From the NCBI RefSeq assembly GCF_036013525.1, contig NZ_CP107853.1, forward strand, positions 12,462,001 to 12,526,000: a stretch of 64,000 nt of DNA. Direction: 5' to 3'. Below are positions 1 through 64,000 of the stretch, one piece after another; position 1 is the stretch's first letter, and every line of letters begins with the position of its first letter. Below the pieces are notes generated by a model. It worked only from the letters and a program-made list of their open reading frames with translations. It had not been told where the DNA came from and ran no database searches. The position numbers and the translations under genes are program-made. The DNA is from Nonomuraea sp. NBC_00507 (GTDB lineage Bacteria; Actinomycetota; Actinomycetes; Streptosporangiales; Streptosporangiaceae).

Positions 1-1327
1 CAATGGCCACCGACCACGGCACCGGCCAGGACGGAGCTCCCGCGAGGCGCCCTGCCTTTCGCCTGCGCCGGAGCTCGGCGATGGCCGCTATGGGAGGCAC
101 CAGGAGGACCCCCAGGAGCAGCGGGCCGGGCAGCCGCACCATGCTCTGGTAGGCCCTCAGCCATCCGGCATAGGGCTCGACGATCTCCGTGCCGATCGCA
201 CCTTGCTCATAGAGCTTGGCATACTCGGCGCCGACCTGCGCGGGATAGCGCCCAGGTGGTCCCGGTGGCGTCACGGGAAACTGGTAATAAGCGTAGATCT
301 CCTGGTCCGGATAGACCGGGCGGTCCCACCGGAACGTGCGGCCGAGCTCGGTCAGCACGGAGGCGGCGTAGTCGAGCGGCTGCTTGACGATCGCCAGGGT
401 CGCGAACCTGGCCGCCAGGTCGTCGGTCTCCTTCGTGAACGTGATGCCCGGCAGCCGCACCAGAGGCGCGTCCTTGGCCCAGATGTACTCCTGGGACGGC
501 GGACGCTGCTCGGGCGGGCGCGGGTCGCACAGGACCTTCAGGTCCGGAGGCGGGTCCATCCTTGCGCAGTCGGCGAACGACATCGTCCTGGCGTACAGGA
601 AGGCGCCGTTCGCGCCGATGAGGCCGACCCGCTGGTAGGTGGCGTAGAACCAGGCGCCGTAGGCGACGAGCGGCACCAGGGCGGCCGCCAGCAGCACCCC
701 GGCGTGCCCCACCCGTCTGCGCAGCAGCACCCCGGTGTGCCCCACCCGTCTGCGCAGCAGGAACCAGGCGGCGAACACCGCGATGAGCGGCTGGCCGACG
801 GTCCTGGTCAGCGTGGCGGCGGCCAGCAGCAGCCCGATGGCGGCGACCGTGCTCGTCCGGCGCGTCGTGCACAGCGCCACGGCGGACACGACCAGGAACA
901 TGAACAAGGTGTCGGACACCAGCAGGTGCTCCAGCTCGACCTGGTAGGCGTCGAGCAGCACGGGCACCGTGGCCAGCGTCGCCGCCCACCGGGGAGCCTT
1001 TCTGGCAACCCGGTAGATGAGCACGCCGGTGGCCAGACCGAGCAGATGCTGGACCGCCGCCACCGCGGCGAAGGAATGGAACGGCTCCAGCAGCTTGATG
1101 AACATCGAGTAGCCGGCCGGGCGCACCAGGTCGGGGCGCGGCTTGAAGACGGTGACGATGTAGGTGTAGGTGTCGGGGAACCACAGGGCCGGGCGGTAGC
1201 CCAGCATGGCCAGGGCGCGCAGCAGCGTGCCGAGGGTGAGCACCACGAGGAACCACCGGTGCCGCCGGGCCACACCGGCCCACCGGCCGCTCAGCGCGGG
1301 CTCGGCCGCGCGAACCGCCGACGTCAC
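1..1327 (-). CDS. GT-C-type polytopic membrane glycosyltransferase-like protein (C-terminus beyond window)
   Basis: The frame is open for 442 codons from a GTG start at 1327 to the left edge, so the C-terminus is missing. AGGAGG at 1336-1341, 8 bases upstream, fixes the start. The protein is mostly hydrophobic helices. After the first helix comes WFPDTYTY (Asp about residue 52), the position where GT-C enzymes such as ArnT and PMT carry their acidic catalytic residue. A periplasmic-type domain with a Cys pair follows in the second half. This suggests transfer of a sugar from a polyprenyl-phosphate donor outside the membrane, which is inference from topology and position. It is divergent from a second GT-C-like gene. 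Residues about 191-212 hold an in-frame 11-residue duplication (see 691-756). Confidence 0.8.
   Translation of the reverse strand, partial: MTSAVRAAEPALSGRWAGVARRHRWFLVVLTLGTLLRALAMLGYRPALWFPDTYTYIVTVFKPRPDLVRPAGYSMFIKLLEPFHSFAAVAAVQHLLGLATGVLIYRVARKAPRWAATLATVPVLLDAYQVELEHLLVSDTLFMFLVVSAVALCTTRRTSTVAAIGLLLAAATLTRTVGQPLIAVFAAWFLLRRRVGHTGVLLRRRVGHAGVLLAAALVPLVAYGAWFYATYQRVGLIGANGAFLYARTMSFADCARMDPPPDLKVLCDPRPPEQRPPSQEYIWAKDAPLVRLPGITFTKETDDLAARFATLAIVKQPLDYAASVLTELGRTFRWDRPVYPDQEIYAYYQFPVTPPGPPGRYPAQVGAEYAKLYEQGAIGTEIVEPYAGWLRAYQSMVRLPGPLLLGVLLVPPIAAIAELRRRRKAGRLAGAPSWPVPWSVAI
691..756. repeat. 33-bp tandem duplication inside a membrane protein gene
   Basis: Two copies of a 33-base unit (691-723 and 724-756) differ at a single base. 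Being a multiple of three, it adds 11 residues (LRRRVGHxGVL type) to a loop between membrane helices without breaking the frame. The near identity implies a recent duplication. Confidence 0.9.
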
Positions 1328-1446
1328 CCGCCCATCCTCCTGCTTGTCCGGCACGTCGCGTACGCTACCGGCCGTCACACGACACCCGCGCCATGAGCGG
1401 CCGCCGTGTGATGGCGCACACGTGCACTGGGTACGCTCGCTCTCCG

Positions 1447-3438
1447 ATGGAACTCGATCGATCCGGCCGGGTGCTCGCCGCGCTCTCGGTGGCGCCCGCG
1501 CTCGCCGTGGCGGGCTGGCTGCTGGCCGGGCTGCCGCTGCTACTGCTCGGCCGGTTCGCGCCGCTGCCCACGCTGCTGCTCGGCGTGCCCGCCGCCGCCC
1601 TGCTGTGCTGGGCGGGGACGCGACAGGCCGGCAAGGTGGTCGAGGCCACGGTCTGGCAGGTCGCCGGCGTGGTGGCGGTCGCGGCGGCGTCGGCCGTGTT
1701 CAACGGGTTCATGCACAGCGAGCAGTTGATCGTCAGGCGCGACCCGGCCACCTATGCGCAGTACGCCGCCTGGATCGCCGGCCACGGCGCGCTGCCCATA
1801 TCCGTCCAGCCGGAGGCGTTCGGCGGGGCCGATCCTTGGCTGCTCTTCGAAGGCGTCGGGTTCTACGACGTGGACGGAGGGGTGGCGCCGCAGTTCATGC
1901 CGGGAGCGCCGATGATGTTCGCGCTCGGCCACTGGCTCGGCGTGCCGTTCGCGGTGCCGGCCGTGCTGGGCGGGCTGGCCGTGCTCACGGTGGCCGGAGT
2001 GGTGGCGCGGCTGGCCGGGGCCCGATGGGCGGTGCTCGCGGCACTGACCTTCGTGGTGAGCATGCCCATCCTCTACACCTCGCGGACCACGTTCAGCGAG
2101 ATCCCGTCGCTGATCCTGCTGTTCGGCGGGCTGGCACTGGCGCACGACGCGCTCGGGCGGCCCGGCTGGGGCCGGGGGCTGCTGGCGGGGCTGGTGTTCG
2201 GGCTGGCCGTGCTGGTCAGGGTCGACGGGCTGCGGGACGTGCTACCGGTGCTCGCGTTCGCGGGGTTGCTGATCGCGATGCGGCGCTCGCGCCCCGCGGG
2301 CTCCGCCAGGCCGTATGGGGCGCTGGGGCTGCCACTGGCGGCCGGGCTGGTGGCCGGTGCCGGGCTCGGGATGTTGGCGGCGTACCTGCTCGCCAGGCCC
2401 TACTTGTCGTACCTGTCCGGCTCGGTCAGGCCGCTGCTGTTCATCTGCGGCGGGGTCCTCCTGCTCACCTTGGCCGGCACCGCCGCCGCGCCGATGCTGT
2501 CCAGGATCCGGCTGCCCAGGTGGGCGCCCGCGGTGGGGGCCGGGCTGGTGGTGCTGCTCATGGCCGCCCTGTACGTGCGCCCGTGGCTGCAGACCGTCAC
2601 CCGCGACCCGGTCACGCCGGAAGATCAGCGCACGTTCGCGATGATCGAGTCGATCCAGCGGGCCAACGGCATGCCCGTGGACGGCCGGCTGCTCTACTTC
2701 GAAAACTCCCTGCACTGGGTGATCTGGTACGTCGGCCTCCCTGTGGTGGTGCTGGCCACGATCGCGGCGGCCGTGCTCGTCCGCAGGCTGCTGCGTGACG
2801 GCACGCCCTTCGACTGGCTGCTGCCGCTCGCGGTCATCGGCTGGACCACCGTGACCACGCTGCTCCGCCCCGAGATCACCCCCGACCACCCGTGGGCGGC
2901 CCGCCGCCTGGTCCCCATCGTGATCCCGGGGTTGATCCTGCTCGCCGCGTACGCGCTGAGCCGCCTGTGCACCAGGCGCTGGTGGGTCACGGCGGCGGCC
3001 GTCCTGGTCGTGCTCGTGCCGCCCGCCGTGACCTCGATCGGCACCGCGTTCACTCCGGTCGAGCGGGGGGAGGCGGCGGCCGTCGCGGCGATGTGTGCCA
3101 AGCTCCCGCCTGACGCGTCCGTGCTGGTCGTGGAGAGGGTCACCGGCGACCGGTTCACCCAGCTCGTCCGCGGGATGTGCGACCGCCCGGCCGCGGAGGT
3201 GAAGCGGGCCGGGGCGGAGACGGCGCCCGAGGCCGAGGTGCGCCGCCTGATCGAGCGGGTTCGCGCGGCCGGCCGCGTCCCGGTCGTGCTGGCCGCCGCG
3301 CCCGGTCAGGTCGCGCCGTACGGCCCCGCAACGCACGTCATAGCCCTGGTCACCCGCCAGGACGAGCGCTCGCTCGTCGACGCGCCGAACGGCACGTGGG
3401 GGCTGGGGATAGACGTGTGGATGGCCGTGGCCCGGTGA
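1447..3438 (+). CDS. Polytopic membrane protein, GT-C/ArnT-like glycosyltransferase candidate
   Basis: About 663 residues with some 12 predicted membrane helices and a soluble C-terminal part (about residues 520-663). The loop after the second helix group contains IVRRDPATYAQY (Asp about residue 99), matching the acidic first-loop motif of GT-C enzymes. The start is the ATG at 1447: the hydrophobic N-terminus begins there, and a TACGCT box at 1432-1437 sits 9 bases upstream, fitting a leaderless transcript. An upstream ATG at 1393 would add an unlikely 18-residue leader. It is divergent from the first gene and followed by a DPM1-like GT2, which could make its lipid-linked sugar donor. That link is inference. 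Confidence 0.8.
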   Translation: MELDRSGRVLAALSVAPALAVAGWLLAGLPLLLLGRFAPLPTLLLGVPAAALLCWAGTRQAGKVVEATVWQVAGVVAVAAASAVFNGFMHSEQLIVRRDPATYAQYAAWIAGHGALPISVQPEAFGGADPWLLFEGVGFYDVDGGVAPQFMPGAPMMFALGHWLGVPFAVPAVLGGLAVLTVAGVVARLAGARWAVLAALTFVVSMPILYTSRTTFSEIPSLILLFGGLALAHDALGRPGWGRGLLAGLVFGLAVLVRVDGLRDVLPVLAFAGLLIAMRRSRPAGSARPYGALGLPLAAGLVAGAGLGMLAAYLLARPYLSYLSGSVRPLLFICGGVLLLTLAGTAAAPMLSRIRLPRWAPAVGAGLVVLLMAALYVRPWLQTVTRDPVTPEDQRTFAMIESIQRANGMPVDGRLLYFENSLHWVIWYVGLPVVVLATIAAAVLVRRLLRDGTPFDWLLPLAVIGWTTVTTLLRPEITPDHPWAARRLVPIVIPGLILLAAYALSRLCTRRWWVTAAAVLVVLVPPAVTSIGTAFTPVERGEAAAVAAMCAKLPPDASVLVVERVTGDRFTQLVRGMCDRPAAEVKRAGAETAPEAEVRRLIERVRAAGRVPVVLAAAPGQVAPYGPATHVIALVTRQDERSLVDAPNGTWGLGIDVWMAVAR

Positions 3439-3494
3439 AGAGATCGGCCTGATGTGGACCTGGCCTTAAGGTGGGCACAGTAACCTCGAGCCCC

Positions 3495-4424
3495 GTGAGC
3501 ACGCCTGAGACCCCCAAGAGTGGACCCGCCGTGGAAGAAGCGCCCTACGTCACCATCGTCCTTCCCTGCTACAACGAGCAGGATCACGTCATCGACGAAG
3601 TCGAGCGCATCACGAAGGCCATGGACTCGAGCGGCTACACCTATGAGCTCCTGGCCATCGACGACTGTTCCACCGACTTGACGCTGGCCAGGCTGCAGGA
3701 GGCCGCGCCCAGCTACCCGCATCTGCGCGTGCGCGCCTTCCACCGCAACGGCGGTTCCGGCACCGTGCGGCGCATCGGGTCGCAGGACGCCAAGGGCCAG
3801 ATCGTGGTCTGGACCGACGCCGACATGACCTACCCCAACGAGCGCATCCCCGAGCTGGTGCAGATCCTGGAGAAGGATCCGACGATCGACCAGGTGGTCG
3901 GCGCACGCACCACTGAGGAGGGCTCGCACAAGCTGCTGCGGGTGCCCGCCAAGTTCGTGATCCGCAAGGTCGCGGAGATGCTGGCCGGTCAGAAGATCCC
4001 CGACCTCAACTCGGGGTTGCGGGCCTTCCGCAAGTCGGTGGCCAAACCCTATCTGCGGCTGCTGCCTCCCGGGTTCTCGTGCGTGACGACGATCACGCTG
4101 TCGTTCCTGTCCAACCAGCACGACATCTACTACCTGCCGATCGACTACGCCAAGCGGGCCGGCACGTCGAAGTTCAGCTTCGTGTCCGACGCCTACCGCT
4201 ACATCCTGCAGGTGCTGCGGATGATCATGTACTTCAACCCGCTCAAGGTGCTGATGCCGCCCGCTTTGTGGCTGGTCGGCATCGGGTTCGTGAAGGGTGT
4301 CTGGGACATGGTCCAGCACCCGTTCTATTTCCCGGCCAACACCGTCATGATCTTCCTGTCCGGGATGCTGATCGGGTCCGTGGCGTTGCTGGCCGACCTG
4401 ATCGTGCGCTCGCGGGGAGAGTAG
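3495..4424 (+). CDS. Glycosyltransferase family 2, DPM1/polyprenyl-phosphate sugar synthase-like
   Basis: About 309 residues. The GT-A fold is shown by TIVLPCYNE near the N-terminus, AIDDCSTD (about residues 54-61) and WTDADMTYP (about 102-110, the DxD metal site). Two hydrophobic helices close the protein, as in membrane-anchored polyprenyl-phosphate mannose or glucose synthases. The GTG at 3495 is preferred because TAACCT at 3481-3486 lies 8 bases upstream (leaderless pattern). A GTG at 3471 is the alternative. The downstream GT4 starts 4 bases after its stop, so the two are probably cotranscribed. The likely role is charging a polyprenyl phosphate with a hexose for the neighbouring GT-C enzymes. 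Confidence 0.85.
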   Translation: MSTPETPKSGPAVEEAPYVTIVLPCYNEQDHVIDEVERITKAMDSSGYTYELLAIDDCSTDLTLARLQEAAPSYPHLRVRAFHRNGGSGTVRRIGSQDAKGQIVVWTDADMTYPNERIPELVQILEKDPTIDQVVGARTTEEGSHKLLRVPAKFVIRKVAEMLAGQKIPDLNSGLRAFRKSVAKPYLRLLPPGFSCVTTITLSFLSNQHDIYYLPIDYAKRAGTSKFSFVSDAYRYILQVLRMIMYFNPLKVLMPPALWLVGIGFVKGVWDMVQHPFYFPANTVMIFLSGMLIGSVALLADLIVRSRGE

Positions 4425-4428
4425 GCTC

Positions 4429-5490
4429 GTGCGGATCGCGATCGTCGGGCCGACCTATCCGTACAAGGGCGGCGGGGCGCAGCACACCACGGAGCTGGCG
4501 CACCGGCTGTCGGCGCTCGGGCACGATGTGATGATCGAGTCGTGGCGGGCGCAATATCCGTCGTTCCTCTACCCGGGACAGCAGACGATCTCCACCCCCG
4601 AGGGCACGCCCTATCCGGAGACCGTGCGCAGGCTCGACTGGCGGCGGCCGGACGGCTGGGTGGCGGCCGGGCGGCGGCTGCGGTCGGCCGACCTGGTGGT
4701 GCTGGCCGTGCTGAGCCCGGTGCAGGTCCCCGCGTACTTGGGGATTTTGTACGGGATTTCGCGAAAAGCCAGGACGATTGCCCTCTGTCATAACGTCCTG
4801 CCGCATGAGTCGAAGCCCTGCGACGAGCCGCTCATGAAGGCCCTGCTCAAGCGGGTCGACGGCGTGCTCGCCCACTCCGAGCAGCAGGCCGGGCTGGCCC
4901 GAGGGCTCACGGGCAAGCCGGTCAGCGTGGCGGCGCTGCCCCCGCACCTGCCGTCCACCATGGCCGAACGTTCCTCGCAGGTGCACCGCCGGTTGTTGTT
5001 CTTCGGCATGGTCCGCCCGTACAAGGGGTTGGACCTGCTGCTCAGGGCGTTGCCCGAGGGCGTCTCGCTGACGGTGGCAGGTGAGTTCTGGGGCGGGCTC
5101 GACGAGACGAAGGCGCTGATCGACGAGCTGGGCCTCGGGGAGCGGGTGGAGTTGCGGCCCGGCTACGTGGCCGCCGAGGACGTGCCCAAGCTGTTCGCCG
5201 CGGCAGACGCGCTCGTGCTGCCCTACCGGAGCGCGACCGCGAGCCAGAACGTCTGGCTCGCCCACGAGCACGGCGTCCCCGTGATCGCCACCCGGGTGGG
5301 GGCGCTGGCCGACCACGTCACCGACGGCGTGGACGGGCTGCTCGTCGAGCCCGGCGACGCCGGCGCGCTGCGGGAGACTCTTGAGCGGTTCTACGCCTCG
5401 GGGGAGCCCGAGAGGTTGCGGTCGGGGGTCAAGGCCGTCGATCCCGAGCCGTTCTGGGCCGCGTACGCGGGGACGCTCCTGGGCACCTGA
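4429..5490 (+). CDS. Glycosyltransferase family 4
   Basis: 353 residues with a GT-B fold. The N-terminus has GPTYPYKGGGAQH, the glycine-rich acceptor/donor loop of GT4 enzymes. The C-terminal half has LLFFGMVRPYKGL and a donor-binding segment around AHEHGVPVIA (about residue 280). GGGGAGAG just before the GTG at 4429 is the probable ribosome site, and the gene begins 4 bases after the GT2. It would transfer a nucleotide sugar in the cytoplasm during polymer or glycolipid assembly; the substrate cannot be read from sequence. A short low-GC3 stretch lies near 4735-4790. Its last 100 bases overlap the convergent YbhN-like gene. Confidence 0.85.
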   Translation: MRIAIVGPTYPYKGGGAQHTTELAHRLSALGHDVMIESWRAQYPSFLYPGQQTISTPEGTPYPETVRRLDWRRPDGWVAAGRRLRSADLVVLAVLSPVQVPAYLGILYGISRKARTIALCHNVLPHESKPCDEPLMKALLKRVDGVLAHSEQQAGLARGLTGKPVSVAALPPHLPSTMAERSSQVHRRLLFFGMVRPYKGLDLLLRALPEGVSLTVAGEFWGGLDETKALIDELGLGERVELRPGYVAAEDVPKLFAAADALVLPYRSATASQNVWLAHEHGVPVIATRVGALADHVTDGVDGLLVEPGDAGALRETLERFYASGEPERLRSGVKAVDPEPFWAAYAGTLLGT

Positions 5491-6350
5491 CGGCCGAGCA
5501 GGAAGGAAACGCCCGCCGCCGTCGCGTCCGCCAGCGTGAACGCCAGCCGCGACACGATCGCCACGGCCAGCGCCGGTGCGGTGCCGATGACCGGCCCGAG
5601 CACGAGCACCAGCGCGCCCTCCCTGATCCCGACGCCCGCCGGCACCACGACGGTGAGGATGCCGGTCGCCCAGGCGAACGCGTAGGCCCCGGTCGCGATG
5701 ATGTAGAGGTCCGCGCGGCCGCTGAGCAGCCAGATGTGGATGCCGTAGGCGAACCAGCCGAGCGTGGTCCACGCCACCGCGACGACCACGGTCCGGCCGG
5801 GCAGCACGCTCTCCAGCGGCTCCTTGCGGGCGATGCGCAGCGCCAGGTTGAGGCCCCAGGTGAGCACCTTGGGGTGCAGGCACACGGCGATCACCGGCAC
5901 GAGCAGCGCCAGGAACCAGGCCTGCCGCACCGCGTCCAGCGTCCACAGGGTGGCCGCCGCGATCGAGATCGCCACCCCGATGTTGATCACCAGGCCGAGC
6001 GAGATCGTCGCGAACGTGCGCCGCGGCGGGCTCCCATGGTCCCGGCCCAGGTCCATCATCGCCGCGTACGCCCACACCGCGCCCGGGATGTATTTGCCCA
6101 GCTGGCCCACGAACATGATCCGCCCGGCGATCCGCAGCGGCACCCGCGTGCCCAGCCCCGCCAGGATCTCCCGCCAGGCCACCAGCATGCAGAACTGGCC
6201 GACCAGCACCGCGAGGAAGGCCCCCAGCACCGCCCACGGAGACATCGCCGCCACGGCGGCGGTGGTCTCCTCCCAGTTGCGCGCCAGGCCGTAGCCGAGG
6301 AATCCGACCGCGATCAGGGCGAGGACGATGCGCAGCAGCCGACGGAGCAT
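5391..6350 (-). CDS. Lysylphosphatidylglycerol synthase TM-region / YbhN-family integral membrane protein
   Basis: 319 residues with about 8 membrane helices and the family's internal signatures, for example VGQFCMLVAWRE, LGKYIPGAVWAY and VPAGVGIREGALV. This family (flippase-like domain, PF03706) often accompanies glycosyltransferase clusters and may move lipid-linked intermediates. That role is inference. The ATG at 6350 has a TACCCT box 6 bases upstream (6357-6362 on the complement), giving a leaderless start. The C-terminal 33 residues, low in hydrophobicity, are encoded antisense to the end of the GT4 gene, a 100-base convergent overlap. Confidence 0.85.
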   Translation of the reverse strand: MLRRLLRIVLALIAVGFLGYGLARNWEETTAAVAAMSPWAVLGAFLAVLVGQFCMLVAWREILAGLGTRVPLRIAGRIMFVGQLGKYIPGAVWAYAAMMDLGRDHGSPPRRTFATISLGLVINIGVAISIAAATLWTLDAVRQAWFLALLVPVIAVCLHPKVLTWGLNLALRIARKEPLESVLPGRTVVVAVAWTTLGWFAYGIHIWLLSGRADLYIIATGAYAFAWATGILTVVVPAGVGIREGALVLVLGPVIGTAPALAVAIVSRLAFTLADATAAGVSFLLGRQVPRSVPAYAAQNGSGSTALTPDRNLSGSPEA

Positions 6351-6621
6351 TGGCTCAGGGTATAGACCGTTGTGCTGATTTGCTATGTGACCTGGGTGAG
6401 GGTGTGTCGCGGATCCCCCGTGAGGCGTCTTCGTGTGCCGGGAAGCGCAGACGCTCCAAGTTCCCTGTGTAACCGGACATCCGGGGCGTCATGAAGAGAC
6501 AGGAGTCGTGGAGCGGGATAGTCTGTTGCGGGTCGGCGACGCAGCGCGACACCGCATCGTAAGGTGGCATTCACGTCGTGTTGTCGTCGTGTTCCCCGGC
6601 CCCTAGCGAAGAGCGACGCTC

Positions 6622-8049
6622 GTGTCTGACACCAGATTCTCTCGACCGGCTGCATCCCCGCCGAGCCCGGCGGGTTCGGAAGAGGGAGGTGGGCCCGCCA
6701 ATACGGGCGCGCGGTGGCCGCTGCCGGAGGAGGCCTTCTGGAGCGAGCAGACCGACCCGCACGGCGTCCTGCCGGACGACCAGCCGGGCCCTCGCGCCGC
6801 CACGTCGCCGGCCGGTCCGCGCGCCGTCACCGCCGCGCCCTCCAGGACGCCCACCACGGCTCCCGAGGTGCCCGTCGGGCCGCCAGGCGCGGATGGGGAG
6901 CGCATCGGGCATGGAGAGCGCATCGGGCGTGAAGAGCGCATCGGGCGTGAAGAGCGCGAGACCGCGACGGACGAGCGCTCCCGAGTGCATGGGGTCGCGA
7001 CGGACGAGCGGCCGCTGACGCAGGCCGAGCCGACGCCGGAGGCCGAGCCGGGCAAGCGCAAGCGCGACCCGTTCCTCGACAACGTCAAGTTCGTCCTGAT
7101 CGCGCTCGTGGTCGTCGGCCACTCGCTGGTGCCGACGCTGTCGGCCGACTCCTCCAGGGCCCTCTACATCTTCATCTACACCTTCCACATGCCGTTGTTC
7201 GTGCTGATCAGCGGCTACCTGTCCAGAAACTTCTGGAACTCCAACGCCAAGACCAACAAGCTGGTCGACACGTTCCTGGTCCCCTACGTCGTCGTCGAGG
7301 TCGGCTACGCCGCGCTCCGCTTCTCCCTGGGCCAGAAGTGGAGCCTGACGATCATCGACCCGGCGTGGCTCAACTGGTATCTGCTGGCGCTGCTGTTCTG
7401 GCGGTTGTCCACACCGGTGTGGAAGCGGATGAAATACCCCATCCCGGTGGCCATCGCGATCTACCTGTTCGCCGGGTTCTCACAGATCTCCGGCGATTTC
7501 AGTATGGACCGCTTCTTCGGCCTCCTGCCGTTCTTCGTGATCGGCCTCGTGCTGCAGCCCGAGCACTTCGAGCTGCTCAACCGGCGGTGGATCAAGATCG
7601 TGTCCGGGTTCACGGTCATCGGCGCGGCCGCGGTGGCGATCTACGTCGCGCCCCAGGCGCCGCTCGACCCGTTCTACTTCAAGCACAGCTTCCAGGACAT
7701 GGACCTTTCCTGGTACATGGGGCTGGGCCTGCGCACCGGGCTTCTGGTGTGCTCGCTGGCCATGTGCTTCGCCGTCCTGGCGCTGGTGCCCAGGGGTGAG
7801 ACGTGGTTCTCCGACCTCGGCACCCGCACGCTCTACTGCTACCTCCTGCACGGCATCCCGGTGCTGATCGCCAAGGAGATGGGCTGGCTGGAGTTCCCGT
7901 GGCTGCACGGGCCGCTCGGCGTGCTGGCGATCAGCTCCAGCTGCTTCGCCCTGGCGATCGTGTTGTGTCTGCCGGAGACCAGGACGGTCTTCAAGTGGGT
8001 GCTCGAGCCCCGCCTCGTCTGGCTCTATCGCCGTCCCTCTGGAAGTTAA
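6622..8049 (+). CDS. Acyltransferase 3 family membrane protein with long disordered N-terminus
   Basis: 475 residues. Residues 1-150 are a charged, repeat-rich cytoplasmic tail (see 6898-6951). From about residue 155 a ten-helix AT3 domain begins, with VVVGHSL (the conserved first-helix His) and FHMPLFVLISGY, as in COG3594 fucose-4-O-acetylase-like proteins. Such proteins O-acylate surface sugars using a cytoplasmic acyl-CoA donor. Within this locus it probably modifies the polymer or glycolipid built by the adjacent transferases. The GTG at 6622 is a reasonable start, but the tail is low complexity and other in-frame starts exist, so the N-terminus is uncertain. Confidence 0.85.
   Translation: MSDTRFSRPAASPPSPAGSEEGGGPANTGARWPLPEEAFWSEQTDPHGVLPDDQPGPRAATSPAGPRAVTAAPSRTPTTAPEVPVGPPGADGERIGHGERIGREERIGREERETATDERSRVHGVATDERPLTQAEPTPEAEPGKRKRDPFLDNVKFVLIALVVVGHSLVPTLSADSSRALYIFIYTFHMPLFVLISGYLSRNFWNSNAKTNKLVDTFLVPYVVVEVGYAALRFSLGQKWSLTIIDPAWLNWYLLALLFWRLSTPVWKRMKYPIPVAIAIYLFAGFSQISGDFSMDRFFGLLPFFVIGLVLQPEHFELLNRRWIKIVSGFTVIGAAAVAIYVAPQAPLDPFYFKHSFQDMDLSWYMGLGLRTGLLVCSLAMCFAVLALVPRGETWFSDLGTRTLYCYLLHGIPVLIAKEMGWLEFPWLHGPLGVLAISSSCFALAIVLCLPETRTVFKWVLEPRLVWLYRRPSGS
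6898..6951 (+). repeat. Three 18-bp tandem repeats in the acyltransferase N-terminal tail
   Basis: Units at 6898-6915, 6916-6933 and 6934-6951 encode ERIGxx hexapeptides. The last two are identical and the first differs at two bases. A related direct repeat (cgcgacggacgagcg type) follows within 50 bases. The frame is preserved, so tail length can vary without loss of the enzyme domain. Confidence 0.85.
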
Positions 8050-8105
8050 GCGGCCGTTCCACCCGCATTAACGCCTTTGACCTGGTAGGCGCGGAGCATC
8101 GACAC

Positions 8106-9071
8106 ATGCGCGCATGTGTCGCCACAACCGTCCATCACCCCGAGGACGCCCGGATCATGCATAGGCAGATCAGGGCGTTGCTCGACGCGGGCCACGAGGT
8201 GACCTATGTGGCGCCGTTCACCTACTACAACGTGACCCCGGCCATGGGGGTCACCGCGGTGGACGTGGCCCGCTCGGCCTCGTTCGGCAAGGCACGGGCG
8301 GCGCTCAGACGCGGCGTCAGGGGCGCGGACTTGCTGATCGTCCATGACCACCGGCTGCTGAGCGCACTGCCGTACCGGCGTCCTCCGGTCGTGTGGGACA
8401 TGCGCGAAGACGTCACGCCCAGGCAACTGGCCCGCGCCGAGCGGCGCCACCGGGTGATCACCTCCGCGGTGGTGCCCGAAGCGACCCTGGTGTCGCCCAG
8501 TCCTCCCCCTCCTGGCGACACCAGGGTCGTGCACCTCGGCCGCCTGTCGGTCGAGCGCGGCGTCAACGAGCTGATCGGTCTGGCCGAGCAGCTGGTGCCG
8601 CACGGCGTCCGGCTGGACCTCATGGGGTCCGCCGAGCGCGACGTGCGCCCGCTGCTGCGGGACGCGCAGCGGGTCGGCCTGCTCGACTGGTTCGGGTACG
8701 TGCCCAACCGGCACGCGCTGCGCATGGCCGAGGGCGCGCTGGCCGGCCTGTCGCTGGCCGACGGCACGGTACGCGAGGTGCCGACGAAGATCATGGACTA
8801 CATGGGCCGCGGGCTGCCGGTGATCACCACGCCGCAGGGGGCCACGCTGGTGGAGGGCGCAGGCTGCGGACTGGTCGTGCCGCTGGACGTGGACGCCGTG
8901 CTGAACGCTGTCCTGGACCTGAAGGAGGACGCGGTGCGGCGGATCAGGCTGGGCGCCCAGGGCCACGCCGAGGCGCGTCTGCACCACCACTGGCCGGACC
9001 ACGCGGCGGCCTTCGTGCGCCAGGCCGAGTCGTGGGCGGGCAAGCCCGCCACGCACGCTCTGGCGGTGTAG
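8106..9071 (+). CDS. Glycosyltransferase family 4-like
   Basis: About 321 residues of GT-B type. The N-terminus RACVATTVHHPEDARIMHR and a central WDMREDVTP are typical of short actinobacterial GT4 proteins. The C-terminal half carries VVHLGRLSVERGV and a donor-site segment DYMGRGLPVITT. The ATG at 8106 is chosen because homology-like sequence begins there and the preceding bases contain a GGAG-type site. A GGCGGG/CCCGCC hairpin at 9035-9050, inside the last codons, could also help termination. It is cotranscribed in the same direction as the acyltransferase. Confidence 0.8.
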   Translation: MRACVATTVHHPEDARIMHRQIRALLDAGHEVTYVAPFTYYNVTPAMGVTAVDVARSASFGKARAALRRGVRGADLLIVHDHRLLSALPYRRPPVVWDMREDVTPRQLARAERRHRVITSAVVPEATLVSPSPPPPGDTRVVHLGRLSVERGVNELIGLAEQLVPHGVRLDLMGSAERDVRPLLRDAQRVGLLDWFGYVPNRHALRMAEGALAGLSLADGTVREVPTKIMDYMGRGLPVITTPQGATLVEGAGCGLVVPLDVDAVLNAVLDLKEDAVRRIRLGAQGHAEARLHHHWPDHAAAFVRQAESWAGKPATHALAV

Positions 9072-9109
9072 TCATGGTAAGCCGGGCCCGAGGTTGATGT
9101 ACTGGGACC

Positions 9110-9823
9110 ATGGCATCTCATCTGATCCAGGGCCGGACGGTGGACATGCCTGTCCGGGTGAGGGACGCGGAGATCTGCAGTGCCTTCTACCCGGTGCGTG
9201 CCGACGCCGCCCGGGCGGTCATCGCGTACTCCGGGCTCGACGTGGCTGAGGCGCTGCCCGGCAAGGCCGTGTGCATGCTGCTGTTCGTCGACTACCGCGA
9301 CGGGGACCTCGACACCTACCACGAGTTCGGGATGGCCTTCCTGGTCCGCCCTCCGGGCGGCTCGGGGGCCAAGGGACTCGCCGATCTCCGGGAAGCGGGG
9401 ATCTTCGTGCACTGGTTGCCCGTGGACCAGCGGTTCACGCTGGACGCGGGGCGCACGATCTGGGGGTTCCCGAAAGAGCTCGCGGACATCGAGTTGCGGC
9501 TCGGCTCGCCGTACAAACGGTGCATCCTGCGCAAGGACGACAGGCTCGTGCTGGACATGCTGATCAAGCCGGGGGTGCCGGTGCCGGGCGCCGCGGCGAT
9601 GGCGCCGATGGACGCCTACACGCACCGGGATGGGGTCACGCGGCGCGTCCCCTGGTCCGTACGAGCCCGCGGCGCCAAGATGCGGCCCAGCGGCGCGCTG
9701 ATCCGCCTGGGCAACCACCCCATCGCCAAGGAGTTGAGCGAGCTGGGTCTGCCCAAGCGGGCCATGTTCACCACGACGGTCTCGCGGGCGACGATGACGT
9801 TCGGCGCAGCCGTGGAGATCTGA
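9110..9823 (+). CDS. Acetoacetate decarboxylase family protein
   Basis: 237 residues of the ADC fold. TIWGFPKELADIEL carries the Schiff-base lysine position (Lys122) of acetoacetate decarboxylase. The family also contains enzymes with other keto-acid or aldol chemistry, so the substrate is open. TGTACT lies 6 bases before the ATG, suggesting leaderless translation. It lies between glycosyltransferase genes and has no obvious part in polymer synthesis; it may simply be a passenger. The repeat array 9823-9917 begins at its stop codon. Confidence 0.8.
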   Translation: MASHLIQGRTVDMPVRVRDAEICSAFYPVRADAARAVIAYSGLDVAEALPGKAVCMLLFVDYRDGDLDTYHEFGMAFLVRPPGGSGAKGLADLREAGIFVHWLPVDQRFTLDAGRTIWGFPKELADIELRLGSPYKRCILRKDDRLVLDMLIKPGVPVPGAAAMAPMDAYTHRDGVTRRVPWSVRARGAKMRPSGALIRLGNHPIAKELSELGLPKRAMFTTTVSRATMTFGAAVEI

Positions 9824-9917
9824 GCCGGACGATCGGAGGGTGGCCGCGCCAGACGATCGCGAGGCGCCCGAGCCAGACTTTTGGGGACGGCCGAGCTAGA
9901 CGATCGGGGGGCGGCCG
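9823..9917. repeat. Four degenerate 23-25 bp tandem repeats at the 3' end of a GT2 gene
   Basis: Units start at 9823, 9848, 9871 and 9894 and share an AGAC(GATCG)..GG..GCC(C/G)AG core. The last unit is the 3' end of the minus-strand GT2 gene (codons for LGRPPIV-stop); the other three extend past its stop codon, so the array looks like duplication of the gene's final codons. Confidence 0.7.
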
Positions 9918-10804
9918 AGCTTGACCATGCGCCAGGCCGTGCGCCAGGCCATCGGCCGCCGCTCGCCTGCCGGGCTGCGCAGACCCTCCATGAACCCGGC
10001 GAACCACGCCTTGAGCGCCGTCGACGACCCGCGTTCGCGGACGAGGGTGAGCGCCACCCAGTTGGTCAGGTAGAGCACCGCCAGCGGCCACGGCAGGTTG
10101 CGGCGGGCCAGCCAGACACGGTTGCGGGCGTTGAGCCGGTGGAAGTTGGCGTGCCGGGTCGGCGGGACCTGCGGGTGGTACATCACCGTCTCGGCGTCAT
10201 ATTCGATCCGGTAACCCTCGCCGAGCAGCCGCCAGGCCAGGTCGGTCTCCTCGTGGGCGTAGAAGAAACGCTCGGGCAGGCCGCCCACCTGCAGGAACGC
10301 CGAGCGCCTGACGGCCGAGGCGCCGCCGAGGAAGGTCGTGACCGGCGAGGAGCGCTGCGGGTCACCCGCACGCAGCCGGGGCACGTGCCGCCGCTGGCCG
10401 ATGCCGCCGTCGGGGTCCATCACCCGAAAAGAGATCACCGCCAGGTCCGGCTCGGTGGCGAAGCGATCACGCACGTGCGCCACGACCTTCTGGCTGGCAT
10501 ACCAGCCGTCGTCGTCGAGAAACAACACGACGTCTCCCGAGCACTCCTCCACGCCGCGATTACGGCCGGCGGGGATGCCCGTGTTCTGGTCGAGCCGGAT
10601 CGACTTCACGACCGCGGCGGACCCCTCGGGTGGCGTGGCCGACACCTCGGGCACGTCGGCGCCGTTGCCCACGATCACCACTTCGACGTCGCCGTCGATC
10701 TGGTTGAGCGCGGACTCGACCGCCCGGTTCAGCTCCGCGACCCGGTTGCCCATGGTGAGAATGACACACGAGATCTTCAAGAGATCACCAGGCGGTCGTG
10801 GCAT
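9896..10804 (-). CDS. Glycosyltransferase family 2
   Basis: 302 residues. ISCVILTMGNR, then GIPAGRNRGVEECSGD and FLDDDGW (the DxD site, about residue 100) mark a GT-A family 2 enzyme of the rhamnosyl/galactofuranosyl-transferase type. The C-terminal part has FFYAHEETDLAWRL, the ED-type catalytic-base region of these transferases, and a later amphipathic stretch. The ATG at 10804 is used; a TTG at 10780 is an alternative. It likely adds a sugar to the surface polymer or its lipid linker. Confidence 0.85.
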   Translation of the reverse strand: MPRPPGDLLKISCVILTMGNRVAELNRAVESALNQIDGDVEVVIVGNGADVPEVSATPPEGSAAVVKSIRLDQNTGIPAGRNRGVEECSGDVVLFLDDDGWYASQKVVAHVRDRFATEPDLAVISFRVMDPDGGIGQRRHVPRLRAGDPQRSSPVTTFLGGASAVRRSAFLQVGGLPERFFYAHEETDLAWRLLGEGYRIEYDAETVMYHPQVPPTRHANFHRLNARNRVWLARRNLPWPLAVLYLTNWVALTLVRERGSSTALKAWFAGFMEGLRSPAGERRPMAWRTAWRMVKLGRPPIV

Positions 10805-10850
10805 GCTTTCATGATCACCGAGTCTGTTTCTGGGTACGGGTGAAGCTAAG

Positions 10851-10935
10851 CGTATCGGAACTGGGGATGAACCCCCACCGAACGGCGGACGTCCGATCAA
10901 TACGACGGACAGCGCCCCTCTTCGGTTCCGATATG
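10851..10935. terminator. Long inverted repeat between the CDP-alcohol transferase and GT2 genes
   Basis: Arms cgtatcggaac (10851-10861) and gttccgatatg (10925-10935) pair over 11 positions with one G-U, enclosing 63 bases that contain a smaller ggac/gtcc hairpin. It lies just after the CDP-alcohol transferase stop (10939, complement). A terminator or processing structure is likely, but there is no clear U-run. Confidence 0.45.
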
Positions 10936-10938
10936 CCA

Positions 10939-11706
10939 TCACGCCAGGCGCCTCGACGAGACGATGCTTACCAAATGCAGAACAACCTGTAGGCAAGCCG
11001 CTACGAAACACGCGGCGAGAAGAACCCGGGTGACCGTCAGGCCGCCGGCGAACTGGTCGACGATCGCGGCCGCCAGCGCGAGCAACGACAGCTCGATCGG
11101 CTGCATGATCCGGTGGAATTGCGTCGCCGACAGCACCCGCCGGCCCAGTGCCAGCAGCCCGGAGCGAAACTGCACCGCGGACGCCTCGGTGGCGGCCGGC
11201 AGGCCCCCCTTGGCCCGGGCCACCTCCACGAGGTCGGTCTCGGCCTTGATGAGGATGGCGCCGAGCGCGGCGGCGACGCCCAGCACCGTATACCAATCGG
11301 GCATGACGGCCGACGCCCGCCAGCCCAGCCCGACCAGCAACGCGGCCTCGGTGAAGTAGGCCCCGACGCGGTCCAGATAGACGCCGACCAGCGAGGTCTT
11401 CCCCGTCCAGCGGGCCAGCTCACCGTCGGAGCAGTCGAGCAGCAGGTAGACCTGCACGAGCAGTGCGGCGGCCACGACGGCCCACAGCCCCGGCAAGGCC
11501 AGCACGACACCGGCCGCGATCCCGGCGAACGTCATCAGCCAGGTGAGCTGGTTGGGCGTGACCGGCGTCTTGGTCATCAGCCAGGTGACGTAGATGGACA
11601 ACCTGCGCATGTAGAGCACGCCTGCCCAGTGCTCGCCGTTCCTGCGATCGAGGTGGCCGGCGGGCTGGGCGACCCGCCGCAGCTCAGCGACCGAAGGCGT
11701 GGACAT
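10939..11706 (-). CDS. CDP-alcohol phosphatidyltransferase family protein lacking the fourth motif Asp
   Basis: 255 residues with about six helices. The family motif D-x2-DG-x2-AR-x8-G-x3-D-x3-D is present as D91, D94-G95, A98-R99, G108 and D112, but the last position (residue 116) is Ala (GCC at 11359-11361). That Asp is usually taken as catalytic. The protein is otherwise intact. Its start overlaps the end of the glycerol-1-phosphate dehydrogenase gene by 23 bases, so they are coupled. It would transfer a phosphoalcohol from a CDP-alcohol to an acceptor in the membrane. The missing Asp means activity needs testing. Confidence 0.85.
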   Translation of the reverse strand: MSTPSVAELRRVAQPAGHLDRRNGEHWAGVLYMRRLSIYVTWLMTKTPVTPNQLTWLMTFAGIAAGVVLALPGLWAVVAAALLVQVYLLLDCSDGELARWTGKTSLVGVYLDRVGAYFTEAALLVGLGWRASAVMPDWYTVLGVAAALGAILIKAETDLVEVARAKGGLPAATEASAVQFRSGLLALGRRVLSATQFHRIMQPIELSLLALAAAIVDQFAGGLTVTRVLLAACFVAACLQVVLHLVSIVSSRRLA

Positions 11707-12742
11707 AGTCCCCCACCCGATCGCGGATCTCGTTGTCCTGCATGCGCAGGTGCTCCAGGATCGTGTAACGGCCGGGGCGGGTCGCCGGCGCCAGCGCGAC
11801 GGCCTCGGCGAACTGCTCGTCGCTCAGCCCGATGTCGGCGGGGACGACCGGCAGCTCGTGCCGCCGCAGGCAGTCGACCACCTGCGTGACCCGGGCCTTG
11901 TCCTCCCTCAGGAAGAAGCAGAAGGCGGCACCGATGCCGGCGAGCTCGCCGTGGTTGGAGGTGCCGGGGAAGAGCTGATCCACGGCATGAAGGATCTCAT
12001 GGTCTCCACCGCTCGCGGGCCGGGATGACCCCGCGATCACCATGGACATGCCGGACAGGATCAGGGATTCGGCCAGCACGGTCAGGAACGCGTCGGACTC
12101 GATGGAGTCGTCGCGGCCGATGAGCGCCTCGGCGGAGGTGCGGGCCATCGAGCAGGCCAGCCCGTCGATGGGCTCGCCCCGCTCGATGTTGCCGAGCTGC
12201 CAGTCCTCAATGGCCGACAGGTTGCTCACCACGTCGCCCACGCCCGCCCTGACCAGCGACTTCGGCGCGCTGTGCACGAAGTCGAGGTCCACCAGGATCG
12301 CCAGTGGCATCGGCACCCCGAAGGTGCCCTTGCCGCCCTCGTACACCAGGGAGGCGGTGGGCGAGCAGATGCCGTCGTGGGAGAGGTTGGTGGCCACCGC
12401 GACCATCGGGATGCCGGCCAGCGACGCGGCGTATTTGGTCGCGTCGATGGTCTTGCCGCCGCCGACGCCGACCACCACCTCGTAGGCGCCCTTGCGCAGG
12501 TCCGCGCCGAGCGTGACGGCCGCGTCGACCGACCCGTCGGCCACCCTGAACACCTCGGCCTCATCCAGCTGAGGCGCGATCAGGCTCTCGATGTGGTCGC
12601 CCTGGCCGGGGCCGACTGCCACGGCGACCCTGCCGGAGGTCGCCACGCGGCTATCGGCCAGCAGAGCGCCGAGCTCGGCCACGGCGCCACGTCTGACCTG
12701 CATGGTCAGCGGCGCCGGCAACATCCTCGCGAGAAGCGGCAT
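11684..12742 (-). CDS. sn-glycerol-1-phosphate dehydrogenase-like (EgsA/AraM family)
   Basis: 352 residues, an iron-containing-ADH-fold protein closest in motif to G1P dehydrogenases. It has VGGGKTIDATK (residues 93-103, NAD site), ATNLSHDGICSP (117-128) and the probable metal ligands Asp170 (AGVGDVVSN), His248 or His252 (GGDHEILHAVD) and His264 (SNHGE). The known family reaction is dihydroxyacetone phosphate plus NAD(P)H to sn-glycerol 1-phosphate, the archaeal-type stereoisomer; Bacillus AraM is a bacterial example. It lies between a LicC-like cytidylyltransferase (10-base gap) and a CDP-alcohol transferase (overlap), suggesting a CDP-glycerol-type branch. The 2,3-enantiomer assignment is inference. 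Confidence 0.8.
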   Translation of the reverse strand: MPLLARMLPAPLTMQVRRGAVAELGALLADSRVATSGRVAVAVGPGQGDHIESLIAPQLDEAEVFRVADGSVDAAVTLGADLRKGAYEVVVGVGGGKTIDATKYAASLAGIPMVAVATNLSHDGICSPTASLVYEGGKGTFGVPMPLAILVDLDFVHSAPKSLVRAGVGDVVSNLSAIEDWQLGNIERGEPIDGLACSMARTSAEALIGRDDSIESDAFLTVLAESLILSGMSMVIAGSSRPASGGDHEILHAVDQLFPGTSNHGELAGIGAAFCFFLREDKARVTQVVDCLRRHELPVVPADIGLSDEQFAEAVALAPATRPGRYTILEHLRMQDNEIRDRVGDYVHAFGR

Positions 12743-12752
12743 GCCCGCCCCC

Positions 12753-13487
12753 TCAGTAGCGAACGGCTATGGTGCGGGCCTTGGCCAGGTCGTCGTGGTT
12801 GTCCACCTCGACCCAGTCGACCTCGCCGATGGGCGCGGCGTGGATCGTCTCACCGCGCTCGACCATCTCCTGGTAACCGTCCTCGTAGTAGAGCTGCGGG
12901 TCACGCTCGAACGTGGCCTTCAGCGCGTCGGCCAGCCGCTCTCCGGCACCCGGTCTGATCAGGGTGGCGCCGATGTATTCGCCGTAGGCCTCGGCCGGGT
13001 CCATCAGCTTGGTGATGCGCCGCAGCGAGCCGTCAGGCGAGAGCGTGACCTTCATCTCCTCGTCGGCGAGCTTCTTGACGTCGTCGACGGCCAGCAGGAT
13101 GTCGCTGGTCTCGGGGGCGGACAGGAGCGTCTTCTCGACCGAGACCGGGTGCACGGTGTCGCCGTTGACCAGCAGTGCGCCCTGGGAGAAGTAGTCGCGG
13201 GCGCACCACAGGGAGTAGGCGTTGTTCCACTCCTCGGCCTTGTCGTTGTGCACCAGGGTGAGCTTGACGCCGTATTTCTTCTCGAAGGCGTCCTTGCGCT
13301 CGTGCACGGCCTGAGCGGCGTACCCGATGATGATCACGATCTCGCGCAGGTCCACCTCGGCCAGGTTGCGCAGCGAGATGTCCATGATCGTGGTTTCACC
13401 GTCGACCGGCACGAGCGCCTTGGGCAGCGTGTCGGTGTACGGCCGCAGGCGTCGTCCGGCCCCAGCGGCCAGCACCATTCCCAGCAA
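12753..13487 (-). CDS. LicC-like nucleotidyltransferase (CTP:phospho-alcohol cytidylyltransferase candidate)
   Basis: 244 residues. GMVLAAGAGRRLRPYT near the N-terminus, followed by LPKALVPV, is the nucleotide-binding signature of sugar/choline-phosphate nucleotidyltransferases. EEWNNAYSLWCARDYF and LLVNGDTV match the LicC/IPCT subgroup rather than GlmU. The start is the TTG at 13487: AGGAG at 13494-13498 lies 6 bases upstream, and the conserved N-terminus starts immediately after. It is the first gene of a three-gene unit with G1P dehydrogenase and CDP-alcohol transferase. It most likely activates their phospho-alcohol with CTP; the substrate is not certain. Confidence 0.8.
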   Translation of the reverse strand: MLGMVLAAGAGRRLRPYTDTLPKALVPVDGETTIMDISLRNLAEVDLREIVIIIGYAAQAVHERKDAFEKKYGVKLTLVHNDKAEEWNNAYSLWCARDYFSQGALLVNGDTVHPVSVEKTLLSAPETSDILLAVDDVKKLADEEMKVTLSPDGSLRRITKLMDPAEAYGEYIGATLIRPGAGERLADALKATFERDPQLYYEDGYQEMVERGETIHAAPIGEVDWVEVDNHDDLAKARTIAVRY

Positions 13488-13528
13488 CGTGCACTCCTCA
13501 GTCGAGCATGTCGAGCATGACGTACGTA

Positions 13529-13555
13529 GGCCCAAAGGTTAGTTCCCTTTGGGCC
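13529..13555 (-). terminator. Stem-loop between DUF5941-like gene and cytidylyltransferase gene
   Basis: ggcccaaagg (13529-13538) pairs perfectly with cctttgggcc (13546-13555) across a 7-base loop. It follows the DUF5941-like gene on the complement. There is no U-run, so it may be a GC-type terminator or attenuator ahead of the next unit. Confidence 0.6.
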
Positions 13556-13574
13556 CTCCGCGGGTAATCCGGCG

Positions 13575-14198
13575 TTAGTCTTGCGTTCCCATATCGGTCG
13601 CTTCCACCCCAGATCGGGGTGCGGCCAGCAAGCAGGTCAAGCTCTCCCAGGCGAACAACGCCCACAGGTAGAGCGCGAGCACAAGGTAACCGAAGGTCAA
13701 CGACCCCAGGAGAGCGACCAGCGAGACCGCCATCATCCGGCCGTCCCAGCCGAGCCCCAGCGTGGACAGCCACGACGGCGCGTAGATGTGCTGCCGCAGC
13801 CGATAGACCAGATCGTAGTGGTGGAACGCCAGCGCGCCGAGCAACAGGAAGATCAGCGCCGGGTTCAGCTGGTGGGCGAACCCGCACGCGGCCACGAACG
13901 TGTACTCGATCACCCGCAGCATCGGCGGAACGAGCCAGTCGAGCCTGCCGTCGTGCGGATGAGTGCTGCCGGGCCCGGCCAGCAGCAGCGTCACGGCCGG
14001 CGCGAACACCGCGAGCCCGTCGGTACCCGCGACACCGAGCACCAGCAGCACGCCGGTGACGAACGTGCCGGCGAGCACCGGCGGCAGCGGCGGCAGCTGC
14101 CCGGCCACGAGCAGGCCCATGGCACGGGAGAGCGGACCGTCGTCGCGGTAGGCCACGACAGTGCTGTTGGGTACGGGGGCCATGTGCACAGGACTCAT
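13575..14198 (-). CDS. DUF5941-like integral membrane protein
   Basis: 207 residues, about six hydrophobic helices, starting at ATG 14198 and overlapping the end of the CDP-alcohol transferase gene by 4 bases (ATGA), so translation is coupled. In related actinobacteria I recall this region as the C-terminal part of longer DUF5941 proteins that also carry a CDP-alcohol transferase domain; here the pieces are separate genes. FHHYDLVYRL and YTFVAACG are the most polar membrane-edge segments. It is probably a membrane partner of the upstream transferase; the specific function is unknown. Confidence 0.7.
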   Translation of the reverse strand: MSPVHMAPVPNSTVVAYRDDGPLSRAMGLLVAGQLPPLPPVLAGTFVTGVLLVLGVAGTDGLAVFAPAVTLLLAGPGSTHPHDGRLDWLVPPMLRVIEYTFVAACGFAHQLNPALIFLLLGALAFHHYDLVYRLRQHIYAPSWLSTLGLGWDGRMMAVSLVALLGSLTFGYLVLALYLWALFAWESLTCLLAAPRSGVEATDMGTQD

Positions 14199-15613
14199 CG
14201 CGCCGACCTCATCATCCGCCCGGCAAGTTGGTAGAGGGCCGCCACGCCGCCCCAGCAGAGCAGGGAGAGGAATGTCACCCTGGGGTTCCAGACGGCGGCG
14301 GTGACGGCGATCAGCGCGGTCCGCTCACCGATGGGCAGCACGATGATCTTCTTGATCCATCGGGTGGCTCTCCGGCGGTCCAGACGCTGGGCGAGCCTGA
14401 GCACGCCGGTCGCGTGCCGGGCGTCGGCCGACTCCTGCAGCGAGCGGGCCGGCCTGCCCCAGCTCGCGCCGACCCGGGCCGCGTCGGCGACCGCCCCGGC
14501 GTAGGCGAAGTCGATGGCGTGCCGGACAACCTGCAGGATCATCGCGGCCACAGCCAGATACCAGATGCCTGGGTCGGTGGAGCCGAAGGCCAGGCCGACG
14601 TAGACGATGTACTCCTTGACGCGGTCCGCCATGCCGTCCGCCCACGCGCCGAGCGGCGAGAACGTGCGGGTGTAGCGGGCCAGCTGACCGTCGAGGCAGT
14701 CGAGCGTGAACGACAGGTAGAACAGCAGCGCCCCGAGCAGCCGCCCGCCCTGGGTGCCCGCGGAGAACCACACGGCCGCCAGCAGGGCCAGGCCGACCGA
14801 GACGCCCGTCACGGTGTTGGGGGTGAGCTTGAGCTTGACGGCCGGCTTGATCAAATAGCGCGACCAGGTGGAGACGAAGTAGGTGGCGAAGAAGCCGTCG
14901 TCCTGCTTCACCGAGGTGTCCAGCCTGACCTTGGCCTCGTCCACCTCGGCCAGCGCCGCGACGGCGGTGTCGGCGGCGTGCTGGCCGGTCACCCGGTCGG
15001 CGTGCAGCGGCCCGATCCCGGCGGCCCGCACCGGCACGCCCGTCCTGACCAGCCCGACCAGCAGCAGGTCCACTGCCTCGACCGGGGTGACGGGGCCCAG
15101 CTTGCCGGCATCGGCCAGCTCGGCCAGCTCCTCGGCGATGTCCGCCAGCGTGCCCAGATCGGACTCGCCGGCCTGCAGCACGCCGCGAAACGTGGCGTTG
15201 GCCTCGGGGACGATGTGGAACGAGCTGCCCGCGGCGACGACCTTGCCACCCTCGACGCGTACGGGCGGCCGCATGGGCCCCGCGGTCGCGTCGTGGGAGA
15301 TCAGTGCCCCGGTGGCGTGCGCGGGGTGCTCCAGCAGCAGCGCTAGCGCCTCGGTGTGGGCCACGAGGTCGGCGGGGAGCACGGCTACGGCGCCTGCCGA
15401 GATCCGGGCGATCTTGGCGACGCCCCTGAGGTCGGCTCCGAGTCCGCCGTCCGGGGTGACCACTTGGACCTCGTTCACGGGCAGCGTGGCGAGCTGGCCG
15501 GTGATCCGATCGACCAGCGTGCCGTCCGCGCAGGAGAGCCGGGCCGCCGGGGTCGTGGCGAGCAGCACGACCGACGTGGTCGTGCTCTCGCGGGTCGTGA
15601 ACGAGTCGGGCAA
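14195..15613 (-). CDS. Bidomain CDP-alcohol phosphatidyltransferase with degenerate nucleotidyltransferase N-terminus
   Basis: 472 residues. Residues 1-220 resemble a nucleotidyltransferase fold (VVLLATTP, VLPADLVAHTEALALLL) but lack a clear GxGxR loop. The C-terminal membrane half carries the complete CDP-alcohol transferase motif, LDCLDGQLAR-x8-G-x3-D-x3-D, around residues 300-325. The layout resembles bifunctional IPCT/DIPP synthases, which make inositol-phosphate phosphodiesters. The TTG start at 15613 is supported by GGAGGAG about 9 bases upstream. It would condense a CDP-polyol with an alcohol or phosphate acceptor at the membrane. It is coupled to the DUF5941-like gene. Confidence 0.8.
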   Translation of the reverse strand: MPDSFTTRESTTTSVVLLATTPAARLSCADGTLVDRITGQLATLPVNEVQVVTPDGGLGADLRGVAKIARISAGAVAVLPADLVAHTEALALLLEHPAHATGALISHDATAGPMRPPVRVEGGKVVAAGSSFHIVPEANATFRGVLQAGESDLGTLADIAEELAELADAGKLGPVTPVEAVDLLLVGLVRTGVPVRAAGIGPLHADRVTGQHAADTAVAALAEVDEAKVRLDTSVKQDDGFFATYFVSTWSRYLIKPAVKLKLTPNTVTGVSVGLALLAAVWFSAGTQGGRLLGALLFYLSFTLDCLDGQLARYTRTFSPLGAWADGMADRVKEYIVYVGLAFGSTDPGIWYLAVAAMILQVVRHAIDFAYAGAVADAARVGASWGRPARSLQESADARHATGVLRLAQRLDRRRATRWIKKIIVLPIGERTALIAVTAAVWNPRVTFLSLLCWGGVAALYQLAGRMMRSAR

Positions 15614-15711
15614 AGCGCGGGTCTCCTCCCGGCCGGGGTGGAGCGCGTGGACTTGGGGGGTGCGTAGCCAGCGTAGCGACAGGTCAGGCCAATATCACGG
15701 AACAGCACCGT

Positions 15712-15717
15712 TACTCT
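15712..15717 (+). promoter_or_regulatory. -10 box of the cytidylyltransferase gene (leaderless)
   Basis: TACTCT ends 6 bases before the ATG at 15724, placing the expected transcript start at or next to the start codon. No convincing -35 is seen. Confidence 0.5.
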
Positions 15718-15723
15718 GCCAGT

Positions 15724-16458
15724 ATGGATTCAAGGTCGGTTGGGGTGCTTTTGGCGGGCGGTGTGGGGCAGAGGGTGGGATTGGCCACTCCCAAGCAACT
15801 CGCCGAGATCGCCGGAAAGACGATCATCGAGCACTCGATCGCCGTGTTCGAGGACGCGCCGGAGATCGATGAGATCGTGGTGCTGATGACGCCGGGCTAC
15901 ACCGACCGGGTCCGCGAGATCGTGGACAAGGGTGGCTACCGCAAGGTCACCAAGATCGTGGAGGGCGGCGCAAGCCGTACGGAGAGCACGTGGCGGGCCC
16001 TGCAGGCGCTGGGCACGCAGGAATGCAACGTGCTGCTGCACGACGCCGTGCGACCGCTCGTAGAGCCCCGGATCATCGCCGAATGCGTCAAGGCCTTGCG
16101 CACGCATCGGGCCGTCGACGTGGCCATCCCGAGCTCCGACACGGTTCTCGTGGCCGTGCCCGGGCCGGACGGCGAGGTCATCGGCGAGGTGCTGGACAGG
16201 TCGCGGCTGCGGCGCAGCCAGACGCCGCAGTGCTTCAAGCTGTCGGTGATCAGGCAAGCGTACGAGCGGGCGCTCGCCGACCCCGATTTCGGCAGCCGCC
16301 CGGCCACCGACGACTGCGGTGTGGTGCTGCGTTACCTGCCTGAGGTCCCGATCCACGTGGTGCCGGGCAGCGAGCACAACATCAAGATCACCCATCCCGC
16401 CGATCTGCGGATCGCCGAACTGCTCTTGCGGCTGGCCGCCGAGCGGCCAATGGCATAA
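15724..16458 (+). CDS. IspD/TarI-family cytidylyltransferase
   Basis: 244 residues. LLAGGVGQRVG (about residues 9-19) and TPKQL form the CTP site; HDAVRPLV, PSSDTV and RSQTPQCF are shared by IspD and TarI. IspD makes CDP-methylerythritol; TarI makes CDP-ribitol for teichoic acid. Because a TagF-like polymerase follows directly, a TarI-type role is more likely, but sequence alone does not settle it. TACTCT at 15712-15717, 6 bases before the ATG, gives a leaderless start. It is divergent from the CDP-alcohol transferase gene. Confidence 0.8.
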   Translation: MDSRSVGVLLAGGVGQRVGLATPKQLAEIAGKTIIEHSIAVFEDAPEIDEIVVLMTPGYTDRVREIVDKGGYRKVTKIVEGGASRTESTWRALQALGTQECNVLLHDAVRPLVEPRIIAECVKALRTHRAVDVAIPSSDTVLVAVPGPDGEVIGEVLDRSRLRRSQTPQCFKLSVIRQAYERALADPDFGSRPATDDCGVVLRYLPEVPIHVVPGSEHNIKITHPADLRIAELLLRLAAERPMA

Positions 16459-16539
16459 GGGTCAAGTGCGCGAAAACCCCCGCGTTGTAGGCGTGTGGGG
16501 AGATGCCGCTTGACCTGATCCTTGTTACCGTGCGATCAC

Positions 16540-18300
16540 ATGAGGAAACTCATCGTGATCGCGGCGCTGCTCGTCTGCTACCCCGTGCTGCTGGTGTCGG
16601 CGCTCTGGCCGGCGCCGGTGCTGTTCGGCGTGGTGGCCGCGCTCTCCTACGCCGCCGAGTACGCCGCGCCGCGCGTCGCCAGGCGGCTGACCGACGTGCT
16701 CGGCAAGGTGCACCTGGGGATGACGCTGCGATTCGTGGCCAGGCAGACGGCGGCGCTGCTGCTGGTGGCGCGGACGGCCGGGCCGGATTCGCCGTGGTTC
16801 GTGGCGCTGGCGGCGGGGATGTTCGGGATTCACGGGGTGCGGGCCGTGCATACCGGGCTGGCGCTGCGGCTCAGGCTGATCCTCAGCAGGATGCCGGTCA
16901 CCACCCGCAACCTGGATGTGTCGGCGCTGCGTATACCGAAGATGCCGCCGGGCTGGCTGGGTGACGCCCGCAGTGTGCGTTTCCTCTATCTGGACGTCCT
17001 GCCGGTGCTCGGGGCCGCGGCCGGCGCCGTCGCGGCGGCCTGTGGCGCGGCCCTGGCGCTCCTGGCCGGCGCCGTCGGCGCGCTCACGCTGTTCCCGTAC
17101 GTGCGCCGGGCCCTGCCGCTCACCGACAAGGCCCGGGCCATCCAGGTCGTGAGCGAGCAGATCAGGGCCTACCATCCGGAGGTCATCCTCTACTTCTCCG
17201 GCGCCACCGCGGCCGCCTACCAGGCCAGGATGTGGCTGCCGACACTGGAGCGCATGGACCGGCGGGCCATCGTCGTGCTGCGCGAGCGCGGCATGGCCGC
17301 CCATCTGGAGCCCACGACGCTCCCGATGGTGTGCATCCCGTCCTCGGCCGACCTGATGAGCTTCCACGCGCTCTTCAGCGCCAAGCTCTGCCTGTACGTC
17401 TCCAACGTCGGCAGGAACGTCCACATGTTGCGCATCCCCACCCTGCGCAGCGCGTTCCTCAACCACGGGGACAGCGACAAGGAGGCGTCGTTCAACCCGT
17501 TCTCCCGGGTCTACGACGAGGTGTGGGTGGCCGGGCCGGCGGGACGCGACCGCTACCGCCGGGCCAAGGTGGGCGTCAGGGACGAGACCATCCACGAGGT
17601 CGGCCGGCCGCAACTGGAGGGCATCTCGACGGAGGGGCCCGGGCTGCCGTACCGGACCGTCCTGTACGCCCCCACCTGGGAAGGCTGGAACGACGACCTG
17701 TTCCACACGTCGCTGATCACCATGGGGCCGCGCATCGTCCGGGCGCTGCTCGAGCATGATCCGCCGCTCCGCGTGATCTACAAGCCGCACCCGCTCACCG
17801 GATACCGCGACAAGAGCGCCCTGCGCGCGCACCGGAAGATCGTCACCATGATCGAGGCGGTCGAGCTGGCCAAGTCGAAGGCCAGACACCCGTCGCGGGC
17901 GGCCGGGTCGACACCGCGGATCGCGCACATGGTCGTCACCGGCCGCGAGCCGCACCTGTACGACTGCTTCAACGAGTGCGATCTGCTGATCAGCGACATC
18001 TCCAGCGTCGTGGCCGACTTCCTGGCCAGCGAGAAGCCGTACGCCGTGACGAACGTCGCGGGCCTGCCCGAACGCGCCTTCCACGAGCGTTATCCGAGCA
18101 CCGAGGCAGGCGTGCTGCTGGGCGAAGACCTGGCCGGGCTCGCGGAATTCCTCGACGGGGAGGACACGCTGGCCCGGGCCAGGATCAAGCTCAGGAGCTA
18201 TCTGTTCGGGCCGGAATATCCCGACGCGCTGGCCCGCTTCAACGCGGCGGTCGAGCGGGTCATGACTTCGGCGGGCGGGCCAGCTTCTTCGGGCTCGTGA
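16540..18300 (+). CDS. CDP-glycerol:glycerophosphate glycerophosphotransferase-like polymerase (TagF/TarL family)
   Basis: About 586 residues. The N-terminal 200 contain several hydrophobic helices. The rest is a GT-B teichoic-acid polymerase domain (PF04464 type): NPFSRVYDEVWVAGP, HEVGRPQLEG, VLYAPTWEGWNDD, IYKPHPLTGY and DLLISDISSVVADF (about residue 485), which in TagF bind CDP-glycerol. The ATG at 16540 is preferred to a TTG at 16522, since TACCGT at 16526-16531 sits 8 bases before it. It would add polyol phosphates from CDP-polyol to a lipid-linked primer at the cytoplasmic face. It overlaps the convergent GT2 gene by 41 bases. Confidence 0.85.
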   Translation: MRKLIVIAALLVCYPVLLVSALWPAPVLFGVVAALSYAAEYAAPRVARRLTDVLGKVHLGMTLRFVARQTAALLLVARTAGPDSPWFVALAAGMFGIHGVRAVHTGLALRLRLILSRMPVTTRNLDVSALRIPKMPPGWLGDARSVRFLYLDVLPVLGAAAGAVAAACGAALALLAGAVGALTLFPYVRRALPLTDKARAIQVVSEQIRAYHPEVILYFSGATAAAYQARMWLPTLERMDRRAIVVLRERGMAAHLEPTTLPMVCIPSSADLMSFHALFSAKLCLYVSNVGRNVHMLRIPTLRSAFLNHGDSDKEASFNPFSRVYDEVWVAGPAGRDRYRRAKVGVRDETIHEVGRPQLEGISTEGPGLPYRTVLYAPTWEGWNDDLFHTSLITMGPRIVRALLEHDPPLRVIYKPHPLTGYRDKSALRAHRKIVTMIEAVELAKSKARHPSRAAGSTPRIAHMVVTGREPHLYDCFNECDLLISDISSVVADFLASEKPYAVTNVAGLPERAFHERYPSTEAGVLLGEDLAGLAEFLDGEDTLARARIKLRSYLFGPEYPDALARFNAAVERVMTSAGGPASSGS

Positions 18301-19291
18301 GGAAGCCCCATCCCCAGGAGCAGTGCATCGTGGCGTACACGATCGGCAACCGCAGCCGCGCCGCCGGCGACAGCCCGCCGCCGGTCACCACCGAGCCCGC
18401 CACGATGGCGAGCGCGTAGCCGCCGGGGATGACGAGCGCGAGCGGGAAGAACGGCGCGACGACCAGCCCCAGCAGCATGGCCAGCACCGCGGCGGGCGGC
18501 GCCAGATAGCGCAGGTTGATCGTGCCGTCATGGGTGCGCGCGACCACGCGCCGCCAGCGGCCGTAGTGGAAGTATTGCTTGGCCAGCGCCTTGACGTTGG
18601 GCCGCGGCCGGTAGGAGACCCGCATGCGCGGCTGGAACCAGACCAGGCCGCCGGTCTGGCGGATGCGGTGGTTCATCTCCCAGTCCTGGGCCCGCTGGAA
18701 GTGCTCGTCGTAGCCGCCCACCCGGTCGAGCGCCGAGCGGCGGAAGACGCCGAGGTAGACGGTGTCGGCGGGGCCCGGCGTGCCGCCCACATGGAACGCG
18801 GCCGCGCCCACGCCGATCTTGGACGTCATGGCACAGGCCACGGCCTGCTCGAAGGGTGTGACGCCCTCGGCCGCCATGATGCCGCCCACGTTGTCGGCGC
18901 CGGTCTCCGCCAGCGTCTCGACCGCGACGCGCAGGTAGTCGGGGGGCAACATGGCGTGCCCGTCGACCCTGGCGATGATGCCGTTGCGGGAGGCGGCGAT
19001 CGCGGCGTTGAGCGCGTTGGGAGTGCGGCCCGTGGGGTTGGGCACCACGGTCACCCGGGGGTCGGCCGCGGCGATGGCCTCGGCGACCTCCTGAGTGCGG
19101 TCTTGGGACGGCCCCACGGCGAGCACGACCTCGATGGCGCCGGGGTAGCTCTGGGCGAGGACCTGGTCGACGGCCTCGCGGAGGTGCCGCTCCTCGTTGA
19201 GGACCGGCATGACGACGGAAATGGGGGGCCAGGCGCGCGTTTCCGCGGGCGCCTGCGGCGAGTCGGGGAACTGCTTCATGGCGGGGCTCAC
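18260..19291 (-). CDS. Glycosyltransferase family 2, ExoA-like
   Basis: 343 residues: ISVVMPVLNEERHL, a DxD-type ARVDGHAML (about residues 108-116), RAQDWEMNHRIR (QxxDWE acceptor site) and three C-terminal hydrophobic helices. This is the layout of ExoA-type membrane-associated GT2 enzymes that extend exopolysaccharide repeat units. The GTG at 19291 is used; the ATG at 19279 is equally possible, with a TACAGT box upstream of both. It is convergent with the TagF-like gene and divergent from the LCP gene. Confidence 0.85.
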   Translation of the reverse strand: MSPAMKQFPDSPQAPAETRAWPPISVVMPVLNEERHLREAVDQVLAQSYPGAIEVVLAVGPSQDRTQEVAEAIAAADPRVTVVPNPTGRTPNALNAAIAASRNGIIARVDGHAMLPPDYLRVAVETLAETGADNVGGIMAAEGVTPFEQAVACAMTSKIGVGAAAFHVGGTPGPADTVYLGVFRRSALDRVGGYDEHFQRAQDWEMNHRIRQTGGLVWFQPRMRVSYRPRPNVKALAKQYFHYGRWRRVVARTHDGTINLRYLAPPAAVLAMLLGLVVAPFFPLALVIPGGYALAIVAGSVVTGGGLSPAARLRLPIVYATMHCSWGWGFLTSPKKLARPPKS

Positions 19292-19359
19292 GCTACTGTA
19301 CCGGCAGGGGAGGAGGGCAATCGAAAGCTCGATCCTCCGTGCGACATGAGGGGGACGGC

Positions 19360-20799
19360 ATGCGCGGCTCGGGCGAGGAGGACGCCGGAGTTCTCGTGGG
19401 CGGCGACGCCTACGGCGGCGTCAGGCTCCCGCCCGGCCGTCCGCGCCGGCCGTTCAAGAGGAGCGCCAAGGCGCGCCGCAGGAATGTGATCGCGGCCGGG
19501 CTCCTGTCCACGGGCGTGCTCGTCACCACGGGCGTGGTGTGGGCGACCCCGCGCCAGATCGGCACCGTGGACGCGGGCGTGACCGCCCCCTCCCGCGGCG
19601 CCGAGAACATCCTGCTGGTCGGCGTGGACAAGCGCGACGACCTCACCCGTCAGCAGCAAAACCGGCTCAAGCTGGGCCGCGAGGCCGGCCAGCGCACCGA
19701 CACCATGATGGTGATCCACCTGTCCGAGGATCATCGCCGGGTCACGGTGGTGAGCCTGCCCCGCGACACCTGGACGACGATCCCCGGCAAGGGCGACCAC
19801 AAGATCAACTCTGCTTACCAGTTCGGCGGGCCCAAGCTCACCAAGCAGACCGTCGAGGCCGCCACCGGGCTGCAGATCAACCGCTACATCGAGGTCAACA
19901 TCCTCGGCTTCATCGACGTCGTGGACTCGCTCGGCGGCGTCACGGTGTGCACGCCGGTGGCGATCAACGACCCGAAGACCGGGCTCAACCTGGCTGCGGG
20001 CACCCACCAGCTCGACGGCGTGCAGTCGCTCGGCTATGCCCGCACGCGGGCCACCGCCCGCTCCGACCTCGACCGCATCGACCGGCAGCAGCAGGTCATC
20101 TCGGCTCTGCTCAACCGGGCGCTGAGCGCCGGCACGCTGGCCAATCCGGGCAAGCTGGCCTCGTTCGTCAACTCGACGCTCAGCACGGTGAAGGTGGACC
20201 CGGACGACGGGTTGCTGGGCCTGGCCACGCAGCTCAGGGACGTGTCGCTGCAGGATGTGAAGTTCGCCGAGGTGCCGCTGACGAACGTCGACTTCAAGGC
20301 GCCCACGGGCGAGTCGGCGGTGTTGTGGGACAAGCAGGCGGCCCGCGACATGTTCGCCAAGATCAACGCCGACCAGGACCCGAGCAAGCCCACGCCTACG
20401 GCCTCTCCCTCGGCCTCAGCCAAGCCCTCCCCCATCGCGCCGGGGAGCATCTCGCTCAAGGTCAAGAACGGCACGCTCATCACGGGCCTCGGGGCCCGTA
20501 CGAAGGCGGGGCTGGTCGCGTACGGCTTCAAGGTCCCGGGCGAGCCGGGCAACACCCCGAAGAAGGACTACAAGAAGACCGTCATCCGGTACGCCGCCGA
20601 TCAGGAGGCCGCCGCTCGCATGGTGGCCGCCGCCATTCCGGGGGCGGAGTTGAAGAAGGCCGATGTCGAGGGCATCGAGGTCGTCGTCGGGAGCGATCGG
20701 CCGACCATTCGGAAACAGAAGGCTACTCCTGCCCCAACTGCTCAGCCGCGCGTTACAACTACGACGGAAACGGCAATGCAGAACATATGTAAGAAGTAA
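19360..20799 (+). CDS. LytR-CpsA-Psr (LCP) family cell-wall polymer ligase
   Basis: About 479 residues. A basic cytoplasmic tail and one membrane helix (about 43-62) precede an LCP domain with ENILLVGVDKR, GQRTDTMMVIHL, SLPRDTW and YARTRAT-x-SDLDRIDRQQ, where the Asp and Arg residues bind Mg-pyrophosphate lipid. A Pro/Ser-rich linker and a LytR_C domain (about 365-455) follow. LCP enzymes transfer teichoic acids or arabinogalactan from the lipid carrier to peptidoglycan outside the membrane. The start is ATG 19360, since GAGGGGG at 19348-19354 lies 5 bases upstream. Its presence beside the TagF-like gene supports a wall-anchored polymer. Confidence 0.9.
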   Translation: MRGSGEEDAGVLVGGDAYGGVRLPPGRPRRPFKRSAKARRRNVIAAGLLSTGVLVTTGVVWATPRQIGTVDAGVTAPSRGAENILLVGVDKRDDLTRQQQNRLKLGREAGQRTDTMMVIHLSEDHRRVTVVSLPRDTWTTIPGKGDHKINSAYQFGGPKLTKQTVEAATGLQINRYIEVNILGFIDVVDSLGGVTVCTPVAINDPKTGLNLAAGTHQLDGVQSLGYARTRATARSDLDRIDRQQQVISALLNRALSAGTLANPGKLASFVNSTLSTVKVDPDDGLLGLATQLRDVSLQDVKFAEVPLTNVDFKAPTGESAVLWDKQAARDMFAKINADQDPSKPTPTASPSASAKPSPIAPGSISLKVKNGTLITGLGARTKAGLVAYGFKVPGEPGNTPKKDYKKTVIRYAADQEAAARMVAAAIPGAELKKADVEGIEVVVGSDRPTIRKQKATPAPTAQPRVTTTTETAMQNICKK

Positions 20800-20824
20800 T
20801 CATAACTTTGTGCATATTGGGCAG

Positions 20825-21181
20825 GTGAGGCCGGTGGTGGTCAGGCGTTGGCGGGAGGACCCCTGTACGGTTCTGCACGTCGTCGGTGATCTCGATGTGG
20901 CAGGTGCTCCTCGGTTGCGGGCCGAGTTAGAGCAGGCGATCGCCGAGGCCGATCCGCCCAACCTGGTCGTCGACCTGACCGAGGTGCCGTTCTGTGACTC
21001 CGTGGGCCTGGGCGTGCTGGTGGCCACGCTCAACCGCATCCATCACATTCGGGGCCGTATGATCCTGGTGCTGGGCCCCGGCATGATCCGGCACCTGCTG
21101 ATGATCACTAACCTCGATCGGCATTTCGAGACCAGCGAATCGATCGGCGAGGCCCGCACGGCGCTCGGCAGCGCCGCCTGA
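20825..21181 (+). CDS. STAS-domain anti-sigma factor antagonist
   Basis: About 118 residues of SpoIIAA/RsbV type. VVDLTEVPFCDSVGLGVLV holds the Ser that a kinase anti-sigma factor would phosphorylate. No partner kinase or sigma gene is adjacent, so it is an orphan. The GTG at 20825 is chosen by comparison with usual STAS length; GTG at 20813 would add four residues. No strong ribosome site is seen. Confidence 0.85.
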   Translation: MRPVVVRRWREDPCTVLHVVGDLDVAGAPRLRAELEQAIAEADPPNLVVDLTEVPFCDSVGLGVLVATLNRIHHIRGRMILVLGPGMIRHLLMITNLDRHFETSESIGEARTALGSAA

Positions 21182-21275
21182 CGACCTGCCCCATCGACCT
21201 ACCCCATCGACCCGCACCATCGACCCGCACCGCCGACCCATGCCGCCGACCCGCGCTGTCGACCCGCGCCGCCGA
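21182..21275. repeat. Degenerate 12-bp tandem repeat array
   Basis: About seven imperfect copies of a unit like ccatcgacccgc run from the STAS stop codon onward, drifting to ccgccgaccc and ctgtcgaccc. The array fills the first part of the 244-base gap before the oxidoreductase gene; I see no gene in the remainder. Confidence 0.65.
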
Positions 21276-21425
21276 ACACCGCGCGCTCATGCCGGTGGAG
21301 GCAGGCGCGCAGCGCGTCACCGCGACCACGGGCGTCGCCGATGTCCGCCCTCCCCAGGCCTTCCCCCTCCCACGTGCTGGATACTCGGAGATCGGCCGGG
21401 TGTTCCGTTATTACTGGAGGCAATC

Positions 21426-22271
21426 ATGAGACTTGGCGTGATGTTCGACAGGGACCTGCCGCCCGAGCAACTGATCCCGTTCGCCAGGGCGCTGGACGAG
21501 ACGACCGTCGACGACCTGTGGGTGGTGGAGGACCTGGGCTGGACCGGCGGCATCTCCTCGGCGGCCACCGCCCTCGCCGTCACCTCCCGCCTGCGCGTCG
21601 GCATCGGCATCGCCCCCGCTCCCCTGCGTAACCCGATGTTGCTGGCCATGGAGCTGGCCAACCTGGCCCGCGTACATCCCGGACGGCTGGCGGCGGGGAT
21701 CGGGCACGGCGTACAGGACTGGATGCGCCAGGTGGGCGCCGCCCCGCCGTCGCCGCTCGCCCTCCTCGAGGAGACGGTCACGGCGGTCCGCGCGTTGCTG
21801 CGCGGCGAGACCGTCACCCTGCACGGCAAGTCCGTCCACCTGGACAGGGTGTCGCTGGTGCATCCGCCCGCTGTAGTGCCGCCCGTGCTGACCGGGGTGA
21901 AGAGCCCGCGCTCACTGGCGCTGTCGGGGCGCGTGGCTCAGGGGACGATCGTGCCCGAAGGCATCGGTCCCGCCCAGGTGCCGGGGATTCTGGAGCAGAT
22001 CGGGGCCGCGGATGGCGCGGACCACGAGCTGGTGGTCTTCACGTTCCTGCATACCGAGGCTGACGGTTCGCAGGTCGCCCAACCCATGGTGGAGGGGCAG
22101 GCGTCGTTCCTGGGGGTGGCTCCGGAGGATGTGGTGATGGCTGACGGGTCGCCGGAGCGGGCGGCGGCGCAGGTCAAGAGTTTGTGGGCGGCGGGGGCGG
22201 ACACGGTGGCGGTGCGGCCGCTCGGCTCCGACCCGTTGCGCCACGTCACGGCGCTGCTGTCGGCTTTGTAG
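21426..22271 (+). CDS. LLM-class flavin/F420-dependent oxidoreductase
   Basis: About 281 residues of a luciferase-like TIM barrel: LGVMFDRDLPPEQ, WVVEDLGWTGG, RVGIGIAPAPLRNP and GRLAAGIGHG are family landmarks. The ATG at 21426 is set by TGGAGG 6 bases upstream. In actinomycetes many members use F420 rather than FMN; the cofactor and substrate cannot be told here. It appears monocistronic. Confidence 0.85.
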   Translation: MRLGVMFDRDLPPEQLIPFARALDETTVDDLWVVEDLGWTGGISSAATALAVTSRLRVGIGIAPAPLRNPMLLAMELANLARVHPGRLAAGIGHGVQDWMRQVGAAPPSPLALLEETVTAVRALLRGETVTLHGKSVHLDRVSLVHPPAVVPPVLTGVKSPRSLALSGRVAQGTIVPEGIGPAQVPGILEQIGAADGADHELVVFTFLHTEADGSQVAQPMVEGQASFLGVAPEDVVMADGSPERAAAQVKSLWAAGADTVAVRPLGSDPLRHVTALLSAL

Positions 22272-22350
22272 CGGCCGGTCGACCAAATGGCCGATGGTGC
22301 TCGGTCGGATGGCCGATGAGCGACGAGCGGCGCCCGGCCACGATCGACCC

Positions 22351-23085
22351 ATGAGGCGAATCGCAGCATTAACGGCATGCGCGGCGACGGTGGCACTGGC
22401 CACGAGCGGTTGCGGCGGTCTGGATCTGGATGCCGAAGAGGTGCGCTCAGCACAGTCGTTCCCCGTGAACGGGACCTCTCTGAGGATCATCTCCTCTCTG
22501 GGCGGCGTCCACGTACTCGCCGGCACCGGCAGCACCGTCGAGGTGGAGCGGTGGGTACGCGGCAAGGCCGCCGACGACGGCGGCGCCGCCTGGTCCCTGC
22601 GGGACGGCACCCTGCGGCTCAGCGCGAACTGCACCATGGTCTTCGGCGACTGCGGCGCCCGCTACCACGTCAAGGTCCCGCCGGGCGTACGGCTGTCGAT
22701 CGACGCGGCGGACGGCGTCATCCTGAAGGACCTCCCTCAGGACGTGGACGTGGCGAGCCGGGATCGCATCCAGGTGTCCGGCACCTCGGGAAAATTGCGG
22801 CTGCGCAGCGAGGGCCCGATCACGGGTGACGGGCTGAAGTCCGCGAACGTCCGATGCCGGACCCTGGACGGCGCGATCGACCTCTCCTTCACGAGCGCAC
22901 CGGCCAACCTGGACCTCCAGTCCAGCGATGGCAAGGTGACGGCGACCGTGCCGAGGGGCTCCTATGCGGTGACGGCGAACAGCACGGACGGCAGCGAGCG
23001 CTCCGAGATCAAGAACGACTCCAAGGCCACCAGCAAGATCGTCGCCCACAGCACCTCGGGAAACGTCCGCATCCTGGCCCGCTGA
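22351..23085 (+). CDS. DUF4097-like beta-helical lipoprotein
   Basis: About 244 residues. A lipoprotein signal (MRRIAALTACAATVALATSGC) puts the lipidated Cys at about residue 21. The mature part is short beta-repeats rich in GVxVL, IxVxGTSGxL and LDLQSSDGKV, the DUF4097 adhesin-like pattern. It is presumably exposed outside the membrane; the function is unknown. The ATG at 22351 follows directly from the signal peptide. The repeated 10-mer atggccgatg (22287 and 22310) lies upstream. Confidence 0.8.
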   Translation: MRRIAALTACAATVALATSGCGGLDLDAEEVRSAQSFPVNGTSLRIISSLGGVHVLAGTGSTVEVERWVRGKAADDGGAAWSLRDGTLRLSANCTMVFGDCGARYHVKVPPGVRLSIDAADGVILKDLPQDVDVASRDRIQVSGTSGKLRLRSEGPITGDGLKSANVRCRTLDGAIDLSFTSAPANLDLQSSDGKVTATVPRGSYAVTANSTDGSERSEIKNDSKATSKIVAHSTSGNVRILAR

Positions 23086-23087
23086 CC

Positions 23088-23123
23088 GACGCCGGGCACC
23101 CTGGACATGGCGTGCCCGGCGTC
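23088..23123 (+). terminator. Strong stem-loop after the DUF4097-like gene
   Basis: gacgccgggcac (23088-23099) and gtgcccggcgtc (23112-23123) form a perfect 12-bp stem with a 12-base loop, two bases past the stop codon. There is no long T-run, as is common for actinomycete terminators. Confidence 0.75.
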
Positions 23124-23197
23124 GAGGATTGGGCGGCCGGGTCATGGAGGGCCCATGAAAGCTCAGCACCGCGCGTGACGGGTGCCCCGGCGACTGA

Positions 23198-24328
23198 TCA
23201 GCCGACCCGCTCGAAAGGCGTCGGGGTCTGGCCCGTCCAGCGGTACAGCTGGGCGGTGCCGGTCTGCTTGGTGACGCCGCCCTCCGTGACGGTCCCGGCC
23301 TTGGAGACGTAGTAGCGGCCGCCACCGAGCGAGATCAGGCCATACTCACCGGTGAACTCCCAGCCCCGCACCCCGGACGCGTCATGCTGCAGGCCACCCG
23401 GCGCCAGGGTGAGCAGCTCGCCCTGCTCCGGACGAGGCTGTCCGACGATGTCCCCCTTCCTGGGCTGCGCGCCGCCATCGACCATGAAGAACGAGTAGTT
23501 GGGGAACTGCGGCTTCTTGCCCTTGTACACGGCCATCATCCAGTTGCCGGTGTGCTCGTCGTACTCGAGGTTCTGCACGCCGTACGTGGTGTTGCCGGTG
23601 TAGGCGAAGTACTTGCCGTCGGTGTGCTCCGGTCCGCTGGTGTGCGGGGCGCTTTCGGTGAGCGGCCGCTCGTACTTCTTCCACTGCTGGATGTCGTACT
23701 GAAGCAGGACCTGGTAGTCGTTGTCCTGCCGGTCCACGTTCGAGTAGATGCCGTACGCCACAGTCAGCTTCTGCTTGCCGTGCTTCTTGCCGAACGCGGG
23801 GCCGAAGGAGACGCCGTCGATGCCGCTGCAGCCGTAGCGGTGGTCGGGGGTGTTGGCGATGTTGCCGTCGAACTTGCCGTCACCGTTCATGTCGGCCACA
23901 TAGTCGGCCACGACCTCCTTGAGGTAGACCGTCTTGACGACGTCGGTGGTCTGGGCGTCCATGTTCATGCTGGTGATGCGGTCGACGTCGAAGATCGCGA
24001 TGTAGAACGACTCCTGCGCCTTGTACTCGAGCGAGCCGTACACCCGGCCGTCCTGGGCGTTGAAGTCCAGGTCGCCGAGGTGTCCGGTGAAGCCTGTCAC
24101 GGAGCCGACCGGGTTGCCCTTGAGGTCGGTCTTGACCAGGAGGTTGGTGAAGGAGAAGTACATGAACCCCTTGCGCTGGTCGATGGCCATGCCCTGCACG
24201 TGCCCGGCGGCCCAGGTGCCCCCGTAGATCTCTTTCGGCAGGTCGGCGGGGGTCGCTGTGGCCGGGGTGGTAGAGAAGAGGCCGAAGGTGGCGGTGGCGG
24301 CGAGGGTGAGCGTCAGGACTTTACGCAT
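23198..24328 (-). CDS. Secreted propeller-like protein of unknown function
   Basis: 376 residues with a Sec signal peptide (about residues 1-25, cleavage after TPATA). The mature protein has repeated blade-like strands (GMAIDQRKGFMYFSF, GDLDFNAQDGRVYGSL, GLISLGGGRYYVSK) and an EF-hand-like calcium loop DMNGDGKFDG. It resembles actinobacterial secreted proteins without an assigned role. The ATG at 24328 starts the signal peptide. It is convergent with the lipoprotein gene and separated by the stem-loop at 23088-23123. Confidence 0.8.
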   Translation of the reverse strand: MRKVLTLTLAATATFGLFSTTPATATPADLPKEIYGGTWAAGHVQGMAIDQRKGFMYFSFTNLLVKTDLKGNPVGSVTGFTGHLGDLDFNAQDGRVYGSLEYKAQESFYIAIFDVDRITSMNMDAQTTDVVKTVYLKEVVADYVADMNGDGKFDGNIANTPDHRYGCSGIDGVSFGPAFGKKHGKQKLTVAYGIYSNVDRQDNDYQVLLQYDIQQWKKYERPLTESAPHTSGPEHTDGKYFAYTGNTTYGVQNLEYDEHTGNWMMAVYKGKKPQFPNYSFFMVDGGAQPRKGDIVGQPRPEQGELLTLAPGGLQHDASGVRGWEFTGEYGLISLGGGRYYVSKAGTVTEGGVTKQTGTAQLYRWTGQTPTPFERVG

Positions 24329-24490
24329 GGTGCGGTACCCGTCTTCGGTTGTGGATCTTACCGAGACGAGACGTTAGCCCGCTGTCATGACGATGTCTGA
24401 CAAATCAGTAAATCGGCAGTGAAGTCCAGCCGAACGACATATCCAGGGCTGTGCGCGCCCTGCGACCGACGGATGGTTCGCCTTCCAGGA

Positions 24491-25408
24491 CTACAACCAC
24501 GCCTCATCACGAGGATCGACGACAGCGAGATCATCGGCAATTCCACCGGCGGTCGCCTGGATCAGACCTCCTACAGAGCTCTCCGCCTGCATGGCAGCTT
24601 TGAAGAAGTCCATCGAGCCAGCCCTTCCGGCCTTCTTGTATGCGAGGGCCAGCTCGTATGCCGCATTGACCAGTTGGAGACCGCGCACCCGGAGGGCAGC
24701 GGCCTCAGGAACCTTGCCCATGGCCCTGCCCTTCCAAAAAACCGCCATATCCCGCCAGTAGGCCGCCTCTTCCCGACCGTTGTCGCTACTCTCCAGTCCG
24801 ATGGCCTCGCACGCCAGCAGTACGGCTACTTCGTAGGCAGCCCGAGCGTCCCCATCCTCAGCCTGCTTGAGCCGTCGGCTGCCCAGACGGCCCCAACTGT
24901 CCGGCATGCGCCGGACTAGCAGAGTAGTCCTCCGCGAAGGCCCTTCCCCGTGAGCCGGGCCCAGGACGTCACCTTCGATCTCGTTGCTCGTAGGCTCTGG
25001 CTCTGCACCGCCGCTATGTGGGGCAGCGTAGGTCTGCGGTGCGGATAAGCCACCTTCCTCGTCCTCCTTTGCGGCCTGCCACAGCTGAGCGAACTCCTTC
25101 AGCAGGGACTCTTGGGCAGCAATATCGAGATTCGACTTGGTGGCGATGCGGTGACACACGACCACCAGCGTGCGTACGAGCCACCAGTCAGGAGTCCTCT
25201 TGTACTTGCCGCTGATCAGGTCGCAGGCGGTGGCTCGTGGGAGATGCCTGAGCCAGTGACCGTCCTCCTCCTCAGCCTCCGCGATGATGCGCTCGGCCTC
25301 CCGAGTGAGCGTCTGATATGACGGCTGGCCCGCTTCGACGCTGTACAACTTTCTGATCCGCGTCGCGAGTAGCGCTAGGCGGGTACCACCTGGGCTGGCT
25401 CCAGTCAT
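24491..25408 (-). CDS. Uncharacterised accessory protein with helical, Sel1-like C-terminal half
   Basis: About 305 residues. The N-terminal 90 (ALLATRIRKLYSVEAG, PSYQTLTREAERI, DLISGKYKRTPDWWLV) resemble the helical, HTH-like leaders found on many actinobacterial signalling and conflict proteins. An acidic linker follows. The C-terminal half has TPR/Sel1-like helices (QAEDGDARAAYEVAVLLA, EAAYWRDMAVFW, NAAYELALAYKK). The ATG at 25408 is used; an upstream ATG at 25645 would read through a tRNA-like remnant and is unlikely. GC3 is lower than the neighbours, consistent with transfer. No family name is certain. Confidence 0.65.
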   Translation of the reverse strand: MTGASPGGTRLALLATRIRKLYSVEAGQPSYQTLTREAERIIAEAEEEDGHWLRHLPRATACDLISGKYKRTPDWWLVRTLVVVCHRIATKSNLDIAAQESLLKEFAQLWQAAKEDEEGGLSAPQTYAAPHSGGAEPEPTSNEIEGDVLGPAHGEGPSRRTTLLVRRMPDSWGRLGSRRLKQAEDGDARAAYEVAVLLACEAIGLESSDNGREEAAYWRDMAVFWKGRAMGKVPEAAALRVRGLQLVNAAYELALAYKKAGRAGSMDFFKAAMQAESSVGGLIQATAGGIADDLAVVDPRDEAWL

Positions 25409-25770
25409 GATCCAACCTGTTTCGGGATCGAAGGCCCGTTTAGGGACGAAAGGGGGCAGGCCGACGCGGAGGAAAAGTGCACTCTGCCGTTCGGCCTGAG
25501 AGGTAACTATGGTCCCACAGGTCAGTCTCAAGGGGGTTCGCCACGCTAGGCATGGCATACCCCACTTGGCCGATTTACTCCGAGACTTCCGGTGGCGTCC
25601 GGCGGCATCCGGAGCCGAGACCTTCTCATCCGGCGACGATTCCACCCCATCCGGGGTTTGATCAACGCAAAGTGTGAGGACTCACGCTCTGCTACTCGTA
25701 CTCCTATGACACTCTGTTCAGGGCTCAGACGCGGTAAGTACGGGGTCGCCACTCAAGAGGAGAACGAGGC
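25409..25770. other. Intergenic stretch with a tRNA-like remnant
   Basis: No coding sequence is supported here. On the complement around 25585-25625 the bases ccggatgagaaggtc, then CGGC-TCCGGAT-GCCG, resemble the 3' half of a tRNA: variable region, then a T-arm with a 4-bp stem and 7-base loop. The loop lacks the canonical TTCRA, and the acceptor stem is not complete, so it would be a decayed fragment. tRNA 3' ends are usual attachment sites for integrative elements. The rest holds the promoter region of the small gene at 25771. Confidence 0.35.
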
Positions 25771-25971
25771 GTGAGCAAGGCGAACCTCATCTGGTGGGCC
25801 GTCGCAGGTGCCCTGCTCTCCCTCTTGATCGGCGTTGTCGGCGCCCTGCTTGCCCTCGGCAATGGGGACGTGGTCACCGAAGCGGTCATCTTCGGCGCAA
25901 AGGCAGCAGGAGGCTGCGCGGGACTATGGATCGCGGCTACCGCAGCCATACATGCAGTACTCAAACGGTAG
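25771..25971 (+). CDS. Small two-helix membrane protein
   Basis: 66 residues from a GTG preceded by AAGAGGAG about 9 bases upstream, a good ribosome site. Helix 1 covers about residues 8-29 (AVAGALLSLLIGVVGALLA) and helix 2 about 42-62. It ends with LKR. No family is recognised. It lies in the accessory block near the GHKL-nuclease gene. Confidence 0.65.
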   Translation: MSKANLIWWAVAGALLSLLIGVVGALLALGNGDVVTEAVIFGAKAAGGCAGLWIAATAAIHAVLKR

Positions 25972-26698
25972 ATCGCCAAGAACGTCGACAATTGTTCGGC
26001 TTCCCAGACGTGATACACCCTTGCCTGTTCATTCGGCAGGCGGGGGTGTGTCAGTTTGCTGCCCCGTGCGGTCGTAGCCTCGTCGAAGCTGGCCGAGGCC
26101 AGGAAGCGATCTGGTGGAAGCCGATGCCACGTCCGTCCGGCGAGCCGGGCGGACCGTGGCTGAGAACCGCATTATCGGGCCTGACTCCGCATTCCTGGAG
26201 GGAGTGCGGCTCTTGGGCCACCGCCCCGCCGGACGCTGTCCCGCTGGTGTGGACACCGATGGGGGCGGGGACCAGGCGCCGGTCAAGCACCCGGCGGTGA
26301 CTGAACACTGCCGTCCGATTATCTTCAGTTGCAACCGATCGGCTCAGAGAACCAACCACCGTTCCCAGTGTTACACCGGCCGGCGCGGCCGGTCGATCTT
26401 GAGGCGATGCGAAGCGCGCAAGACCAGGCCGCTCCCTCACGCGATCGAAGACCCGCTCCGGCTTGACGATCAAACCCCTCCACCTGCCTCGGAATATACA
26501 GAGCTACCCTTCCCAGAAGTACACTTCTATATGGCAGCACCGGCGTAGTTTCAGGCCGGGACCCAGATCTCGTCGCACAGCAACATTCCGCTGACGGGTT
26601 CGTCGTTCACGCCGTGTCCCTATGACGGGCGCGACTCGGACTCCCCTGGAAGGGCGGGTTCTCAGACACGCGACAGGCCTCTGTACTCGCGGCGTGGA
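25972..26698. other. 727-bp region without a supported intact gene
   Basis: Only low-quality frames are seen, with no codon bias or ribosome site. On the complement at about 26555-26618 a short open stretch reads GVNDEPVSGMLLCDEIWVPA then stop, with natural-looking composition but a stop codon just upstream (about 26620). It looks like the tail of a decayed gene. The rest appears non-coding. Confidence 0.5.
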
Positions 26699-28636
26699 TC
26701 ACCTCGCCACGACCGCATCGGGCACTACTTCTCTATGCACCCGCTGGAGATATTCCACGGCATGCTCCGAGGCGGGATCATGGTTCAGCCGCTCTCGATA
26801 GAAGTGAAGCCGATCTTCACAGTCGTCGATGATCTCGCACCACGTTCGAGCCCAGATGCGAACCCCTCCCTCCCACTCGGCGATGCAGCCGGGTGGACGA
26901 TTCGGCGCACTGGCATCCCGCCTTACGATGTCCGCCATCTCAGTGGAGACCACCCAGAAGTCCCATGAAACGCGTACGTCCCGGAACTGCGGATCGCTGA
27001 CGATCGCCTCCGCATAGCTCTTGATTTGCGCTACCTCCACCTGGCCGATCTTGACGTTGGGCGCCTTGAGTTCGACCACAAGGTGTTCCCGCCCGGAACT
27101 CCCCCGGTGTGCGCGCCCAAGGAGGAGATCGACGATGCCCGCCCGTCCGTCCTCTCGGCGCACCGGATTCAGTTGGCCGTTTTCCGGCTCTCGGCCCAGT
27201 TCCTTGAGATGGCGGGCCAGGACGGCGTCCAGGCTCTGATCGCTGATCATCAGGGAGTAAGCATCCCCGAAAATCCACGTCTCACGCTCGAGTATCTTGT
27301 GCAGCTCGCTGCGTTCCTTGACGGTCCGGCTGATCTCGGGCTCGAAGACGAGCTTCTTCAAGGCCGCCAAGAAGTCGAGCCGATCACTGACGTGCCCCGT
27401 TGCCTTGATCACTTCCGAAAGGCTCGTCCGCTGCAGGATTCGCTTGAGCTCTTCCTGTTCCGATTGGGACAGCCGGAACAACTCATCCAGCACCGGGTAC
27501 AGTCCGCTTGGATTCCGGGAAATGATCTCCCGGAGGAGCCGCAGGGTGGTCTTCTTGCTCTGCGTCACGCCTGGGAGACGCCGCGAGATCCTCGTAGCCA
27601 CTTCGTCGAACATCTCACGTTCGACCGCTTGCGCGGGCTCGGCCGGCTCCTCGGAATATGGATAGACGCCCTCGTTCTTCCACTCCTGAATGAGCCTGGC
27701 CCGGCGCTCTTGATCGCGTCTCTTGAAGTGCGCACGCAGTGTCTCGCGCGCCAGCGCGAGGAGGGGCCCGATTTCGTCCATCTCCGCCAGCGGCAGGTCG
27801 TCCCTTCGCTCGACGAAGCCATCCCAGAGCAGATAGGCGGTGAAGTGATATCCGGGCGCCTGAATGCCCGGCGAAGGTTCATCCAGCACGACACCGTTGG
27901 CATCGCAGAGAGCGAGCACCCGCCCGACGTCCTTCGGCCATTCAATGACGCGTAGCACAGGGTCGGCCGCCACGTCCGGGGCAGGCCAGGGCACTTGATA
28001 CTCGGCCATGTCCGTCCACACAGTCGACGGGTCCAGGGCCGTGCCCTGATAAGCGATCCGCACATCCAGATTGGCTGCCAGGAACGGCGCGAAAATCGAG
28101 GCCAACTGCTGAGCGATGTCGTCCTGCGTGAGCCGAGTAACGAAGTCCGCCGGGACCGACGCCTCTACACGCGTGCCGCAAGGCGCCTTCACATATTCCG
28201 GCTCCGATATATCGAAATCGGCAGGTCGATCTACCGCCCCGCTGATGACAGTTCGTTCGATCCGGCCATCTGCCGCCTGCGCCACCGTGACCCATCGGAC
28301 CTGCTCGCCGAGTGCAAAAGCGCGGAGGCGACCTTGCCCACTGCGCCCGTGGAGCCCCCGCTTCAGCACCGGCGAGACCTTCGCGCTGGTCTTCCAGGAC
28401 CCACCCAAACCGCCGAAGTAATTCGCGCAGGAGGCGTTCGGCATGCCGTGGCCGTCGTCCGTGATACGGACCGACTCCACACCGCCCAGTTCGTTGACCT
28501 CGAGATCGACGCTGACGACGCTCGCCTCCGCGTCGAGCGCGTTCCAGATCATCTCCGCCACCGCGCCCACTGGGTCCTTCTGCTTGGCCAGGCGCAGCAG
28601 ATGGTCCGGCTTGGCCTCGATGTGAACGGTACGCAC
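26699..28636 (-). CDS. GHKL ATPase fused to a Shedu-like PD-(D/E)XK nuclease domain
   Basis: 645 residues. The N-terminal part is a GHKL (MutL/Hsp90/MORC-type) ATPase: EMIWNALDAEA (N box, Asn32), ITDDGHGM (58-65, G1) and GRSGQGRLRAF (97-107, lid/G2). A long helical middle follows (about 280-460). Near residue 470 HKILERETWIFGDAY resembles the start of the DUF4263/Shedu domain, then IVDLLLG (Asp503) and VVELKAP (Glu522, Lys524) give the D...ExK nuclease site, with a conserved-looking Gln537. Shedu is an antiphage nuclease family with varied N-terminal sensors. The GTG at 28636 has a GATAGT box 6 bases upstream (leaderless). Defence is inferred; the ATPase may gate the nuclease. Confidence 0.8.
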   Translation of the reverse strand: MRTVHIEAKPDHLLRLAKQKDPVGAVAEMIWNALDAEASVVSVDLEVNELGGVESVRITDDGHGMPNASCANYFGGLGGSWKTSAKVSPVLKRGLHGRSGQGRLRAFALGEQVRWVTVAQAADGRIERTVISGAVDRPADFDISEPEYVKAPCGTRVEASVPADFVTRLTQDDIAQQLASIFAPFLAANLDVRIAYQGTALDPSTVWTDMAEYQVPWPAPDVAADPVLRVIEWPKDVGRVLALCDANGVVLDEPSPGIQAPGYHFTAYLLWDGFVERRDDLPLAEMDEIGPLLALARETLRAHFKRRDQERRARLIQEWKNEGVYPYSEEPAEPAQAVEREMFDEVATRISRRLPGVTQSKKTTLRLLREIISRNPSGLYPVLDELFRLSQSEQEELKRILQRTSLSEVIKATGHVSDRLDFLAALKKLVFEPEISRTVKERSELHKILERETWIFGDAYSLMISDQSLDAVLARHLKELGREPENGQLNPVRREDGRAGIVDLLLGRAHRGSSGREHLVVELKAPNVKIGQVEVAQIKSYAEAIVSDPQFRDVRVSWDFWVVSTEMADIVRRDASAPNRPPGCIAEWEGGVRIWARTWCEIIDDCEDRLHFYRERLNHDPASEHAVEYLQRVHREVVPDAVVAR

Positions 28637-28764
28637 ACGGCCACTATCCCAGATGACGTGCGGAATCGCCCGTAAGATCGCTGGAAGCGAGATGTCTGCC
28701 GGCCGCCCTGCAATCAGAGCTTGGACATGTAGGTCGCAGCCGTACGCCTGATCGCGGGCCGACC

Positions 28765-29115
28765 TTGGTGCCCATCGCGGCGGTTACCGCTGTTCGGGTA
28801 CGAACGTCGCGGCCCCTCCCACATCGACCACACTGCCGGCAACAAAGAATCGCGCAGTTTCTTCGTAGGGCTGCGAGCCGCCGCCGATGCCTTGCGATCA
28901 TAATCTTGGTCGCGGCCATCGTCGCACTGGCCGCTTTCTGCATCGGGCGCGAATCGGGCGATAGCCGGGGCGAAGCCCTCAAAACAGCGGGAAGAGCATT
29001 TTTCGTAGTCCTCGGAATCGGCGCAACGCTACTGATCGCAGCCGCGGCGTTCAGGTCCTGGGATCGCCCAGCAAGCCCGGCCGCGACCGGCCCGGAGTTC
29101 ATCAACAGCAGATGA
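28765..29115 (+). CDS. Possible small two-helix membrane protein
   Basis: The frame from a TTG/GTG at 28765 gives 116 residues, of which the last 75 look real: helix 1 (LAIIILVAAIVALAAFCI), a charged loop GRESGDSRGEALK, helix 2 (FFVVLGIGATLLIAAAAF). The basic first 40 residues may be untranslated, with a TTG at 28906 as a later start. It is divergent from the GHKL-nuclease gene and ends at the stem-loop 29132-29157. No ribosome site is clear. Confidence 0.4.
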   Translation: MVPIAAVTAVRVRTSRPLPHRPHCRQQRIAQFLRRAASRRRCLAIIILVAAIVALAAFCIGRESGDSRGEALKTAGRAFFVVLGIGATLLIAAAAFRSWDRPASPAATGPEFINSR

Positions 29116-29131
29116 CGCAATGACGGGACGC

Positions 29132-29157
29132 GGGAGCCCGCCGACAGCGGGCTTCCC
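29132..29157 (+). terminator. Stem-loop downstream of the small membrane gene
   Basis: gggagcccgc (29132-29141), loop cgaca, gcgggcttccc (29147-29157): a 10-bp stem with one bulged T. It follows the 28765-29115 frame and supports that being transcribed. Confidence 0.65.
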
Positions 29158-29247
29158 GTCCATACGTCGGCATCCGCCTCTCCAATCGGGCCTCTCACGG
29201 AACAGACACGGAGCAGTGATCGTTCAGGTCACGGTCACAAGACAACG

Positions 29248-29279
29248 AACCTCGCCTCTGCCGGTCAGCAGGCGAGGTT
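29248..29279. terminator. Bidirectional stem-loop after the acyl-CoA dehydrogenase gene
   Basis: aacctcgcc (29248-29256) pairs with ggcgaggtt (29271-29279), loop 14 bases. On the plus strand it runs into TTT; on the complement it follows the acyl-CoA dehydrogenase stop at 29294. Confidence 0.7.
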
Positions 29280-29293
29280 TCCGCATGTCAGGG

Positions 29294-30457
29294 CTACTTC
29301 AGCAACTGCCTGGCCATCACCATGCGCTGGATCTGGTTGGTGCCCTCGTAGATCTGGGTGATCTTGGCGTCGCGCATCATGCGCTCCACCGGGAAGTCCT
29401 TCGTGTAGCCGTACCCGCCCAGCAACTGCACCGCGTCCGTGGTGATCTCCATAGCCGCGTCCGAGGCGGCGCACTTGGCGGCGCTCGACAGGAACGTCAG
29501 GTCCTTCTGGGGCTCGCCGTGCATCGCGCGTTCCGACTTCGCGGCCGCGTGGTACGTGAGTTGCCGGGCCGCCTCCAGTTTCATGGCCATGTCGGCCACC
29601 ATGAACTGCAGGCCCTGGAAGTCGGCGATCGGCCGGCCGAACTGCTTGCGTTCCTTCACGTAGCCGATCGCGTAGTCCAGAGCACCCTGGGCGATGCCCA
29701 GGGCCTGGGCGGCGATGGTGATGCGGGTGTGGTCCAAGGTCGCCAGAGCCGTCTTGAAGCCGGTGCCGGGGGCGCCGATCATGCGGGTGGCGGGGATTCT
29801 GACGTTGTCCAGGATGACCTGGCGGGTCGGGGAGCCCTTGATGCCGAGCTTGCGTTCCTTGGGGCCGAAGGAGACGCCCTCGTCGGACTTCTCCACGACG
29901 AAGGCGGAGATGCCGCGGGCGCCGGCTGACGGGTCCGTGACCGCCATCACCGTGTAGTACTCGGAGACGCCGGCGTTCGTGATCCACATCTTGGTGCCGT
30001 TGAGGATGTACGAATCGCCGTCCGCCACCGCCCTCGTCTTCATCGCGGCGGCGTCCGAGCCGGCCTCCGGCTCCGACAGCGCGTACGAGAACATGGCCTC
30101 CCCCCTGGCCACCGGCGCCAGGTAGCGGGACTTCACCTCCTCCGAGGCCGACAGGAGGAGCGGGACGGTGCCGAGCTTGTTGACGGCGGGGATCAGGGAG
30201 GTGGACGCGCAGGCGCGGGCCACCTCCTCGATGACGATCACCGTCGCCAGCGCATCCGCCCCCGCGCCGCCGTACTGCTCAGGAACGTGCACGGCGTGCA
30301 TGTCCGCCGCCACCAGCGCCTTGTAGACGTCCCAGGAGAACTCCTCGGTCTCGTCCGCCTCCGCGGCATGCGGGGCGATCTTCTCATCGGCCAGGGCCCG
30401 GACGGTCTCCCTGAGCATGTCGTGCTCTTCGGCGAGCGCGTAAAGAGGGAAGCTCAT
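29294..30457 (-). CDS. Acyl-CoA dehydrogenase
   Basis: 387 residues of the short/medium-chain ACAD family. MFSYALSEPEAGSDAA and KMWITNAG bind FAD and acyl-CoA; QLLGGYGYTKDFPVER and IYEGTNQIQR follow, with Glu371 in the family's catalytic-base position. It would oxidise an acyl-CoA to enoyl-CoA, passing electrons to ETF; chain length or branched-chain preference is not readable. The ATG at 30457 matches the family N-terminus; an upstream ATG at 30556 would overlap the divergent promoter region. Confidence 0.9.
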   Translation of the reverse strand: MSFPLYALAEEHDMLRETVRALADEKIAPHAAEADETEEFSWDVYKALVAADMHAVHVPEQYGGAGADALATVIVIEEVARACASTSLIPAVNKLGTVPLLLSASEEVKSRYLAPVARGEAMFSYALSEPEAGSDAAAMKTRAVADGDSYILNGTKMWITNAGVSEYYTVMAVTDPSAGARGISAFVVEKSDEGVSFGPKERKLGIKGSPTRQVILDNVRIPATRMIGAPGTGFKTALATLDHTRITIAAQALGIAQGALDYAIGYVKERKQFGRPIADFQGLQFMVADMAMKLEAARQLTYHAAAKSERAMHGEPQKDLTFLSSAAKCAASDAAMEITTDAVQLLGGYGYTKDFPVERMMRDAKITQIYEGTNQIQRMVMARQLLK

Positions 30458-30583
30458 GCGGTAGATACTAGGACGTCCGAGCATCTTGTTACCAGCCGGT
30501 ACGGTTTGCGGAGGGGCACCCGTGGCACGTAGCTGGTAGCGAAAGGCCGGTAGCATGCCTGCGCGATCGAAAGGAGCTCACTC

Positions 30584-31897
30584 GTGCCATATCGCCTCAC
30601 GGTGATCGGGACCGGATACCTGGGCATCACGCATGCGGCATGCATGGCGGATCTTGGATTCGAGGTCCTAGGCCTCGACATCGACGCTGACAAGGTCCAC
30701 CGCTTGAACAGCGGTGAGCTCCCGATCCATGAACCGGGGCTGGAACCCGTGCTCCGCCGTGGGCTCGAATCCGGCAAGCTTCGCTTCACCACCTCCTACG
30801 AGGAGGTCGCCGAGTTCGGCGACGTGCACTTCATCTGCGTCGGCACACCGCAGAAGCGCGGCGAGTACGCGGCCGACGTCTCCTACATGGACGCCGCGAT
30901 CGAATCCCTTGCCCCGCTGCTCGACCGGGAGTGCCTGGTCGTCGGCAAGTCGACCGTGCCCGTGGGCACCGCGGAGCGCCTCGCGGACAAGATGGCGCGC
31001 CTGGCCCCGGCAGGAGTCGAGGCCGAGCTGGCGTGGAACCCCGAGTTCCTGCGGGAGGGGTTCGCCGTGCAGGACACCTTGCACCCGGATCGGATCGTGT
31101 TCGGCGTCCGTACGGAACGGGCGGAGAAGGTGCTGCGTGAGGTGTACGAGCCGCTGGGCGACGTTCCGATCGTGGTGACGGATTTCGCCACGTCCGAGCT
31201 GGTCAAGACGGCCGCCAACGCCTTCCTGGCCACGAAGATCTCTTTCATCAACGCCATGGCCGAGGTCTGCGAGGCCGCGCATGCCGATGTCCAGCAGCTG
31301 TCGGAGGCGCTCTCGTACGACGACCGGATCGGCGGCCGTTACCTCAACGCCGGACTCGGGTTCGGCGGCGGTTGCCTGCCCAAGGACATCCGGGCGTTCA
31401 TGGCCCGCGCCGGTGAGTTGGGCGCGGACCAGGCGCTGACGTTCCTGCGCGAGGTGGACGCCATCAACATGCGGCGGCGCGCCCGCATGGTGGACCTGGC
31501 CAGGGTGCTGGCGGGCGGTTCCTTCCACGGGTGCACCGTGGGCGTCCTGGGAGCGGCGTTCAAGCCGAACTCGGACGACATTCGCGACTCACCCGCTCTC
31601 GACGTCGCGGTCACCATTGGCCACCAAGGCGGACAGGTCACCGTCTACGACCCGATCGCGCTCGACAACGCTCGCAAGGCTCATCCCGAGCTGAACTATG
31701 GCGCGTCGGCTGTCGAGGCGGTTCGCGGGGCGCATGTGGTGTTGCTGCTCACGGAGTGGCAGGAGTTCGTGGACCTCGATCCGGAGGAACTGGGCGCGGT
31801 GGTCGCCACCCGGCGCATCGTCGACGGGCGCAACGCGCTGGACGCTGAGACGTGGCGGTCGGCCGGCTGGCACTACCGGGCCCTAGGCCGGCCGTAA
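30584..31897 (+). CDS. UDP-glucose 6-dehydrogenase
   Basis: 437 residues of the UDP-glucose/GDP-mannose dehydrogenase family. The N-terminal Rossmann motif is VIGTGYLG, the catalytic cysteine is Cys264 in GGGCLPKDIRAF, and the C-terminal UDP-binding domain has GAAFKPNSDDIRDSP. It oxidises UDP-glucose to UDP-glucuronate for surface polysaccharides. The GTG at 30584 is set by AAAGGAG about 8 bases upstream. It is divergent from the acyl-CoA dehydrogenase gene. Confidence 0.9.
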   Translation: MPYRLTVIGTGYLGITHAACMADLGFEVLGLDIDADKVHRLNSGELPIHEPGLEPVLRRGLESGKLRFTTSYEEVAEFGDVHFICVGTPQKRGEYAADVSYMDAAIESLAPLLDRECLVVGKSTVPVGTAERLADKMARLAPAGVEAELAWNPEFLREGFAVQDTLHPDRIVFGVRTERAEKVLREVYEPLGDVPIVVTDFATSELVKTAANAFLATKISFINAMAEVCEAAHADVQQLSEALSYDDRIGGRYLNAGLGFGGGCLPKDIRAFMARAGELGADQALTFLREVDAINMRRRARMVDLARVLAGGSFHGCTVGVLGAAFKPNSDDIRDSPALDVAVTIGHQGGQVTVYDPIALDNARKAHPELNYGASAVEAVRGAHVVLLLTEWQEFVDLDPEELGAVVATRRIVDGRNALDAETWRSAGWHYRALGRP

Positions 31898-31912
31898 GGC
31901 CTCCCGCCCCGG

Positions 31913-32407
31913 TCAGAGCTCGGCGGCCTCGGCACGCAGGCGCTCACCCTTGGCGTACGCCTGCTCCTTGAGCCGCTCCTGGAACTCCTCCATGCGCCGG
32001 CGAAGATCGGCGTCGGAGGCGGCGAGGATGCGTACGGCCAGCAGGCCCGCGTTACGTGCCCCGCCCACCGCCACCGTGGCGACCGGGACCCCGGCCGGCA
32101 TTTGGACGATCGACAGCAGAGAGTCCATGCCGTCGAGGTATTTCAGCGGCACCGGCACCCCGATCACCGGCAGCGGCGTCACCGACGCCAGCATGCCGGG
32201 CAGGTGCGCGGCCCCGCCGGCGCCCGCGATGATCACCTGGAGGCCCCGCGAGGCGGCCTGACGACCGTATTCGATCATCTCGGCCGGCATGCGGTGCGCG
32301 GACACGACGTCCGCCTCGAAGGGCACGCCGAACTCCGCCACCGCCTCCGCCGCGGCCTTCATCACCGGCCAGTCGGAGTCGCTGCCCATCACGATGCCGA
32401 TTTTCAT
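31913..32407 (-). CDS. purE: N5-carboxyaminoimidazole ribonucleotide mutase
   Basis: 164 residues, class I Pur[23 protein letters not shown] and [13 protein letters not shown] are the signature segments; the His in SAHR is the catalytic residue. It converts N5-CAIR to CAIR in de novo purine synthesis. Its ATG overlaps the purK stop by 4 bases, so the pair is translationally coupled. Confidence 0.95.
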
Positions 32408-33552
32408 GTGTATTCCCCGGTGGTCAGGTAGACGGCGGCGTGGCGAGCGCGGGCGCGGACCTCGTCCAGGTTGGAGCCGAGGGCGGTCACGTGGCCGATC
32501 TTGCGGCCGGGACGCACCTGCTTGCCGTAGAAGTGCATCTTGATGCCGGGGTCGTGGGCCAGCACGTGCTCGTAGCGCTTGAACAGGTCGGGGTCGTCGC
32601 CGCCCAGCAGGTTGACCATGACGACGGCCTGGGCGGTCATCGTGGGCGAGCCGAGCGGCAGATCCAGCACGGCCCTCAGATGCTGCTCGAACTGCGACGT
32701 CCGCGCGCCCTCGATCGTCCAGTGGCCGCTGTTGTGTGGCCGCATGGCCAGCTCGTTGACCACCAGACCGCGGGCCGTCTGGAACATCTCGACCGCCAGC
32801 AGCCCGGTCACTCCCAGCTCGTGGGCGATCTTCAGGCCGATGCGCTGGGCCTGCGCGGCGTCCTCCTGGTCGAGATCGGGGGCGGGCGCGAGCACCTCGA
32901 CGCAGATGCCGTCCTGCTGCACGGTCTCCACGACCGGGTAACTGACGCCCTGGCCGTGCGGCGAGCGGGCCACCAGCACCGCCAACTCCCGCTCGAACGG
33001 CACGAACGCCTCGGCCATCAGCTCGGTGCCGGACGCGAACGCCTCCTCCGCCTCGGCGGCGTCAGCGCACACCCACACGCCGCGGCCGTCGTAGCCGCCG
33101 CGCACCGCCTTCAGCACCACGGGCCAGCCGTGCTCGTCCGCGAAGCCCGAGACGTCCTTCGCCGACGACACCCGCGCCCAGGCCGGGCAGGGCACGCCGA
33201 TCGCGGTCAGCCGCTCGCGCATGGCCGCCTTGTCCTGCGCGTGCACGAGGGCGTCGGCCCCCGGGTGAACGGCGTGGCCGCTCTTCGCCAGAGCCCTGAT
33301 GTGCTCGGTCGGGACGTGCTCGTGGTCGAACGTGATCGCGTCGCAACCTTGGGCGAACTCGCGAAGAACGTCCAGATCGCGGTAGTCTCCGATGCGCGTG
33401 TCGACGATCACCCGTGCGGCGCTCTCATCCGGAGCACCGGCGAGCACCCGCAGCTCGACGCCGAGTGCGATGGCGGGCGGCTGCGACATCCTGGCCAGCT
33501 GGCCGGCGCCGACGATGCCGACGACCGGGCCGATGGGGTGGTATGAACTCAC
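32404..33552 (-). CDS. purK: 5-(carboxyamino)imidazole ribonucleotide synthase
   Basis: About 382 residues, ATP-grasp. [12 protein letters not shown] opens the first domain; [15 protein letters not shown] holds the ATP-grasp lysine and loop; [18 protein letters not shown] lies near the C-terminus. It makes N5-CAIR from AIR, bicarbonate and ATP, feeding PurE. The GTG at 33552 starts the conserved N-terminus and has TAAGCT about 8 bases upstream (leaderless). Confidence 0.95.
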
Positions 33553-33616
33553 GCCAGGTGAGCTTACCGGGACGCAACGATGACTAACCCATCGCTCGCA
33601 TCCATAGGGTCTAGGC

Positions 33617-33697
33617 GTGAACGACACGCCCACCACTGGAACCGTGAGCGACATGACCACCACTGGAACCGTGAGTGACACGCCCACCACTGGAACA
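33617..33697 (+). repeat. Three 27-bp repeats, each beginning with an in-frame GTG
   Basis: Units at 33617-33643, 33644-33670 and 33671-33697 share gtgaxcgacxygxccaccactggaac-type sequence with a few substitutions. They encode (V/M)xDxPTTGT and may vary the N-terminal length of the VOC protein. Confidence 0.85.
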
Positions 33698-34093
33698 CTG
33701 CACCACGTGGAGATCTGGGTCCCGGATCTGCCACGGGCGATCGGCAGCTGGCAGTGGCTGCTGGAAGCGCTCGGCTACACCGTGTCCCAGGACTGGGCGG
33801 GCGGCCGGAGCTGGCGGCTGGGGCCGACCTACCTGGTGATGGAGCAGTCGCCCGCCCTCACCGCCGACCGCCACGACCGCCGCCGCCCCGGCCTGAACCA
33901 CCTGGCCTTCCACGTGGAGAGCCGCACCCGGCTGGATGCCCTGGTGCAGCAGGCCCCGGCGTATGGCTGGACGCTGATGTTCCCCGATCGCCATCCGTAC
34001 GCCGGCGGCGAGCAGCACTACGCCGCATACCTGGAGGACAAGGACGGGTTCGAGATCGAACTCGTCGCCTTCGACCGGCCAGGCCCTTCCTGA
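33617..34093 (+). CDS. VOC (glyoxalase/dioxygenase) superfamily protein with repeat-encoded N-terminus
   Basis: 158 residues from the first GTG. The first 27 residues are three near-identical 9-residue units; the VOC domain starts at LHHVEIWVPDLPRA. LNHLAFHVESRTRLD and YAAYLEDKDGFEIELVAF give the paired beta-alpha-beta modules and metal-ligand positions (His, His, Glu). The substrate is unknown. TAGGGT lies 8 bases before the first GTG. Each 27-bp unit begins with GTG, so three in-frame starts are possible. Confidence 0.8.
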   Translation: MNDTPTTGTVSDMTTTGTVSDTPTTGTLHHVEIWVPDLPRAIGSWQWLLEALGYTVSQDWAGGRSWRLGPTYLVMEQSPALTADRHDRRRPGLNHLAFHVESRTRLDALVQQAPAYGWTLMFPDRHPYAGGEQHYAAYLEDKDGFEIELVAFDRPGPS

Positions 34094-34350
34094 GCCCGCG
34101 GATCGGCGGTTCGTCAGCTGCCGAGGGAGGTGACGGGGCTGGGCGGTCGTTCCGGGTCGCCTCACAGGCACGGCCGCCCAGCGACCTGCACCGCAGCGTA
34201 ATGGCAGCCGATCAGAATTGCCGCCTATAGGACGACATTTCTAAACCGGCTCTTGACGCGGTAAGTTCATCCGTCTGACACCGGCCCTACATCGTGACCG
34301 GTACGCTGGGGTGACCAGCAGCAGCCCGATGGAAGGGACCGAGCAGAGAC

Positions 34351-34830
34351 GTGGACTTCGTTAAACGCCTCTACGAGCGGTTCGCGGCCCTTGTGCATGA
34401 GCTGGCCAAGTTCGGCAGCATCGGCGCCGTCGCCTTCGTCCTCGACACCGGGGTCTACAACCTCTTCCTGCTGGGGCTGGAGTGGGGGCCGCTGACGTCC
34501 AAGGTCCTGGCGACCACGATCTCGGCGACGTTCGCCTACGCGGGCAATCGCTTCTGGACGTTCCGGCACCGCGAGCAGAGCGGGCTGGGGCGCGAATACT
34601 TCCTGTTCTTCCTGCTCAACGGCATCGCACTGCTGTTCGGGCTGCTGGTGATCGGCTTCACCAAATACACGCTCAACCTGGACGACGGCCTCAGCCTCAA
34701 CATCGCCAACTTCTTGGGCGTCGGGCTCGGCACGCTGTTCCGCTACTGGTCTTACAAGAAGTGGGTTTTCTTGGAGGCCACCGAGCCGCTCCCGGTCGAG
34801 CTGCCCGAGGCCGTCAGGCAGGACCGCTGA
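34351..34830 (+). CDS. GtrA family membrane protein
   Basis: 159 residues, four helices, with AKFGSIGAVAFVLDTGVYN, ISATFAYAGNRFWTFRH and RYWSYKKWVF, the GtrA/DPMS signature. Family members flip or present polyprenyl-phosphate sugars. It may serve the surface-polymer enzymes, though it sits beside pur genes as in many actinobacteria. GTG start at 34351. A TTGACG/TGACAC pair with 17-base spacing (34253-34281) is a weak promoter candidate. Its end overlaps the histidine kinase gene by 17 bases. Confidence 0.85.
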   Translation: MDFVKRLYERFAALVHELAKFGSIGAVAFVLDTGVYNLFLLGLEWGPLTSKVLATTISATFAYAGNRFWTFRHREQSGLGREYFLFFLLNGIALLFGLLVIGFTKYTLNLDDGLSLNIANFLGVGLGTLFRYWSYKKWVFLEATEPLPVELPEAVRQDR

Positions 34831-36091
34831 CGACTCGGCTCCTGCTGTCTTCGTTCGCCGGGCGCAAGAAGATGGCGAACGTCGCGGGACGGCGGCGCAC
34901 GAGCTCCAGTCGGCCGCCGTCGGCGGCGGCCAGCGCGCGGGCGAGCGTCAAGCCGAGGCCGGTCCCCCCGCCGCCACTGACGTTGCGGTCGAAGATCTTG
35001 GGGGCGATCTCGTCGGCGATGCCGGGGCCCTCGTCCGCGACCTCGATCACCACGTAGTTGTCGCCGCTGCTGGTGGTGATGGTGACGGCGCCACCGCCGT
35101 GGCGCAGGGAATTCTCCAGCAGGGACGCGATCACCTGGCCGAACCCGCCGGTCGTGGCCATCGCCATCAGCTCGCGCGCGCCCTCCAGCCGCAGCATGCG
35201 TCCCGCGTCCCTGAACACCGGCTCCCACTCGGTGATCTGCTGGCCGAGCACGATGTCGATGGCGACCGGTTCGGCTTGGGCGTGGCGCTGGCGGCGGGCC
35301 GCCGACAGCAGCTCGTCGATCACGGCGGTCAGCCGCTCCGCCTGCACGATCGCCGCCTCGCCCTCCTCGCGTACCACCTCGGGGTGGTCGGAAGCGGCGA
35401 CGATCTCCTCCAGGCGCATGGTGAGGCCGGTCAGCGGGGTGCGGAGCTGGTGCGAGGCGTCGGTGGCGAACTCGCGTTCCCTGGTGAGCAGGTCGGAGAT
35501 ACGGGTGGCGCTGCGATCGAGCACCTGGGCCACCCGGTCGAGCTCGGGTATGCCGTAGCGGTGTTTGCTCGGCCGCGCGTCGCCGGAGCCCAACCGTTCG
35601 GCGATCTTCGCGAGGTCCTGCAAGGGCAGTGTCAGCCGCCGGGACTGTACGACGGCCAGACTGACGGCCACCGCCAGGGCGGCCACGGCCAGGGCGACGA
35701 TGAGGAGCAGGCGGGCCCGGACATCCCGCTCAACCTGATCGCGGTCACGACTTATCCGGACGTAGACGCCCGTGTTGGTCTGCGCGTCCTCTGTCATCAG
35801 GTGACCGGACGGCGGCGGCGTGCCGACAACGGTCACCCGAAGGGGGGTTCCGCGCTCCCAGATCTGTATGTACCTGCCTGGGTATTTCTGCTCCAGTTGC
35901 TGGGGATCCAGCGGTGTCTCCTGCACGCGGGCATACTCGACCTCTCCCACGAGGCGTTTTGCCTCAGCCCCGAGCTCTTGAGCCGCCTCGTCGACGATCA
36001 GGCGGCTCACTACGACGCCCAGGGGGACCCCCAGCAACAGGACCGCGATAACCGCGACGACCAGGGTGGAGGTGAGCAGTCGACGGCGCAT
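34814..36091 (-). CDS. Sensor histidine kinase
   Basis: 425 residues. Two membrane helices (about 6-28 and 140-165) bracket an extracytoplasmic sensor of roughly 110 residues; a HAMP-like region follows. The H box is DASHQLRTPLTG, the N box LLENSLRHGG, G1 is ADEGPGI and G2 is GGTGLGLTLA. It would phosphorylate the OmpR-type regulator encoded 4 bases upstream. The ATG at 36091 opens the first helix. The signal is unknown. Confidence 0.9.
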   Translation of the reverse strand: MRRRLLTSTLVVAVIAVLLLGVPLGVVVSRLIVDEAAQELGAEAKRLVGEVEYARVQETPLDPQQLEQKYPGRYIQIWERGTPLRVTVVGTPPPSGHLMTEDAQTNTGVYVRISRDRDQVERDVRARLLLIVALAVAALAVAVSLAVVQSRRLTLPLQDLAKIAERLGSGDARPSKHRYGIPELDRVAQVLDRSATRISDLLTREREFATDASHQLRTPLTGLTMRLEEIVAASDHPEVVREEGEAAIVQAERLTAVIDELLSAARRQRHAQAEPVAIDIVLGQQITEWEPVFRDAGRMLRLEGARELMAMATTGGFGQVIASLLENSLRHGGGAVTITTSSGDNYVVIEVADEGPGIADEIAPKIFDRNVSGGGGTGLGLTLARALAAADGGRLELVRRRPATFAIFLRPANEDSRSRVVSGPA

Positions 36092-36095
36092 CCGC

Positions 36096-36764
36096 CTACT
36101 CGCGTTCGAACCGGAAGCCGACTCCCCGGACGGTCGTGATGTAGCGAGGCTTGGCGGCGTCGTCGCCGAGTTTGCGGCGCAACCACGAGATGTGCATGTC
36201 GAGTGTCTTGGTGGAACCCCACCAGTTGGTGTCCCACACCTCGCGCATGATCTGCTCGCGGGTGACCACCTTGCCGGCGTCCCGTACGAGCACGCGCAGC
36301 AGGTCGAACTCCTTGGTCGTGAGATGTAGCTCTTTCTCCCCCATCCAGGCGCGCCGCGAGTCGGCGTCGATCCGCACCCCCTGGACGACCGGGGTCTCGG
36401 AGGTGCCGCGACGTAGCAGCGCGCGTACTCGGGCCAGCAGCTCGGCCAGCCGGAACGGTTTGGTGACGTAGTCGTCCGCGCCGGCGTCGAGCCCGACGAC
36501 GGTGTCGACCTCGTCGACGCGGGCGGTGAGTATGAGAACTGGAGTGCCGTGGCCCTCGGCCCGGATCCGGCGGGCCACTTCCAGGCCGTCCATCTCTGGA
36601 AGACCAAGATCAAGAACAATGAGGTCGATGCCGCCCGACAGTGCCCTCTCGAGGGCCTGTGGGCCATCCGGGCTCACCTCGACCTGATAGCCCTCACGGC
36701 GCAGAGCACGCGCAAGAGGCTCAGAGATCGAGGTGTCGTCCTCGGCTAGAAGTACGCAGGTCAT
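36096..36764 (-). CDS. OmpR/PhoB-family response regulator
   Basis: 222 residues. The receiver has AEDD (acidic pocket), LDLGLPEMDG (phosphorylated Asp) and TKPF (Lys). The C-terminal winged helix shows LTTKEFDLLRVL, WGSTKTLDMHISWLRRKLG and YITTVRGVGFRFE. It is the partner of the downstream kinase in one operon. Targets are not evident. Confidence 0.93.
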   Translation of the reverse strand: MTCVLLAEDDTSISEPLARALRREGYQVEVSPDGPQALERALSGGIDLIVLDLGLPEMDGLEVARRIRAEGHGTPVLILTARVDEVDTVVGLDAGADDYVTKPFRLAELLARVRALLRRGTSETPVVQGVRIDADSRRAWMGEKELHLTTKEFDLLRVLVRDAGKVVTREQIMREVWDTNWWGSTKTLDMHISWLRRKLGDDAAKPRYITTVRGVGFRFERE

Positions 36765-37102
36765 GAAGCGATCGTAGGACCTTAGGCGATCGTTTCCCGG
36801 GCACAGCGCGCAGTTTGACTCGTCATTGACCTATCTATTGACCTGGGCAAACACGACTAAAATACGGTTGGTCGTGATTAAATTACCGTGGCTTTCCGGG
36901 GGAGATCATTGGCTGATCATGCCCAGAGCCGGAATTCTTAACCGTCCGCCGCGCGGCGGCGCACCCAGGCGGGCGGTCACGTCCTTCCGTGACGGTATCG
37001 TCGCGGGCAATTTTGCGCTCTGTGTCGTATGACCTGTTCGCCGCGGGGGAACTGCACCGATCCTCATCCAGGACATTCTGCGGGGGAAAGGGAAGAACGA
37101 TC
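36765..37102 (+). promoter_or_regulatory. AT-richer intergenic control region with an inverted-repeat operator candidate
   Basis: 338 bases without a gene, clearly richer in A/T than its surroundings. TTGAC occurs three times (36815-36842). TAAAAT at 36858-36863 lies inside a perfect 6-bp inverted repeat cacgac (36852-36857) / gtcgtg (36871-36876). A repressor binding there would cover the -10 of the methyltransferase transcript. A second A/T box, TTAAAT, is at 36878-36883. Confidence 0.5.
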
Positions 37103-38155
37103 ATGTCAACGACTACCGACGAGTTCGCCGAGCGCCTGTTCCAGGCGTCGCTCGGCACCATCGAGGTCCTCTCCGTGCACATCGGCGACCGCATGGGCTG
37201 GTACCGCGCGCTGGCCGCGCACGGCCCGGCCGGGCCGGACGAGCTGGTCGCGCGGGCCGGCGGCCACGAACGCTACGCCAGGGAATGGCTGGAGCAGCAG
37301 GCCGCCTACGGGATCCTGGAGGTCGCCCCGGACGGCCGCTTCGTGCTGCCGAAAGGCGCTGCCGAGGTGCTGACGAACGAGGCCGGCCTGGCCTACCTCG
37401 CGCCGCTGGCGCGGATGCTCGCGGGCGCCGCCGTGCAGATGCCCGCCCTCCTGGAGGCGTACCGGAGTGGCGGTGGCGTCGGCTGGGCGGAGTTCGGGCC
37501 GGATGTGCGGGAATCGCAGGCCGACATGAACCGGCCGTGGTTCGAGCACGCGCTGCCCGGCGCCCTGGCCGGCGTGCCGGACCTCGACGCCGCGCTGCGC
37601 CGCCCCGGCGCCCGCATCGCCGACGTCGGCTGCGGCGGTGGCTGGTCGACCATCGCGCTGGCCAGGGCGTACCCGGAGGCGATGGTGGAGGGCGTCGACA
37701 TCGACGCGCCGTCGATCGAGCTGGCCGAGCGCAACGCGGCCGTCTCAGGTCTCGGCGAGCGGGTCTCGTTCCGCCGTGTCGACGCAGCGGCCTTGGGCGA
37801 CGGCCGGTACGACGCCGTCTTCGCCTTCGAGTGCGTGCACGACATGCCGCGACCGGTGGACACGCTGGCGGCGGTGCGGCGCGCGGTCGTGCCCGGCGGG
37901 CCTGTCGTCATCATGGACGAGGCCGTGGGCGAGTCCTTCGCGGGCCCGGCTGACGACACCGAGCGGCTCATGTACGGCTTCAGCCTGCTCATCTGCCTGC
38001 CGGACGGGATGAGCGAGCAGCCGTCGGCCGGGACCGGAACCGTGCTGCGGCCGGACACGCTGCGGCGCTACGCGCGGGCGGCCGGGTTCGGCGACATCGA
38101 GGTCCTGCCGATCGAGGACTTCGGCTTCTGGCGCTTCTACCGGCTGATCCCGTAA
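37103..38155 (+). CDS. Class I SAM-dependent methyltransferase
   Basis: About 350 residues. A winged-helix-like N-terminal domain (EVLSVHIGDRMGWYRAL, EWLEQQAAYGILEV) precedes a Rossmann methyltransferase domain with IADVGCGGGWSTIALA (motif I), VEGVDIDAPS (acidic loop) and FECVHDMPRP. The layout resembles mycobacterial Rv2258c-type enzymes. The ATG at 37103 is preceded by GGGAAG. Substrate unknown. Its end overlaps the convergent epimerase gene by 19 bases. Confidence 0.85.
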   Translation: MSTTTDEFAERLFQASLGTIEVLSVHIGDRMGWYRALAAHGPAGPDELVARAGGHERYAREWLEQQAAYGILEVAPDGRFVLPKGAAEVLTNEAGLAYLAPLARMLAGAAVQMPALLEAYRSGGGVGWAEFGPDVRESQADMNRPWFEHALPGALAGVPDLDAALRRPGARIADVGCGGGWSTIALARAYPEAMVEGVDIDAPSIELAERNAAVSGLGERVSFRRVDAAALGDGRYDAVFAFECVHDMPRPVDTLAAVRRAVVPGGPVVIMDEAVGESFAGPADDTERLMYGFSLLICLPDGMSEQPSAGTGTVLRPDTLRRYARAAGFGDIEVLPIEDFGFWRFYRLIP

Positions 38156-39006
38156 GCCGCGAAGCCGTCCCTCCAGGACACGTACGCAGGCGTCCAGCCG
38201 AGGCGCTTACGGGCGTAACGATTGTCCGCGCCGCGAGCGAACCCGTTCCGCGGCGCGTCGTCCTGAGGCGGCGCGGGCGCGCCGACGGCCCGGCAGAAGG
38301 CGGGCAGCCAGTGATGTGCGGGCGCGGGCTCGTCGTCACAGACGTTCACCGGACCGGACGGCCATTCCAGGGCCTGTACGGCGGCGGCCGCCGCGTCGTC
38401 GACGTGCACGAAGCTCGTCACGTCCGCATCGGCCATGAGCGCGCCCGAGCGGGCCTGCTCCGCCCGTTGCCCACGCGGCTCGAACCAGGTGCCGGGGCCG
38501 TAAAACATCCCGTAGCGCAGCACCACCCACTCCGGCAGCTCCCGGACCGCCGACTCCAAGCTCGCCACCGCCTCGACCATGGGCCGGCGTGTCTCGGGCG
38601 CGTTCACGTCGAGCGGGGTCTCCTCGGCGGCGGGGTCGTCGCCCGGCTCGTACACCCACGCGATGCTCTGCGCCACGATGCGCCGCACTCCAGCCGCCAG
38701 GGCCGCGTCGACCAGGTTGCGGGTGCCGATCTCGCGGATCCGGCTGTTGGCGGCGAAGTCACCCCCGCTCAGATCCGTCAGCTGGTGCATCACGACGTCG
38801 GCGCCGGACTCACGCACCGCGGTCCGCAGCGCGGCGGCGTCGTACACGTCCACCTGCACGGGAACGGCGCCCAGGTCGCGCAGCAGCGCGGCCTTCGCCT
38901 CGTCACGGGTCGTCGCGGTCACCGTGTAGCCGTGGGCGACCAGGAGCGGGACGATCCGGCGGCCCAGCACCCCGGTGCCGCCGGCCAGGAACACCTGCAA
39001 GGTCAT
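38137..39006 (-). CDS. NAD(P)-dependent epimerase/dehydratase-like protein
   Basis: 289 residues of the extended SDR fold with the GxxGxxG motif (LAGGTGVLGRRI) and LRYGMFYGPGTWF. A clear YxxxK catalytic pair is not seen, so it may be an atypical reductase or NAD-binding protein, closer to NmrA-like members. ATG at 39006. It is divergent from the GH95 gene. Confidence 0.75.
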   Translation of the reverse strand: MTLQVFLAGGTGVLGRRIVPLLVAHGYTVTATTRDEAKAALLRDLGAVPVQVDVYDAAALRTAVRESGADVVMHQLTDLSGGDFAANSRIREIGTRNLVDAALAAGVRRIVAQSIAWVYEPGDDPAAEETPLDVNAPETRRPMVEAVASLESAVRELPEWVVLRYGMFYGPGTWFEPRGQRAEQARSGALMADADVTSFVHVDDAAAAAVQALEWPSGPVNVCDDEPAPAHHWLPAFCRAVGAPAPPQDDAPRNGFARGADNRYARKRLGWTPAYVSWRDGFAAYGISR

Positions 39007-39093
39007 GCCACCTCACGCTAGGGCGTCGCCGGTTCGGGGAAATAGTCCACTTGACCCGCATTCCTGTGGACCACTTAGTTACCGTTGTCCCTC

Positions 39094-41352
39094 ATGACAG
39101 GCTTGACGCTCTGGTACGACCGGCCCGCGATCGACTGGGAGACCGAGGCGCTGCCGATCGGCAACGGGGCGCTCGGCGCGATGATCTTCGGCGGCACGGC
39201 ACTCGAGCAGATCCAGTTCAACGAGAAGACCCTGTGGACGGGAGGGCCGGGGTCGCGGCAGGGCTACGACTTCGGCAACTGGACCGCCCCGCGCCCCGGC
39301 GCGCTTTCCGAGGTCCGCGAGCGGCTGGACCGCGAAGGGCGGATGGACCCGGAGGAGGTCGCGGCCAGGTTGGGTCAGCCGAAGTCGGGCTTCGGGGCGT
39401 ACCAGACCTTCGGCGACCTGTGGCTGGACCTGCCCGCGGGCCCGCCCGCGACCGGCTACCGCAGGGAGCTGAGCCTGCGCGAGGCCGTGGCCGGGGTGAC
39501 GTATACGGCCGGCGGGGTGCGGCACACGCGCGAATACTTCGCCAGTCACCCGGGCAACGTGATCGTCGGGCGGATCTCGGCCGACGAGCCGGGGGCGGTG
39601 GAGTTCACGTTGCGGGCGTCCTCGCCGCACGACGACAAGCGGATCAGCGTCGCGGACGGGCGGCTGACGATGCGCGGTGCGCTGGCGGACAACGGGATGA
39701 TGTTCGAGGCCCAGGTGCAGGTGGTCGTGGAGGGCGGCACACGGGCGGACGAGGCCGATCGCATCACGGTCACCGGGGCCGACAGCGCGGTGTTCATCCT
39801 CTCGGCCGGCACCGACTACTCCCCCGTCTACCCGGCCTACCGGGGCGAGGACCCGCACGACGCCGTCACCGCGACCGTGGACAAGGCGGCGGCGCAGGGA
39901 TATGACGCGCTCAAACAGACGCACCAGGACGACTACGTGCGGCTGTTCGACCGGGTGGAGCTGGACCTCGGGCAGGAGACGCCGCAGGTGCCGACGGACC
40001 GGCTTCGGGCGGCCTACACCGGCGGCGACTCGGCCGCCGACCGCGCGCTGGAGGCGCTGTACTTCGCCTACGGACGCTACCTGCTGATCGCCTCCTCACG
40101 AGCGGGGTCGCTGCCGGCGAACCTGCAGGGCGTGTGGAACGACTCCACCAGCCCGGCCTGGGCAGGCGACTATCACGTCAACATCAACCTGCAGATGAAC
40201 TACTGGCCCGCGGACGTGGCGAACCTGGCCGAGACCGCGCAGCCGTACGACGACTACGTGCAGGCCCTGATGGCGCCGGGCCGGCGGACGGCGCGGGAGA
40301 TGTTCGAGGCGGACGGGTGGGTGGTGCACAACGAGACGAACCCGTTCGGGTTCACCGGCGTGCACGACTGGGCCACCGCGTTCTGGTTCCCCGAGGCGGC
40401 GGCCTGGGTGGCACAGCACCTGTACGACCGCTACCGGTTCAGCGGGGACGCCGGCTACCTGCGGGAGAGCGCCTATCCGGTGCTGAGGGGGGCGGCCGAG
40501 CTCTGGCTGGACACGCTGCACACCGACCCGCGGGACGGGACGCTCGTCGTGTCCCCCAGCTACTCGCCCGAGCACGGGGATTTCTCCGCGGGAGCGTCGA
40601 TGTCGCAGCAGATCGTCTGGGACCTGTTCACGAACGTCGCGGAGGCGGCGGACATCCTGGACGTGGACGCCGAGTTCCGCGCGCGGGTGCTGGACGCGCT
40701 GGAGCGGCTGGATCCCGGCCTGCGGATCGGGTCATGGGGCCAGTTGCAGGAGTGGAAGGCGGACTGGGACGAGCAGGACGACACGCACCGGCATGTCTCG
40801 CATCTGTTCGGACTGCATCCCGGACGGCAGATCGTCGCGGAAAGCCCTGAGGGCGAGGCCGCCAAGGTCACGCTGGCGGCCCGGGGCGACGGCGGCACCG
40901 GATGGAGCAAGGCCTGGAAGATCAACTTCTGGGCGCGGCTGCTCGACGGCGATCACGCGCACCGGATGCTGGTCGAGCTGCTCACGCACTCGACGCTGGA
41001 CAACCTGTGGGACACGCATCCGCCGTTCCAGATCGACGGCAACTTCGGGGCCGTCGCGGGGATCGCGGAGATGCTGGTGCAGAGCCACCACGGGGTGATC
41101 CACGTGTTGCCGGCGCTGCCGCCGGCCTGGCGTACGGGGTCGGTGCGCGGCCTGCGGGCCCGCGGCGACCTGACCGTGGACGTCTCGTGGCGCGACGGGG
41201 TCGCCGAGAAGGTGACGCTGCACACGGGACGTGACGGGGAGATCAGGGTGCGGGCGGCCGTCGAGGGCCCGGTGTGGGACGGCGCGAGCCGTTCCGGGGA
41301 CATGTGGAGCTGGGAGGCGCAGGCCGGAGAGTCGTACACGATGGGCGGGTGA
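39094..41352 (+). CDS. Glycoside hydrolase family 95 (alpha-L-fucosidase-type)
   Basis: About 752 residues without a signal peptide. The N-terminal domain WYDRPAxDWETEALPIGNG opens like GH95 enzymes. The (alpha/alpha)6 catalytic part shows GDYHVNINLQMNYWP, NPFGFTGVHDWATAFWF, SPSYSPEHG, GGTGWSKAWKINFWARL and PPFQIDGNFG, which hold the family's acid and Asn/Asp-activated water residues. GH95 cleaves alpha-1,2-fucose or related alpha-L-sugars. The ATG at 39094 has TACCGT (39080-39085) 8 bases upstream, so it is probably leaderless. A 7-bp GGGCGGG/CCCGCCC stem spans its stop codon. Confidence 0.9.
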   Translation: MTGLTLWYDRPAIDWETEALPIGNGALGAMIFGGTALEQIQFNEKTLWTGGPGSRQGYDFGNWTAPRPGALSEVRERLDREGRMDPEEVAARLGQPKSGFGAYQTFGDLWLDLPAGPPATGYRRELSLREAVAGVTYTAGGVRHTREYFASHPGNVIVGRISADEPGAVEFTLRASSPHDDKRISVADGRLTMRGALADNGMMFEAQVQVVVEGGTRADEADRITVTGADSAVFILSAGTDYSPVYPAYRGEDPHDAVTATVDKAAAQGYDALKQTHQDDYVRLFDRVELDLGQETPQVPTDRLRAAYTGGDSAADRALEALYFAYGRYLLIASSRAGSLPANLQGVWNDSTSPAWAGDYHVNINLQMNYWPADVANLAETAQPYDDYVQALMAPGRRTAREMFEADGWVVHNETNPFGFTGVHDWATAFWFPEAAAWVAQHLYDRYRFSGDAGYLRESAYPVLRGAAELWLDTLHTDPRDGTLVVSPSYSPEHGDFSAGASMSQQIVWDLFTNVAEAADILDVDAEFRARVLDALERLDPGLRIGSWGQLQEWKADWDEQDDTHRHVSHLFGLHPGRQIVAESPEGEAAKVTLAARGDGGTGWSKAWKINFWARLLDGDHAHRMLVELLTHSTLDNLWDTHPPFQIDGNFGAVAGIAEMLVQSHHGVIHVLPALPPAWRTGSVRGLRARGDLTVDVSWRDGVAEKVTLHTGRDGEIRVRAAVEGPVWDGASRSGDMWSWEAQAGESYTMGG

Positions 41353-41380
41353 GCCGGGCCCGCCCGCCCCATCGGCAGGG

Positions 41381-41866
41381 TCAGTCGTCGGCGGACGGCG
41401 GCTCGGCGTAGCGGGCCAGGTAGAGCTGGATGCCCAGGCTGTTGATGAGGCCGAGCTCGGTCTCCAGATAGTCGATGTGCTGTTCCTCGTCGCGGAGGAT
41501 GTCCTCGAAGATGTTGGCCGAGGTGATGTCGCCCTTCTCGCGCATGAGGGCGATCGCCGGGCGCAGCCGCTGCACCACCGACATCTCCACTTCCAAGTCG
41601 GCCCTGAGCTGCTCCTCGACGGTCTGCCCGATGTGCAGGGTGCCTAGTCTCTGGTAGTTGGGAAGGCCCTCCAGAAAGAGAATGCGATCGGTGAGGCGCT
41701 CGGCGTGGCGCATCTCGTCGATCGACTCTTCCCGGGTGTGCTCGGCGAGTTTGGTGTAGCCCCAGTTTTCCTGCATCTTCGCGTGCAGGAAATACTGGTT
41801 GATCGCGGTGAGCTCGGCGGTCAACTGTTCGTTGAGCAACTCGATGATCTGCTTGTCGCCCTGCAT
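41381..41866 (-). CDS. bfr: Bacterioferritin
   Basis: 161 residues. The diiron ferroxidase ligands are in place (Glu18, Glu51, His54 in IDEMRHAE, and DEEQHIDYLE), and Met52 is the haem-ligand methionine. It would form a 24-mer shell storing iron. The ATG at 41866 agrees with family length. It lies just downstream of the Bfd-like gene, both on the minus strand, with 26 bases between, so one iron-controlled transcript is likely. Confidence 0.93.
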   Translation of the reverse strand: MQGDKQIIELLNEQLTAELTAINQYFLHAKMQENWGYTKLAEHTREESIDEMRHAERLTDRILFLEGLPNYQRLGTLHIGQTVEEQLRADLEVEMSVVQRLRPAIALMREKGDITSANIFEDILRDEEQHIDYLETELGLINSLGIQLYLARYAEPPSADD

Positions 41867-41892
41867 GTGACGGGCCCCTTGCTGCTATCCGG

Positions 41893-42069
41893 CTATGCGG
41901 TCGTCAGTTCTTCCGACCGTTTCAGGATCGCACAGATCTTCCGCACACATCGGGCACAGTCCCCACCAGCCCCGGTGGTGTCGCGAATCTCCTTCGCGCT
42001 CGTCGCCCCCGAGGCAATGCAGTCGTGCACTTCGTTCTCGGTCACAGCACGACAAATGCACACGTACAT
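41893..42069 (-). CDS. bfd: Bacterioferritin-associated ferredoxin-like (2Fe-2S) protein
   Basis: 58 residues from ATG 42069. VCICRAVTENEV and GGDCARCVRK carry the four cysteines (C-x-C ... C-x2-C) of the Bfd/NifU-like 2Fe-2S fold. Bfd reduces iron in bacterioferritin so it can be released. A longer frame from 42117 would place the start inside the iron box, so 42069 is preferred. Two iron-box-like sequences lie upstream. Confidence 0.88.
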   Translation of the reverse strand: MYVCICRAVTENEVHDCIASGATSAKEIRDTTGAGGDCARCVRKICAILKRSEELTTA

Positions 42070-42107
42070 CCAGGGACGGCCTCTCGCCAGGAGTTGGGAT
42101 GCCAAGG

Positions 42108-42150
42108 TTAGGCACACCTAATGTATCCCACTTTGGTAAGGCTTGCCTAC
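42108..42150 (-). promoter_or_regulatory. Tandem DtxR/IdeR-type iron boxes
   Basis: TTAGGCACACCTAA (42108-42121) has perfect TTAGG/CCTAA arms. A second, weaker dyad gtaaggcttgcctac lies at 42136-42150, reading GTAGGCAAGCCTTAC on the complement. They resemble the TTAGGTTAGSCTAACCTAA consensus and sit upstream of the bfd start, suggesting iron-dependent control. Confidence 0.7.
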
Positions 42151-42208
42151 GTTAGGTGGGACACACTCCTGTATCCCTGTGCGATCGGAAGATTACGGCT
42201 TGTCCCAA

Positions 42209-42829
42209 TCAGTGCCCTCGGGCGATCCACTCCTCCAGATGCGGGGCCTCGGCGCCGATCGTCGTGGAGTCGCCGTGACCAGTGTGCACGACCGTCTCGG
42301 GTGGCAGCGCCAGCAGGCGCTTCCTGATCGACTCGATGATCGTGTCGAAGGAGGAGTGGGAGCGGCCGGTCGCGCCCGGCCCGCCCTTGAACAGCGTGTC
42401 GCCACTGAACAACGCGCCGAGTTCCCCCGCGTGCACACAGACCGCGCCGGGCGCGTGGCCGGGGGTGTGCAGGATCTCCAGCGCGCAGCCGCCGACCTCG
42501 ATGCGCTCGCCGTCGGTCAGCGGCTCGTACGGCACCGCGTCGGAGTACTCCATCTCCCACAACACCTGGTCGGCGGGATGCAGCCGAATCGGCGCCCCGG
42601 TCAGCTCGGCCAGCGGCCGGGCGGCGTTGATGTGGTCGTTGTGCGCGTGCGTGCAGATGATGGCCTTGACCGTGCGCCCGCCGACCCGCTCGGCGATCGC
42701 GGCGGCGTCGTGGGCGGCGTCGACGATCACCACCTCGCGCGCGTCACCGACGAGCCAGACGTTGTTGTCGACCTCCCACGTGCCGCCGTCCAGCGAGAAC
42801 GTGCCTGAGGTGATGATCCGGTCGATCAT
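42209..42829 (-). CDS. MBL-fold metallo-hydrolase (mycothiol-pathway hydrolase candidate)
   Basis: 206 residues. THAHNDH is the metallo-beta-lactamase HxHxDH motif; LHTPGHAPG and FSGDTLF give further metal ligands. Its ATG at 42829 directly abuts the mscR stop at 42830. Actinobacterial mscR genes are often followed by such a hydrolase, thought to release mycothiol from S-formylmycothiol; that role is by association. Confidence 0.85.
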   Translation of the reverse strand: MIDRIITSGTFSLDGGTWEVDNNVWLVGDAREVVIVDAAHDAAAIAERVGGRTVKAIICTHAHNDHINAARPLAELTGAPIRLHPADQVLWEMEYSDAVPYEPLTDGERIEVGGCALEILHTPGHAPGAVCVHAGELGALFSGDTLFKGGPGATGRSHSSFDTIIESIRKRLLALPPETVVHTGHGDSTTIGAEAPHLEEWIARGH

Positions 42830-43924
42830 TTAGAACGTCACCACCGAACGCAGCACCTCGCCCCGGTGCATCTTCGCGAACGCCTCTTCGACCTGGCCGA
42901 CCCCGATCGTCTCCGACACGAACTTGTCGAGCGGCAGCCGGTTCTGCAGGAACAGGTCGATGAGCATCGGGAAGTCACGGCTGGGCAGGCAGTCGCCGTA
43001 CCAGGACGACTTCAGCGACCCGCCACGGCCGAAGACGTCCAGCAGCGGCAGCTCCAGCTTCATCTCCGGCGTCGGCACGCCGACCAGGACCACGGTCCCG
43101 GCCAGGTCGCGGGCGTAGAACGCCTGGATGTAGGTCTCCGGCCGGCCCACCGCCTCGATGACCACGTCCGCGCCGAAACCGCCGGTCAGGTCGCGAACAG
43201 CCTCGACCGGGTCGTTCTCGCGCGAGTTGACCGTGTGTGTGGCGCCGAAACCACGCGCCCACTCCAGTTTGCGGTCGTCCACGTCCACCGCGATGATCGT
43301 GGCGGCGCCGGCCAGCGAGGCGCCGAGGATCGCCGCGTCGCCGACCCCGCCGCAGCCGATCACGGCCACGCTGTCGCCCCGCGTCACCCCTCCGGTGTTG
43401 ATCGCCGCGCCGATCCCGGCCATCACCCCGCACCCGAGCAGCCCCGCGACCTGCGCCGGGGCCTCGGCCGCGACCTTGGTGCACTGCCCGGCCGCGACCA
43501 GCGTCTTCTCCAGGAACGCGCCGATGCCCAGGGCAGGGGACAGCTCGGTGCCGTCCTTGAGCGTCATCTTCTGCGCCGCGTTGTGCGTGCTGAAGCAGTA
43601 CCAAGGGCGGCCACGCAGGCAGGCCCGGCACTGGCCGCACACGGCGCGCCAGTTGAGGATCACGAAGTCGCCCGGCTCCACCTCGGTGACCCCGGGGCCG
43701 ACCGCCTCGACGACGCCCGCGGCCTCGTGACCGAGCAGGAACGGGAAGTCGTCGCTGATCCCGCCCTCCCGATAGTGCAGGTCGGTGTGGCAGACCCCGC
43801 AGGCCTGCACGTTCACGACGGCCTCACCCGGCCCCGGGTCCGGCACGAGGACCGTCTCGAGGGAAACTTCCTGGCCTTTACCTCGGGCGATGACGCCCTG
43901 CACTTCGTACGGCATGGCAGCCAT
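42830..43924 (-). CDS. mscR: S-(hydroxymethyl)mycothiol dehydrogenase / S-nitrosomycothiol reductase
   Basis: 364 residues of zinc-dependent [16 protein letters not shown] holds the catalytic zinc ligand; [15 protein letters not shown] holds the structural zinc cysteines; [14 protein letters not shown] is the NAD site. Actinobacteria use it to oxidise the formaldehyde-mycothiol adduct. ATG 43924 or 43915 could be the start; no strong ribosome site distinguishes them. It is in line with the MBL hydrolase. Confidence 0.9.
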
Positions 43925-43930
43925 CTTGTG

Positions 43931-44896
43931 TCAGGAGGATGATCTCCGCAAGACATAGGGCTGCACCACGCCGAGGCCTCTAGCCGGGCGGCGTCGCATC
44001 TTGTGGACCTCGAAGCCGTCCAGCCCGCCGGCCAGCTCCTGGTCCACTAGAACGGTGCCCGGGCGGGCGATCGCGGTGAGCCTGGCGGCCAGGTTGACGG
44101 TGGTGCCGAAGACGTCGCCCATCACCGGCAGCACCGGCCCGTAGGCCATGCCGATGCGCAGCTCCTCCGCCTCGACCAGGTCGAGCGCGATCGCCGCCGC
44201 CTGCGCCGGGGTCGGCGCCGTGAACAGCACCTCGTCGCCCAGCGTCTTGACCAGCCTGGCGCCGTGCGTGGCCACCACGTCGGAGGCCCGCGACTCGAAC
44301 CCTTCCACCAGCTCCGCCAGCTCCCGCTCGTCCAGCTCGCGGGCGCGCCGGGTGAACGACACCAGGTCCGCGAACCCCACCGCCATCGACACGCGGGTCG
44401 GCACCAGCTCGTCGTGGCCGTCGGCGAGCGCCAGCAGCCGGGTGCCGGCCGCGGCGAGCTGGGCCCGCCAGACGTGGATCAGCACGTGCTCGAAGTCAGG
44501 CAGCAGCTGCTGCGCCGTGTCCAGCACGTCGGCCAGGTCGCCCTCGTCGGGATCTCGCGGCAGCATCGAGCCCGTCATGATCTCCGCCTGCCACTGGGCA
44601 AGCCTGGCCGTGGTCTGGCCGAGCGCGCGGGCCATGCGGACGACCGTCTCCTCCTCGAGCAGGCCGCTGTCGAGCATGCTACGCACCCGGCGCAGCGCGT
44701 CGACGTCGGCGTCGGTGAACGCCGCGTCGTCATCGGCGCGCTGGGCGAAGCCGAGCGCCCGCCAGATCCGCCCCGCCAGCTCCGGCGACACGCCGGCCAG
44801 GGCCGCGACCTGCGCGCGTGTGTAGCGGCGAGGCAGGCCGAGGAGCCGGAGCTCGATCTCCTCGGCGGTCGGCCGCCCCCGCGAGCCCGAGCTCAA
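43931..44896 (-). CDS. Class III adenylate cyclase with N-terminal regulatory domain
   Basis: 321 residues. The N-terminal half is helical (AQVAALAGVSPELAGRIWRAL, then LEEETVVRMARALG), like the regulatory domain of mycobacterial Rv1264/Rv2212. The catalytic domain has FADLVSFT (metal Asp), RLVKTLGDEVLF (Lys and second Asp) and GTTVNLAARL (Asn and transition-state Arg), a complete set. It is soluble, making cAMP. It overlaps the PH-domain gene by 4 bases. Rv1264 is pH-regulated; whether this one is remains unknown. Confidence 0.9.
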   Translation of the reverse strand: MSSGSRGRPTAEEIELRLLGLPRRYTRAQVAALAGVSPELAGRIWRALGFAQRADDDAAFTDADVDALRRVRSMLDSGLLEEETVVRMARALGQTTARLAQWQAEIMTGSMLPRDPDEGDLADVLDTAQQLLPDFEHVLIHVWRAQLAAAGTRLLALADGHDELVPTRVSMAVGFADLVSFTRRARELDERELAELVEGFESRASDVVATHGARLVKTLGDEVLFTAPTPAQAAAIALDLVEAEELRIGMAYGPVLPVMGDVFGTTVNLAARLTAIARPGTVLVDQELAGGLDGFEVHKMRRRPARGLGVVQPYVLRRSSS

Positions 44897-45402
44897 CGGC
44901 CGTCGACTTCGCCGTCCGAGGCGTCCTCGACGAGCCTGAAGATGTCAGTGCGGACGTCCTGGATCTTCGGGATGTCCCGGAGCACGATCTCGCCCCGCTC
45001 GCCGGCGGACTCGACGGTCAGCGTGCCGCAGCCGAGCAGGCGCTCGGCGAACGTCTGGTCGGAGCTGACCGTGTTGACCTTGGCGATCGGGATCTCGTCG
45101 GTGGACTTGTTGAGCACGCCCGTGCTGATCGTGAAGCGGTGCGTGGTGAGCACGTAGCCGGTGTTCTTCCACTGTAGGTAGGGCACGAACGACCAGATCG
45201 TCAGCAGGACGAGCGCGATGACGACGACGGCGATCCTGGCGTAGAGAGCGAACTCCCACTCAGGTATGAACCACAGCGCCGCGCTTGAGGCCGCGACGAT
45301 GAGAACGAGCGCGAGGAACGGGCCGATGAGCCGCTTCCAGTGCGGGTTGAAGGATCGGACGCGCCGCTCACCCTGCGTCAGATGATGGTCGGGAAGGGTC
45401 AT
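44893..45402 (-). CDS. PH (bPH2/YdbS-like) domain membrane protein
   Basis: About 169 residues. Two membrane helices (about 25-75) precede a bacterial PH domain: NTGYVLTTHRFTISTGVLNKSTDEIPIAKVN, broken here into ordinary strand segments, and LTVESAGERGEIVLRDI. The ATG at 45402 or 45411 may start it. Function unknown; it is commonly found next to birA and the cyclase in actinobacteria. Confidence 0.85.
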   Translation of the reverse strand: MTLPDHHLTQGERRVRSFNPHWKRLIGPFLALVLIVAASSAALWFIPEWEFALYARIAVVVIALVLLTIWSFVPYLQWKNTGYVLTTHRFTISTGVLNKSTDEIPIAKVNTVSSDQTFAERLLGCGTLTVESAGERGEIVLRDIPKIQDVRTDIFRLVEDASDGEVDGR

Positions 45403-45458
45403 GGCGCACATCGTGCCACCATCGCCGCCCGGCGGCTACGCGGACGGCGCAAACCGGC

Positions 45459-46277
45459 TCATCCCGCGATCCGTACGTGCACGACGTCGCCCGCGCTCAG
45501 CGTGTGACGTTCGCCCTCGCTCGCCACCTGCAGGTGGCCGGAGGTGTCGACGCCGGTCGCCTGCCCGATCAGCACCTGCCCGCCGGGCAGCTCCACTCGC
45601 ACCAGGCGGCCGATCGTGGCGCTGGCCGCCAGGTAGGCCGAGTGCAGCCCGGAGGCCTCGGCGTCGCCGCCGGCCGCCGTCCACTCCCTGTAGTGGGTCT
45701 CGACCTCCCTGAGTACGGCTCTGAGCAGCGGATCCCGGTCCACGCACGCCGCCTGCTCGATGGCCAGCGACGTGGCCGTCTCGACGGGCAGCTCCTCGGG
45801 CTTGAGCGACACGTTGAGCCCCATGCCGATGACGATGGCGTCGCCGGCCCGCTCGGCCAGCACCCCGGCCAGCTTGCGTTCGCCGATCAGCAGGTCGTTG
45901 GGCCACTTCAGGCGGACGTCCACCTCGGCCAGCCGGCGCACGGCCGAGGCGGCGGCGACGCCGTACAGGAGGGACAGCCAGCCCTGCGTGGCCACCGGGA
46001 CCCGCGGTCGGAGCAAGATCGAGAACGTCAGCCCGGAGCGGGGCGGCGCCGACCAGGTGCGGGCCAGCCTGCCGCGACCGGCGAGCTGCTCCTCCGCCAC
46101 CAGCACCGCACCCTCGGCGGCTCCCTCCTGTGCGGCCTTGGCCAGGTCGGAGTTGGTGGAGCCGGTGCTCTCCACGACGGTGACGCCCGTCCACAGGCTG
46201 CCGGGGCGCACCAGGGCGCGGTTGAGCGCCGCCGCGGAAAGGGGCGGCCGCTCGAGGTCGGAGTAGCGCATTCTCAT
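45459..46277 (-). CDS. birA: Biotin--[acetyl-CoA-carboxylase] ligase
   Basis: 272 residues, class I (no DNA-binding domain). ESTGSTNSDL, GRGRLARTW (biotinyl-AMP loop), LKWPNDLL and GMGLNVS are the ligase signatures; the C-terminal SH3-like domain ends VHVRIAG. It would biotinylate the acyl-CoA carboxylase alpha subunit, which is not in this window, partner of pccB at 55.7 kb. ATG at 46277 or 46271. Divergent from ydeP. Confidence 0.92.
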   Translation of the reverse strand: MRMRYSDLERPPLSAAALNRALVRPGSLWTGVTVVESTGSTNSDLAKAAQEGAAEGAVLVAEEQLAGRGRLARTWSAPPRSGLTFSILLRPRVPVATQGWLSLLYGVAAASAVRRLAEVDVRLKWPNDLLIGERKLAGVLAERAGDAIVIGMGLNVSLKPEELPVETATSLAIEQAACVDRDPLLRAVLREVETHYREWTAAGGDAEASGLHSAYLAASATIGRLVRVELPGGQVLIGQATGVDTSGHLQVASEGERHTLSAGDVVHVRIAG

Positions 46278-46303
46278 ATCTTCGCAGGAGGGAGGATGGA
46301 GAC

Positions 46304-48511
46304 ATGAGCAGCAAGCGTCTGGATCGGCGTAACTGGGCGTCCTGGCGGCCGTTCGGCATCGGGTTGCGCAAGCCGAACAATTACCTGGAGCTGTGGAAGG
46401 CGTTCAGGTCCGTCAAGGGCAACAGGCGCTACGCGTGGCGGATACTCAACGAGGGCACCTGTGACGGGTGCGCGCTGGGCACGCAGGGCATGCGTGACTG
46501 GACGATGGACGAGATCCATCTGTGCAACATCAGGTTGCGGCTGCTGCCGCTCAACACGATGCCGGCCATGGACGTCTCCGTGCTGCGCGAGGTCTCCGGG
46601 CTCACCGGCAAGAAGAGCGCCGAGCTGCGGGAGCTCGGCCGGCTGCCCTATCCGATGCTGCGGCGAGCCGGGGAGGCCGGATTCACCCGCATCTCGTGGG
46701 ACGAGGCGTTGCGGGTGGCGGCGGAAGGGCTGCGGGGAGCACGGTTCGGGACATACCTGACAAGTCGCGGCATGCCCAACGAAAACTACTACGCGGCACA
46801 GAAGGCGGTGCGTGCGCTCGGCACCAACAACGTGGACAACGCCGCCCGCATCTGCCACTCACCGTCCACCGTCGCACTCAAGCAGACCATCGGCGCGGCC
46901 GCCACGACCTGCTCCTACAGTGACTGGATCGGCTCGGACCTCATCGTCTTCATCGGCTCGAACCCGTCGAACAACCAGCCGGTGGCGATGAAATACCTCT
47001 ACCACGCCAAGAAGGAGGGCACCCGCATCGCGATGGTCAACGCCTACCGCGAGCCCGGCATGGACAAATACTGGGTGCCCTCGAACGCCGAGTCCGCGGT
47101 GTTCGGCACGAAGATCACCGATGAGTTCTTCGGCGTGAACGTGGGCGGCGACATCGGCTTCCTCAACGGCGTGCTCAAGCACCTCATCGAGAACGACTGG
47201 GTGGACAAGGCGTTCGTGGACCAGCGGACGAGCGGCTTCGAGGACGTGCGGCGGGCCGTCGCCGGCCAGTCGTGGGAGGAGCTGGAGGCGCTGTCCGGCG
47301 CCTCGCGCGACGACATGCTCCGCCTGGCCAGGATGCTGGGCGAGGCCCGGTCGGCGGTGCTCGTGTGGTCCATGGGGATCACCCAGCACGCCTACGGCGA
47401 GGACAACGTGCGGGCGATCGTCAATCTGGCGCTCGCCCGGGGCTTCGTCGGGCGGGACAAGTGCGGGCTGATGCCGATCCGCGGGCACAGCGGTGTGCAG
47501 GGCGGGGCCGAGATGGGCGCGTACGCGACCGGGCTGCCGGGCGGGCTGCCGATCACACCAGAAAATGCCGCGAAATTTACGGACATGTGGGGATTCGAAG
47601 TGCCGGACACGCCCGGCCTGACCGCCACCGACATGATCGACGCCGCCCACCGCGGGGACCTGGACGCGCTCGTCTCCTCGGGCGGCAACTTCCTGGAGGT
47701 GCTCCCCGACCCGGCCTACTGCCGCGAGGCCCTGTCGCGGCTGCGGCTGCGGGTGCACATCGACATCGTGTTGTCGTCGCAGATGCTCGTGCCGGGCGAG
47801 GGCGACGTGCTGCTGCTGCCCGCCCAGACCCGCTACGAGATGGTCGGCGGCGTGACCGAGACCTCCACCGAGCGGCGGATCATCTTCTCGCCGGAGGTGG
47901 AGGGGCCGCGGATCGGCGAGGCGTGGCCGGAGTGGAAGATCTTCACGGAGCTGGCCGCCCAAACGCGCCCTGAAATTTCGGCAAAAATCCACTTCACCGG
48001 CACACCGCAGATCCGCGCCGAGATCGAGAAGGCCGTCCCCTTCTACGAGGGCATCGCCGGCCTGTCGAAGTTCGGAGACAACGTCCAGTACGGCGGCCGC
48101 CACCTGTTCGCCGACGGCCGTTTCCAGACCCCGGACGGGCTCGGCAGGTTCTCCGCCGTCGAGCCGCCCGCGCTGGAACGCCCCGATGGGACCTTCATGG
48201 TGGCCACGAGGCGCGGCAAGCAGTTCAACAGCATGGTCCACGAGCGACGCGACGCCTTCAACAACGCGGTGCGCGAGGCCGTGCTGATGAGCGCGTACGA
48301 CGCCGACCGCCTGGGCCTGCCCGACGGCGCCAGAGTCGAGCTACGCTCGGGCGGGCGAACATACCAGGGCAGGGTCCTACGGGCCCCGCTCATGCCCGGC
48401 AACCTGCAGATTCACTGGCCGGAGGGCAATGTGCTGCTGGATGAGTCCCGCCGCTCGCCCCAGGCGCGCATCCCCGACTACAACGCCCTCGTCACCGTGC
48501 GGCCGCAATGA
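46304..48511 (+). CDS. FdhF/YdeP-family molybdopterin oxidoreductase
   Basis: 735 residues. The N-terminus has only part of an iron-sulfur site (GTCDGCALGTQG, two cysteines). The body has SRGMPNENYYAAQKAVRALG, FIGSNPSNNQPV, PIRGHSGVQGG and a C-terminal MopB domain (MVATRRGKQFNSMVH). This is the YdeP subgroup, distinct from true formate dehydrogenases and linked to acid resistance in E. coli; the substrate is unknown. GGAGG precedes the ATG. Its end overlaps fdhD by 4 bases. Confidence 0.9.
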   Translation: MSSKRLDRRNWASWRPFGIGLRKPNNYLELWKAFRSVKGNRRYAWRILNEGTCDGCALGTQGMRDWTMDEIHLCNIRLRLLPLNTMPAMDVSVLREVSGLTGKKSAELRELGRLPYPMLRRAGEAGFTRISWDEALRVAAEGLRGARFGTYLTSRGMPNENYYAAQKAVRALGTNNVDNAARICHSPSTVALKQTIGAAATTCSYSDWIGSDLIVFIGSNPSNNQPVAMKYLYHAKKEGTRIAMVNAYREPGMDKYWVPSNAESAVFGTKITDEFFGVNVGGDIGFLNGVLKHLIENDWVDKAFVDQRTSGFEDVRRAVAGQSWEELEALSGASRDDMLRLARMLGEARSAVLVWSMGITQHAYGEDNVRAIVNLALARGFVGRDKCGLMPIRGHSGVQGGAEMGAYATGLPGGLPITPENAAKFTDMWGFEVPDTPGLTATDMIDAAHRGDLDALVSSGGNFLEVLPDPAYCREALSRLRLRVHIDIVLSSQMLVPGEGDVLLLPAQTRYEMVGGVTETSTERRIIFSPEVEGPRIGEAWPEWKIFTELAAQTRPEISAKIHFTGTPQIRAEIEKAVPFYEGIAGLSKFGDNVQYGGRHLFADGRFQTPDGLGRFSAVEPPALERPDGTFMVATRRGKQFNSMVHERRDAFNNAVREAVLMSAYDADRLGLPDGARVELRSGGRTYQGRVLRAPLMPGNLQIHWPEGNVLLDESRRSPQARIPDYNALVTVRPQ

Positions 48512-49347
48512 AGAGGCGACCCGGCCCCACCACCCGCGCCAGGATCCGGGAGCTCAACGGCTCCGTCGCCAGGGACCGCCGCGACGACCTGGCCACGGAG
48601 GAGCCGCTGGAGATCCGGCTCACCGCGCCGGACGGCGAGCGCAAGACCGTCGCCATCACCATGCGCACGCCGGGCCACGACTTCGAGCTGGCCGCCGGGT
48701 TCCTGCACGGCGAAGGGCTCGTGCGGCCCGGCGACGTCGCGGCCATCGTCTACTGCACCGACGAGGACCTCCCGCCGGAGGCCCGCTACAACACGGTCAC
48801 CGTACGCCTGCGCGGCCCCATCCCCGACCTGCCCGCGCTGGACCGGCACTTCCTCACCTCCAGCGCGTGCGGCGTCTGCGGCTCGGCCAGCCTCGACGCG
48901 CTGCGCGACCGCTGTGTGCCCCTCCCGGAGGGCTCGCTGCGGCTCACGCCCGACATCCTGTACGGGCTGCCGGACACGCTCCGCAGCGCGCAGGGCGTGT
49001 TCGGCAAGACCGGCGGACTGCACGCCGCGGGGCTGTTCTCGGCCACCGGCACGCTGGTGGCGGTGCGTGAGGACGTGGGGCGGCACAACGCCGTGGACAA
49101 GCTGGTCGGCTGGGCCGCGATGGCGGAGCGGCTGCCGCTGGCCGAGCATGTGCTCATGGTCAGCGGCCGGGCCAGCTACGAGATCATGCAGAAGGCCCTC
49201 GCCGCCGGGATCCCGGCGGTGTGCGCGGTGTCGGCGCCCTCATCGCTCGCCGTGGAGCTGGCCAGGGAGTTCGGCATGACGCTGGTGGGCTTCCTGCGCG
49301 GGGAGCGCTGCAACGTGTACGCGGATCAGGAACGGATCAGGCCATAG
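48508..49347 (+). CDS. fdhD: Formate dehydrogenase accessory sulfurtransferase FdhD
   Basis: 279 residues. SACGVCGSAS carries the catalytic Cys pair that passes sulfur from a desulfurase to the molybdenum cofactor; VREDVGRHNAVDKL and SGRASYEIMQKA are family signatures. It overlaps the upstream oxidoreductase gene by 4 bases (ATGA), which it presumably matures. Confidence 0.93.
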   Translation: MKRRPGPTTRARIRELNGSVARDRRDDLATEEPLEIRLTAPDGERKTVAITMRTPGHDFELAAGFLHGEGLVRPGDVAAIVYCTDEDLPPEARYNTVTVRLRGPIPDLPALDRHFLTSSACGVCGSASLDALRDRCVPLPEGSLRLTPDILYGLPDTLRSAQGVFGKTGGLHAAGLFSATGTLVAVREDVGRHNAVDKLVGWAAMAERLPLAEHVLMVSGRASYEIMQKALAAGIPAVCAVSAPSSLAVELAREFGMTLVGFLRGERCNVYADQERIRP

Positions 49348-49351
49348 TTAT

Positions 49352-49400
49352 GGAATGAAGCATTCCGTTCTGGTACTCTTGGAACAGAACAAACCGTTCC
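49352..49400 (+). promoter_or_regulatory. Promoter with nested inverted repeats before the epoxide hydrolase gene
   Basis: GGAATG-aag-CATTCC (49352-49366) is a perfect dyad. A -10-like TACTCT (49374-49379) lies between gttctg and cagaac arms, and ggaac/gttcc (49381-49400) forms a third dyad. This is a typical TetR/MarR operator arrangement, though no regulator gene is adjacent. Confidence 0.6.
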
Positions 49401-49413
49401 GAGAGGATGCGTC

Positions 49414-50487
49414 ATGAACCCCTTCCGTGTCGAGATTCCTCAGGCCGACCTCGACGACCTCCAGGCCCGCCTCGCCATGACCCGCTTCACCGACGAGATC
49501 CCCGGCGCCGACCAGGGCGTGACCGTCGAGCGGGTCAAGCGCCTGGTCGGCTACTGGCGCGACGGCTTCGACTGGCGGGCCCAGGAGGCGAGGCTCAACG
49601 CGTACCCGCAGTTCACCACGGAGATCGACGGGCAGAACATCCACTTCATCCACGTGCGCAGCGACAACCCCGACGCCCTGGCGCTGATCCTCACCCACGG
49701 CTGGCCCGGCTCGATCGTCGAATACCTCGACGCCATCGAGCCGCTCTCGCGCCACTTCCACCTGGTCGTCCCGTCGCTGCCCGGCTACGGCTTCTCCGGC
49801 CCCACCAAGGAGCTGGGCTGGAACAACCCGCGCATCGCCCGCGCGTGGGCCGAGCTGATGGCCCGGCTGGGCTATGAGCGCTACGGCGCGGTGGGCAACG
49901 ACGCCGGCTCGATGATCTCGCCGGAGGTCGGCCGCGTCGACCCCGGCCACGTCGTGGGCGTGCACGTCACGCAGCTGTTCTCATTCCCCTCGGGCGACCC
50001 CGCCGAGTTCGCGGAGCTGAGCGAGGAGGAGAAGGCCGGGCTGGCCGTGCTGGAGTGGTTCTGGAAGGAGAAGGGCGCCTTCAACGTGCTGCACGCACAG
50101 CAGCCGCAGACCCTCGCCCACGCCATCGCCGACTCCCCCGCCGGCCTGCTCGGCTGGCTGGCCCAGCTCCTCGACGACGACCTTGACGACGACTTCGTGC
50201 TGGCCAACGCGGCGATCTACTGGTTCACCGGGACCGCCGGCTCCGCGATCCGCCTCTACTGGGAGAACGCGCGCGCCGAGCAGCCCAAGGAGCCCACGAC
50301 CGTGCCGACGGCGCTGGCGATGGGCGAGGGCGACTTCAAGTCGATCCGCCGCTTCGCCGACCGGGACCACGCCAACATCGTCAGCTGGAAGACGCTGCCG
50401 GCCCCGGCCCACGGTCACTACACCGCGCACACCGCGACCGAGGCGCTCACCTCCGACGTCATCGCCTTCTTCACGGGCCTCCGCTAG
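49414..50487 (+). CDS. Epoxide hydrolase (alpha/beta-hydrolase with EHN domain)
   Basis: 357 residues. The N-terminal EHN domain (FRVEIPQADLDDLQARLAM, RFTDEIPGA) leads to an alpha/beta-hydrolase with THGWPGS (oxyanion His-Gly-x-Pro), VGNDAGSM (nucleophilic Asp) and a C-terminal HGHYTAH (catalytic His). Such enzymes open epoxides to diols. GAGAGG 7 bases before the ATG sets the start. The upstream dyads suggest substrate-induced control. Confidence 0.88.
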   Translation: MNPFRVEIPQADLDDLQARLAMTRFTDEIPGADQGVTVERVKRLVGYWRDGFDWRAQEARLNAYPQFTTEIDGQNIHFIHVRSDNPDALALILTHGWPGSIVEYLDAIEPLSRHFHLVVPSLPGYGFSGPTKELGWNNPRIARAWAELMARLGYERYGAVGNDAGSMISPEVGRVDPGHVVGVHVTQLFSFPSGDPAEFAELSEEEKAGLAVLEWFWKEKGAFNVLHAQQPQTLAHAIADSPAGLLGWLAQLLDDDLDDDFVLANAAIYWFTGTAGSAIRLYWENARAEQPKEPTTVPTALAMGEGDFKSIRRFADRDHANIVSWKTLPAPAHGHYTAHTATEALTSDVIAFFTGLR

Positions 50488-50563
50488 CCCTGTTGTCGCG
50501 CGTCAGCCGCTCTGCTCCCCCAGCGCCCGCCCTTCCGCCAAAGGACCTTCGCCGGAGCCGCCG

Positions 50564-53185
<2,622 letters not shown>

Positions 53186-53363
53186 GTCTCGAAGGGTATC
53201 TAGTCGCCCGAAGTGCCCGTAGACCGGTCTCACCAATTGGACTAGACCACTGCGAGGGAGTGCCGTCGCCTGGAGGAGCGGCGGGAGCGCAGCGACCAGA
53301 GCGGGGGAAGACGGCGGCGTCTGGCGACCGAGCCGCCGAACGGAGTGAGGCCATAGACACTGG

Positions 53364-54941
53364 TCAGGAGGCCTTCGACACGGCCCCGAGCAGCTCGGGG
53401 AGCCGGCCGAAGCCGATCTTGGCGGCCAGCCGCCTGCCGAGCACCTCGGCCAGCAGCCCGTAGAACGGCGCGAGCACGCTGACCCACAGGAGCCCGAAGA
53501 TGAGGGGCACCACGAAGGGCAGCGACAGGAGCGCGATGCCGAGCATCGCGCCCATGGAGGAGGCGAACGCCTGCCCGCCCTGCCCGGGAGCGGCGCCGCT
53601 GAAGGCGTTCATCCGCTCGGGCACGGAGTAGGGCAGCACGACGCTGGTCACGGAGCCGACGCCGAGGCCGATCCCGAGCGCGCCCCAGCCGGCCAGCATC
53701 GCCGGCAGGATCGCCGCCGGGTGGCCGGCGAACAGGCCCGCGCCGACCGCGATCACGGCGAGCAGCGGCACCGCGACCAGCGCGTTGGCCAGGTGGCGCC
53801 CGGCCAGGTCCGTGGCCAGGCTGCGCTCGGAGCCGAACGTCACGGCGTTCATCCAGAGCGAGCGCCCGTCGATGCCGAACGCGTTGCCCGACTGCAGGGC
53901 GATCATCAGGGCGCCGCCCGTCGCGATCACGATCGGCAGGCCCGGCCCCGGCGGCCCATCCGACGTGTTGCTCAGCGAGACCGACAACACGAGCGTGACC
54001 ACGACGGCGCTGAACCAGCCCACGCGGAACCTCGGCTCGCGCCTGATGTACTTCAGCTCCTTGGTGACCACGGCGGCCAGCGGCCCGTCCGGCAGGATCC
54101 GGTCCACCAGTCCGCTCTCCCTGCGTACGGAGGCCGCCTGGGTGGAGACGTCCGGCATGACCAGCGCACGGCTCAGTGCTTTGATCCACAGCCAGCCGAG
54201 CGCCACGACGAGCAACGCCAAGAACACGAGCTCGGCCAGCCCGGCCAGGCCGCCGTCGGCGATCGCGTGCGCGGCCATGCCCGGCGGGGTCCACCGGAGC
54301 ACGGCTGCCATCTGGTGCAGCATCGCCTCCGGGTCGCCGAAGCCACGGTTCAACACCAGGTTGGGCAGCTGCGCGAGCACCACCACGAGCAGGGCGGCCA
54401 CGGCCAGCACGTCACGGCCGCGCCGGGTGCGCAGCGCGCTCGACAGCGACGTGGTGATCAGCCGTGACGTCACCACGCAGAGCGCGAACTGCAGCAGCAC
54501 GGCCGGCACGCCGAGCAGGACGCCGCCGATGTTGACAGGCAGCGCGATCAGCGCGCCGATCGTGACGATCAGCATCGCGGCCGGCCAGACGCCCGTTACG
54601 GACGCGGTGAACATGCCGACCGCCAGCGTGCGCGTCCGCAGCGGGAACAACGACAACTTGGCCGGGTCGAGCGTGTCGTCCAGGCCGAACGCCATCAGCG
54701 GCACGATCATCCAGCCGAACAGGAAGAACGCGAACGCCACGATCACGAGCGAGGTCCTGATGTCGCCGGGCGCCAGCCGGAGCAGGCTCATCAGGAGGAA
54801 GCCGAACGCGGCCAGACCGGTGGCCATGATCAGGGTGAAGATGAACCCGAGCTTGCGCTGGAGGTCGCCGCGCAGGTTGCCGGCCAGCAGCCGGAGCTTC
54901 AGCCGCGCGAACAGCGACACCGTGTTCATGGGGCTGTTCAT
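53364..54941 (-). CDS. ABC transporter permease
   Basis: 525 residues with about 12 helices, the two-times-six layout of large ABC-2-like permeases. A cytoplasmic loop in the middle has VVTKELKYIRREPRFR. It overlaps the ATPase gene by 4 bases, forming an exporter. The substrate is unknown. The 120 bases between its end and ppc show no gene. Confidence 0.85.
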   Translation of the reverse strand: MNSPMNTVSLFARLKLRLLAGNLRGDLQRKLGFIFTLIMATGLAAFGFLLMSLLRLAPGDIRTSLVIVAFAFFLFGWMIVPLMAFGLDDTLDPAKLSLFPLRTRTLAVGMFTASVTGVWPAAMLIVTIGALIALPVNIGGVLLGVPAVLLQFALCVVTSRLITTSLSSALRTRRGRDVLAVAALLVVVLAQLPNLVLNRGFGDPEAMLHQMAAVLRWTPPGMAAHAIADGGLAGLAELVFLALLVVALGWLWIKALSRALVMPDVSTQAASVRRESGLVDRILPDGPLAAVVTKELKYIRREPRFRVGWFSAVVVTLVLSVSLSNTSDGPPGPGLPIVIATGGALMIALQSGNAFGIDGRSLWMNAVTFGSERSLATDLAGRHLANALVAVPLLAVIAVGAGLFAGHPAAILPAMLAGWGALGIGLGVGSVTSVVLPYSVPERMNAFSGAAPGQGGQAFASSMGAMLGIALLSLPFVVPLIFGLLWVSVLAPFYGLLAEVLGRRLAAKIGFGRLPELLGAVSKAS

Positions 54942-55714
54942 GGGGCTTCCTTGGTCTTGGCGCCCAGCCAGCTCAGTCCTGCCTCGCGGCCCGGCGCCGA
55001 GCCGCCGACCAGGTCAAGGAACGCCTGGTTGAGGCTGCGGCCGCCGCGCACCTGCTCCAGTGACCCCTGCGCCACGATGTGTCCCGCATTCATCACCGAC
55101 ACCCAGTCGCACAGCCGCTCGACCAGGTCCATCACGTGACTGGAGAAGATGACGGTCGAGCCGGACGCGGTGAAGCGCTGGAGCACCTCGGTGAGCGTGT
55201 TGGCGCTGACCGGATCGACGCCCTCGAACGGCTCGTCCAGGAACAACACCGACGGGTTGTGCAATAACGCGGCCGCCAGGCCGATCTTCTTGCGCATGCC
55301 GGTGGAGTAGTCCACGACCAGCTTGTCGGCGGCGCCGGCCAGGTCCATCAGGTGCAGCAGCTCGCCGGCCCGCTGCTCCACCTCACCTTTGGGGATGCCG
55401 CGCAACCGCCCCGCGTAGAGGAGCAGCTCGCGGCCCGACAGGCGCTCGAACAGCCGCAATCCCTCCGGCAGCACCCCGATGCGGGCCTTGACCTCGACGG
55501 GATCGCGCCACACGTGGAGCCCGTCCACCTCGGCCGACCCGCCGTCCGGCCGGAGCAACCCGGTGATCATGCTGAGCGTGGTCGTCTTGCCCGCGCCGTT
55601 GGGTCCGACCAGGCCCGCGAAGCTGCCGGCGGGGACGACGAGATCGACTCCTGCCACCGCGACCTGCTGTCCGTATCGCTTGAACAGGCCCTGGGTGCGA
55701 ACGGCATCCGTCAT
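54938..55714 (-). CDS. ABC transporter ATP-binding protein
   Basis: 258 residues. Walker A GPNGAGKTTTL, signature YSTGMRKKIGLAAAL, Walker B VLFLDEPFEGVDP and the switch His SSHVMD are complete. It powers the permease encoded next and belongs to the drug/lipid-exporter-type branch. Confidence 0.92.
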   Translation of the reverse strand: MTDAVRTQGLFKRYGQQVAVAGVDLVVPAGSFAGLVGPNGAGKTTTLSMITGLLRPDGGSAEVDGLHVWRDPVEVKARIGVLPEGLRLFERLSGRELLLYAGRLRGIPKGEVEQRAGELLHLMDLAGAADKLVVDYSTGMRKKIGLAAALLHNPSVLFLDEPFEGVDPVSANTLTEVLQRFTASGSTVIFSSHVMDLVERLCDWVSVMNAGHIVAQGSLEQVRGGRSLNQAFLDLVGGSAPGREAGLSWLGAKTKEAP

Positions 55715-55750
55715 GGAACCAATCTATGAGGAGAGACTAGCCTTGCGCGT

Positions 55751-57340
55751 ATGAGCGCAGCTGCGGAATCCATGCCGGACAAGCCGGATATCCATACGAC
55801 TGCCGGAAAGATCGCCGACCTCGAGCGCCGCCTCGATGAGGCCGTGCATGCCGGGTCCGCGGCGGCGGTGGAGAAGCAGCACGCCAAGGGCAAGATGACG
55901 GCCAGGGAGCGGGTGCTCACGCTGCTGGACGAGGGCTCGTTCGTGGAGTTCGACGAGTTCGCCAGGCACCGGTCCACCATGTTCGGGCTGGACAAGCGAC
56001 GGCCGTACGGCGACGGGGTGATCACTGGGCACGGCACCGTCGACGGGCGGCAGGTGTGCGTGTTCTCGCAGGACGTGACCGTGTTCGGCGGCTCGCTCGG
56101 CGAAGTGTACGGCGAGAAGATCGTCAAGGTCCTGGACATGGCGCTCAAGACCGGCTGCCCGATCATCGGGATCAACGAGGGCGGCGGCGCGCGGATCCAG
56201 GAGGGCGTGGTCGCGCTCGGTCTCTACGCGGAGATCTTCAAGCGCAATGTGCACGCCTCCGGCGTGATCCCGCAGATCTCGCTCATCATGGGCGCGGCGG
56301 CCGGCGGGCACGTCTACTCCCCCGCGCTGACCGACTTCGTCGTGATGGTGGACCAGACGTCGCAGATGTTCATCACGGGCCCGGACGTGATCAAGACGGT
56401 GACGGGCGAGGAGGTCACGTTCGAGGAGCTCGGCGGGGCCCGCACACACAACACGAAGTCGGGCGTGGCGCACTACCAGGCCGCCGACGAGGAGGACGCG
56501 CTCGACTACGTCAAGGCGCTGCTGTCGTACCTGCCGTCGAACAACCTCGACGAGGCTCCGGTCTTCGAGGCCGCCGCGGATCTGGAGCCGGATCCCGAGC
56601 TGGACGAGGTGATCCCGGACTCGCCGAACCAGCCGTACGACATGCACCAGGTGATCGAGCACGTGCTCGACGACGGAGAGTTCCTGGAAGTGCACGCGTT
56701 GTTCGCGCCGAACGTCGTCGTGGGGTACGGCCGGGTGGACGGCCAGCCGGTCGGGGTGGTCGCGAACCAGCCCATGCATTTCGCCGGATGTCTGGATATC
56801 AACGCATCCGAGAAGGCCGCGAGATTTATTCGAACATGTGATGCTTTTAATATTCCAATCCTGACTTTCGTTGATGTACCGGGTTTCCTGCCCGGCACGG
56901 ATCAGGAATGGAACGGAATCATCCGCCGCGGCGCCAAGCTCCTCTACGCCTACGCCGAGGCCACCGTGCCGCTGATCACGGTGATCACCAGGAAGGCGTA
57001 CGGCGGCGCGTACGACGTCATGGGGTCCAAGCACCTCGGCGCGGACATCAACCTGGCCTGGCCCACCGCGCAGATCGCGGTCATGGGCGCACAGGGCGCG
57101 GTCAACATTCTTTACCGGCGCGAGCTGGCCGCCGCCGAGGATTCGGACACCGAGCGGGCCAGGCTCGTCACCGAGTACGAGGACACGCTGGCCAACCCGT
57201 ACATCGCGGCGGAGCGCGGCTACGTGGACGCGGTGATCCGGCCGTCCGAGACCCGGCCCCAGGTCGTCAGGGCGCTGCGGGCGCTGCGGAACAAGCGAGC
57301 CACCCTCCCGCCGAAGAAGCATGGGAACATCCCGCTATGA
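55751..57340 (+). CDS. pccB: Acyl-CoA carboxylase beta (carboxyltransferase) subunit
   Basis: 529 residues. [17 protein letters not shown] near the N-terminus, then [11 protein letters not shown] and [10 protein letters not shown] (first oxyanion site), [14 protein letters not shown] and [14 protein letters not shown] (second site). It moves CO2 from biotin to propionyl- or acetyl-CoA. TAGCCT about 7 bases upstream suggests leaderless start. It overlaps accE by 4 bases. A run of A/T-ending codons at about 56815-56890 is out of character. Confidence 0.93.
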
Positions 57341-57537
57341 CGCCACATCTGCGTATTGTCCGGGGCGACGCCACGCCCGAGGAGATCGCCGCGTTGGTGA
57401 CCGCGCTCGCCACACGACACGCCCAACCGTCAACGCCTCCCCAACCCCGTCGGCAAACATGGCGAAACCCCGCCAGAGGCATGCGTAAGCCTGTCCTTCC
57501 CGGGAAGTCGGCATGGCGGATGAGCGCTCTACCTTAG
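57337..57537 (+). CDS. accE: Acyl-CoA carboxylase epsilon subunit
   Basis: 66 residues. [20 protein letters not shown] and the C-terminal SAWRMSALP match the small actinobacterial epsilon subunit that binds and activates the carboxylase complex. ATG 57337 overlaps the pccB stop (ATGA). Confidence 0.88.
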
Positions 57538-57644
57538 ATAGATCCTGGGAAACGGGTGTCAAGCTCGCCGGGAGTTGGGACTATCTAGAGAAAGTAGGCG
57601 TATATAGTCGGCCGATCAACTAACACCGCGGCCTGGAGGACGAC

Positions 57645-58583
57645 ATGGCCATCCCAGACCTCATGCCGCATCCTGTGGCAGCCAAGTACGCCGTCCTAGT
57701 GGATGTCGGTTATCTGTACGCGGCGGCAGGTGAAGTGCTGCTCGGCGCCAAGGAGCGCAAGGAATATCGGGTGGCCGCTGATGAGCTCATCCAGAGTCTA
57801 CAGAAACATGCAGAGGCACGTATTTCTGGCGAACTTCTGCGGATCTATTGGTATGACGCCGCCCGTGACCGCGTGCCCACCGTCGACCAGCGGGTCATCG
57901 CCCAGCTCCCTTGGGTCAAGGTGCGACTTGGCAACCTGAACGCCCGTGGCCAGCAGAAAGGCGTGGACGCGCAGATCAGGAGCGATCTGGAGGCCCTGGC
58001 GAGGCATCATGCGGTCACCGACACGATCCTGCTGGCGGGTGACGAGGACATGGTCCCGGCGGTGGAGGCCGCTCAGGCGTACGGCGTGCGTATCCACCTG
58101 TGGGGCGTCGAGCCGCCGTACGGCACCAACCAGGCCGAGCGCCTGGTGTGGGAGTCCGACACCGTAGAAGTGATCTCTGCTGATTTCCTGAGGCCGTTTT
58201 TCAGCCGTGCTCCCCAGCCCGTCCCCGTCACCCCGCCCGCCGCTCCCTCGCCCGCGCAGGTCTTCGCCGGACGCGCGCCCGCCAAGCCGCACGCCAAGCC
58301 GGGGCAGGTGGCCAAGCTCGGGCCGAGCCGGCCGCGCGTGGAGGACGTGGGCGAGCACGTGGCGCAGAAGTGGATCCTCACCCGTGGCCGCGACAACATC
58401 CGCGACCTGCTGCCGGGGCCGATCCTGCCGACCGTGATCGACACGGAGCTGCTGATCGAGGCGGAGAAGGAGCTCGGCCACTCGCTGCGGCCGTTCCCCG
58501 AGGCCCGGGTGTGGCTGCGTGACGGTTTCTGGGCCCGCGTTTACCGCGAGTTCGACCTGGGGGTGGGGGTCTCGTCCAAGTAG
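57645..58583 (+). CDS. NYN/PIN-like nuclease domain protein
   Basis: 312 residues. The N-terminal domain is NYN (LabA-like): VLVDVGYLYAAA, KGVDAQIRSDLEAL and LLAGDEDMVPAVEAA supply the acidic metal-binding residues expected of a ribonuclease. A Pro/Ala linker (about 190-225) leads to a C-terminal domain (VEDVGEHVAQKW, GHSLRPFPEARVWLRDGFW). GGAGG before the ATG supports the start. RNA processing is the inferred role. Confidence 0.85.
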   Translation: MAIPDLMPHPVAAKYAVLVDVGYLYAAAGEVLLGAKERKEYRVAADELIQSLQKHAEARISGELLRIYWYDAARDRVPTVDQRVIAQLPWVKVRLGNLNARGQQKGVDAQIRSDLEALARHHAVTDTILLAGDEDMVPAVEAAQAYGVRIHLWGVEPPYGTNQAERLVWESDTVEVISADFLRPFFSRAPQPVPVTPPAAPSPAQVFAGRAPAKPHAKPGQVAKLGPSRPRVEDVGEHVAQKWILTRGRDNIRDLLPGPILPTVIDTELLIEAEKELGHSLRPFPEARVWLRDGFWARVYREFDLGVGVSSK

Positions 58584-58722
58584 GCGGCGGCCCGCCGGCG
58601 AGCAGACTCGGGGAGATGTCCGATTCCTGCGGGTCGTGGGCTGTGACCTGCCGACCTGGCATTTCACGGTCGCGTCCGATTTCCGCCAGTCAGCCGCCTG
58701 AGAAGCGCATACCGTCGAAGAC

Positions 58723-60108
58723 ATGTCACCACTTGAGCTCGACTTCGACTCCTGCTACCGGGCCGTCTCGGCCAGGGACGCCCGGTTCGACGGGCGCTTC
58801 TACACGGCGGTGACGACGACGCGCATCTACTGCCGCCCGATCTGCCCCGCCCGTACGCCGGCCTCCCGCAACGTGCGTTTCTACCGGCACGCGGCGTCGG
58901 CCGAGGCCGCCGGGTTCCGCCCGTGCAAGCGTTGCCGTCCCGAGCTCTCCCCCGGGGATCCCGGCTGGGACGTCCGCGGCGACCTCGTCGGCCGGGCTTT
59001 GCGCCTGATCGACGACGGCGGGGCCGACGAGCAGGGCGTCGTGGGGCTGGCCAGGCGGCTGCACATCACCGAGCGGCACCTGCACCGGCTGTTCGTGGCC
59101 GAGCTGGGTGTCGGGCCGCTGGCGGTGGCGCGGACGAAGCGGCTGCTGCTGGCCAAACAGCTCCTGACCGAGACGGGGCTGCCGGTGACGGAGGTGGCGT
59201 TCGCGGCAGGGTTCGGGAGCGTGCGGCAGTTCAACGCGACGATGCGGGAGACGTACGGCTTCACGCCCAGCGAGCTGCGGGCCACGGCCGGACCGCGGGT
59301 CTCCGACGCGACGCTCAGGCTGCGGCTGCACCGGCGGGAGCCGTACGACGTGGAGGGGGTCTTCGCGTTCCTGGCCTCCCGGGCGATTCCCGGGCTGGAG
59401 GTGGCGGACCGGACGTCGTACTCGCGGGCTGTGCCGGGCGGGACGATCACGCTCACCCCGCGGCCGGACCACATCGCCCTGGACGTGGCGGTGGAGGACA
59501 CGCGGCAGCTCGCCCGCGTCGTGGCCCGCTGCCGCCGCCTCCTCGACCTGGACGCCGACCCGGACGCCATTGCCGAGATCCTCGGCCAGACCTCGCTCGG
59601 CCCCCTCGTGTCGGCCCGGCCGGGATTGCGCGTGCCGGGGACGTTCGATGGGTTCGAGCTGGCGGTGCGGGCGGTCGTGGGCCAGCAGATCTCGGTGGCG
59701 GGCGCCCGTACCCTGCTCGGCCGCATCGTCGCCAGAGCCGCCGCACCCGGCGGCCTCTTCCCCACGCCGGCCCACCTCCTGGAGACCGACCTCACCGGCC
59801 TGGGCCTGACCAACCGCCGGATCGAGACCCTCAAGGACCTGGCCGCGCGCCTGGCCGAGGGCCAGATCGACCTGGACGGCGGCCAGGACCCCGCGGAAGC
59901 CGTGACGGGACTGCTCGAAGTCCCCGGCATCGGCCCGTGGACGGCCAGCTACATCGCGTTGCGGGCCCTTCGCGACCCCGACGCCTGGCCCGCGGGCGAC
60001 CTCGTGCTCAAGAAGCGCATGGCCGCCCTGGGCATCACTGACGACCACATCGAGCGGTGGCGGCCCTGGCGGGCCTACGCCGCGCTGCACCTCTGGAGCT
60101 CATCATGA
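58723..60108 (+). CDS. Ada-AlkA fusion: methyl-responsive regulator and 3-methyladenine DNA glycosylase
   Basis: 461 residues. The N-terminal Ada zinc domain has YCRPICPAR (Cys37, Cys41) and CKRC (Cys68, Cys71); Cys37 is the methyl-phosphotriester acceptor. An AraC-type HTH (about 85-190) follows, then AlkA_N and the HhH-GPD glycosylase with PGIGPWTASYIALR and a catalytic Asp in PAGDLVLKK. It both senses alkylation and excises alkylated bases. It overlaps ogt by 4 bases. Confidence 0.93.
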   Translation: MSPLELDFDSCYRAVSARDARFDGRFYTAVTTTRIYCRPICPARTPASRNVRFYRHAASAEAAGFRPCKRCRPELSPGDPGWDVRGDLVGRALRLIDDGGADEQGVVGLARRLHITERHLHRLFVAELGVGPLAVARTKRLLLAKQLLTETGLPVTEVAFAAGFGSVRQFNATMRETYGFTPSELRATAGPRVSDATLRLRLHRREPYDVEGVFAFLASRAIPGLEVADRTSYSRAVPGGTITLTPRPDHIALDVAVEDTRQLARVVARCRRLLDLDADPDAIAEILGQTSLGPLVSARPGLRVPGTFDGFELAVRAVVGQQISVAGARTLLGRIVARAAAPGGLFPTPAHLLETDLTGLGLTNRRIETLKDLAARLAEGQIDLDGGQDPAEAVTGLLEVPGIGPWTASYIALRALRDPDAWPAGDLVLKKRMAALGITDDHIERWRPWRAYAALHLWSSS

Positions 60109-60614
60109 TCGCTGCACAGCTCATCCCGACCCCCATGGGGCCTCTGTCCCTGCTGTCCCGCGAGGGAATCCTGGTCGCGGCCGGCTTCACCGCCGACCCG
60201 AAGGAGATGTACGCCCGCCTCACGCCCGCACTCCAGGCGGAGGGCCTGGAGGTGGTGGACGACCTGGGGGCGGCGTCGGAGGCCGTCCGCGCGTACCTGT
60301 CGGGCGACCTGGCCGCCCTGGACGCCATCCCGGTCTCCCAGCCCGGCTCACCGACCCGCAAGCGGCTCCACGCGGCGTTGCGTGAGGTCAAGGCGGGGAC
60401 CACCGTCTCGTACGCGGAGCTGGCCGAACGGGCCGGACTACCGAAGACGGCTGCCCGGGCAGCCGGGTCGGCCTGCGCCCAGAACCTGATCGCACCGTTC
60501 GTCCCCTGCCACCGGGTGCTGCCCAGCTCTGGGGGATATGGCGGCTATTACTACGGCGTACCGGTCAAAGAGTGGCTGCTTGCCCACGAATCCGGAGGAA
60601 TCACTAACCTATAG
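60105..60614 (+). CDS. ogt: Methylated-DNA--protein-cysteine methyltransferase
   Basis: 169 residues. PCHRVLPSSGG contains the methyl-acceptor Cys (about residue 134), with YAELAERAGLPKTAARAAG as the DNA-binding helix. It repairs O6-methylguanine. ATG 60105 overlaps the Ada-AlkA stop (ATGA), forming an alkylation-repair operon. Confidence 0.93.
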   Translation: MIAAQLIPTPMGPLSLLSREGILVAAGFTADPKEMYARLTPALQAEGLEVVDDLGAASEAVRAYLSGDLAALDAIPVSQPGSPTRKRLHAALREVKAGTTVSYAELAERAGLPKTAARAAGSACAQNLIAPFVPCHRVLPSSGGYGGYYYGVPVKEWLLAHESGGITNL

Positions 60615-60673
60615 TAATGCCTTGACTGCATTCGGTAATGCGTTCGGCATGCCAACGCGGAGGATGGGCAGCG

Positions 60674-60961
60674 ATGAGAACACATGAGAACGAGAGCGAG
60701 TCAGCCCAAGACGCCATAGCGCGCATAGCTACGGCCGTCTATTGGGCCAGACAGGTCGCCGACGCAGCAGTAGGCCATATGGATGCCGACGGGACGAACA
60801 AGGAAATACCCCAGGCCGTCCCGTTGATCGTAACGGTTCGCTGTAGTCACATGCCAGACGAAGCGTAGGCGCGGATCGACGCGTGGACTGACAAGACGAC
60901 GGCCATAGGTCGGCTCGAGAAGGCAGCTCTTGCCAAGGAATTCGAGGAGTCGTTCGTCTGA
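60674..60961 (+). pseudogene. Small gene interrupted by an in-frame amber codon
   Basis: ATG 60674 (GGAGG about 11 bases upstream) gives 64 residues ending CSHMPDEA before TAG at 60866-60868. The same frame continues with natural composition, ARIDAWTDKTTAIGRLEK and ALAKEFEESFV, to TGA at 60959-60961. Both halves look like one 95-residue helical protein with a nonsense mutation. No family is recognised. Confidence 0.55.
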
Positions 60962-61334
60962 ACAAAGCAGGCGGGGCTGGCGCAACACCCAGTGTGCCGG
61001 CCCTGTCTGCTCACATCGAGGGCGCCAAGCGCTGAGGCTGAATGCCGTCACCCCAGCCACCCCCACCACGCTCAGCAGGGCAGCGGTCCACCTGGGAGCC
61101 GCAAAGCCGAAGTCGGCGTCGATCGTGAGATCTGCTCCAAAGGAGCCGATCTCACGAAACGGGTAGCAGCCCGTTGATGGCAACCGGATCCCCCGCGTAA
61201 ATAATGCGGGGGCTTTCAGCCGAGATGGCTGGAGGCACGTGTGTTGCCAGCACCAGCCAACAATCATCGCAAGGAGGTGACCGACGTTGGCTACGTTCCG
61301 CGTACGACAGAAGACCGACCGCGCTGTGCTTCAC
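60962..61334. other. Gap between the small pseudogene and the omega-RNA/IscB element
   Basis: No gene is supported. It includes a perfect 7-bp hairpin cccccgc (61190-61196) / gcggggg (61206-61212) with an A/T-rich loop, which may mark the left side of the element or a terminator. The element's exact left end, and thus the guide sequence, cannot be placed by eye. Confidence 0.5.
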
Positions 61335-61529
61335 CAGCAGCGCGCTCTCGAATTCGGGTCAGCAGACAACCCCGGGATCAGGGACGAAACGGGGCTCGAA
61401 GGCTATAGCGCACCGGGCGCGGGACATGTGCGAGGTGAGACCCCCGGCAGTTCACCTGCCGCCGGGGGCGTTACCCCGGACCATACTCCGGTTCGGGAGA
61501 AGGGACGTGAGTCCCCACCCTATGTATTC
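61335..61529 (+). ncRNA. HEARO / omega RNA upstream of iscB
   Basis: The roughly 195 bases directly before the iscB start are highly structured: ccccg..cggg near 61371-61395, a long cccccggcag / ctgccgccggggg hairpin (about 61441-61469), and a ccccgga/tccgg hairpin (about 61473-61498), running to gtgagtccccaccc just before the gene. Position and stem-loop content match the omega RNAs (first described as HEARO) that guide IscB. Boundaries are approximate. Confidence 0.6.
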
Positions 61530-62745
61530 GTGCTGGACAGGCACGGACATCCGCTCCAGCCCTGCACCCCGGCCAGGGCACGCAAGCTGCTCACAAGGGG
61601 ACGCGCTGTCGTGCATCGGCGCACGCCATTCGTCATCCGTCTCAAGGACCGCACCATCGACACCTCAGAAGTTGATGGGGCGGAACTAGGCATCGACCCC
61701 GGCTCCCAGCACACCGGGATCTCGATATTCACCGCCCAGGGTGGCGAGCGCCGCGCCCGGTTCGCGCTCCGGCTCGACCACCGCGGCGCCGCGATCCGGA
61801 AAAGGATGGGGCAGCGGGCCAACTACCGGCGCGGCCGCCGCACCCGGAACCTGCGCTACCGAAAGCCGCGCTTCGCCAACCGCACGCGACCTTCAGGCTG
61901 GCTCCCGCCTTCCCTCCTTCATCGCGTGGCCACTACCGTCTCCTGGGTCGACCGGCTCGCTCGCTGGGCGCCGGTGCGGGCGGTGCTACCTGCTGGCCAA
62001 GTGGGGGCGACGGTGCGCCTACTGCGGCACCAGCGGGGTGCCGCTGAACATCGACCACATCCAGCCCCGCAGCCGGGGCGGCACCGACCGGGTCTCGAAC
62101 CTCACCCTGGCCTGCGTGCCGTGCAACCAGGTCAAGGGCAACCGGCCAATCACACAGTTCCTCACCGGTAAGCCAAAACTGCTCGCCACGATTCGAGCAC
62201 AGGCCATGACGCCGCTTCGGGACACCGCTGCCGTGCAGTCCACCCGCTGGGCCCTATGGCGCAAGCTTGACGCCCTCCTACCCACCCACGTGGCCTCCGG
62301 GGGCCGCACAAAGTGGAACCGTACGCGTAATCACCTACCCAAGACCCACACCCTCGACGCCCTGGCCGTCGGAAAGCTCGACACCATCACCGAAACCGTC
62401 TCCCCAGTGATGGTCGCCGGATGCACCGGCCGCGGCACCCACGCCCGCACCCGCTCCGACAAGCACGGCTTCCCCCGCCTTCGCATGCCCCGCCAGAAAC
62501 AGCACTTCGGCTACCAGACTGGGGACCTCGTCCGAGCCGTCGTGCCCACCGGTAAGAAGCAAGGTACCTACACCGGCCGCCTCGCCGTCCGCTCCCGCGG
62601 CTATTTCAACATCACCACCGCACACGGCACCGTCCAAGGACTCAATCACCGTCACATCCGCCTGTTGCAACGGGCGGACGGATACGCCTACACCTTTCAG
62701 AAGGAGTCATGCGGACCGTACGCCTTCTCCCCCTTGCCTAGATAG
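61530..62745 (+). pseudogene. iscB: Degenerate IscB RNA-guided nuclease (frameshift, RuvC-II missing)
   Basis: The first frame has the PLMP domain (VLDRHGHPLQPCTPARARKL, AVVHRRTPFVIRLKD), RuvC-I (ELGIDPGSQHTGISIF) and the Arg-rich bridge helix (YRRGRRTRNLRYRKPRF), ending near WAPVRA. From about 61987 the +1 frame continues with the HNH domain (CAYCG, NIDHIQPRSRGGTDRVSNL, ACVPCNQVKGN), RuvC-III (THTLDALAVG) and the C-terminal domain. Between them IscBs normally have 30-40 residues with the RuvC-II Glu; these are absent here. A deletion with frameshift best explains it. No transposase gene is beside it. Confidence 0.85.
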
Positions 62746-62798
62746 CTTGAGCGATGCCCATAGCCGACGACGCTGTCGAAGCGCGCGCCCAGAGCTGA

Positions 62799-63185
62799 CG
62801 CGCCCTCGCGGCCCTGCACGCAAAATCGACGACAAGCTGGAAAAAGCACTCCAGAAGGAGCACGACCTGAGCGTGAGCGAATACACGGTGCTGGACATAC
62901 TGGGCCCGCCAGGACGGCTGGCACATGCGCATGCAGCAGCTGGCTCGCGCGGTCGTGCTCAGCCAGAGCGCCACCACCCGGCTGGTCACGAGGCTGGAGA
63001 AGCGCGGGCTGCTCAGGCGCTACCTGTGCGAGGACGACAGGCGCGGCATCTACTCCGAGGTCACGCAGGACGGGCGGGACCTACTCGCGCAGGCCCGCCC
63101 GACGCACGACGCCGTGCTCAAGGAGGTGCTGGCCGAGGCGGCGGAGCAGCCGGAGCTCGCCCCGCTCGCCGCGGTCCTCAGCTGA
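62799..63185 (+). pseudogene. MarR-family regulator with two frameshifts
   Basis: RALAALHA (62799-62822), then after a one-base slip in AAAA (62822-62825) KIDDKLEKALQKEHDLSVSE and YTVLDIL, then after an extra G in GGG (62902-62904) ARQDGWHMRMQQLARAV, QSATTRLVTRLEKRGLL and GIYSEVTQDG. Joined, these give a MarR winged-helix protein lacking its first residues, with a stop (TGA 62796-62798) just before. It directly follows the IscB element. Confidence 0.7.
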
Positions 63186-63404
63186 CGCGATCTCGGATCC
63201 CAGACGGCGGCTGGGTGCCCGGCGGCACGAAGACGAACGGGTCTATGGTGCCGAAGCAAGCTGGCCCTTCAGGGTCGGAGGCGTTGTAGGCGGGGCCGCA
63301 GGCATTCCTGCGTCTTGAGCATCTCGCTCGCGTTCATGCCGGGCTTGCCGGAGCGCGTGGAGGCCACACGCGTCTGGTCGTACGGACCAGGGCCGACCGT
63401 GAGT
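63178..63404 (-). pseudogene. Truncated N-terminal fragment of a secreted-protein gene
   Basis: On the complement, YDQTRVASTRSGKPGMNASE and MLKTQE, then after a frameshift near 63300 CGPAYNASDPEGPACFGTID and PFVFVPPGTQPPSG, ending at a stop at 63178. The FVPPGTQPPSG block matches FVPPGVTPPSG at the corresponding place in the neighbouring gene that runs off the edge, so it is a decayed paralogue. Confidence 0.6.
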
Positions 63405-63470
63405 TGAGATTCATATCCTGCCGGTATCGATCGTTTCCCAGCTGAGCGCGCCCCTGCGACGCCATGGTCC

Positions 63471-64000
63471 TCAGTTGGGTGGCTTGACGTTGCTCTGGAT
63501 CTCGCCGACCGGCACGTCCCGGGTCACACCGAGCTCCACCGGCGCGAACTGGAACGGGACGACGTTGCCCTGCACCTCCACTGGCCATACAGCCGTGACG
63601 GTCAGCGGGTACGTCTCGCGCGGCTGGTCGATCGACGAACGCAGGTAACGCACGCCGCAGGCGAATTCACCGCCTCTGACGTACGGCTTCCCGGCCGTGC
63701 CGCAACCGCTCTCAGTCACCTCCGCGCGTTCCTTAGTGGTGCCGGGATCGATCTTGATGTCCTGGAGCGTGGCCACCAGTGTCACGCTCATGACGCCAGG
63801 GATCTCAGCGGTGACGGAACGGCTGGTCTCGCCTATTCCTTCCAGCCAGACGTGGGTGGGCAGGTTCACGAAGCTCCTGGCATCGGGATTGAGTTTGACG
63901 GTCTGCTCGGGCACGGTCATCGAGGCCCTGGCGATCTCGGCCAGCTGCTCGAGTGTGATCCCCGAGGGCGGCGTGACCCCAGGCGGCACGAACAGGAACT
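63471..64000 (-). CDS. Conserved secreted protein, N-terminus beyond window
   Basis: The frame is open from the right edge to a stop at 63471, giving at least 176 residues. It begins FLFVPPGVTPPSGITLEQLA and continues NLPTHVWLEG and AEIPGVMSVTLVATL, a beta-rich pattern seen in actinobacterial secreted proteins that carry a (G/N)LPTxxW motif. Two cysteines (CGTAG, FACGVRY) could form a disulfide. The signal peptide and start are outside. Function unknown. Confidence 0.7.
   Translation of the reverse strand, partial: FLFVPPGVTPPSGITLEQLAEIARASMTVPEQTVKLNPDARSFVNLPTHVWLEGIGETSRSVTAEIPGVMSVTLVATLQDIKIDPGTTKERAEVTESGCGTAGKPYVRGGEFACGVRYLRSSIDQPRETYPLTVTAVWPVEVQGNVVPFQFAPVELGVTRDVPVGEIQSNVKPPN

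Follow-up and report, generated by a model that had tools for sequence, protein, structure and literature searches.

A gene in the window, the 64,000-nt stretch of Nonomuraea sp. NBC_00507 DNA that was analysed, most probably encodes a single-gene defence nuclease of the GHKL-PD-(D/E)XK kind, similar to the paraMORC3 and GHKL-Shedu proteins. Its targets are probably phages or other invading DNA; we infer the defence activity from that of relatives. On the basis of a predicted model, computation showed a MutL/Hsp90/MORC-like ATPase module, a helical middle region and then a PD-(D/E)XK nuclease (Table 1). Both the architecture, published in 2008, and phage defence by GHKL-Shedu, reported in Vibrio, are already known, so the window protein is a divergent variant of an unsurprising concept. 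What is new, as judged from sequence comparisons, is a separate clade that is frequent in Actinomycetota and is missed by the standard models used here.

Table 1. Coordinates of the window gene, its encoded domains and the surrounding block.
Feature	Position in the window	Strand	Details
GHKL-PD-(D/E)XK fusion gene (window gene)	26699..28636	-	645 aa, GTG start
GHKL ATPase + S5 (transducer) module, residues 7-321	27674..28618	-	
Helical middle region, residues 322-429	27350..27673	-	Secondary structure of predicted model
PD-(D/E)XK nuclease domain, residues 430-645, with W454xFG, D503, E522-L-K524	26702..27349	-	Model, VIA-align, conservation
4.84-kb block without counterpart in the same-species genome G514	24450..29293		

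Domain architecture and conserved residues

The Pfam search of the window protein returned the GHKL family HATPase_c_3 (E 2.4e-14). In the predicted model the GHKL domain is followed by an S5 domain, and residues 7-321 aligned with the ATPase modules of TRAP1/Hsp90 and MORC in the structure search. The nuclease domain was modelled with a pLDDT of 86 and a pTM of 0.82, and VIA-align placed it on NucS, Shedu and FokI, with the best Z for NucS. Foldseek alone gave no match for this domain at E<=0.001, comparison of the nuclease profile with PDB sequences gave no credible one, and the Pfam family HSDR_N_2 matched residues 515-545 below its cut-off. The match of the C-terminus to a PD-(D/E)XK fold, on which the sequence-only reading depended, was thus obtained by structure comparison.

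Among ~5.8 billion proteins, 437 homologues were found at E<=1e-3. Of these, 120 were listed, and those named by a source are usually called 'ATP-binding protein' or 'hypothetical protein'. The window protein and 88 of the 120 listed homologues formed alignment A1 (89 sequences). Invariant in A1 are the GHKL residues E28, N32, D35, D60 and G62, the glycines G97, G100 and G102 of the GRSGQGR lid, W454, F456 and G457 of the ERETWIFG segment, and D503, E522, K524, Q537 and Y541 in the C-terminal part. E441 is also invariant and is one candidate for the first E of an E-D-ExK motif. The complete GHKL set (Asn32, DDGHGM and the lid) and the nuclease core D503...E522-L-K524 described from the sequence are therefore in place, and the coordinates and motifs given at that time are correct and far above chance.

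A scan of a genome collection detected 307 related stretches, of which the best 80 were kept. Using home-made and approximate gene calls, we aligned the window protein with the products of 76 of the 80 loci (a usable call was lacking for L039, L056, L058 and L078). All 77/77 proteins have the lid glycines, D503, E522 and K524, and 75/77 have E28, the exceptions being one Q and one N-terminally incomplete protein; because the patterns that fetched the 80 loci included nuclease motifs, A1 alone is free of bias with respect to nuclease conservation.

The available text of Iyer et al. (2008; PMC2292703) defines paraMORC3 by GHKL and S5 domains and a C-terminal RE-fold domain with E-D-ExK. Compared with this definition, the window protein has the same composition: intact GHKL motifs, S5 and an RE-fold with the invariant D503 and E522-L-K524. 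Some paraMORC3 members are described there as standalone and sporadic.

Relation to Shedu and GHKL-Shedu proteins

The label 'Shedu-like' in the sequence-only reading held by fold and by the family profile of GHKL-Shedu but not by the SduA_C model (DUF4263, PF14082). The Pfam search gave no SduA_C match in the window protein, its C-terminus included, at E<=1; neither did the nuclease domains of relatives (0/60 at E<=1) or the more distant members scanned (7/7 without a match). The PADLOC Shedu models did not recognise the window protein either. We do not class the window protein as a member of Shedu, although it is related to GHKL-Shedu.

The SduA_C model is weak on GHKL-Shedu proteins generally. 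Genome searches with PF14082 led to three GHKL proteins, among which L118 scored 27.2 bits against a cut-off of 27, and L119 and L107 remained below it with 21.6 and 22.2 bits, respectively. Among the 120 relatives listed for L118, 14 have PF14082 in their precomputed annotation. In BLASTP, the window protein matched L118 in both the nuclease (4e-7) and the GHKL part (5e-7), and L107 in the GHKL part (4e-8), the nuclease match to L107 (0.097) being not significant.

We then compared family profiles by hhalign, using A1, the family of L118 (A3, 47 sequences) and canonical Shedu (A5, 18 sequences). A1 and A3 aligned end to end over 554 columns with 99.8% probability (E 1.4e-27), and the two families are collinear over their full length at 18% identity in the profile alignment. 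The nuclease part of A1 alone aligned with A3 at 97.8% (E 7.7e-13), and A3 in turn with A5 at 97.1% (E 7.7e-11). The direct profile comparison of the window family with canonical Shedu reached 72% (E 3.4e-5) over only 67 columns. The reading as an ATPase joined to a Shedu-like nuclease is thus upheld by the fold and by the profile comparison with GHKL-Shedu. These alignments indicate that the window protein is related to GHKL-Shedu and would work like it, and that its nuclease domain is a putative distant relative of the Shedu nucleases. In canonical SduA, represented by the E. coli (8ps4/8ps5) and B. cereus (8ti8/8ti9) structures, the N-terminal domain differs from that of the window protein, which does not satisfy the SduA_C model. 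In an unrooted tree of 53 proteins, whose branches are long, above all that of L107, the window group (39 proteins) and the GHKL-Shedu group (14 proteins, with L118, L119 and L107) are split by a branch with support of 100/99.

The closest description of a tested protein is that of VcSduA, the Vibrio cholerae GHKL-Shedu (Shedu type I-D). According to the accessible part of that report (PMC12137116), VcSduA blocks phage, the E27A (ATPase) and K557A (nuclease) substitutions each abolish defence, the predicted dimer has a clamp-like cavity, and proteins of this kind were formerly named paraMORC3. As far as the likeness can be drawn from this description, both VcSduA and the window protein are products of a single gene with N-terminal GHKL motifs I-IV, a middle region and a C-terminal PD-(D/E)XK domain. 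In contrast to the window protein, which is unmatched by the DUF4263 model, VcSduA is reported with DUF4263.

As NucS gave the best VIA-align Z, a non-canonical DNA repair enzyme, in which a MutL-like ATPase is fused to a NucS/EndoMS-like mismatch nuclease, was also considered. The profile comparison with NucS gave 3.5% (shallow alignment, n=10) against 97.8% with the GHKL-Shedu family. NucS_C had no match in the window protein and matched 1/60 relatives at 0.001, and the MutL equivalog TIGR00585 scored 32.9 bits at residues 22-71 against a cut-off of 180 bits. A NucS gene is already present in the same genome. Homologues are not confined to housekeeping repair operons, a case that the sequence-only reading had counted against itself; the patchy distribution, the absence from a same-species genome and the occurrence on plasmids and in phages argue against a repair role. 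On profile comparison and distribution we rejected this alternative, which we regard as highly improbable.

Distribution, mobility and neighbouring genes

The window gene has no match in the same-species genome G514. There, 22 bp separate the two flanks, compared with 4,844 bp (24450-29293) in the window. The GC content of this block is 0.633 as compared with 0.689 for the window. The lower GC3 noted from the sequence was reproduced: the window gene has 0.765, below all 47 genes called in the window with a length of 450 nt or more (median 0.927, lowest 0.822). This composition favours gain of the block here over its loss in G514. The block showed no excess of promoter-like or terminator-like sequences over shuffles, and its ends carry no direct repeat of at least 14 nt.

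Two other elements were observed in the block. The ORF at 24491-25645 (minus strand) is also atypical (GC3 0.694), has no Pfam family over the cut-off and no PADLOC family, and matches three other genomes of the 54 searched in the genus at E<1e-50, two of them with internal stops. At 26073-26365 lies one copy, apparently non-coding, of a sharply delimited dispersed repeat (~290 bp). Further copies, most of them 80-91% identical, occur in the same genome and in several related genomes, and three aligned copies contain single-base indels.

Among 53 Nonomuraea genomes, including that of the window, five have a complete-looking copy of the gene, and in three it is split, fragmentary or truncated; three further genomes have weak GHKL-type matches only. 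In Nonomuraea glycinis (L039/L014) the gene is degraded into two pieces ~6 kb apart. L009 is a short fragment, L007 is N-terminally incomplete, and L056 has a broken frame in the approximate gene call.

In 12/12 close loci (L027-L038), from Nonomuraea, Sphaerisporangium, Streptosporangium, Sphaerimonospora, Sinosporangium and Actinomadura, the DNA similarity that spans the gene does not extend beyond about 26688-28691 of the window; two of them have separate matches ~8 kb away, to an acyl-CoA dehydrogenase gene. Because this similarity stops at the gene, no partner travels with it in these loci, and the gene appears to move alone as a one-gene unit. By record title, 60 of the best 80 loci belong to Actinomycetota, a ranking by similarity to an actinobacterial query; the others include Cyanobacteria, Myxococcales and Acidobacteria. 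In contrast, the available text on paraMORC3 (PMC2292703) describes it as prevalent in proteobacteria and Bacteroidetes.

Relatives were also found in 46 plasmid records, 36 of which cover at least 80% of the query, in 21 IMG/VR viral contigs, and in two Pasteurella phages, where the relative stands alone among structural genes. These contexts raise the alternative that the gene serves mainly in competition between mobile elements (plasmid or prophage exclusion) and not in host defence against lytic phages: 24/46 plasmid records are conjugative or mobilizable, on one plasmid the relative is located inside the transfer region, and the copies in the two phages fit the same idea. However, the window copy is chromosomal, no family was assigned to the one further ORF of the block that was scanned, and the tested Vibrio relative VcSduA protects against phages, according to the part of the report available (PMC12137116). 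We therefore consider exclusion unlikely to be the main role and favour host defence.

No fixed partner gene was found beside relatives in the loci surveyed. In six Streptomyces loci (L050-L054 and L056), the genes for an HsdR-like type I protein and a YgjP-like peptidase lie immediately upstream, as seen from gene clusters with a Pfam assignment for L050 only, and GajA/GajB, GmrSD_N and others are among the near neighbours of relatives. On plasmids, a Type ISP enzyme overlaps the relative's gene in Phaeobacter, Drt2, Dcm and LlaMI lie beside the relative in Psychrobacter, and an abortive infection family protein does so in Bradyrhizobium. We opened 14 plasmid or phage regions (12 of the 25 plasmid matches listed and 2/2 phages); in the 12 annotated ones, a named RM, antiviral or abortive-infection gene was present in 3/12, only a helicase in 3/12 and neither in 6/12. 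Housekeeping genes, for example ribosomal-protein genes, also adjoin relatives.

The proposed survey for defence islands gave a divided result: some relatives do lie beside defence genes, but enrichment over the far control was not shown. The near set comprised 179 proteins (minimum length 100 aa) encoded no more than two genes away, taken from 55 loci chosen among the 80, not all contributing, and the control set was 110 scanned of 239 proteins six or more genes away. PADLOC at E<=1e-10 returned 143 and 125 family rows for the near set and 119 for the control, 25 of them being listed in each case. Because both sets match many defence models and rows are not distinct proteins, we do not claim enrichment. 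Separately, in six other Streptomyces loci (L046-L049, L070 and L091) the relative lies beside ribosomal-protein genes (S10, L3 and L4 by appearance, S10 by Pfam), a possible common insertion site.

The N-terminal GHKL match is shared with Type II restriction enzymes of the BbrUII/HgiDII kind, which combine GHKL and nuclease domains and act with a cognate methyltransferase. NCBIfam NF050001 matched the window protein best at residues 26-179 (E 3.2e-14), and PADLOC REase_II matched residues 25-124 (E 1.5e-7). However, the NF050001 score was 52.4 against a cut-off of 550 bits, with the best stretch in the ATPase part. The nine neighbouring ORFs scanned in the window include no methyltransferase; by Pfam they are metabolic or match no family over the cut-off, except for DUF4097. 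The common DNA of the 12 close loci likewise stops at the gene, leaving no travelling partner. On these three grounds the restriction enzyme was rejected as very improbable.

Proposed mode of action and significance

One-gene sharing, mobility and the published relatives all support the earlier proposal of a candidate single-gene antiphage system, the activity itself being argued by analogy. In such a defence nuclease, ATP binding would dimerise the N-terminal GHKL domains, and the protein would close around DNA. The middle region may sense a feature of foreign DNA, either its topology or its ends, and the sensed cue would license nicking or cutting by the paired PD-(D/E)XK domains. Recognition of ends has a precedent in E. 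coli Shedu, which, according to the available part of a review (PMC12904381), binds them and nicks the DNA a constant distance away.

Among the papers covered on GHKL antiphage nucleases, paraMORC or Shedu in Streptomyces and other actinobacteria, mostly freely accessible ones, no title or abstract opening describes this actinobacterial clade. A further proposal, which we put forward tentatively and hold to be somewhat doubtful, is that these proteins form a separate clade of ATP-gated clamp-nucleases, borne by phages and plasmids in many phyla and SduA_C-negative, which would be a distinct Shedu-like type whose GHKL module loads topologically and does not only sense ends.

GHKL-gated nucleases tie bacterial immunity to MutL, topoisomerases and the eukaryotic MORC silencing proteins. 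The clade of up to 437 proteins (E<=1e-3), unrecognised by the models used, is a possible pool of unannotated defence genes, and the window protein would offer a single-chain model in which to study how ATP-driven clamping of DNA licenses cleavage.
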